Virus record (IMG/VR): IMGVR_UViG_3300046004_002881
Span: 1-32,160 of that record
DNA length: 32,160 bases
Source of the DNA: a virus
Direction: 5' to 3' (one strand)
Below the pieces are notes generated by a model that saw only the letters and a program-made list of their open reading frames with translations, ran no database searches and was not told the DNA's origin. The number at the start of each line of letters is the position of its first letter. Position 1 is the first letter of the stretch. Both the position numbers and the translations under genes were made by a program. Below are positions 1-32,160 of the stretch, one piece after another.

Positions 1-147
1 ACAGTCGTTGATGCAAAAGGCCTGCCGGTATTTAGCCAGGAGCAATGGGAAGTATTCGGCTCCAGTAATTTCACTGATGCGCTCATGCTGTTTACGGTAT
101 CAAAGCGCATTAATGGCTTAGACGCAGAGGTCTCAGAAAAAAACTAA
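1..147 (+). CDS. Tail assembly chaperone, G-like, C-terminal part (5' end outside window)
   Basis: Frame 1 is open from the window edge to TAA at 145-147 and gives 48 residues ending in SEKN. Its place directly before the tape measure gene is that of lambda gene G, whose product coats the tape measure protein during tail assembly and is not in the virion. The last sense codons, GAA AAA AAC before the stop, form a slippery site (see the next entry). The identification rests on position and the frameshift architecture, because sequence similarity among these chaperones is poor. Confidence 0.6.
   Translation, partial: TVVDAKGLPVFSQEQWEVFGSSNFTDALMLFTVSKRINGLDAEVSEKN
138..144 (+). promoter_or_regulatory. 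Candidate -1 programmed frameshift site (A AAA AAC)
   Basis: The heptamer fits X XXY YYZ in the correct phase of the upstream frame (gaA AAA AAC) and is followed at once by the TAA stop. The downstream -1 frame has no stop for over 100 codons. A short potential stem, GCGCT/AGCGC with a six-base loop at about 168-183, lies downstream and could stimulate slippage, although it is weak. Confidence 0.6.
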
Positions 148-455
148 CCAGGCGGCCAGAGTTACAGTTTGCGCTGCTACTAGCGCGCAGCTTAGGCAAA
201 ACGCTCGATGAGCTAATGTGCACGATGACCGCCGAAGAGTTTGGATTATGGAAAAGCGAATATGCATTGCGGCCATGGGGTGAGGTAAGGGCCGATGCAG
301 TAGGTGGAATCATCGCCAGCACCGTGGCAAACGTAAGCCGCAATAGTGATACCGCGCCTTATCTACCGGCAGACTTTATGCCTAAATACGGCAAGAAAAT
401 AGAAGTAGCAGCCCCTAGTGATGAGGCGGAAACAAATTTTTTTAATAAATTCTAG
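144..455 (+). CDS. GT-type frameshift extension of the tail chaperone (T-like domain)
   Basis: In the -1 frame relative to the G-like gene, an uninterrupted reading runs from the slip site to TAG at 453-455. This adds about 103 residues. The first ATG in this frame is at 216 and has no convincing ribosome binding site, so translation by -1 slippage at A AAA AAC (138-144) is the better explanation. In lambda and most long-tailed phages the G-T fusion brings the tape measure to the tail tube subunits, and only a small share of ribosomes shift. The tape measure ATG follows 8 bases after the stop. If no frameshift occurs, the alternative is a separate 79-residue protein from 216. Confidence 0.6.
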   Translation, partial: LTRRPELQFALLLARSLGKTLDELMCTMTAEEFGLWKSEYALRPWGEVRADAVGGIIASTVANVSRNSDTAPYLPADFMPKYGKKIEVAAPSDEAETNFFNKF

Positions 456-463
456 GCGCTTAA

Positions 464-2692
464 ATGGCAACGACTAAAGCTGAAATTGTAATTAGTGCGC
501 GCGATGAAACCAAGATGGCCTTTGAGCAAGTCAAAGGTAGCTTGAATAATATGCAGAAGACCTCAGAAAAGTTTAAATCGTCTGATCTATTTAGCCTGGG
601 CACTAAAGGCCTAGGGGCTGCCGCCTTAATTGCTAGCTTTAGTTCGCTTAGTGACTCTGCTACTAAGCTCAATGGCATTTTAAAAAACTCAAGCGGCGGC
701 GCCATTCAGCTTAGCCAGTCATTCACTGACGTGCAAAGAATCGCCAGTGCCGCCCAAGTAGATTTGCTGGGCATAGGTACGGTATATGCCCGCATTAGCA
801 ACAGTTTAAAAGACTATGGCGTTAATCAAAAACAGGTTTCTGATATTACAGAAACGCTGTCACTTGCATTAAAAGTAAACGGTGCTACCGCCGAAGAATC
901 CGCCTCAACTTTACTGCAACTGTCACAGGCCTTTGGCTCAGGCAAACTGGCCGGCGATGAATTTAGGTCGGCTATGGAAGCCGCACCCAATGTAATGCGG
1001 CAGCTTGCTACCAGCATGAAGGTGCCGTTTGGCTCTTTAAAAGATCTGGCAGCACAAGGCAAGATCACCTCTGACGTTTTACTCACTGCATTTACCGATA
1101 AAAACTTTTTAGCCTCATTACGCCAGCAATCTAAAGAAATGAAGACAATCAACGGGAGTTTGACCGAGCTTAAAAACTCATTAACGCTTTCCGTATCATC
1201 ATTTAATAAAGCTACAGGTGCTAGTAATTTACTGGCAACAGGGATTGGCGGAGCTGCCGCAGCATTAAAAGCAATACTTGATTTAGCCGATGGCAGAAAA
1301 ATAAACTGGGACGACTTTATCCCTGGTGGTGGCAAGTCACTTATTGTGGGTAAAGACGGAAAAGTAACGATTGATTTTTTAAGCAATCTCAACAAAAAAG
1401 CGGACGATACCGGCGCGGCATTAAAGCAACTTAATTCCATTAAAATAGATGGCAAGTTTATTGATATTGGCACCATGGACGACTATCAACGCTCGCTAGT
1501 CGCCGGGCGCGAAGCGCTTGATAAATTTTTAGATAATAAAGAGTTTGATAGTAAAACCGATGCCCAGAAAAAGCAGCTATTAGGCTTAGCCACTGCATTT
1601 AAAGAGGCAGTCAAAGATGTGCCGGTAGGCTCAGAACAATACATCACCGCTTTAAAAAGAGTAAAAGACAAAGAGGCGGAAATACTCAATACGGGTAAAG
1701 ACAAAGCCCCGAAAAAAGACGTAGATATAGAGGCCGCCAAACGCTTTGTTGAAAACCTGCAAAAAGAGAGAGATACCTTAACCTATGCAAAATCAGCTTT
1801 GGTTGGCTACGATGCCGCGCAGCTAAAATTAAACGTCACCCAGCGATCAACAGTTGAAGGCTTGGTTTTACAGCTTAAAGCTACTGAGGACTTAAAAGCA
1901 GAAACTGAAGCCTGGGCTGAGCAAGTTAAGCTCAATACGCAGTACGACGATGCACAACTGGCACAACTTGAAGAAGCCAGCAGTATTGAAGAGACGCGTA
2001 AAGAATCGCTGCGTACCATGGCCTATGAGCTGAAAAAAACCCTAGACCCGACCATTGCCATGGCTGAAGCGCAAAGCAATCTTAATGACATGCTATCCGA
2101 AGGCCTGATCGATCAAGACGAATACGCCGCCGGTATGGAGAATGCGTCCGAGGCCGTTCGCCTCTTGTCAGAAAAGGGCCAAACGGATATTGCGGACCTC
2201 AAGCGCGCAGTTGAAGGCTTTGGTCGCCAAGCCAGCCAAGAGTTTGTCGACTTTGCCTTTTCAGGTAAAGGCAGCGTGGGCGATCTAGTCACCTCGGTAT
2301 TAAAAGACCTGGCACGGCTGAGCATTCAAAGAAAACTATTAGACCCATTGCTTAAAGGCTTTGATAGCTCTTTATCTGGCAGCAAGGGCGGCGGTTTTCT
2401 TAAGTCGATGTTTGGCGGTTTTTTTGCAAATGGCGGCAGCCCACCACTAGGCAAAGTTTCAGTGGTTGGTGAGCGTGGCCCAGAGCTTTTTGTGCCCAAT
2501 ACGGCCGGCACTATTATTCCGAACAATTTTGGCGGCGGCGGCAATAACTATAACGTCAATGTTAGCGTTGATGCTACTGGCGGCAGCGTGGCTGGCAATG
2601 AAAACAAAGCCAATGACCTTGGCCGGCAAATAGAAGGCGCTGTGCGTGCCGTGCTGCTCAAAGAGAAACGTCCGGGCGGGGTGCTAGCATGA
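464..2692 (+). CDS. Tail tape measure protein
   Basis: This 742-residue protein sets the length of the phage tail tube and is ejected on infection. Residues about 70-210 match the tape-measure N-terminal domain in style, with phrases such as DLLGIGTVYARISNSL, LLQLSQAFGSGKLAGDEFRS and APNVMRQLA. The middle (about 400-580) is lysine/glutamate-rich and likely alpha-helical. Near the C-terminus GERGPELFVPNTAGTIIPN is typical of the family, followed by a glycine/asparagine-rich tail. It follows the G/GT chaperone and its stop overlaps the start of the gpM-like gene (ATGA). At roughly 0.15 nm per residue, the known ruler relation, it predicts a tail of about 110 nm. Confidence 0.92.
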   Translation: MATTKAEIVISARDETKMAFEQVKGSLNNMQKTSEKFKSSDLFSLGTKGLGAAALIASFSSLSDSATKLNGILKNSSGGAIQLSQSFTDVQRIASAAQVDLLGIGTVYARISNSLKDYGVNQKQVSDITETLSLALKVNGATAEESASTLLQLSQAFGSGKLAGDEFRSAMEAAPNVMRQLATSMKVPFGSLKDLAAQGKITSDVLLTAFTDKNFLASLRQQSKEMKTINGSLTELKNSLTLSVSSFNKATGASNLLATGIGGAAAALKAILDLADGRKINWDDFIPGGGKSLIVGKDGKVTIDFLSNLNKKADDTGAALKQLNSIKIDGKFIDIGTMDDYQRSLVAGREALDKFLDNKEFDSKTDAQKKQLLGLATAFKEAVKDVPVGSEQYITALKRVKDKEAEILNTGKDKAPKKDVDIEAAKRFVENLQKERDTLTYAKSALVGYDAAQLKLNVTQRSTVEGLVLQLKATEDLKAETEAWAEQVKLNTQYDDAQLAQLEEASSIEETRKESLRTMAYELKKTLDPTIAMAEAQSNLNDMLSEGLIDQDEYAAGMENASEAVRLLSEKGQTDIADLKRAVEGFGRQASQEFVDFAFSGKGSVGDLVTSVLKDLARLSIQRKLLDPLLKGFDSSLSGSKGGGFLKSMFGGFFANGGSPPLGKVSVVGERGPELFVPNTAGTIIPNNFGGGGNNYNVNVSVDATGGSVAGNENKANDLGRQIEGAVRAVLLKEKRPGGVLA

Positions 2693-3018
2693 GTGATTTT
2701 AATTATCAGCCCAGTTATAACGTCAGTATTACCAAGGCACCACGCATTAAAGCCGTGAGTTTTGGCGATGGCTACCAGCAGCGCGTTGCCGATGGCATCA
2801 ATAATACCCCGCAGCAATGGGCGCTTAATTTTCAGGCAAGCAAAGACGACATTATTGCCATTGATGCATTTTTAAGTGCGCGTAATGGCTTACTGGCTTT
2901 TACCTGGACACCGTCTGGCATGGCTGAGATTACGGTGATTTGCCGCGACTGGAGCCGCAATATTATTGCGCCCAATGCCGGCACGATTAGCGCAAAATTT
3001 GAGCAGGTTTTCGAATGA
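2689..3018 (+). CDS. Minor tail protein, lambda gpM-like
   Basis: The 109-residue product has the layout of the Phage_min_tail family: an N-terminal PSYNVSITKAPRIKAVSFGDGYQQR and a compact beta-rich rest with WTPSGMAEITVICRDWS. In lambda, gpM is part of the tail-tip complex near the distal end of the tube. The gene overlaps the tape measure by the ATGA motif, and its own stop overlaps the next ATG (3015), showing translational coupling. Size matches gpM (109 residues). Confidence 0.85.
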   Translation: MSDFNYQPSYNVSITKAPRIKAVSFGDGYQQRVADGINNTPQQWALNFQASKDDIIAIDAFLSARNGLLAFTWTPSGMAEITVICRDWSRNIIAPNAGTISAKFEQVFE

Positions 3019-3704
3019 TTACCGCTGATATTCAACTAGCCGCAGCCGGTAGTTTAGTCGAGTTTTATAAAATAGACTTGCTGCCCATTGGCGTCAATGA
3101 ACAATATTATTTTCATAATGGCGTGAATGAGCTGGGCAATGACGTTACGTGGCAAGGCCAAGCTTATATACGATTTCCAATTGAGGCCGAAGGCTTTGAA
3201 CAAAATGGCACTGGCCAGCAGGCGCGGCCATTATTACGGGTCGCTAATGTCACTGGCCTGCTTGGGGCCTTGGTTGCACAAAACGGCGACTTAGTGCGCG
3301 CAAAATTTACCCGCAAGCGTACCTTTTTAAAATACCTAGATGCTGTCAATTTTGCTGCAGGCAATGCCATGGCAGATAGCAACGTGCATTTGCCTGATGA
3401 AATATGGGTGATTGATCGTAAGGCAACGCAAACAGCCATGTTTGTTGAATGGGAACTAGCCAGTAACCTGGATTTAACCGGGGTGGTACTACCTAGACGG
3501 CAATGTATTCAAAATGTTTGCACCTGGCAGTACCGGTCTGCAGAGTGCAGTTACGCCGGCGCTGCGGTTGCTGATATTAACGATGCAGCAACCGCAGACC
3601 CATTAAAAGATGTATGCGGTAAACGCCTACAAAGCTGCCAACTACGCTTTGGCAATAACGTGCTGCCTTATGGTGGCTTCCCTGGCGTGGGGCTGACAAG
3701 ATGA
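3015..3704 (+). CDS. Minor tail protein, lambda gpL-like
   Basis: This 229-residue protein resembles phage minor tail protein L, a tail-tip component whose C-terminal domain binds an iron-sulfur cluster. The C-terminal part holds five cysteines (164, 169, 178, 201, 208) in the expected arrangement, including CIQNVCTWQYRSAEC and CGKRLQSCQLRFGN. It ends with LPYGGFPGVG, the usual end of the family. The gene overlaps both neighbours by four bases. That the cluster is [4Fe-4S], as reported for lambda gpL, is taken from the family and is not visible here. Confidence 0.88.
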   Translation: MITADIQLAAAGSLVEFYKIDLLPIGVNEQYYFHNGVNELGNDVTWQGQAYIRFPIEAEGFEQNGTGQQARPLLRVANVTGLLGALVAQNGDLVRAKFTRKRTFLKYLDAVNFAAGNAMADSNVHLPDEIWVIDRKATQTAMFVEWELASNLDLTGVVLPRRQCIQNVCTWQYRSAECSYAGAAVADINDAATADPLKDVCGKRLQSCQLRFGNNVLPYGGFPGVGLTR

Positions 3705-4411
3705 TAGCGGCTAGCTTAATATCTGCAGCTACCATGCATGCCTTGCAAGCCAGCCCAGCAGAGTGCTGCGGCTTGATTGTGGCTATTAATCGGCGGCATA
3801 TTTATCTTCCATGCAAAAACTTGGCTGCGGCTAACGAGCATTTTATTATTGACCCGCTCGACTATGCAGCTGCTGAAGATAAAGGCCAGATCATTGCCAT
3901 TGTGCACTCACACCCATCGACCAATCCTGCGCCTAGCCAGACCGATCTTATCGGCATAGAGCGCAGCGGATTACCCTGGCTAATTGTTAACCCGCATACA
4001 GGCGCGCATACCATCACTATGCCTAGCGGCTATATTGCGCCGCTCATTGGGCGTGAGTTTCACCATGGTGTGCTCGACTGCCTGAGTTTGATTCGAGATT
4101 ACTACAAACAGACACTTAATATTGATATTCCAGATTACGTGCGCCAAGACCAGTGGTGGCTAAAAGGCGAAAACCTATACCGCGACAAGTTTACAGAATG
4201 CGGCTTCTTTGATGTGCCACTAGAAACGCTACAGCAACACGACATTTTAATCATGCGCATGGCCTCGCCGGTAGAAAATCACGGCGCGGTCTATGTGGGC
4301 AATAACCAAATTTTACAGCATGTGTCTGGCCGGCTATCAAGCCGCGATGTTTTTGGCGGCTATTGGCGCAAGGCCACCACGCTATTGATTCGGCACGGGA
4401 GTTTAATGTAA
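3701..4411 (+). CDS. Tail tip peptidase/assembly protein, lambda gpK-like (JAMM + NlpC/P60)
   Basis: The 236-residue protein fuses two peptidase folds. The N-terminal half is a JAB1/MPN (JAMM) domain with Glu21, His69-Ser-His71-Pro and Asp82 as metal ligands. The C-terminal half is NlpC/P60-like, with Cys127 in HGVLDCLSLIRDYY, His194 in ENHGAVYV and His207. In lambda-type phages gpK is needed for tail-tip assembly and may act on peptidoglycan at DNA entry. All catalytic residues of both domains are present, so it is probably active. The stop overlaps the next start in TAATG. Confidence 0.9.
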   Translation: MIAASLISAATMHALQASPAECCGLIVAINRRHIYLPCKNLAAANEHFIIDPLDYAAAEDKGQIIAIVHSHPSTNPAPSQTDLIGIERSGLPWLIVNPHTGAHTITMPSGYIAPLIGREFHHGVLDCLSLIRDYYKQTLNIDIPDYVRQDQWWLKGENLYRDKFTECGFFDVPLETLQQHDILIMRMASPVENHGAVYVGNNQILQHVSGRLSSRDVFGGYWRKATTLLIRHGSLM

Positions 4412-5016
4412 TGGTCACCATATTACTTTATGGGCATTTGGCCCAACAATTTGGCAAGCGTCATCAGTTTGATATTGCAACGCCTGCCGAAGCAATCAGA
4501 GCCATGAGTGCTAATTTTAAAGCGTTCAAAGCCTCAATTATGCAAGATGGGCGCGCAGCCTACAAAATTGTTGCGGGTACCGAGAATCGCTCTGATGAAC
4601 AAGCCCTGCAGCTGCCAGTTGGCCAATCAAACACCATTAAGATCATTCCTATTGTGATGGGTAGTAGCGGCTTAGGGCGGGTTATTTTAGGCGCGGCCTT
4701 GATTGCGGCCTCGTTTTATTTTCCTTATGCCTCAGCTACTTTAAAGTTTGGCTTATATTCCAGCTCGATAAGTCTGGCTGGCGTTGCATCTAGCATCGGC
4801 TTTTCACTGGTATTAGGCGGCGTTAGTCAAATGTTATTTGCTGCACCAAAATCGCAATCAACAACAACAGAGCGTCCAGACAACAAGCCCAGCTATGCTT
4901 TTAGCGGCGCAGTGAATACCGTTGGCCAAGGTAACCCGGTGCCCTATTTCTTTGGCGGGCCGCTACGCATTGGCTCACAAGTGATTAGTGCCGGATTAGT
5001 GACTGAGAATATATGA
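4411..5016 (+). CDS. Tail assembly protein, lambda gpI-like
   Basis: Translation from the ATG at 4411 gives 201 residues. The start is set by the TAATG overlap with gpK and by an upstream GGGAG at 4397-4401. A longer reading from 4363 would lie inside gpK and is rejected. The N-terminal 80 residues look ubiquitin-like. A hydrophobic glycine/alanine-rich middle (about 85-145) follows, then a C-terminus with AFSGAVNTVGQGNPVPYFFGGPLRIGSQV, all usual for gpI. It acts with K, L and J in building the tail tip. The stop overlaps the gpJ-like ATG. Confidence 0.85.
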   Translation: MVTILLYGHLAQQFGKRHQFDIATPAEAIRAMSANFKAFKASIMQDGRAAYKIVAGTENRSDEQALQLPVGQSNTIKIIPIVMGSSGLGRVILGAALIAASFYFPYASATLKFGLYSSSISLAGVASSIGFSLVLGGVSQMLFAAPKSQSTTTERPDNKPSYAFSGAVNTVGQGNPVPYFFGGPLRIGSQVISAGLVTENI

Positions 5017-8000
5017 ACAAACAACTAATACAAGGTAGCGGCGGTGGTGGCAAAGGTGGCGGTGGCGGCAGCGCTCGCGCACCAGTAGAAGCCGCAGACA
5101 GCTTACAGTCTGCGCAATACGCAAAAATTCTCGATCTAATCGCTGAGGGTGAAATCTATGGATTAGTAGATGGCCTAAAATCCATTTATCTTGATGATAC
5201 GCCATTACAAAACCCAGATGGCAGCTATAATTTTAGCGGCGTGACTTGGGATGAGCGGACCGGTACGCAAACACAACTGCCAGTCGCTGGCTTTGATTCT
5301 AGCGAGGCAGAGTCCCCAGTTGGGCTAGAAATAACAGCGGCTAACAGCGTTACAAAAACGATTGATGGCGCTAATAACACCGCCGTGCGCATTACGCTGA
5401 GCGTACCTTCCCTAACGCAGCAAAATACCAGCACCGGCGATATTAATGCGACATCTGTGGCGATTGCCATTGATATACAAAACAACGGCGGCGGCTTTAT
5501 AGCAGCAGCGCTGCGTAAAATATACACAACCAATAATTTCAACCTCACCGCTATCGGCGCTGTCACCGGCGTTGCCTCATCAGCATTTTATGTAGCAGTT
5601 TCATGGGTCGGAGAGGCCGCAAAAGCGCCACAGACATTAACAATGCAACTACAGTATCGGCAGCTAGGCAGCCCAACCTGGCTAACCTACACCAGCTTTA
5701 GTTTTAGTGGCGGTTCATATGCCTCCGTTAATGATAGCCCGGTAACTTGGTTTGGAAATACAGGATCCCCCGGGTCAATTGGCAGCGGCAGCAAGACCTT
5801 TAATTTAAACCTGCCGCATGCGCAATACGAATTTAGAGCATTAAAAATTTCAGGCAGTATCAGCTATGCGGCATCGCGTCAGATGTGGTCTTATTATAGC
5901 GGCGGCACTTATACTGGCATGCAGTATGGGGGAAGCGTATCAATCGTGAGCGGAGAAATATATCAGCCAGTCAATAGCGATATTATTTCTGGAAAAACCA
6001 GCAGCAAATATCAGCGTGCTTACCGCATAGAGTTGCCATCACCGGGGCCTTGGGATATTCGTGTACGCCGACTAACTGCAGATAGCACCTCGGTTGCACT
6101 GCAAAACAAAACCTTCTGGGATAGCTATACCGAAATTATTGATGCAAGGCTCGGTTACCCAAACAGTGCGCTGCAGGCATTGCGCATAGACTCCAAGCAG
6201 TTTACAAATATTCCGGTGCGCGGCTACGAAGCTAAAGGCATTTTAGTCAAAATACCAAGCAACTATAATCCGCTGACCAGAGCCTATAGCGGCATATGGG
6301 ACGGCACATTTAGCATTGACTGGACCGATAATCCAGCCTGGGCATTTTATGACATTATTGCCAACGCGCGTTATGGTCTGGGTGAATTTGTCAGCGAAGA
6401 TTCCATTGATAAATGGGCGCTTTATGAAATAGCGCAGTATTGCGATGAAATGGTTGATGATGGATTTGGCGGTATTGAGCCTAGATTTACTGCATCGATT
6501 TATATTCAAACGCAGGAAGAAGCTTATAAAGTCATTGGAAACATCGCCAGCATATTTCGCGGCATGGCTTACTGGGCATCTGGAAGCATTACTGCCAGCC
6601 AAGATGCGCCTAAGGATGCATCAGCACTATTTAACCAGGCGAATATTGTGGGCGGCATGTTCAGCTATTCTGGCAGTAGCGCCCGTGTGCGCCACACGGT
6701 TGCCCTAGTCGCATGGAATGACCCTGCTGATGCCTACCATCAGAAAATCGAGTATGTTGAAGACAGTGCGGGCATTGCGCGCTATGGCGTCATTAAAACA
6801 GATTTAGTTGCCATTGGCTGCACCTCGCGCGGGCAGGCTAGCCGCATGGGCCGCTGGTTAATTTATAGTGAGCAAAACGAAACCGAAACCATTACCTTTC
6901 GCGCGGCGATGGATGCGGTTTATGTTTCACCCGGCGATATTATCAAAACGCATGATACCAATCGTGCCGGCGCACGTTTTGGTGGGCGCATTATTGACGC
7001 TACATTAAGTAGCATTACGCTAGATGCGCCGGTGACATTAGATACGGGCATTAATTATGAGCTTTCATGCGTATTGACTGATGGCAGCATAGAAGTTCGC
7101 GCCATTACCAATGCGGCCGGCGTGCATAGCAACATTACATTAAGCGCAGATCTTAGTGATGTGCCGCAACAGTATGCAATTTGGCTAATCAATGGCGCAA
7201 ACCTTAATCTTGAGCAGTGGCGAGTAGTCAGCATTGCTGAAGTTGATAAAACACAGCTAGACATTACCGCCTTGGCATATCGCCCAGAGAAATACGCCGT
7301 GGTTGAAGATGGCTTAATTTTGCAGCCGCTTCCTGTTAGCTTAATTAATACCGGTCAACCGCTGGCACCTGCAGGCCTAACTATAGCCGAGTCATTGTAT
7401 ATGGCCGGTCTTGGCGTAGTTGGCGTTAAAGCATTATTTAGCTGGGAGTCTGTTGCTGGGGTTGCTAGATACACGGCCATCTACCAAAAATTAAATGAAG
7501 CACCAGTTATTATTGAAAACATACTCACTACTAGCTATGAAATAACGGCGCTGACTGAAGGCAATTATACGTTTTCTGTTTATTGCACCAATGCGCTCGG
7601 CAGACGTAGCAAAACTAGCAGCCTAGAGTTTGAAATATTGGGCAAGACTATTGCCCCTAATGATATTGCCGACTTCGTTTTGTCTTCACTGGGCTCACTA
7701 GGCTTATTTGGCTGGAGCCCGAGCACCGATTTAGATGTGATCGTTGGCGGCAAGGTGCTGTTTAGGTTTAGCCCAGATATTAATTCACAGTGGGATAGTG
7801 CCGCGGCATTAAGCACACAAACACCAGGCGCAGGCAGCACACAAACACTGCCGTTACAGTCAGGCATTTACTTTGCAAAATTTGAAGATAGCAGCGGCAA
7901 CCAGTCAACTAACGCGACTAGCATTATTACCGATGCCGCCAGCGTTCAGCAGTTAAATTTCTTGAGTTTAATCGCTAGCCAGCCGGACTGGTTAGGCGAG

Positions 8001-8702
8001 AAATTTAATACACAATATTCGCCTGATCTGCAGGCCCTGGTATTAACAAGTAGTGAGCTATGGGATAGCAGTGAGCTGATTGATGCTATTGATGACGTTG
8101 ATTTTGGCGGCGGCGTGAACTTATCTGGCAGCTATGCCGTAGGCGCACTGGATATCGGCTCGGTACAAACTAGCCGCGTATCAGGCATGGTGGAGTCCTT
8201 TGGCATTGACCTAGTGGATACCTGGGATTCTGACGAGCTAATAGATTCAATTGATGCCATAGACGGCGCCGTAGTTAGCGATGTTTCTGCAATTATGTAT
8301 GCCAGATATACCAATGACAACCCGGCAATATCGGCTATATGGACGCCATGGCAGCCGCTCGTGCTAGAAGATATTAATGCCAGAGCTTATGAGTTTGAGC
8401 TTAGATTAACTAGCGGCAATACATTCCACAATGTAGTAGTGCGCCGAGCAGAGGCGCAGGTAGATATGCCGGACCGCATAGAAACTGGCAATGATATTTC
8501 TAGCGGCATGGCTATGCATACCATTATCTACAGCAAAGCCTTTCAAGTGACGCCTGCGCTATCGATTACTGCACAAAATATGGCGACGGGTGACTACTAC
8601 GCATTAAGCAATAAAACTGCGGCAGGATTCACACTTGAATTCAAGAATGCCGCCGGTACCAACATTAACCGAACTTTTGATTACATCGCAAAAGCTTTTT
8701 AA
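5013..8702 (+). CDS. Tail tip / host specificity protein, lambda gpJ-like
   Basis: This 1229-residue protein opens with a glycine-rich segment (GGGGKGGGGGSARAPVEA) followed by LQSAQYAKILDLIAEGEIYGLVDGLKSIYLDDTP, the signature start of gpJ homologues. It forms the central tip that closes the tail tube and touches the host receptor. The middle contains the baseplate-hub-like core (about 400-700) and a fibronectin type III-like segment at about 800-880. Residues about 1027-1110 contain a repeated ELWDSSELIDAIDDVDFGG / DTWDSDELIDSIDAIDG element. The DGR-diversified fibre gene lies 12 bases downstream, suggesting two host-contact proteins on the tip. Confidence 0.9.
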   Translation: MNKQLIQGSGGGGKGGGGGSARAPVEAADSLQSAQYAKILDLIAEGEIYGLVDGLKSIYLDDTPLQNPDGSYNFSGVTWDERTGTQTQLPVAGFDSSEAESPVGLEITAANSVTKTIDGANNTAVRITLSVPSLTQQNTSTGDINATSVAIAIDIQNNGGGFIAAALRKIYTTNNFNLTAIGAVTGVASSAFYVAVSWVGEAAKAPQTLTMQLQYRQLGSPTWLTYTSFSFSGGSYASVNDSPVTWFGNTGSPGSIGSGSKTFNLNLPHAQYEFRALKISGSISYAASRQMWSYYSGGTYTGMQYGGSVSIVSGEIYQPVNSDIISGKTSSKYQRAYRIELPSPGPWDIRVRRLTADSTSVALQNKTFWDSYTEIIDARLGYPNSALQALRIDSKQFTNIPVRGYEAKGILVKIPSNYNPLTRAYSGIWDGTFSIDWTDNPAWAFYDIIANARYGLGEFVSEDSIDKWALYEIAQYCDEMVDDGFGGIEPRFTASIYIQTQEEAYKVIGNIASIFRGMAYWASGSITASQDAPKDASALFNQANIVGGMFSYSGSSARVRHTVALVAWNDPADAYHQKIEYVEDSAGIARYGVIKTDLVAIGCTSRGQASRMGRWLIYSEQNETETITFRAAMDAVYVSPGDIIKTHDTNRAGARFGGRIIDATLSSITLDAPVTLDTGINYELSCVLTDGSIEVRAITNAAGVHSNITLSADLSDVPQQYAIWLINGANLNLEQWRVVSIAEVDKTQLDITALAYRPEKYAVVEDGLILQPLPVSLINTGQPLAPAGLTIAESLYMAGLGVVGVKALFSWESVAGVARYTAIYQKLNEAPVIIENILTTSYEITALTEGNYTFSVYCTNALGRRSKTSSLEFEILGKTIAPNDIADFVLSSLGSLGLFGWSPSTDLDVIVGGKVLFRFSPDINSQWDSAAALSTQTPGAGSTQTLPLQSGIYFAKFEDSSGNQSTNATSIITDAASVQQLNFLSLIASQPDWLGEKFNTQYSPDLQALVLTSSELWDSSELIDAIDDVDFGGGVNLSGSYAVGALDIGSVQTSRVSGMVESFGIDLVDTWDSDELIDSIDAIDGAVVSDVSAIMYARYTNDNPAISAIWTPWQPLVLEDINARAYEFELRLTSGNTFHNVVVRRAEAQVDMPDRIETGNDISSGMAMHTIIYSKAFQVTPALSITAQNMATGDYYALSNKTAAGFTLEFKNAAGTNINRTFDYIAKAF

Positions 8703-8714
8703 AAAGAGAGAATT

Positions 8715-10253
8715 ATGAGCCAGTCTAGTTTAAATATAGCCAATATTACCCGCAGCCTATTTAGAGCTGCCGTTAATAACGCACTGCAGTCATCAGCGAC
8801 TGGCAATAGTGGGCCAAGCGCACCACTAGAAACTTATCCGTTTATGATCTGGAACGACACCAGCGCTAACCAGAAAAAACAGCGTAATGCAGCAGACAAT
8901 GCTTGGATTTATAAAGGCGAGCTGGGGCAAGATACCGACGGACTCCTTGCCAAATCAGGCGGTAGCATGACTGGACCAGTAAATGCCAAGCGCACTACGA
9001 TATCTACTACAGCAACAACTACGGCTATCTGGGATATTGCCAATGGCAATGTACAGGACTGGACAGGAGTAGTGACGATCACTGCATTTCCTGATGCACC
9101 GCAGCCTGGCGCTACCCGTACTTGCTACCCAGAGGCCGGGCTTATCATAACCAATAACGCCAGTATTTCTATGCAAGGCAATGCTAGCTATACGGTTTTG
9201 GCCGGTGATCAGCTAACGATTGAAGCTTTAACTACCAGCACGTTTAAAGTTTGGGTGAATAAAAAAGATGGCTCATCTATTGCCAGCTCTTTGGCCGGCC
9301 TATTTTACAAAACAAACTCTGCTGCCCCGGCGTTTATAAAAATTTCAGCAGGTGCGATATCGATTAAAGGTGGAACTAAGGTTGATGCAGCAGGGCTGCA
9401 GCTAACCTTTGCAGTCGATACCGCCATCACCATGCCCACCCTAACCGCTGGCACCGATTACGCAATCTATGCCTGCACCGATGGCACCATACGTGCCGAT
9501 GCCAGCTTCACCTTTCCTACTGGCTACACTGCACTAAACAGCCGCAAGATCGGCGGCTTTCACTACGCCCCGGGTAGTAACGCAGCAGCCCGTGCCGGCG
9601 GCGACACTACGCCAGCCATTAACGAATATTCAATTTGGGATTTGAAGTTCAAGCCAGCCAGCCCTGATCCACGCGGTCAGATGCTCGTTTCAGGTGGATT
9701 CTGGGCAGATATTTACCCACTGGGCGTGGATCACATCATCAATGGCACATCGAAGTTTAACGTCACCATTGCCGACGGTTCTAGCCCACCAAAAGTACCT
9801 ACTCAATTTGGCGGTAATGGCACAGCTACCTACACCACCCTGACTTGGTGGGAATCAGCCGAAGTGCTGGCAGCTTATGGTAAACGCCTGCCGACCTATG
9901 CTGAATTTGCAGCGCTGGCTTTCGGCACAACCGAAGCCACATCAGGCGGCACTGACCCCGTGTCAACGATTCTGCGTGCAGCCTTTACTTCAAAATGGGG
10001 CGCCATACTCGCTACCGGCAATATGTGGTTTTGGGGTGCGAATTTTGGCGGCGGCGCAGCCGGTGCTGGATGGACTGCAAACACTACCGGTCGTGGTAGT
10101 ACCTACCAAATGGAAAACGCCGCAATTTTTGGGGGCAACTGGGATGCTACGTCGAGCTCCGGTTCGCGCGCCTCGGTCTGGCTCAACTCGCCCGCGGTCT
10201 CGAACACCATCATCGGGGCTCGCGGCGTCTGTGACCACGTGGTTCTTGAGTAA
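8715..10253 (+). CDS. DGR target: tail fibre/adhesin with C-type-lectin-like variable C-terminus
   Basis: This 512-residue protein starts like a phage tail fibre. It carries a glycine/alanine-rich middle and ends in a domain resembling formylglycine-generating-enzyme/C-type-lectin folds, the usual scaffold of DGR variable proteins. Clues are GKRLPTYAEFAALAFG, GNMWFWGANF and the terminal IGARGVCDHVVLE. The last 45 residues are the variable region, encoded by 10115-10234. Residues differing from the template translation are 478, 481, 488, 490, 494, 495, 498 and 499 (here A, S, V, L, A, V, T, I). The frame between them is conserved for folding (GGNW, GSRAS, IGARGVC). It is probably displayed at the tail tip and decides receptor choice. 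A GAGAG stretch lies just before the ATG. Confidence 0.92.
   Translation: MSQSSLNIANITRSLFRAAVNNALQSSATGNSGPSAPLETYPFMIWNDTSANQKKQRNAADNAWIYKGELGQDTDGLLAKSGGSMTGPVNAKRTTISTTATTTAIWDIANGNVQDWTGVVTITAFPDAPQPGATRTCYPEAGLIITNNASISMQGNASYTVLAGDQLTIEALTTSTFKVWVNKKDGSSIASSLAGLFYKTNSAAPAFIKISAGAISIKGGTKVDAAGLQLTFAVDTAITMPTLTAGTDYAIYACTDGTIRADASFTFPTGYTALNSRKIGGFHYAPGSNAAARAGGDTTPAINEYSIWDLKFKPASPDPRGQMLVSGGFWADIYPLGVDHIINGTSKFNVTIADGSSPPKVPTQFGGNGTATYTTLTWWESAEVLAAYGKRLPTYAEFAALAFGTTEATSGGTDPVSTILRAAFTSKWGAILATGNMWFWGANFGGGAAGAGWTANTTGRGSTYQMENAAIFGGNWDATSSSGSRASVWLNSPAVSNTIIGARGVCDHVVLE
10115..10234 (+). repeat. DGR variable repeat (VR)
   Basis: This 120-bp repeat aligns without gaps to TR at a constant offset of 544 bases. 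Substitutions occur at 10147, 10148, 10156, 10176, 10177, 10182, 10183, 10194, 10197, 10198, 10207 and 10210. Each is an adenine in TR (3 to C, 5 to T, 4 to G). The 24 bases at its 3' end (10211-10234, GC-rich) are identical to TR. They are the expected initiation-of-mutagenic-homing region where cDNA synthesis starts. Confidence 0.97.
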
Positions 10254-10268
10254 GCAGCGGCAGCTGCT
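10253..10268 (+). promoter_or_regulatory. Post-VR hairpin/cruciform with GGCA tetraloop
   Basis: AGCAGC (10253-10258), GGCA (10259-10262) and GCTGCT (10263-10268) form a 6-bp perfect stem with a four-base loop, 18 bases past the VR end and at the target stop codon. Phage DGRs of the Bordetella BPP-1 type need a short hairpin or cruciform with a GRNA tetraloop downstream of VR for efficient target recognition, and GGCA fits GRNA. A second palindrome, ACCACGTGGT (10234-10243), lies between VR and this hairpin. Confidence 0.7.
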
Positions 10269-10277
10269 GGAATCATT

Positions 10278-10649
10278 ATGACACCTGAACTAGACACTAA
10301 TCAAAACTACGAGCCGATGGCCGTCGTCGAGAAATATGAAACCGTGATCAAGTATCTATACCCGATTGCGGAGAATTTACCGCGTAAGCACGGGGTAGCA
10401 CGCGATATGTTTTTGACGTGCTTGCTAGGGCAGGTGCAACTTTTTGTAGAGGCGGGTAAATCCAATCAGGTTTCGCGCCTTTACATCGCAGATGCTGGGT
10501 TATCACATCTGCGGTTTTGGCTACGGTTTTTGTGCGGCGACCAAGTCCGCGGCATTACGCCCCATCAGGTGCAAACAGCGCAAGTGCTGATTGCTGAGGT
10601 TGGGAAAATGCTCGGTGCTTGGATCATCAAGCAAAAGCGTAGGGGGTAG
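10278..10649 (+). CDS. avd: DGR accessory variability determinant Avd
   Basis: This 123-residue, mainly alpha-helical and basic protein has the size of Bordetella phage bAvd. It sits exactly between the target gene and TR. Known Avd proteins form a barrel-like pentamer that binds the RT and the template RNA and is required for retrohoming. Sequence cues are VVEKYETVIKYLYPIAENLPRKHGVA, a four-helix pattern and a lysine/arginine-rich end (IIKQKRRG). It starts 24 bases after the target stop, with the post-VR hairpin in the gap. Its stop lies 9 bases before TR. Confidence 0.9.
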   Translation: MTPELDTNQNYEPMAVVEKYETVIKYLYPIAENLPRKHGVARDMFLTCLLGQVQLFVEAGKSNQVSRLYIADAGLSHLRFWLRFLCGDQVRGITPHQVQTAQVLIAEVGKMLGAWIIKQKRRG

Positions 10650-10658
10650 CATGGGTAT

Positions 10659-10778
10659 AAACGCCGCAATTTTTGGGGGCAACTGGGATGAAACGTCGAA
10701 CTCCGGTTCGCGCGCCTCGAACTGGAACAACTCGCCCACGAACTCGAACAACAACATCGGGGCTCGCGGCGTCTGTGA
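10659..10778 (+). repeat. DGR template repeat (TR)
   Basis: This is the 120-bp invariant donor copy of VR. It contains 30 adenines, mostly in AAC codons placed where the target protein is variable. The 90 non-adenine positions are all identical in VR. AAC codons mutated at the first two bases can give many amino acids but no stop, the known logic of DGR templates. The translated TR reads N at the variable sites (for example SPTNSNNNIGARGVC). TR is much richer in G+C than the prophage around it. Confidence 0.97.
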
Positions 10779-10956
10779 GGACATAAGCAATACTTTATCG
10801 CTCTGCTGCGGTTACGGCACAGCAGGCCGACCTTATCTTGTGTGGTCAGCCATTCTATCCTGCTTCGGCAAATACCTTTGGGGGTTCAGAAAAACGGCGA
10901 GTAGCCAGCTTAAAACCTGCGTGAAAGTCGTGTCTGGCTTATTAATTGGAGCCTTA
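10659..10956 (+). ncRNA. DGR template RNA region (TR plus 3' spacer)
   Basis: In characterised DGRs the functional RNA covers TR and the spacer running into the RT gene, which folds and recruits RT and Avd. Here the spacer is 10779-10956 (178 bases). It contains a possible stem, CTGCTG (10803-10808) with CAGCAG (10820-10825), loop 11. The true RNA ends cannot be read from sequence. Confidence 0.55.
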
Positions 10957-11943
10957 ATGGGTAAAAAGTACAAACATTTAATTGAACAAATCGCAGATAT
11001 AGACAATCTGCGCTCAGCCTTTGCTAAAACGTCATCCGGCAAACGCATGACTTGGGGCTACCTAGAATTTAAAGAATATGCAGAGCTAAATTTATTAAAC
11101 CTGCGCGCCGATATTTTAAGCGGTAGCTGGGTGCAAGGGGCGTTTAGAGAGTTTATTGTCTACGAGCCTAAGCAACGCACGATCAGCGCCTTGCAGTTTA
11201 AAGACCGCGTGGCACAGCATGCCCTGGTGAATATCATCGGACCTATATTTGATAGAACATTATTGCCAGGCACGCATGCATGCCGCTTGGGCATGGGCAC
11301 ACATACCGGCGTAAAGCATGTGCAGTCTGCACTGCGGCGCACCGGCCACACCCACTTTTTAAAGACTGACTATAGCAAGTTCTTCTATAGCGTTGATCGG
11401 CGCGTACTCCACGGCCTGATCCGAAAGAAGATTAGCTGCCAGCGCACGCTGAGATTGATCGAGGCCATGCTGCCGGCCACCGGCGTTGGCATCCCCATCG
11501 GCAGTTTAAGCAGTCAGCTTTTCGCCAATGTTTACGGCGGCGTGATTGATCGGTTTATTCACTTTGAACTAGGCGCACGCGAGTGGACCCGCTACATGGA
11601 TGACATCGTCATTCTATCGAGCAATCCCTATGAACTGCGTCAATGGTTTGAAGAGATCAAAGCCGTCAGCAAAAAAGAGCTTGGCCTCGGCATCAGTCAC
11701 TGGCAAGTATCACCGGTGACACACGGCATCAACTTCTTAGGCTACCGCATCTGGCCGCGGCATAAGTTGCTGCGCAAAGCTTCAGTCACCAGCGCTAAAC
11801 GAAAAATAGCGCGTTACACCAAATACAAAGAAACCGACGCACTCAAAAAATTTATCGCCTCATGGCGTGGGCATGCCGCCCATGCTGACACCTGCAATCT
11901 ATTTAACCACCTGAAAGAAACCTATGACATTAACCTCCATTAA
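10957..11943 (+). CDS. DGR reverse transcriptase
   Basis: From the ATG at 10957, which has GGAG at 10948-10951 five bases before it, the protein is 328 residues. This is the usual size of DGR RTs. Motifs are KTDYSKFF with catalytic Asp138, the DGR-specific IPIGSLSSQ (179-187) where group II intron RTs have QGxxxSP, YMDD (213-216, Asp215/Asp216) and NFLGYRI (259-265). It has no maturase or endonuclease domain. The enzyme copies TR RNA into cDNA with adenine-specific errors. The frame is open further upstream, through TR to 10591, but the longer readings have no domain support. The last 20 bases overlap the next gene. Confidence 0.95.
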   Translation: MGKKYKHLIEQIADIDNLRSAFAKTSSGKRMTWGYLEFKEYAELNLLNLRADILSGSWVQGAFREFIVYEPKQRTISALQFKDRVAQHALVNIIGPIFDRTLLPGTHACRLGMGTHTGVKHVQSALRRTGHTHFLKTDYSKFFYSVDRRVLHGLIRKKISCQRTLRLIEAMLPATGVGIPIGSLSSQLFANVYGGVIDRFIHFELGAREWTRYMDDIVILSSNPYELRQWFEEIKAVSKKELGLGISHWQVSPVTHGINFLGYRIWPRHKLLRKASVTSAKRKIARYTKYKETDALKKFIASWRGHAAHADTCNLFNHLKETYDINLH

Positions 11944-12391
11944 TACCCGCGCAGACCTTGATGCTTTACTAGGTACACCCCAGCATGCCGTCGCTATGAC
12001 GATGTTAGGCGGCACCTTATGGCGACTTGAAAAAGATGATGCTGCAAAATCATGGACTGCGGTTTTAGACGAAACAACTATCGAACGCTTTGGCTTAACT
12101 ATTGCCGACTTTACCGACGTGCAATCACCGGAGCTGCCGGAGTACGTGGCACCGGAGCTGCCCCCGATGAAGTCATTATCAGCCTGGCAAGTACGAAAAG
12201 TGCTCACCGACGCTGGCCTGCGTGATGAAATTGAAGCTGCAGTTGCGCTAGCTGACCAAAACACGCGCGATGCCTGGGCTTATGCCGGTGAGTTTAGACG
12301 CGATAGCCGGGTACTTAATGCCATGGCAGCATCGCTTGGCATGACTGATGCGCAGCTTGACGAGCTTTTTGAACTGGGGGTAACGCTGTGA
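11924..12391 (+). CDS. Phage protein of unknown function after the DGR
   Basis: I do not recognise this 155-residue protein. The N-terminal half is mixed (GGTLWRLEKDDAAKSW). A proline-rich linker (SPELPEYVAPELPPMKSL) follows, then a helical C-terminus (LSAWQVRKVLTDAGLRDEIEAAVALADQNTRDAWAYAGEF). Similar C-termini occur in small proteins encoded after phage fibre genes. The gene starts inside the RT gene (20-base overlap) and ends in GTGA, overlapping the next start. Its position suggests a structural or fibre-assembly role, which is inference. Confidence 0.75.
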   Translation: MTLTSINTRADLDALLGTPQHAVAMTMLGGTLWRLEKDDAAKSWTAVLDETTIERFGLTIADFTDVQSPELPEYVAPELPPMKSLSAWQVRKVLTDAGLRDEIEAAVALADQNTRDAWAYAGEFRRDSRVLNAMAASLGMTDAQLDELFELGVTL

Positions 12392-12762
12392 GCGACCCAA
12401 TCACACACACGATTAATGCCAGCCCTTGGATTGTGGCCAGCTTAACTGCCTCTGCTAGTTTTTTATTTGATCTACCATTAGGCGTAGTAATCACCGCGGC
12501 AGGCGGGGCATATTGGGCCGTTTATCGAGATCAATCACTAAGCATTGTTAAGTCGATATTCTTGATTATTGCAGGCATGGCTATCGCCTCAATAATGGTC
12601 GATGGGGCAAGCTGGTTATTTTCAGCAATTTTAGGCTTAACCAATATCCCCCAGCGCCCACTGGCATTTATCCTAGGATTCGCTGTTATTGATAAAGCCT
12701 TCCGCGACAAAATAATTGATTACGTTAAATCTAGGCTCGATGGCCTGGAGGTAAAAAGATGA
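12388..12762 (+). CDS. Small membrane protein, holin candidate
   Basis: The 124-residue product begins at a GTG overlapping the previous stop (GTGA). It has about three hydrophobic stretches (about 15-42, 52-80, 85-101) and a charged C-terminal tail (DKIIDYVKSRLDGLEVKR). Size, membrane character and position two genes before the endolysin suit a holin, which forms holes in the inner membrane to time lysis. No specific family is recognised. A GGAGG at 12749-12752 region inside its 3' end probably serves the next gene. Confidence 0.65.
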   Translation: MSDPITHTINASPWIVASLTASASFLFDLPLGVVITAAGGAYWAVYRDQSLSIVKSIFLIIAGMAIASIMVDGASWLFSAILGLTNIPQRPLAFILGFAVIDKAFRDKIIDYVKSRLDGLEVKR

Positions 12763-13082
12763 TTTCATTTATTTGTATTCTCGTTGGAATATTCATCGTT
12801 CTCGATGCACTTTACCTTGCGGCTAATGCAGATAAAGAGCATCGGCTTTGCACACTCTCAAAATATGCGGGCGCAATGATGGCAGGTTTATATCTGATTT
12901 TAGATACTGGCGACGATGTACGGCTGCTACTTGGCTTAACCGTCGCATTATTCATGTGGCCTGACACCTATTACCGCATTCTTGATTACCTGCAACATCA
13001 TCAACCAAAGTGGTACCTGATATTTTTAATGCACTTCAATATTAAGCCTAGGCGAAAGACAGATTATGAAACGCACCATTAA
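12759..13082 (+). CDS. Small membrane protein, possible second holin/antiholin
   Basis: This 107-residue protein has a hydrophobic N-terminus (ISFICILVGIFIVLDALYLAAN) and two further hydrophobic stretches (about 38-48 and 56-67). A charged, histidine-containing tail follows (PRRKTDYETHH). It overlaps both neighbours: ATGA at its start, and a 17-base overlap with the endolysin at its end. Placed between a holin candidate and the endolysin, it may be a second holin or an antiholin. The role is inferred from position only. Confidence 0.6.
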   Translation: MISFICILVGIFIVLDALYLAANADKEHRLCTLSKYAGAMMAGLYLILDTGDDVRLLLGLTVALFMWPDTYYRILDYLQHHQPKWYLIFLMHFNIKPRRKTDYETHH

Positions 13083-13608
13083 CGCCATCGTAATTCACTG
13101 TGCCGCCACGCCAAATGGCAAGGCCTTTTATGCAAAAGATTTAGATGCTATGCACAAACAGCGCGGATTTATGCGTAATAGCCAAGCGCTTAGAAACTTT
13201 AATCCAACCTTAACCAGTATCGGCTATCACTTCATTATTGATATTGATGGCACGATTGAAACTGGCCGTGGGATAGAAGAGATTGGTGCGCACGTGCAAG
13301 GCAGCAATGCTAAATCAATCGGTATTTGTATGGTTGGCACCGATCAGTTTAGTCAGGCGCAATGGGAGTCACTAAGAGCCTGCTTAATCAATACGGCCAG
13401 CAAAATACTTAGCCGCACGATCATGACGGCTGACTCGATGATTAAATCGCTTCAAGATGCGGGCATCAGCATTAAAGGCCATCGTGACTATTCACCTGAT
13501 TTAAATGGCAATGGCATTATTGAGCGTAATGAATGGATTAAAACTTGTCCGGGCTTTGATGTAGTTGGATGGATTAAGGGCGGTATGATGCCGGTTCAAT
13601 ATGCTTAG
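13066..13608 (+). CDS. Endolysin, N-acetylmuramoyl-L-alanine amidase (Amidase_2)
   Basis: This 180-residue zinc amidase resembles T7 lysozyme and cuts the amide bond between N-acetylmuramic acid and L-alanine in peptidoglycan. Visible motifs are IVIHCAATP with zinc ligand His11, IGYHFIIDIDGTIETGR, IGAHVQGSNAKSIGICMVG, KGHRDYSPD with the second zinc His, and KTCPGFDV with the zinc Cys and the adjacent Lys. It has no signal peptide, so export should depend on the holin. The segment LNGNGIIERNEW between the last ligands resembles an insertion common in phage enzymes of this type. The 3' end overlaps the Rz-like gene. Confidence 0.93.
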   Translation: MKRTINAIVIHCAATPNGKAFYAKDLDAMHKQRGFMRNSQALRNFNPTLTSIGYHFIIDIDGTIETGRGIEEIGAHVQGSNAKSIGICMVGTDQFSQAQWESLRACLINTASKILSRTIMTADSMIKSLQDAGISIKGHRDYSPDLNGNGIIERNEWIKTCPGFDVVGWIKGGMMPVQYA

Positions 13609-14194
13609 CGCGGCTTGGCTAGCTTTAAAATTTGGCTTAGGCAGCATTGCTAAATTTTGCTCGGCTCACTGGCGCATTATTTTACCATTGGCGATACTTG
13701 GCTATTGCTTACATCTTTATTTTGTACAGGTGAATAGGGCTGATGCTGAAAAGGTACGTGCAGATAATTCCATTGCTGCGCTGCAGGCTTTTAAAACTGC
13801 CATTACTGCTGAAGCTATTAAACGACAATCTGAACTACTATCTAAAAAGTTACTGGCGCAAAAGAATGACGCAATTGCAGACGCTATAGCTAAAGCAGAT
13901 TTGGCGCGGCTTAATCTAAACCGTATCAGGGAAATGCAAAACTTAAAGGATCAATATGAAGCGAGCAATAATAGCACTAAGCTTAATTTTACTGAGCGCT
14001 TGCGCCTCGACGCCGAGCGTTATCGTCTTGGATTGTCCGAAAGCCTCAGCAATACCAGCGGACCTACCGAAAGTGAACGAGAGTGTAACGCAGCCTATAT
14101 TACGCTTGAAGCCGGCTGCCAAATAACAACGGTAGATTTTAATAGGTGCCGCGCCTGGGCTGATAATGTTTGCTTGACGGTTGGGTGTGAGTAA
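13601..14194 (+). CDS. Rz-like inner-membrane spanin subunit
   Basis: The 197-residue product has one N-terminal membrane segment (about 25-43) followed by a long, alanine/lysine-rich helix likely to be a periplasmic coiled coil (about 45-135). This is the layout of Rz. With Rz1 it joins inner and outer membranes and fuses them in the last step of lysis. An out-of-frame lipoprotein gene is embedded within its 3' third (next entry), the classical Rz/Rz1 arrangement. The C-terminus is unusually long, with several cysteines (CNAAYITLEAGCQI, CRAWADNVC). The stop lies within a perfect palindrome. Confidence 0.82.
   Translation: MLSAAWLALKFGLGSIAKFCSAHWRIILPLAILGYCLHLYFVQVNRADAEKVRADNSIAALQAFKTAITAEAIKRQSELLSKKLLAQKNDAIADAIAKADLARLNLNRIREMQNLKDQYEASNNSTKLNFTERLRLDAERYRLGLSESLSNTSGPTESERECNAAYITLEAGCQITTVDFNRCRAWADNVCLTVGCE
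13956..14126 (+). CDS. Rz1-like outer-membrane spanin lipoprotein, embedded in Rz
   Basis: Inside the Rz-like gene, in another frame, an ATG with AAGGA five bases upstream opens a 56-residue reading. It begins MKRAIIALSLILLSACAS. This is a lipoprotein signal with lipobox LSAC and Cys16 as the lipidation site. The mature part is short and contains several prolines (PKASAIPADLPKV, QPILRLKP), as in Rz1. Nested Rz1 genes are known from lambda and many other phages. The product would sit in the outer membrane and bind the Rz coiled coil. Too short for usual ORF cutoffs, it is easily missed. Confidence 0.85.
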   Translation: MKRAIIALSLILLSACASTPSVIVLDCPKASAIPADLPKVNESVTQPILRLKPAAK

Positions 14195-14232
14195 ATATCA
14201 TATTGGTGACGTCACCAATATGATATTTACTC
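14189..14232. repeat. Perfect 44-bp palindrome at the prophage right end
   Basis: Two 22-base arms meet without spacer between 14210 and 14211 (centre GGTGACGTCACC), with no mismatch. The Rz-like stop codon lies inside the left arm. Transcribed RNA could form a long hairpin that ends late transcription, but no T-run follows, so a simple intrinsic terminator is not well supported. A dimeric protein site or a junction scar are alternatives. Confidence 0.9.
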
Positions 14233-14242
14233 GATTCCGTGT

Positions 14243-14264
14243 TTAGGACAGCGGTTCGATTCCT
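14243..14264 (+). repeat. T-arm-like sequence, possible degenerate ssrA/att remnant
   Basis: The stretch ending GCGGTTCGATTCC resembles the T-stem/loop part of tmRNA or tRNA but then departs from it. TCGATTCC also occurs at 14231-14238 and again at 14342-14349. It may be a leftover of an earlier recombination at the same site. It is not a complete RNA gene. Confidence 0.35.
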
Positions 14265-14340
14265 GATTAAATTTAAAGTTAAATGACAGCAAATTGCCAG
14301 CATTTTACTGAAAGTCAATAGTGGCAATGTGTTCCGTTGG

Positions 14341-14363
14341 TTCGATTCCCCCCAGCTCCACCA
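14341..14363 (+). repeat. ssrA (tmRNA) 3' end, attachment-site junction
   Basis: The 23 bases from TTCGATT through CCAGCTCCACCA match the T-loop, T-stem 3' strand, acceptor strand and CCA end of bacterial tmRNA genes. The bases before TTCGATT do not form the T-stem or the rest of ssrA, so only the 3' tip is present. This is what site-specific integration into ssrA leaves at the far end of an element. Homology to a second copy at 20729-20758 extends past CCA (CCATTTAAGTGTTT). An acceptor of an unusual tRNA is possible but less likely. Confidence 0.7.
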
Positions 14364-14395
14364 TTTAAGTGTTTTAAGTAGTAGCATAAAGTATC

Positions 14396-14431
14396 AAAAG
14401 CCTAGTAAATTTAACCTTCTAGGCTTTTTTT
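14396..14431 (+). terminator. Rho-independent terminator after the ssrA 3' end
   Basis: AAAAGCCTAG (14396-14405) pairs with CTAGGCTTTT (14419-14428) across a 13-base loop, and the T-run continues to 14431. It lies 33 bases behind the ssrA-like end and ahead of the integrase, so it would insulate the integrase from prophage late transcription. Confidence 0.85.
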
Positions 14432-14464
14432 ACGTCTATTGTAGTTGCATGCCGTATCTTGACA

Positions 14465-14535
14465 TACCCCAATTAACTGGGGTAACTTAGTGGGGTAAGT
14501 TTAATTTAACGACATTTTGATGTTGGAGTTACCCC
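14465..14535. repeat. GGGGTAACTT-type repeats beside the left att (candidate integrase arm sites)
   Basis: Direct copies lie at 14479-14488 (GGGGTAACTT) and 14492-14501 (GGGGTAAGTT). Inverted copies lie at 14465-14471 (TACCCCA) and 14527-14535 (AGTTACCCC). A further exact inverted copy, AAGTTACCCC, is at 14644-14653 in the integrase gene, followed by GGGGTAAGT at 14659-14667. Matching direct repeats occur near the right att. A TTGACA at 14459-14464 could be the -35 of the integrase promoter, which the repeats would overlap. Confidence 0.6.
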
Positions 14536-14537
14536 AA

Positions 14538-15812
14538 ATGGCACTAACCGACACACTCATTAAAGCCAACAATCACAAGGACGCAGACGGCAAAGTAAAA
14601 GTCGCTCCTTACAAGCTGTATGACGAGAAAGGTTTGTTTTTACAAGTTACCCCAAATGGGGGTAAGTGGTGGCGTCTAAAATATCAATTTGACGGTAAAG
14701 AAAAATTACTCTCATTAGGCACTTATCCTGAAGTGCCATTGGCTGGCAAGTGGCAAGACCCCAAAACTAAAAAAATTTGGCTTGATGGTGCAAGGGATAA
14801 GCGCGATAAAGCAAGGGAGCTAATAGCCAGTGAAGTTGACCCTAGCGAAAACCGCAAGAATATAAAAGCGACTGATAAGCTAAACACAGCCAATAGTTTT
14901 GAAGCCTTGGCGCGTGAGTGGGCGAAAAGTTACTTCACCAACAAAACAGAGTCACACCAAGAACGCACCATGAGGCGTTTAGAACTTTATGTTTTCCCAT
15001 GGTTAGGCAGTAAGGCGATATCTGAAATAACCGCGCCACAGATACTAGAAACCGTTAAGCGTATTGAAAACTTGAACAAACTTGAAACAGCACACAGAAC
15101 ATTGCAAGCCACTAGCCAAGTGTTTCGCCATGCGGTACAGACTGGCAGAGCATTACGCGACCCATGTGTGGATTTAAGGGGCGCGTTACCTGCTACAGTT
15201 GTTAAGCACATGGCATCATTCACAGAGCCTAAAGAAATTGCCGAACTGTTACGTGCAATAGACGGCTTCACAGGTTCGTTTACCGTTCAAACAGCACTTA
15301 GGTTATCGCCATTAGTATTTACGCGCCCTAGCGAGTTACGCACAGCTAAATGGGCAGATATTGATTTAGAGGCAAACGAATGGCGTTATCGTGTAAGCAA
15401 AACTCAGATAGATCACCTAGTACCATTGTCAACACAGGCGGCTAAATTGTTTGCTGAAATGAAAGCATTATCAGGTCATGGCGAATTTGTTTTTCAAGGT
15501 GGACACGACCCTAAAAAACCTATGAGTGCGGCGGCTATCAATGCAGCATTAAAACGCATGGGTTACGACACCCAAAAAGATATAACCGCTCATGGTTTCA
15601 GGGCAATGGCACGCACCATATTGCATGAGAGATTAAACATTGACCCCCATGTGATTGAACATCAACTAGCGCACAAAGTGCCTGATGCATTAGGCGCGGC
15701 ATATAACCGCACCAAGTTTATTGAACAACGCACAACGATGATGCAAGTATGGGCTGATTACTTAGACGAACTAAAAGCTGGTGCGAAGGTATTGCCATTT
15801 AAGCAAGCCTAA
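14538..15812 (+). CDS. P4-type tyrosine recombinase (integrase)
   Basis: This site-specific recombinase, probably integrating at the ssrA 3' end, has 424 residues from the ATG at 14538. This start gives MALTDT, the typical family N-terminus, with GGAG nine bases upstream. Earlier TTG/ATG codons at 14517 and 14520 add only a few atypical residues. The N-terminal DUF4102-like arm-binding domain (about 1-105) is followed by a SAM-like core-binding domain (about 120-215) and the catalytic domain. Catalytic residues are Arg263 (TRPSELRTAKW), His352 and Arg355 (HGFRAMAR), His379 and Tyr389. A short insert (about 70-84, GKWQDPKTKKIWLDG) interrupts the usual LGxYPEVxLAxAR region. All key residues are intact. 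Confidence 0.95.
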   Translation: MALTDTLIKANNHKDADGKVKVAPYKLYDEKGLFLQVTPNGGKWWRLKYQFDGKEKLLSLGTYPEVPLAGKWQDPKTKKIWLDGARDKRDKARELIASEVDPSENRKNIKATDKLNTANSFEALAREWAKSYFTNKTESHQERTMRRLELYVFPWLGSKAISEITAPQILETVKRIENLNKLETAHRTLQATSQVFRHAVQTGRALRDPCVDLRGALPATVVKHMASFTEPKEIAELLRAIDGFTGSFTVQTALRLSPLVFTRPSELRTAKWADIDLEANEWRYRVSKTQIDHLVPLSTQAAKLFAEMKALSGHGEFVFQGGHDPKKPMSAAAINAALKRMGYDTQKDITAHGFRAMARTILHERLNIDPHVIEHQLAHKVPDALGAAYNRTKFIEQRTTMMQVWADYLDELKAGAKVLPFKQA

Positions 15813-15978
15813 GCCGATTTAACGCGATTTAAGCCATTATTTCACGCTAGCGGTAAATCCGGAGGGTATTTTAATTTTAACCAGTTTAACCACATCTAGG
15901 CATGCTTAATTAGCATTTGCGAACAACTTAACCCTTAACGGCTGGTGTGGTTTCTTATTTGAGGCGGTAAAGGGCATT

Positions 15979-16614
15979 ATGAAAGATAATTTAGAGCTAT
16001 GGCGTAAAATTAACACATATAAATTATGGCAAGCTACATTATTGATTATCGGTCAATCCCCTGATGAGTGGGCTATATCAAAAATACTTGTAGGTGACAC
16101 TCCAAATGGTTTTTTGCCTATTTTTGAAAAAATGATAGAGGATGCGAAAGAGTACAAAAGTTATAAAGATGAAGTCGACGAGAATGTATTTCAGACTGTG
16201 ACTATTTTTGATGATTTTGTATTAATGACTTATAACATCAATGATAAAGAAAATAGAACTTATGAAGAATGGCTATCAACCGAAGTTAGTAAAGGTGAAA
16301 TGCGTGATTGGGTTAAATTAAGGGGCTACAAAACAAATTTCTTCACAGATGGCGGCTTGGCCGAATTTGAGACAATCGTACAAATGCAGAGCATAAACCC
16401 TCGCGCTCACGTTTCTGATAATCTAGCAATTCTTAATCAAGCCGCATTAAAGTTTTGGGCAAATGCCGACCCTAAAGACAACGCTACACACCCAATCAAT
16501 CCAACGGTAGCCTCTTGGCTAGTTTCCCGTGGTTATTCTCAAGCATTAGCTGGTAGGGGCGCAACAATTATCAGGCCAGAGTGGGCAACAAAAGGCCGCA
16601 AGGCCGACAAATAG
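15979..16614 (+). CDS. Hypothetical protein of the integrated element
   Basis: The 211-residue protein is not recognised. It is acidic in the first 120 residues (EKMIEDAKEYKSYKDEVDEN) and has tryptophans at ELWRKINTYKLWQATLLI and WLSTEVSKGEMRDWVKLRGYKTNFF. The C-terminal part (HPINPTVASWLVSRGYS...) is basic and ends KGRKADK. No membrane segment or signal peptide is seen. AAAGGG five bases before the ATG supports the start. It sits 166 bases after the integrase, before an AlpA-like regulator, a position often held by element-specific proteins of unknown role. A+T content is higher than in the prophage. Confidence 0.7.
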   Translation: MKDNLELWRKINTYKLWQATLLIIGQSPDEWAISKILVGDTPNGFLPIFEKMIEDAKEYKSYKDEVDENVFQTVTIFDDFVLMTYNINDKENRTYEEWLSTEVSKGEMRDWVKLRGYKTNFFTDGGLAEFETIVQMQSINPRAHVSDNLAILNQAALKFWANADPKDNATHPINPTVASWLVSRGYSQALAGRGATIIRPEWATKGRKADK

Positions 16615-16748
16615 TGACACCCTACAAGCCAATTTATATAAGGGTTTCATAAGACCGACACTATTAAGAGTAAATCCCTTTCTATTTTTTACTAATTTAA
16701 TAAGCTGCATGATTCGCCCTGTCACTTTCGACAACAGGAGAACACTTC

Positions 16749-16994
16749 ATGCAACAACTAAAATCAGAACTAACCAAAGTAATCCCCGAAGCCCTCGCAA
16801 ATTTTGATGCAATGCCAGATAGTGCTTATATTCGTTTGCCCGTAATGCGAGGCTTATATGGTGTTTCTAGTGCATCTATTTGGCGGGGAGTTAAGAGCTT
16901 AACAATCCCAAAACCTGCAAAGCTAACCGAACGAACAACCGCGTGGTCTGTGCGGCTGATAAGAGCTGATTTAGCGGCCAAGGCTGCGGCTTAA
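16749..16994 (+). CDS. AlpA-family DNA-binding regulator (excisionase-like)
   Basis: The 81-residue product has the AlpA pattern: an IRLPVMRGLYGVSSASIWRGV helix-turn-helix (about 27-50), then IPKPAKLTERTTAWSVRLIRADLAAKAA, matching the fPKPxKLgxRxvaWrxxdvxxwla consensus. AlpA proteins in P4-type elements activate integrase expression or act as excisionases. CAGGAG at 16734-16739 precedes the ATG. The arginine-rich recognition area is present. The gene is followed 2 bases later by a small unknown gene, so they are probably cotranscribed. Confidence 0.85.
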   Translation: MQQLKSELTKVIPEALANFDAMPDSAYIRLPVMRGLYGVSSASIWRGVKSLTIPKPAKLTERTTAWSVRLIRADLAAKAAA

Positions 16995-16996
16995 TC

Positions 16997-17260
16997 ATGA
17001 CCACTACCAACGAAAATATCAAACTTGAAAATGAAGTGTTTGCGGCATACATATCCAAAGGTGAAGCTATATATGGTTTCCAATTTACACCTGAAGCCAT
17101 AATCAATGATTTAAAAGCTAAGTCTATAGAGTATGCAATCAGCACAGAGCCACCAACTGCAAAAATAGCAAAACTGCTAAAAAAATATCACGGCGTATTT
17201 ATGATTAAAGACGGTAACACCCCGCGTATAACCGTCTTTTTTAAAGCTGAAGTTGTTTAG
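16997..17260 (+). CDS. Small hypothetical protein
   Basis: This 87-residue protein is not recognised. It has two likely helices (about 5-22 and 28-48, FTPEAIINDLKAKSIEYAI) and a C-terminal beta segment (GVFMIKDGNTPRITVFFKAEVV). It lies between the AlpA-like gene (2-base gap) and the relaxase GTG start (2-base gap), so it is part of the same operon and may help mobilization or control. The function is unknown. Confidence 0.7.
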   Translation: MTTTNENIKLENEVFAAYISKGEAIYGFQFTPEAIINDLKAKSIEYAISTEPPTAKIAKLLKKYHGVFMIKDGNTPRITVFFKAEVV

Positions 17261-17262
17261 GC

Positions 17263-17997
17263 GTGGCATCAAATCACATTATTAGGCTAGGTAAGATTAA
17301 GGGCGACTTAGGTGTTTCAAGTGCATTGAAGCATAACAAACGTACATTGCAAATTAAGCACGGTGTTAGTTCACACATAGACGCGACTAGAACATCATTG
17401 AACTATTCGCTAGTGAATAAAGACAGCTCCGAAGCAATAACGATGCACGCAAAAGTGCAAATGGTTAAAGCGGGCATTAACAAGCCCCGTAAAAACGGTG
17501 TGATGGCGGTCGAGATTATCTTTAGTTTGCCGACTGACAGACACGCCCAAAATACGAGGCCGTTCTTTATTGATTGTTTTGAGTGGGTGAAGCTAAACTT
17601 TGCAGGTGAATTGCTATCTTTTGATGTACACCTAGACGAAAGCGCACCACATGCTCACGCGCTTATATTGCCCTTGATTGATGGCAAGATGCAAGGGAAT
17701 CGCATGGTGGGCAGTACAGGCAACCTGATGCGCTTAATCAATAAGTTTCATTTAGACGTAGCAAGGCATTACCGATTAAGTAAGAACGACAAGACACGTT
17801 TATCAGCTATGGATAAGCAAACCCTTGCAAAGCTTGTATTAACGCATCTAAAGCATGACCCCGTGATGAAGTCGTGCGTTTGGTCTTGTATTCGAGATTT
17901 AATCGGTAAAGACCCATTGCCGTTTGCTCAAATGCTATCCATTCCATTGACGTTTGCCACGCCTCCAATAAGCAAAATAAGCGCCTCAATAAGTTAA
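17263..17997 (+). CDS. Pre/Mob-type relaxase (plasmid recombination enzyme)
   Basis: The 244-residue protein starts at GTG two bases after the previous stop. Its core motif HLDESAPHAHALILPL (123-138) is the HxDExxPHxH metal-binding motif of the MobV/Pre family, which nicks oriT in mobilizable plasmids and elements. Upstream SHIDATRTSLNYSLV corresponds to motif I, with the Asn/Tyr region. Family members are often 300-500 residues with a coiled-coil tail. This one ends soon after the nuclease domain (KDPLPFAQMLSIPL...), so it may be a short form or truncated at the 3' end. It gives the element a route to mobilization by a helper conjugative system. Confidence 0.85.
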   Translation: MASNHIIRLGKIKGDLGVSSALKHNKRTLQIKHGVSSHIDATRTSLNYSLVNKDSSEAITMHAKVQMVKAGINKPRKNGVMAVEIIFSLPTDRHAQNTRPFFIDCFEWVKLNFAGELLSFDVHLDESAPHAHALILPLIDGKMQGNRMVGSTGNLMRLINKFHLDVARHYRLSKNDKTRLSAMDKQTLAKLVLTHLKHDPVMKSCVWSCIRDLIGKDPLPFAQMLSIPLTFATPPISKISASIS

Positions 17998-18008
17998 GGT
18001 GAAAGTAC

Positions 18009-18107
18009 AAACACTATATATAGCGTTTAGCACCCCAAAAACACCAAACGCTATCCTGTGTATAGTGTTTTGATATTAACCATCCTTAACCGTATCGGTT
18101 AAGGATG
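18009..18107. repeat. Nested inverted repeats after the relaxase (possible oriT, operator or attenuator)
   Basis: AAACACTATATATAGCGTTT (18009-18028) pairs imperfectly with 18046-18070 (AAACGCTAT...TATAGTGTTT) across a 17-base spacer. Then CATCCTTAACC (18081-18091) and GGTTAAGGATG (18097-18107) form a perfect 11-bp stem with the loop GTATC. No T-run follows. The structures fill the gap between relaxase and helix-turn-helix gene. Nicking origins often hold such repeats, but control of the next gene is equally possible. Confidence 0.7.
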
Positions 18108-18124
18108 CAACAAGGGATTGACCA

Positions 18125-18646
18125 ATGACAGGCAGAACAGCAACACCAAAAGAAATAACAGAGATACTAGCTTTGCGTGAAGCAGGCTATAGCGTTTTAC
18201 ATATAAGTCAAAAACTTGGCTTTAGCGTAAGAACCATACATAGGCACTTAGCAGAAAATAGCGTTAAAAAAGGTAGTCAAAAGAAAGAGGTGATTGAAAA
18301 TGCAAGGGTAGAGCTATCTAAAATCATTACATCAAACCTAGCCATACGTGATGAAGCGGCTAAGCTGATTATTGATGACATAGCGCACTCAAACCACCTT
18401 AGAGCTATCCTCATAGATGCATCAGAGCAATTAAAGGCAACAACGCTACAGGAAGCCGTGTTGGTAATGAGAGGGGCGGCGGCTTACTCAACAGCGTTTA
18501 AAAACACATCCGACACCATACGCCACTCATTAGGAGTAGATAAGCTTATTGATGAGGCAAGCGAGCTACCAGAGCTAATCATTTCTGAATTAACTAATGA
18601 ACAGATTAAAGAAATGACTAGAGATGCAATGGTCACGGAAGATTAA
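18125..18646 (+). CDS. Helix-turn-helix DNA-binding protein
   Basis: The 173-residue protein opens with a resolvase/terminase-small-subunit-like helix-turn-helix: TPKEITEILALREAGYSVLHISQKLGFSVRTIHRHLAE (about 7-45). A basic linker (KKGSQKKE) and a mostly helical, acidic C-terminal two thirds of unknown fold follow. Such proteins in integrated elements may control transfer genes or bind the element's origin. Here the large inverted repeats just upstream are an obvious candidate binding site (inference). It ends with ELTNEQIKEMTRDAMVTED. No close family is recognised beyond the HTH. Confidence 0.75.
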   Translation: MTGRTATPKEITEILALREAGYSVLHISQKLGFSVRTIHRHLAENSVKKGSQKKEVIENARVELSKIITSNLAIRDEAAKLIIDDIAHSNHLRAILIDASEQLKATTLQEAVLVMRGAAAYSTAFKNTSDTIRHSLGVDKLIDEASELPELIISELTNEQIKEMTRDAMVTED

Positions 18647-18757
18647 ATCAACAATACATGTCATGCTTGTGTCACACCTATGACGGTGTATGCCTTAGGT
18701 TTGAACAGGTATATAGTAGCCCTTCGTTAAAAAAATAGCAGACCTGATTTGAAAACT

Positions 18758-18837
18758 GGATTAATAGCGAGAAACTTTAATCCCTAAACACGGCGTGGGA
18801 TTGTTTGCCGTGTAAATAAAAAGAAATATTTATGCAA
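18758..18837 (+). promoter_or_regulatory. Structured leader repeat, copy 1
   Basis: This sequence is about 89% identical to 19745-19823 and ends at the start codon. Hairpin 1 pairs GGATTAA (18758-18764) with TTAATCC (18777-18783). Hairpin 2 pairs ACACGGC (18788-18794) with GCCGTGT (18807-18813) around a 12-base loop. An AAGAAAT ribosome-binding area and the ATG follow. It is probably transcribed as a 5' untranslated leader of the exported protein gene. Confidence 0.6.
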
Positions 18838-19692
18838 AAACCCCTATTAAATTTTTTGGTAACTGTGCTTTTTGCAGTTCATTATTCATCGTTAATGGCT
18901 GCGGAATATGTAACATATCAGGATGATGATAAGCAAAAAGAAAAGTTAGTCCATGAGAAAACAGAAGCATCAGCTAAAGAGTTTATTGGAAAAACATTCT
19001 GGTATGTGCCAAAGCCTACGGCGAACTACAGAATAGTATTTTTCTCAAGTCTTCCGAATAGACATACTTTTGTTCAAGAATCATTCTATAACGAAGTGCA
19101 AGGTAAGCGTGGTGTTGGTCAATTTAAACCACTAGAAAAAACCACATTTAAAGTTACAAATGTTTATCCATATGTTGACCCATACTCACGTCGTGATGAT
19201 GTTTATACTTATGAGATTCAATTTCCTGATGGAAAATTAGGGTATATACAAGGACGTATAGGTTATGGCGGGACTCCTTTTGATGGATTTGAGGGGCACC
19301 TGTATGGAGGTTACCTTGACCCTAAGGGTGAATATATTTTTACTGAGGATTCTGATGTAGTTTTAGCTAGAGAGCTTCAAAAAGAAGAGTTAGCTAAAAG
19401 CGAAGAAGAGAATGCACTAAAGAAAGAAATTGAAGTTCATAAAGCTATGGAGGCAGCGCAGATAGTACATGACAAAAAAGAGAAAATAGCGGCGTCAAAA
19501 GCAAAAGCAAAATGGAAAGCAAAAGGTGGAGTGAGTATTGGAATGACAAAATCGCAAGTGCTTGCATCTAATTGGGGAAAACCAAACGAAGTTAATAGAA
19601 CTATCACAGCTGGCGAAAATAGTGAGCAGTGGGTTTTTGATGGGGGTTACCTTTATTTTACTAACGGCAAGCTAACTGCAATACAGAATTGA
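18832..19692 (+). CDS. Exported protein with BamE/SmpA-like C-terminal domain
   Basis: The 286-residue product has an N-terminal signal peptide (hydrophobic 4-23, cleavage likely near SSLMAAEY). The central region (about 40-165) is unrecognised and rich in aromatic residues (KTFWYVPKPTANYRIVFFSSLP). A charged coiled-coil follows (about 178-225, EEENALKKEIEVHKAMEAAQIV). The final part, VSIGMTKSQVLASNWGKPNEVNRTI...EQWVFDGGYLYFTNGKLTAIQN, is the BamE/SmpA-like beta fold found in many envelope proteins. It would act in the periplasm or envelope. It is cargo of the integrated element. The start is preceded by the duplicated structured leader. Confidence 0.8.
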   Translation: MQKPLLNFLVTVLFAVHYSSLMAAEYVTYQDDDKQKEKLVHEKTEASAKEFIGKTFWYVPKPTANYRIVFFSSLPNRHTFVQESFYNEVQGKRGVGQFKPLEKTTFKVTNVYPYVDPYSRRDDVYTYEIQFPDGKLGYIQGRIGYGGTPFDGFEGHLYGGYLDPKGEYIFTEDSDVVLARELQKEELAKSEEENALKKEIEVHKAMEAAQIVHDKKEKIAASKAKAKWKAKGGVSIGMTKSQVLASNWGKPNEVNRTITAGENSEQWVFDGGYLYFTNGKLTAIQN

Positions 19693-19744
19693 CAGGGAAT
19701 ATACACGCCAAACATCAGGTTGGCATTCTAATAAGCTTTTAATC

Positions 19745-19823
19745 GGATTAATAGCGAGAGCCTTTAAGCCCTAAGCATGGCGGGGATTGTTTGCTGTGTA
19801 AATAACAAGGAATATTTATGCAA
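19745..19823 (+). promoter_or_regulatory. Structured leader repeat, copy 2
   Basis: This is the second copy of the approximately 80-bp leader, with 8 substitutions and one 1-base gap. Hairpin 2 is kept: GCATGGC (19775-19781) still pairs with GCTGTGT (19793-19799). Two C-to-T changes give G-U pairs, which suggests selection on RNA pairing. Hairpin 1 has one mismatch (GGATTAA with TTAAGCC). AAGGAAT and the ATG at 19818 follow. Confidence 0.6.
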
Positions 19824-19988
19824 GTCTTAACGATAGAGCAAGCGGCTGATTACCTGGAGGAAGCAACGATTAAAAAATCAGTTGATAGTGGCTATGCGAT
19901 TGTCCACAGTGGATTTTCGCCTACCGGTGTGAAATTTACGTTAGTCAATGATATGTACGGTCATGCCAGTTTAATAGAGGTGATGTAA
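19818..19988 (+). CDS. Small hypothetical protein (56 residues)
   Basis: The reading MQVLTIEQAADYLEEATIKK... runs to TAA at 19986-19988. I do not recognise it. The start EQAADYLEEATIKKSVDSGYAIV suggests a helix followed by beta strands. Evidence that it is real: an AAGGAA ribosome-binding site six bases before the ATG, a leader shared with the upstream exported-protein gene, and an intrinsic terminator directly after the stop. It is below most ORF length cutoffs. Confidence 0.6.
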   Translation: MQVLTIEQAADYLEEATIKKSVDSGYAIVHSGFSPTGVKFTLVNDMYGHASLIEVM

Positions 19989-19997
19989 GCTTAGAGT

Positions 19998-20036
19998 CAC
20001 TAGCAAAGTAATAAATTATTTTGCTAGTGGTTTTTA
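19998..20036 (+). terminator. Rho-independent terminator
   Basis: CACTAGCAAA (19998-20007) pairs perfectly with TTTGCTAGTG (20020-20029) across a 12-base A/T-rich loop, followed by GTTTTT. It lies 9 bases after the 56-residue gene and ends that unit. Confidence 0.85.
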
Positions 20037-20120
20037 GATAAGTCACTAGTTAGTTAATCAAACATGACGCGCATAAGTTAGTTCAAACCCATCAAATTCT
20101 CCATTAATCTGAGAAACAAC

Positions 20121-20504
20121 ATGAAAAAAATAATCACACCACTAATAATCGCGCTTCTACTTTCTGCGTGCGCTACCTACGAAAACACACGTAAGCCAGA
20201 AAATATGACCACGGTTGTTCTAAACGCGGGCTATCAATCGGCTTATCGAACAATAAGGGAGAGACTAATGACCGAGTGCGGATTTGACGAGAGAATGGTT
20301 TCTGGAAACATTTACTCTGACTTAAAGACAGCAGAGCTCAATGTTCAGATGAATGGAATTTATTATTTATCTGTAGATTTGCGAGCATTACCTGATGACA
20401 AAACGGAATTGAGTCACTATGTGCATAACAAGAGCGGGGGCTATCTAGGGTCTATCGTGCAGTGGGTAAATGAAAGCAAACGTGAATGTAAGATGTCGCA
20501 GTAA
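20121..20504 (+). CDS. Small lipoprotein, unknown function
   Basis: The 127-residue product starts MKKIITPLIIALLLSACATY, a lipoprotein signal with Cys17 after LLSA. It should therefore be anchored in the membrane facing the periplasm. The mature part (AYRTIRERLMTECGFDERMVSGNIYSDLKTAELNVQM) looks like an alpha/beta periplasmic domain seen in other small lipoproteins of unknown role. It has Cys57 and Cys123, which could form a disulfide. It is the last gene of the integrated element, 225 bases before the right att copy. Confidence 0.75.
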   Translation: MKKIITPLIIALLLSACATYENTRKPENMTTVVLNAGYQSAYRTIRERLMTECGFDERMVSGNIYSDLKTAELNVQMNGIYYLSVDLRALPDDKTELSHYVHNKSGGYLGSIVQWVNESKRECKMSQ

Positions 20505-20656
20505 CTCAAAAATGCAGAACAAACGTTTAATTATTTTAAGACTTTAATAGAGATAGTGATTTATTGACGCTATAAATGAAGCCGAAAATAAAGCGTAACG
20601 TGACACATTAGAGGTGGTAAGTTTTGAGCGTAAACAGGTGAGACATTGATTAAATT

Positions 20657-20699
20657 GGGGTAACTTTAGGGGTAACTTAACTATCTGTAATTTACAGAT
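20657..20699. repeat. GGGGTAACTT repeats and palindrome beside the right att
   Basis: Two exact direct copies of GGGGTAACTT lie at 20657-20666 and 20669-20678 and match the pair beside the left att. Immediately after is the palindrome ATCTGTAA-T-TTACAGAT (20683-20699). The layout suits integrase arm-binding and accessory-factor sites next to an att core. Confidence 0.6.
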
Positions 20700-20728
20700 G
20701 CCTTTACCCATTGGCTTATAGTAGTTTG

Positions 20729-20758
20729 TTCGATTGACCCCAGCCCATTTAAGTGTTT
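20729..20758 (+). repeat. Degenerate att core copy (right end of element)
   Basis: TTCGATT-GACCCCAG-CCCATTTAAGTGTTT aligns with 14341-14374 over its length, with about four bases missing in the acceptor/CCA part and two substitutions. It is followed, like the left copy, by a tTCAAAAG sequence and a terminator. The ssrA 3' end is no longer intact here, so excision from this pair may be impaired. Confidence 0.6.
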
Positions 20759-20781
20759 CACAAGGTGTCAAAAGTAGGATT

Positions 20782-20816
20782 AAAGCCATATTCCGCAAGG
20801 GGTGTGGCTTTTTTTT
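20782..20816 (+). terminator. Rho-independent terminator after right att
   Basis: AAAGCCATAT (20782-20791) pairs with GTGTGGCTTT (20802-20811) with two G-U pairs, followed by a T-run to 20816. Its place behind an ssrA-like remnant parallels the terminator at 14396-14431 and it may be the ancestral ssrA terminator. Confidence 0.75.
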
Positions 20817-21226
20817 GCCCATAATCTGTGTTGGCTGAGTCGCTTTGTATCGTGAGTTCAATCAAGCAGAGTCAGATGTACATGACAGCCTCAATGAAAG
20901 TACTTTATATAAAATAGCTTGCAGAAGACCGCGAGCAATAGGACTGCGACAGCATGCGATTTTCACCATTTTTTTCTTCCAGTAGTCTTTAATAGTTATT
21001 GTTTTTAACCATTACCTAACTATTTATACCCAACTCAAATCTGCCTTGACAATAGCCTGCTGCTGATAAATAAGAGTAAATTCGAAACTGAAATATATGC
21101 TTAATCAAAATTTTTAATATTTTGATGATTAATATGGCTAATTAAGCATTAAAAATGCACAGGACATGCAAGCAGCATCAGCACAATTTATCTTGAATGG
21201 GTATTTTTTACAGAAAAAACTAACCA
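20817..21226. other. Gene-free region before the histidine kinase
   Basis: No supported gene was found in these 410 bases, which are A/T-rich and probably mark the return to host chromosome. A TTGACA at 21046-21051 followed by GATAAATAA at about 21065-21073 is a possible but poorly spaced promoter for the kinase operon. Confidence 0.5.
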
Positions 21227-23221
21227 ATGAGTAGACAAGATTTCACTATTGAAGAAGATAGCGCTTATTCAGGCACCGCTGCGGCGACTGTGGCCCGCGG
21301 CTATGAGCTGGGCGTTGCCGCCGGCGCGCGAGATACTAATGTGCTGTTACAAGAGTTGCAAATACATCAAATAGAACTCGAAATTCAAAATGAGGAGTTG
21401 CGACGGACACAACTTACACTCGCGGCCTCTAGGGATCGCTATTTTGATTTGTATGAGTTTGCACCTGTGGGTTACTTTACAATTACGCATGAAGGCTTGA
21501 TTACTGAGATTAATCTTAAAGCGGCGACATTGCTTGGCTTAGATCGTAGCCATCTTATTCAACGGCATTTTGCGACGATTGTGGCAGATCAGGATAAAGA
21601 TCGTTGGCATATTTCATTTAAGCAAATGAAGGTTTATACACCGGAGCAGCAAAGTAGTTTGGATTTGCGCTTAATTCGCCATGACCAATCAAAATTTAAC
21701 GCACATCTTGATTATTTACGTATTGATGGTGAGGATGCCTCTCCGGTTTTCCGTATCACATTAACCGATATTACGCAGATCAAGTGTGCAGAAGAAAAGC
21801 TGCGCCAGAGTGAAAGGTTAATGCATACGGTGATTGATTCTGTTCCATCACATATCGTTGTGCTCGATTGTGACGGGGTGATTGTCGCCACCAACGCTGC
21901 TTGGCGCCAGTTTGCTTTAGACAATGCGACTGATGCGGCAAGAGTCCCCTTAAGTTCAGAAATAGGCATGACTTACATAGATGTATGTCATCAAGGTCAC
22001 GACGATACGATTGAAGATGGGCGTGATGTACGCAGTGGAATTGCGGCGGTTATGGCTGGGTATTTACCTAATTTTAATATTGAATATCCTTGCCATTCAT
22101 CCATACAGCAACGCTGGTTTATTGCTTCAGTCAACCCATTAGGGGCTGGTAGTGGCGGTGTTGTTATTACACATACTGATATTACTGAACGTAAATTGGC
22201 TGAGGATAAGCTGCGGGTAGCTGCGATTGCATTTGAGTCGCAAGAAGGTATCTTTATTACTAATGCCGATAGCGTGATACTCGAAGTCAATCAAGCCTTT
22301 ATTGGTCTAACCGGATATACAGCAGCAGATGCTATAGGCCAAAGCGCACAGTTACTGCGCTCCGGTCATCATGATGAAGCATTTTATGTAAGCATTTGGA
22401 ATAGTCTTGATCGATTAGGATTCTGGCAGGGTGAAATTTGGAATCGGCATAAAAATGCGGAGATTCATCCCGAATGGATGACGATTACGGCAGTGCCGGA
22501 TAAGAGTGGGCATGTCACGCATTATGTTGCTACTTTGACCGATGCTACCGAAGATCGGCAGCGTGAGTCGCAGCGACTCATTGATGAAACTTCTCACCGT
22601 GAGAGTTTAGTGCGTGAAGTGCATCATAGGATTAAGAATGATTTGCAAGGCGTGATCGGGCTGTTGCGAAGTTTTTCAACGCAGCAGCCAGAAATAGCGG
22701 CACCGATTACTGATGCGATCAGTCAAGTACAGAGTATTGCCGTCATTCATGGTTTACAAGGGCGTAAGTTATCTAAGGTGCGGCTTTGTGAGCTGGTGCG
22801 TGAAATTGCAGCAAATCATCAAGTCCTATTTAAAACTAAGATTATTGTTGAAATTCCAGCGCAGTGGACGCCGTGCCGAATAAATGAAACCGAGGCTGTA
22901 CCTATGGCCTTGGTGCTGAACGAACTGATTTCAAATGCGGTTAAGCATAGCAACACTGAGTTGAGTACAGACGTCACCATCATTGTCAGTCGTGATGACT
23001 TGCATAGTAGCGTCAAGATAGTAATCAACAATCCCGGCCAACTGCCGCTAGTCACTTCAGGAACAGGTTTACAACTAGTCGCATCACTTTTGCCAAAGAC
23101 TGGCTCACATTTATCTTGGCACCAGCTCGGACCCAATGTGTCGACCCAACTCGAGTTGACCGCACCTATTATTGCTTTTGAAAGCATAGTCGCAGACCAC
23201 AACGAAACTTTAAACCTATGA
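21227..23221 (+). CDS. PAS-domain sensor histidine kinase (HisKA_2 type)
   Basis: This 664-residue kinase has no membrane segment, so it is probably a cytoplasmic sensor. An N-terminal helix (about 38-65, LLQELQIHQIELEIQNEELRR) is followed by three PAS domains (about 66-185, 195-325, 330-445). The third has the LTGYTAADAIGQ and GFWQGEIWNRHKNAEIHPEW motifs. The phosphoacceptor region REVHHRIKNDLQGVIGLL (His466/467) is of the HisKA_2 family. LNELISNAVKHS is the N-box of the ATPase domain. HisKA_2 kinases often pair with ANTAR regulators, and here the next gene overlaps it (ATGA) and encodes one. The signal sensed is unknown. PAS3 closely resembles the second PAS of the GGDEF-EAL protein downstream. 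Confidence 0.9.
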   Translation: MSRQDFTIEEDSAYSGTAAATVARGYELGVAAGARDTNVLLQELQIHQIELEIQNEELRRTQLTLAASRDRYFDLYEFAPVGYFTITHEGLITEINLKAATLLGLDRSHLIQRHFATIVADQDKDRWHISFKQMKVYTPEQQSSLDLRLIRHDQSKFNAHLDYLRIDGEDASPVFRITLTDITQIKCAEEKLRQSERLMHTVIDSVPSHIVVLDCDGVIVATNAAWRQFALDNATDAARVPLSSEIGMTYIDVCHQGHDDTIEDGRDVRSGIAAVMAGYLPNFNIEYPCHSSIQQRWFIASVNPLGAGSGGVVITHTDITERKLAEDKLRVAAIAFESQEGIFITNADSVILEVNQAFIGLTGYTAADAIGQSAQLLRSGHHDEAFYVSIWNSLDRLGFWQGEIWNRHKNAEIHPEWMTITAVPDKSGHVTHYVATLTDATEDRQRESQRLIDETSHRESLVREVHHRIKNDLQGVIGLLRSFSTQQPEIAAPITDAISQVQSIAVIHGLQGRKLSKVRLCELVREIAANHQVLFKTKIIVEIPAQWTPCRINETEAVPMALVLNELISNAVKHSNTELSTDVTIIVSRDDLHSSVKIVINNPGQLPLVTSGTGLQLVASLLPKTGSHLSWHQLGPNVSTQLELTAPIIAFESIVADHNETLNL

Positions 23222-23841
23222 CACATTTAAATATGAATACACATGTTGAAGCTAAATCGCTGCTACTGGTGGACGATGACCGTCTAATCTTAGCCACGCT
23301 TACCAGTGGATTACGCTTGGCCGGTTATCATGTTAATGCGGCTGAAACAGTCGATGAAGCCGAGCTTTGGTTGCAGGATAACGCACGGCCTGATTTGGTG
23401 ATTCTGGACGTGCGCATGCCGAACCGTAATGGTCTGGAATTAACACCATTACTGCGGCAACTTGAACATATTCCTTTTATTTTGCTCACTGCCTACAATG
23501 AAAAAGAGATCGTTGAGCAAGCAAATGTATCTGGAGCCATGGGTTATTTAGTCAAGCCGGTCGATATTACACAACTCATTCCCAGTATTGAAAATGCCTT
23601 GGCCCGCTCGCAAGAGCTAGTAACCTTGCGCGGATCTGCGCTGCAATTACAACAGGCGCTGGACTCAGATCGCATGGCGAGTATTGCCATCGGTATCATT
23701 ATGGATGAGCGCTTAATTAATCATGATGAAGCCTTAAAATTACTGCGTAATATGGCACGTAGCCAGCATATCAAGCTGGTCGATCTTGCCGGTAATATTG
23801 TGCGTGCACGCGAAACCTTAAATCTTAGATTTAACGCATAA
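23218..23841 (+). CDS. Response regulator with ANTAR RNA-binding domain
   Basis: The 207-residue protein has a receiver domain (about 13-130) with the acidic pocket DDD (19-21), phospho-acceptor Asp64 (VILDVRMPN) and Lys113 (YLVKPVD). A helical linker and a C-terminal ANTAR domain (about 140-200, LDSDRMASIAIGIIMDERLINHDEALKLLRNMAR) follow. ANTAR proteins bind paired hairpins in nascent RNA and prevent transcription termination. The gene overlaps the kinase gene by four bases and is certainly its partner. The RNA target is not known. The 338-base gap before the next gene is a place to look. Confidence 0.92.
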   Translation: MTHLNMNTHVEAKSLLLVDDDRLILATLTSGLRLAGYHVNAAETVDEAELWLQDNARPDLVILDVRMPNRNGLELTPLLRQLEHIPFILLTAYNEKEIVEQANVSGAMGYLVKPVDITQLIPSIENALARSQELVTLRGSALQLQQALDSDRMASIAIGIIMDERLINHDEALKLLRNMARSQHIKLVDLAGNIVRARETLNLRFNA

Positions 23842-24179
23842 ACGCCACGCTTATTTGCTGATAGCTTTAAGCCTGAAGGCGTAACATTTAATTGTATTTA
23901 TTTTTGGTTTGCCCCTGACCCCGGCACCATATCTTTGAGGCCCTGAACATGCCTCGTTTTAATTGCTGTGCGTATTTTTTACGCAAAACGCAGCAAAAAA
24001 CGATGATTTCCTGTGAAGGAAGGTGTACTCATGTTCGGTCAGCACATTTGTAAGTTCAATTCTCCTACGCTACTCCGCTGTTCACTATCGATTGATTTAA
24101 TCAATCGATGTCTTGTTGGCAACGGTTTCACTGTTGTTAATCATCACAGCGGTTTGATCCTGCTGAATGCGAGCGCCGC
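23842..24179. other. Long leader with stem-loops between the ANTAR regulator and the c-di-GMP gene
   Basis: No gene was found. TTGCTG (23963-23968) pairs with CAGCAA (23991-23996) around an inner hairpin GCGTA/TACGC (23970-23984). A 23-bp inverted repeat, ATCGATTGATT-T-AATCAATCGAT, occupies 24087-24109. GAGGC/GCCTC also occurs at about 23937-23955. The spacing is unusually long for this window and may hold a regulated leader. Confidence 0.5.
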
Positions 24180-26288
24180 ATGAAACAGTTTCGTGAAAAC
24201 GCTACGCTCTGGTACGACGCGCTGCTGCATGTGATCGAGGCCACTCCTGATGCTATTTTCTTTAAGGATCATTGCGGACGCTGGATATTCACTAATCAAG
24301 CGGCCAAAAATCTTTTTCAATTAGATGATCATAGCTGGCAAGGAAAAACCGACGAAGAGCTTGGCGTTGACTATCCACAAATGCTGGCACTGCATGCACA
24401 ATGTTTTAACAATCATGATCATGATAATAGTCACGTCAGTAAATTATTGGTATTAGCCCAGCCCAGCCTAGAATCTGAGTCTAGGCTGCTGGAGTATGAA
24501 GTACATAAAACACTTACCTTCGATAAGTGCGGTGACTTAACTGGCATGGCGGTCGTTGGCCGCAATATAACTGAAAAGAAAGCTGCTGAACGTAACTTGC
24601 GTGTCGCCGACGCCGCGATTGAGTCGCAAGAAGCGATTGTTATCTCTGATGCGAATAATCGCATCATGTATATCAATAGCTCCTATACAAGATTGACTGG
24701 CTACAGTAAAGAGGATGTGATTGGTAAAACCTCGGATATTGTCAAGTCTGGTCGCCATGACCAAGCTTTCTATCAGGAAATGTGGCGCGAATTAAGGCAA
24801 AATAAATTCTGGCAAGGTGAAATTTGGGATAGACGCAAAAATGGTGAAATCTATCCGAAATGGCTGACAATTAACGCCGTCGCAGGCCCTGATGGCGTCA
24901 TTCACAATTACGTCGGTTCCTTTACCGACTTAAGCGAACACAAAGAAGCGAAAGAGGCTATTTACCGGCTTGCATTTTACGATCCATTGACCGCACTACC
25001 TAATCGACGGTTGCTGAATGACCGTATGCAGTTAGCCATAACTAACAGCAATCGCAGCTTACATTATGGCGCTGTGATGATGATAGATCTTGATCACTTC
25101 AAATTCATCAATGACACCATGGGTCACGCTGTCGGCGACTTGCTGTTGATAGAGCTGGCACAATGTTTAAAAACCTGCATCCGTGAAGGTGATACCGTTG
25201 CCAGGCTTGGTGGCGATGAGTTTGTCATTATGCTGGAGATTTTAAGTAAAGACGCTACCCAAGCTGCGCTGCATGCGGAGATGTTAGCGCAAAAAATCCT
25301 AAAGGCAGCGAGTGAGCCATTTTTAATTAATGGCAAAGAACTGCATTGCACACTCAGTATCGGCGTCAGCATGTTCAGTATGCCCGCTATTAGCTGCGAG
25401 GAAATGCTCAAACGTGCCGACGTTGCCATGTATCAAGCAAAATCGGCTGGCCGAAATGGCATTAGCTTTTATGACCCCTGTTTACATCATGCGCTAGAAG
25501 CGCGCTTAGCTTTACTGTCTGAACTGCACCATGCCTTGCCAGATGATCAGCTCCAGCTTTACTACCAGGCACAAGTCGATAGCGCTTATAACATTATCGG
25601 GGCAGAAGTCTTGTTGCGCTGGCAGCACCCGCAGCGTGGTCTGGTTAGTCCAGATGAGTTTATCGCACTGGCAGAAGAATCTGGCCTGATTGTGCCCATT
25701 GGTATGTGGGTGCTGATGACTGCCTGCATGCAGCTTAAATTATGGGAACTGACACCAGCTACTGCGCACATGGCGATTGCAGTAAATGTGAGCGCTAAAC
25801 AGTTTGGCCAAACAGATTTTGTTGAACAGGTATGCGCTATTTTGGATGAAACCGGTGCTAAGGCTTCATTGCTAAAAATAGAACTCACGGAAAGTTTGAT
25901 GCTGGTAGATACAGTCAAGACCATAGAGAAAATGCAGTCTCTAAAACTACTTGGCATCCGCTTCTCCATAGACGACTTTGGCACTGGCTACTCTTCATTA
26001 AGCTATCTAAAAAAACTACCGATTAGCCAGTTGAAAATCGATCGCAGTTTTGTTTATGAAATAGACATCAATCAAAGCGATGCCATTATTGCCAAGACCA
26101 TTATCGGCATGGCGGATTCCTTCGGTTTTAATGTGATTGCGGAAGGTGTGGAGACCGAAGCGCAGCGTGCTTGTCTGGAGTCACATGGCTGCTTCACCTA
26201 CCAAGGCTATTTATTCAGTAAGCCGCTACCTTTATCTGAATTTGAACAACTGATGAGCACCAAAATAGTAAAGATAACGAATTTTTGA
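24180..26288 (+). CDS. PAS-GGDEF-EAL protein (c-di-GMP turnover)
   Basis: The 702-residue protein combines two PAS domains (about 10-130 and 140-255), a GGDEF domain and an EAL domain. The diguanylate cyclase site GGDEF (344-348) is intact and has an RxxD inhibitory site five residues upstream (REGD). The phosphodiesterase domain reads E476-V-L instead of EAL. It keeps KIELTES, IDDFGTGYSS, LKIDRSF and AEGVETEAQ, so the metal-binding residues look present and the domain is probably active. It makes and/or degrades cyclic di-GMP in the cytoplasm in response to a PAS signal. It follows the ANTAR two-component pair on the same strand. Confidence 0.93.
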   Translation: MKQFRENATLWYDALLHVIEATPDAIFFKDHCGRWIFTNQAAKNLFQLDDHSWQGKTDEELGVDYPQMLALHAQCFNNHDHDNSHVSKLLVLAQPSLESESRLLEYEVHKTLTFDKCGDLTGMAVVGRNITEKKAAERNLRVADAAIESQEAIVISDANNRIMYINSSYTRLTGYSKEDVIGKTSDIVKSGRHDQAFYQEMWRELRQNKFWQGEIWDRRKNGEIYPKWLTINAVAGPDGVIHNYVGSFTDLSEHKEAKEAIYRLAFYDPLTALPNRRLLNDRMQLAITNSNRSLHYGAVMMIDLDHFKFINDTMGHAVGDLLLIELAQCLKTCIREGDTVARLGGDEFVIMLEILSKDATQAALHAEMLAQKILKAASEPFLINGKELHCTLSIGVSMFSMPAISCEEMLKRADVAMYQAKSAGRNGISFYDPCLHHALEARLALLSELHHALPDDQLQLYYQAQVDSAYNIIGAEVLLRWQHPQRGLVSPDEFIALAEESGLIVPIGMWVLMTACMQLKLWELTPATAHMAIAVNVSAKQFGQTDFVEQVCAILDETGAKASLLKIELTESLMLVDTVKTIEKMQSLKLLGIRFSIDDFGTGYSSLSYLKKLPISQLKIDRSFVYEIDINQSDAIIAKTIIGMADSFGFNVIAEGVETEAQRACLESHGCFTYQGYLFSKPLPLSEFEQLMSTKIVKITNF

Positions 26289-26411
26289 CCATTGCCAGTA
26301 CGCGCCAATATTTATATGAAAACTAATCGGCGCAGCGGAACACCTTGTTCCTGGCATACACCAGCAGCGTAGTTTTTATGTAAGTAATATTTAAGGAAGA
26401 GGCTTAGCAAT

Positions 26412-28739
26412 ATGATTAACCATCTATTCACCACCAAAAATAGCAAAGAAATAGTTAAGTTAAACGCCATGGCAGCGCTGAAGGCCAAAGAACTAGAAGA
26501 GCAGCAGCAATTGATCAGCGAACTGCAATCTCGCGAAGACGAGCTGCTGTCGATTAAAAGTGCAATGGAGGGTTCATCAGCCGCCATCATGATGGTCAAT
26601 AGGGATTTTATTATTACCTATGTCAATTCGGCTAGTATCCAATTGTTTAATGATAACGCCGCAGAGTTTAAAACGGTTTTCCCCTTGTTTGAGCCGGCAG
26701 TAATCCTAGGAACCTGTATTGATGTGTTCCATAAAAGCCCGCTGCATCAACGACAAATGCTTGCCAATGTGACACTGCTGCCTTTTAAAACTGATATTAA
26801 AGTTGGCAGTTTAACTATTGCGCTCTATGTGACTGCTACTTACTGCAAAAAAGGCTTATATGCCGGTAATGTGCTGGAGTGGCGTAATGTCACCGCAGAA
26901 CGACGCAAGGCTGCGGAAGATGCGGATTCCCTTGGTCAGCTGGCGGCCATTAGCCGTCTGCAAGGGGTGGTTGAAGTTGACTTAGACGGAACGATCCTGA
27001 AGGCGAATGAAATTTACTTGAACATGTTGGGCTACACCGAGAATGAGCTCACCGGTCAGCATATGAGTATCGTACTGGATCCTGTGTTTGCCAAGAGCGC
27101 GGCGCTTAAAACGCTGTGGGACAATTTGCTGGAGGGGGGTAACGCCACTGGCCAATATAAGCGCATTGCTAAAAATGGCAATGAAGTCTGGATTCAGGCC
27201 TCTTATAACCCGATTAAAGATGTAGATGGGCAGCACTATAAAATAATAAATTACACCATGGACATCACTGAGCAAAAGCTGCAAGACGCTGATAATGCCA
27301 GTCAATTAGCCGCAATTAATAAAATTCAGGGCATTATTGAATTTGATTTATCCGGAAAAGTTACTGCGGTTAATGAAATATTTGCGGGTTTCAGCGCTTA
27401 TAGTGCGGCCGAACTAGTCGGCAATCATCACGGCATGATGGTCGAGCCAGCATACCGCAGCAGTGCAGAGTACAAATTGTTTTGGGATAAGCTGGCAAAA
27501 GGAGAGGCCGATAGCGGGCTGTACAAACGGATAGGCAAAAATGGTAAAGAGTTGTGGCTGCAAGCCAGTTACAACCCCATCTTTGATCTAAACGGCAAAC
27601 CGTTTAAAGTGGTCAAATATGCAACAGATATTAGCCAGCAACATCAGGCCAGTTTAAACCTGGTGGCTGCGGTCGACGAAAGCCAAGTCGTTATTGCGGC
27701 AGCAGAATCTGGTGATCTAGGTCAGCGCATAGTCTTAAGCGGAAAAGTCGGTGCCATTGCCAGTCTTTGTGCCGGCATTAACGCGCTGATGGATCAAATG
27801 ACGGAAATTATTGTACATGTGCATGAAGCTGGCAGCATGATCAACACCGCAGCGGATGAAATTTTCCATGGCAATAGCGATTTATCGAGCAGAACTGAAC
27901 AACAAGCCTCAAGTTTAGAAGAAACCGCTTCTAGCATGGAGGAGCTGGCTAGCGCGGTGAAGCTAAATGCGCAGAATGCCAAACAGGCGAATCAACTCGC
28001 GTCTTCTGCGTCAGATGTAGCGCTTAGAGGTGGCGAAATTGTCGGCCATGTGGTGAAAACCATGAGCGAAATTAATCAGAGCTCACGCAAAATTGAAGAC
28101 ATCATTGCGGTGATTGATGGCATCGCATTTCAGACCAATCTTCTGGCATTAAATGCAGCTGTTGAAGCGGCACGTGCCGGTGAACATGGTCGTGGTTTTG
28201 CGGTGGTGGCAGGTGAAGTGCGTAATTTGGCACTGCGTTCAGCTAATGCAGCCAAAGAAATTAAAACGCTCATTACCGACTCGGTAGACAAAACCACCGC
28301 CGGTGCCAAACAGGTGGAAACAGCAGGTAATACCATGCAGGAAATCGTGATCTCGGTACAACGTGTTACTGACATGATGGGTGATATTGCGGCAGCATCA
28401 ATTGAGCAAAGTGCAGGAATTGATCAGGTTAACGATGCCATTACCTCGATGGATGAAGTGACGCAGCAAAATGCAGCGCTGGTTGAGCAGGCCTCGGCAG
28501 CAGCTGAATCGCTGCTTGAGCAGTCCGGTAGCCTGCTGGCAACGGTCAGTGCATTTCAACTAGGCGATGCGGCACACGCCAATAACGGCAGCCGTCGCCC
28601 CAGCAGCAATACACCCCCAGTTCGTTTAGCCGCCAGCAACAAAGCGCCGAGGCCGGTAGAGCGGCCGGTGCCAGCCAAGAAGCTGATGGCCATTGTTAGT
28701 AGCGCGGCTGGTCATGAGGCTGACTGGGAAGAGTTTTAA
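26412..28739 (+). CDS. Soluble PAS methyl-accepting chemotaxis protein
   Basis: The 775-residue chemoreceptor has no transmembrane segment. It begins with a coiled-coil (about 18-55), a PAS-like domain (about 50-165), then two similar tandem PAS domains (about 175-290 and 297-405; [18 protein letters not shown] and [18 protein letters not shown]). A HAMP-like linker and the methyl-accepting signalling domain (about 470-700) follow. The highly conserved hairpin tip (about 563-605, [37 protein letters not shown]) is complete, so it should control CheA. It ends in DWEEF (771-775), like the C-terminal pentapeptide of E. coli receptors that tethers CheR/CheB. It likely senses an internal, perhaps redox, signal. 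Confidence 0.95.
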
Positions 28740-28795
28740 GCTCAATGCTGTTGCGGTATGTTGTGATTGAATCTAATGAATTGCTAGGGTGAAAA

Positions 28796-29479
28796 ATGAC
28801 TAAAATAATACAGGGTGTAACTGCGAAAAGTTTAACCAGCTCATTGTCAGACGCTGCGCTGACTGGTTCTGATGGGCAGGCCAAGATACTCAATCAGCTG
28901 CATAGCGTGGCCGAATTTAACCTAGACGCGGAGTTTATTAGCGTGAATGCTAATTATCTGCAACTGATGGGTTACGCTGCCCAAGATCTGCTTGGGGAGA
29001 AGCTGAGTATGTTGTTAGATCTTAAGTCGCAGCATGGTCAGGAATATATGCTGTTATGGCAAAGCTTGCTGCGCGGAGAGACTGTTTCTGGCCAGTTTAA
29101 ACGCATGGCCAAAGGTGCGAAGGCGGTGTGGATTAGTGCCAGTTATATTCCAGTGATCGGTGCGGCGGGGTCGGTTTTGACCGTGGTGGAATATGCCACT
29201 GATGTGACGGAACATGTACTACTAAAACAGGTGCTAACAGAAACCGTGCAGCAAGTTAAAGCGGTCTTGCTCGCAGTACAAAGCGGTGATCTTAGTCAGC
29301 AGGTAGCAGTGACGGCTAAGCATGCCGAACTCGCGGATATGTGCGCGGATATTAATGCTTTGCTGGCAAGCACAACGGCTATCGTCACGCTGGTCAAGCG
29401 CGCAGGATCTTTCATCGCTGAGGCCGCAGGCAAAGTTGAGGCTGCGAGTAAATCCCTCATCAACAGTCAGCGCCGTTAG
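28796..29479 (+). CDS. Truncated chemoreceptor paralogue (PAS + linker, no signalling domain)
   Basis: The 227-residue protein matches the second half of the sensory part of the upstream receptor. A PAS domain (about 28-140, LMGYAAQDLLGEKLSMLLDL, GAKAVWISASYIPVIG) is followed by a HAMP-like linker (LLAVQSGDLSQQVAVTAK...CADINALL). It ends at AGSFIAEAAGKVEAASKSLINSQRR, exactly where the receptor continues into its methyl-accepting domain. No such domain is found in any frame downstream. It could be a decayed receptor or a deliberate sensor-only protein that forms mixed dimers. The start is intact, with AGGGTGAAA before the ATG. Confidence 0.75.
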   Translation: MTKIIQGVTAKSLTSSLSDAALTGSDGQAKILNQLHSVAEFNLDAEFISVNANYLQLMGYAAQDLLGEKLSMLLDLKSQHGQEYMLLWQSLLRGETVSGQFKRMAKGAKAVWISASYIPVIGAAGSVLTVVEYATDVTEHVLLKQVLTETVQQVKAVLLAVQSGDLSQQVAVTAKHAELADMCADINALLASTTAIVTLVKRAGSFIAEAAGKVEAASKSLINSQRR

Positions 29480-29677
29480 CTGGCATCATTGCCGTCAAGC
29501 ACTTTCGAAATTGCTTAATCATCCGGGTTCAGCTTTACGCTAAAGGTTACTGTCAGCGACTTACTGGCCCAGATTAAATGCATGATCGCAAGCCAGTTTA
29601 TTTCTGCATGGGCCGATTGATGAAAAAATCCTTTAAACAAGATCACAGTTTTTATATAAAGTTAGCATAAAGCCTTT

Positions 29678-30508
29678 ATGACAATCGCGCCAAAATTTGT
29701 CGGTGTCACCGGTTTACCCAGAGCTGGATCGACCTTACTTTGTCAGTTGCTTGCGGAGCATCCTGATATTAATTGTGAGGGCCATAGCTCGCCCTTATGT
29801 AACTCACTATTAGGCATCCGCCGCATGATCAGTGACGATAGTTTTATGCTATCGCAACTTGATCATGCCTTTGATAGCAGTTATGCGCATTTAACTTCAG
29901 CCATGCAAGGATTTTTGCGAGGCTGGTACCAGAATTGCAAGCAAGCTGTAGTGGTCGATAAGAACCGCGCGTGGTTACATGCGATTGAATTGCTGCTGCA
30001 TATACAACCTGAAGCCAAACTTATCGTATGCGTGCGTGAGCTTGGACAGATTTATGGCTCGATTGAGGCGCAACACCAGAAGACTATCCTACTTGATTTT
30101 ATCGACCACCTGGCTGATTACGACCGTATGGGTCGCGCCGATATGTTGTTTGCTAAAGACAAAGCGATTGGAGCGCCACTGATTTCGCTGCATGCTATAG
30201 CTGATTTACCGCAAGCAGTACAGGAACGCCTTTATATTGTGCGTTTTGAAGATATGCTCGCGCGGCCAGCCGCTTGTATGAACCATATCTACCAATGGTT
30301 AGGGCTGGCAGATTTTGAAATCAAGCCGGATCTGCTGCAACCTGGTATTAGTGAAAGTGATAGTCACTATCATATGAAATACACCCATCAACAATTTTCC
30401 AAAATTAACACGCCCAATCGTCATGATATTCCGCCGCGTATACAGGCGCAGATAGAGGCTGCCTATGGCTGGTTTTATCAGAGCTATTATCCGCAGCTTA
30501 AAAATTAG
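29678..30508 (+). CDS. PAPS-dependent sulfotransferase
   Basis: This 276-residue enzyme transfers a sulfuryl group from PAPS to an unidentified acceptor. The 5'-phosphosulfate loop is TGLPRAGSTLL (11-21). The 3'-phosphate-binding signature is Arg120-ELGQIYG-Ser128 (RxxxxxxxS spacing). LYIVRFEDMLARP and NHIYQWLGL are standard for the family. It has no signal peptide and acts in the cytoplasm. The APS kinase gene starts 11 bases after its stop, so donor synthesis and use are encoded together. Acceptors in bacteria include glycans, lipids and small molecules, and none is suggested by neighbours. Confidence 0.9.
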   Translation: MTIAPKFVGVTGLPRAGSTLLCQLLAEHPDINCEGHSSPLCNSLLGIRRMISDDSFMLSQLDHAFDSSYAHLTSAMQGFLRGWYQNCKQAVVVDKNRAWLHAIELLLHIQPEAKLIVCVRELGQIYGSIEAQHQKTILLDFIDHLADYDRMGRADMLFAKDKAIGAPLISLHAIADLPQAVQERLYIVRFEDMLARPAACMNHIYQWLGLADFEIKPDLLQPGISESDSHYHMKYTHQQFSKINTPNRHDIPPRIQAQIEAAYGWFYQSYYPQLKN

Positions 30509-30519
30509 GCCGATCAGCA

Positions 30520-31098
30520 ATGCTTGAAGCGCCAAATCAGCGTCCTGCTTCAGCTGAAGAGTGTGCTATTACACTGTGGTTAACCGGCTTAAGCGCTTCA
30601 GGAAAATCTACTTTAGCTTATGCACTGAATTCAAGGCTCTTAGCGGCGGGGCGCGCTTGCTGTGTGCTTGATGGCGACCAGGTACGACTTGGCTTAAACC
30701 GTGACTTAGGCTTTACTGCAGCTGATCGCACAGAGAATGTCAGGCGCGTGGCCGAAGTTGCCAGGCTGATGAATGACAGCGGACTAATCGTGATTTGTGC
30801 CTTGATCTCGCCGCGGCGTGCAGATCGCAGTCTGGCTAAAAGTATAATTGGTGCCGATCGATTTAAAGAGATTTACGTCAACACGCCATTGTCGGTATGT
30901 GTCGCTCGTGACCCCAAAGGTTTGTATGCACAGGCCATGCTTGGGCAGATTGCAGAATTTACCGCCGTTTCTGCCGTTTATGAGGCGCCTTTGTCAGCTG
31001 ATCTGGTCATAGACACTAATAATGAGGCGCAAAGTTTTGATTTAGTCATGCCGCAACAATTAGAGGCATTGCTGCGCTTACTGCCGTTCAGTCAGTGA
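30520..31098 (+). CDS. cysC: Adenylyl-sulfate (APS) kinase
   Basis: The 192-residue kinase phosphorylates APS at the 3' position using ATP to make PAPS. The Walker A loop is GLSASGKST (23-31). DGDQVRLGLNRDLGF (51-65) and DRTENVRRVAEVARL (69-83) bind APS, and FKEIYVNTPLSVCVARDPKGLY follows. Length is normal for a single-domain CysC. It is paired with the sulfotransferase rather than with an ATP sulfurylase, so a sulfation role is more likely than general sulfate assimilation. APS must come from elsewhere in the genome. Normal family members read ISPYRxxR where this has ISPRRADR. Confidence 0.93.
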   Translation: MLEAPNQRPASAEECAITLWLTGLSASGKSTLAYALNSRLLAAGRACCVLDGDQVRLGLNRDLGFTAADRTENVRRVAEVARLMNDSGLIVICALISPRRADRSLAKSIIGADRFKEIYVNTPLSVCVARDPKGLYAQAMLGQIAEFTAVSAVYEAPLSADLVIDTNNEAQSFDLVMPQQLEALLRLLPFSQ

Positions 31099-31524
31099 CC
31101 GCAGCTTGAGGCTGGCTCGGCCTGGATCTTTGTTCGTGTCAAAAATACAGTTTACGCGTTCATGCATGGGTGTAATTTATCTGTCGCTGGCAGCCATTAT
31201 CCTGGGCCGTGGATCTGAATCTGCTCTAAGCATGTTATCATGTTTGTACAAATGTAAAATCAAGCGCGATTCTGTTTAAGCTCAAACAGAACTATTGTGC
31301 CCGTCACACAACTCAGTCAAAAAAAACGTTTAGCAATAGTTTGCAGTCTATCTGCCAGGTCAGCTTAGTGCATGCAGACATGGTGACCAGACGCTTAGCC
31401 GCTAGCCGCTCAACATAGGGCTTCGCGTTCATAAGCACCGCTTAGGCCGTGATTCAATCCAGGCTAGAAGCAGTTGGCGACCACAGTTTTAATGACAGCC
31501 TATCTTCAAAAAATAAGGAAAAAT
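31099..31524. other. Gene-free region before the MscS gene
   Basis: No supported gene was found in these 426 bases. TTCTGTTT (31270-31277) and AAACAGAA (31284-31291) form an 8-bp stem with a six-base loop and no T-run. TTTGTACAAA (31243-31252) is a 10-bp palindrome that could be a regulator site. The stretch is probably promoter and leader for the channel gene. Confidence 0.5.
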
Positions 31525-32160
31525 ATGCAGGTTCTACTCAACTATGTCATCTATGACAATACGCTTTATGAATACCTGAGTGCAGCAGGAATATTTGTTG
31601 TTGGTTTGAGCATCATTCATGTATTTAAAAAATACGTATTAAGCCGGCTAAAAAAATGGGCGGCTACCGTTGAATCTTCAATCGATACTTTGCTGATCGC
31701 AGTCACCGATAAGTCTTTAATACCGATAATCTATTTCGGTATATTCTTTATTTCATTGCAGACACTGACGCTGTCAGCAGCCTTTAAGCATGGCTTAAGC
31801 AGTGTCGCCATGATTTTAGTCACCTTGTTTGTCGTGCGCGCAGTGATCGCATCAGTCAATTTTGGACTGCATTCCTATCTGAAAAAATCGACTGATTCCG
31901 TCGGTGGTGAGAAAAAACTAAAAGGTGTCCATGGACTGATCAACTTTACTATCTGGCTGATGGCACTGCTGTTTTTACTGGATAATCTGGGTGTAAAAAT
32001 ATCAGCGGTGGTTGCCGGGCTTGGTATCGGTGGTATTGCTGTCGCGCTGGCTTCACAGGCGATATTAGGTGATTTATTCAGCTACTTCGTCATCTTTTTC
32101 GATAAGCCATTTGAGGTTGGTGATTTCGTCATTATCGGCGACAAAATGGGCGTGATTGTC
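31525..32160 (+). CDS. MscS-family mechanosensitive channel (3' end outside window)
   Basis: An open frame of 212 codons starts at the ATG at 31525, with AAGGA six bases upstream, and runs off the window. N-terminal hydrophobic helices lie at about 19-33, 64-83 and 91-112. LINFTIWLMALLFLLDNLGV leads into the pore-lining helix and channel core: SAVVAGLGIGGIAVALASQAILGDLFSYFVIFFDKPFEVGDFVII. This glycine/alanine-packed helix and the PFEVGDFV start of the beta domain are diagnostic of MscS. The channel opens under membrane tension to release solutes on osmotic downshock. The missing part should be the rest of the cytoplasmic cage. Confidence 0.92.
   Translation, partial: MQVLLNYVIYDNTLYEYLSAAGIFVVGLSIIHVFKKYVLSRLKKWAATVESSIDTLLIAVTDKSLIPIIYFGIFFISLQTLTLSAAFKHGLSSVAMILVTLFVVRAVIASVNFGLHSYLKKSTDSVGGEKKLKGVHGLINFTIWLMALLFLLDNLGVKISAVVAGLGIGGIAVALASQAILGDLFSYFVIFFDKPFEVGDFVIIGDKMGVIV

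Follow-up and report, generated by a model that had tools for sequence, protein, structure and literature searches.

The window analysed here spans the 32,160 bases of an IMG/VR virus record, in which lambda-like tail genes (tape measure, 464–2692; tail L, 3015–3704; host-specificity J, 5013–8702) are followed by a diversity-generating retroelement (DGR), an amidase and a tyrosine integrase (14517–15812). From about 18.8 kb onward the genes look bacterial: a reading of the translations suggests PAS/GGDEF-EAL regulators and a chemotaxis receptor, and Pfam recognises a sulfotransferase and a mechanosensitive channel. Thus, the window is probably a prophage with a bacterial flank. No tRNA was found anywhere in the window. 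Two direct repeats of ~80 bases (18758–18837 and 19745–19823; 987 apart, 85–93% identical) flank a gene of 286 aa of no recognised family and are perhaps a duplicated promoter region. Adjoining the integrase, at 17263–17997, there is a MobV/Mob_Pre relaxase that scores 83.4 bits, below the cut-off of 100, and may be what is left of a mobilisable element next to the prophage.

Target gene, repeats and cassette

All the features of the element, as well as the gene behind it, lie on the + strand. The target gene (8715–10253) encodes 512 residues, of which residues 196–512 match the solved Mtd chains 1yu0–1yu4 of the PDB (E about 1e-116), and the gene is also matched by Pfam mtd_2nd (E 4.4e-27) and by the tail protein family phrog_11262 (E 1.6e-120). 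For residues 1–195, the comparison with solved chains gave no match to Mtd. Judging from the match to these chains, the C-terminal 317 residues are Mtd, a receptor-binding lectin of the C-type, and the variable repeat lies within its coding sequence, in keeping with the lectin-like fibre target of the original prediction. An Mtd-like C-terminus was also seen on the gene 17 tail fibre of LR745707–LR745709, records named Escherichia phage T7 that are perhaps laboratory constructs.

The variable repeat (VR, 10115–10234) occupies the 3′ end of the target gene. It aligns without a gap with the template repeat (TR, 10659–10778) over 120 bp, with 90% identity. All 12 mismatches fall on the 30 adenines of the TR (four A-to-G, five A-to-T and three A-to-C), and the 90 non-adenine positions are identical, just as had been claimed; if the mismatches were placed at random on the 120 positions, the probability of finding all of them on adenines would be 8.2e-9. 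The identity of the 90 other positions implies that little time, measured against ordinary mutation and drift, has passed since the last homing. The first 32 bases of the VR are the same as in the TR, adenines included, and the target codons that differ are the eight foreseen (478, 481, 488, 490, 494, 495, 498 and 499). In the target frame, ten codons of the TR are AAC, no adenine codon of the TR can give rise to a stop codon, and ~3e15 protein variants are possible. The 12 diversified codons of BPP-1 Mtd (344–369) all have adenine codons at the matching sites here (475–500), with a constant offset of 131. Two more codons, 494 and 498, are diversifiable beyond those 12, and both are changed in the VR.

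A side-by-side comparison with the VR and TR of BPP-1 points to an IMH-like, G/C-rich 3′ terminus of the VR (CGGGGCTCGCGGCGTCTGTGACCACG, 10214–10240, limits approximate), which is nearly the same as that of BPP-1 and from which the TR diverges past 10778. A DNA hairpin with a 6-bp stem and a GRNA loop (AGCAGC-GGCA-GCTGCT, 10253–10268) begins 18 nt after the VR, and a hairpin like this was found in 0.2% of shuffled-sequence trials. In BPP-1, efficient homing needs a GRNA-loop hairpin behind the VR, and the rule published for phage DGRs is a 4-nt GRNA loop located 4–34 bp after the VR, with a GC-rich stem of 7–10 bp (PMC3240598). The GGCA loop and the distance found here fit this rule, whereas the perfect stem has 6 bp instead of 7–10 bp. 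When a strict definition was applied to 50 distinct DGR loci, 34 carried a GRNA hairpin.

The accessory protein of BPP-1-like DGRs is encoded by avd (accessory variability determinant; 10278–10649, 123 aa), which had also been proposed and is recognised by Pfam bAvd (E 3.3e-30), NCBIfam NF033474 (DivGenRetAVD; 108.6 bits, cut-off of 80) and PDB 4dwl (E 8.6e-51). Between the TR and the reverse transcriptase gene lies the structured RNA typical of these elements (10800–10938), a part missing from the original prediction, which matches Rfam RF03022 (Phage_DGR) at full length (model 1–127 of 127) with 99.4 bits against a gathering threshold of 50. Within this spacer RNA, A10848 aligns with adenine 56 of the BPP-1 spacer in an identical ten-base context (GTGGTCAGCC), and we take that adenine to be the primer of cDNA synthesis in BPP-1. 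Priming of the cDNA by an internal spacer adenine has been described (PMC12875486).

The reverse transcriptase (RT; 10957–11943, 328 aa, with a YMDD motif) is 60% identical over its full length to the bRT of BPP-1, which also has 328 residues. Its best solved match is the bRT of 8ub7 (E 3.5e-131, 328 of 328 residues), and a group II intron RT comes second (E 7.8e-12). In a maximum likelihood tree of 35 RTs, which included three group II intron RTs and left out those of retrons, the window RT clusters with the RTs of L004 and L006 (100/99), and this cluster falls within the BPP-1 group (100/100); the three group II intron RTs are found beyond a branch with 99/98 support. By this match and this tree, the RT belongs to the DGR clade, in line with what had been predicted.

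The start of the RT is most likely the ATG at 10957, since in the alignment of 328 residues the bRT of BPP-1 begins exactly there. In the ORF list, the RT frame is open upstream through the TR to 10591. We rejected the translation of the TR as part of the RT, given that the nearest relatives measured (L006–L018) lack an open frame across the TR, that the score against phrog_1423 rises only from 368.6 to 378.4 bits when the TR is added, and that bRT has the start just mentioned; an open frame across the TR is present in L019 and several more distant loci. As for the extent of the element, the span originally proposed (10115–11943) is too short; the element also comprises the target gene in full, the hairpin, the spacer RNA and possibly the companion gene (11924–12391, 155 aa) behind the RT.

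Likeness to BPP-1 and activity among relatives

The element is ordinary in kind, being a close relative of the well-studied DGR of Bordetella phage BPP-1 (mtd-avd-TR-brt), whose gene order is the same. With the RT, avd, TR/VR pair and Mtd target all recognised, the prediction of a complete DGR is borne out. Apart from the identity of the RTs, avd is 65% and the C-terminal part of Mtd 58–59% identical to their BPP-1 counterparts, and both elements have the spacer RNA, the IMH-like end, the GRNA-loop hairpin, the 12 diversified codons and the companion gene behind the RT. The target is larger here than BPP-1 Mtd (512 against 381 aa), residues 1–195 not being Mtd, and the companion gene carries an additional C-terminal half. 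The tail genes differ as well, the window phage having lambda-like ones, unlike BPP-1, which is a podovirus.

In the IMG/VR relatives L004–L018 (RT 68–82% identical), the cassette and the behaviour of the TR and VR are the same as in the window, but most of the flanking phage genes are not shared. When the window proteins were compared with all relatives, the shared stretch ran from the C-terminal part of Mtd to the gene behind the RT, with J, the amidase and the integrase nearly unshared. Given these unshared flanks and the lack of an Mtd match for the first 195 residues of the target, the cassette and the lectin part are carried by different phage backbones, which is what one would expect of tail fibres that are modular. 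The viral DGRs surveyed worldwide by Roux et al. (2021), who judged 50–75% of DGRs to be recently active, are also phage-borne, target a tail protein and show adenine bias, and we saw no difference in kind between them and the DGR in the window (PMC8144416).

In an adenine-blind survey of TR/VR pairs at 68 loci, which include the window and some near-duplicates, the rate of difference from TR to VR was 0.51 for A, 0.005 for C, 0.011 for G and 0.032 for T. Thus, the pattern in the window follows a rule of the family and is not due to chance. In pairs of loci with identical TRs, the VRs differ at 17 of 24 adenines and 0 of 83 other positions in L009/L078, at 16 of 26 and 0 of 93 in L015/L016, and at 11 of 15 and 0 of 43 in L062/L063. 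Since near-identical relatives with a constant TR vary in the VR almost solely at template adenines, these sequences indicate that the BPP-1-like DGR family is active. Adenine-matched variation of the VR over a constant TR was the check suggested together with the original prediction, and equal rates of change at non-adenine positions would have counted against it; in the relatives, we observed the former and the contrary of the latter. The nearest of the relatives found has an RT just 82% identical to that of the window.

Proposed mechanism and alternatives

We are nearly certain that the element is a BPP-1-type DGR, in which the RT and Avd copy the TR, with mutagenesis at adenines, into the VR of the Mtd-type receptor-binding gene. 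By analogy with BPP-1, from which the biochemical steps are drawn, a transcript through avd, the TR and the spacer RNA would be bound by the RT and Avd, and the RT would copy the TR to cDNA from a point close to the 3′ end of the TR, with random bases incorporated wherever the template has an adenine. This cDNA would then replace the VR of the Mtd-type gene, guided by the common G/C-rich 3′ end and by the hairpin behind the VR. The outcome would be receptor-binding variants spread over about 16 codons, none of which could become a stop.

A rival reading is that a once-working DGR was silenced lately in the prophage, for instance through being unexpressed in the lysogen or through a lesion outside the core, leaving the TR/VR pattern as a relic. 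Apparently silenced relatives do exist. For example, the L087 contig (G012:C1:33545–34528) carries a DGR RT with one in-frame TAA and its element is probably broken, and the TR of L012 (L012:4700–4824) has 8 adenines, fewer than its own VR; either a mutated copy has overwritten this template or the metagenome is misassembled there. Furthermore, exact DNA pattern matching in IMG/VR found no same-population relative of the window, and the activity of this copy is inferred from BPP-1. Nevertheless, the YMDD motif is present and all reading frames are intact, and the absence of differences at the 90 non-adenine sites places homing recently compared with ordinary drift. We consider silencing improbable, and this copy is likely still active. 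That a plain gene duplication lies beside an RT from an unrelated retroelement, such as a group II intron or a retron, is scarcely credible. The window RT does score on group II intron and retron models, as is usual for related RTs, but these scores are far under the curated cut-offs (92 against 300 and 43 against 235, respectively), the RT falls inside the BPP-1 group in the tree, and 12 of 12 changes on adenines would not be expected from random duplication. These observations refute the reading of a duplication next to an unrelated retroelement, and they are the contrary of the grouping with group II introns or retrons that had been named as an argument against a DGR.

Companion gene and possible gain or loss of the module

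The companion gene starts before the end of the RT gene, which it overlaps. Its first half (the N-terminal ~75 residues) is of the Bbp4 kind (HMM E 1.7e-10), and its C-terminal half is phrog_6034-like. An ORF of ~80 aa, which is Bbp4 in BPP-1, is found behind the RT in 69 of the 77 loci with enough sequence, and the eight loci without it are seven distant DGRs and L067. Profile searches with the Bbp4 family matched neither a Pfam family nor, with confidence, any PHROGs family, its structure model is moderate (pLDDT 83, pTM 0.54) and has no fold match in the PDB (best E 4.3), and a literature search found no paper on bbp4 by name.

A wider search found Bbp4-like genes at 80 loci, with an RT upstream in 59 and an Mtd gene directly upstream, without an RT, in about 20, among which L166 is oddly cut and carries avd. 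In 11 of these mtd-companion contigs, which are up to 55 kb long and maybe fragments, there is no RT anywhere. As the companion adjoins mtd in RT-less contigs, it would seem to go with mtd, the DGR being the inserted part, and it is likely to be the partner of the target gene and to lie outside the DGR core. We can only guess at a role in the assembly or display of Mtd. To regard the companion as a DGR component is less simple, as it follows mtd without any RT too and the published four-part DGR works in E. coli without a bbp4-like gene (PMC12875486).

The GRNA hairpin was found at 0 of 14 RT-less loci, which differs from the DGR loci with a Fisher p of 3e-6 when relatedness among loci is ignored. 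L114 has a companion with 92% identity to that of BPP-1. Here, the mtd of a BPP-1 relative is followed (L114:2950–3001) by TAGCGGGGCCGA, a match to the left half of the BPP-1 hairpin, after which come unrelated sequence and the bbp4-like gene, and no RT is present in the 36-kb contig. The half hairpin suggests that the module was lost by deletion, and the simplest reading of L114 is that it is a probable case of natural DGR loss. Whether mtd and the bbp4-like companion are an older receptor-binding pair, with avd-TR-RT as a detachable module gained or lost at their junction on repeated occasions, is in our judgement an evenly balanced question.

The 3′ ends of the related mtd genes of L180, L182 and L183, all in RT-less contigs, differ at 19–22 of 122 bases in a VR-like stretch, and around this stretch L180/L183 show 5/207 and 2/308 differences. 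Such hypervariability of the Mtd tip without an RT in the contig would mean either that the DGR was lost recently or that a DGR acts from elsewhere.

The element in the window is thus a well-marked example of the BPP-1 system, has every known part and occurs in a phage of another tail type. The relatives of this element set the parts of the DGR (hairpin, avd, TR, RNA and RT) apart from the receptor part (the bbp4-like gene), and they provide natural before-and-after pairs in which the same receptor gene occurs with and without a DGR. Such pairs could reveal how targeted hypermutation comes and goes in phages.
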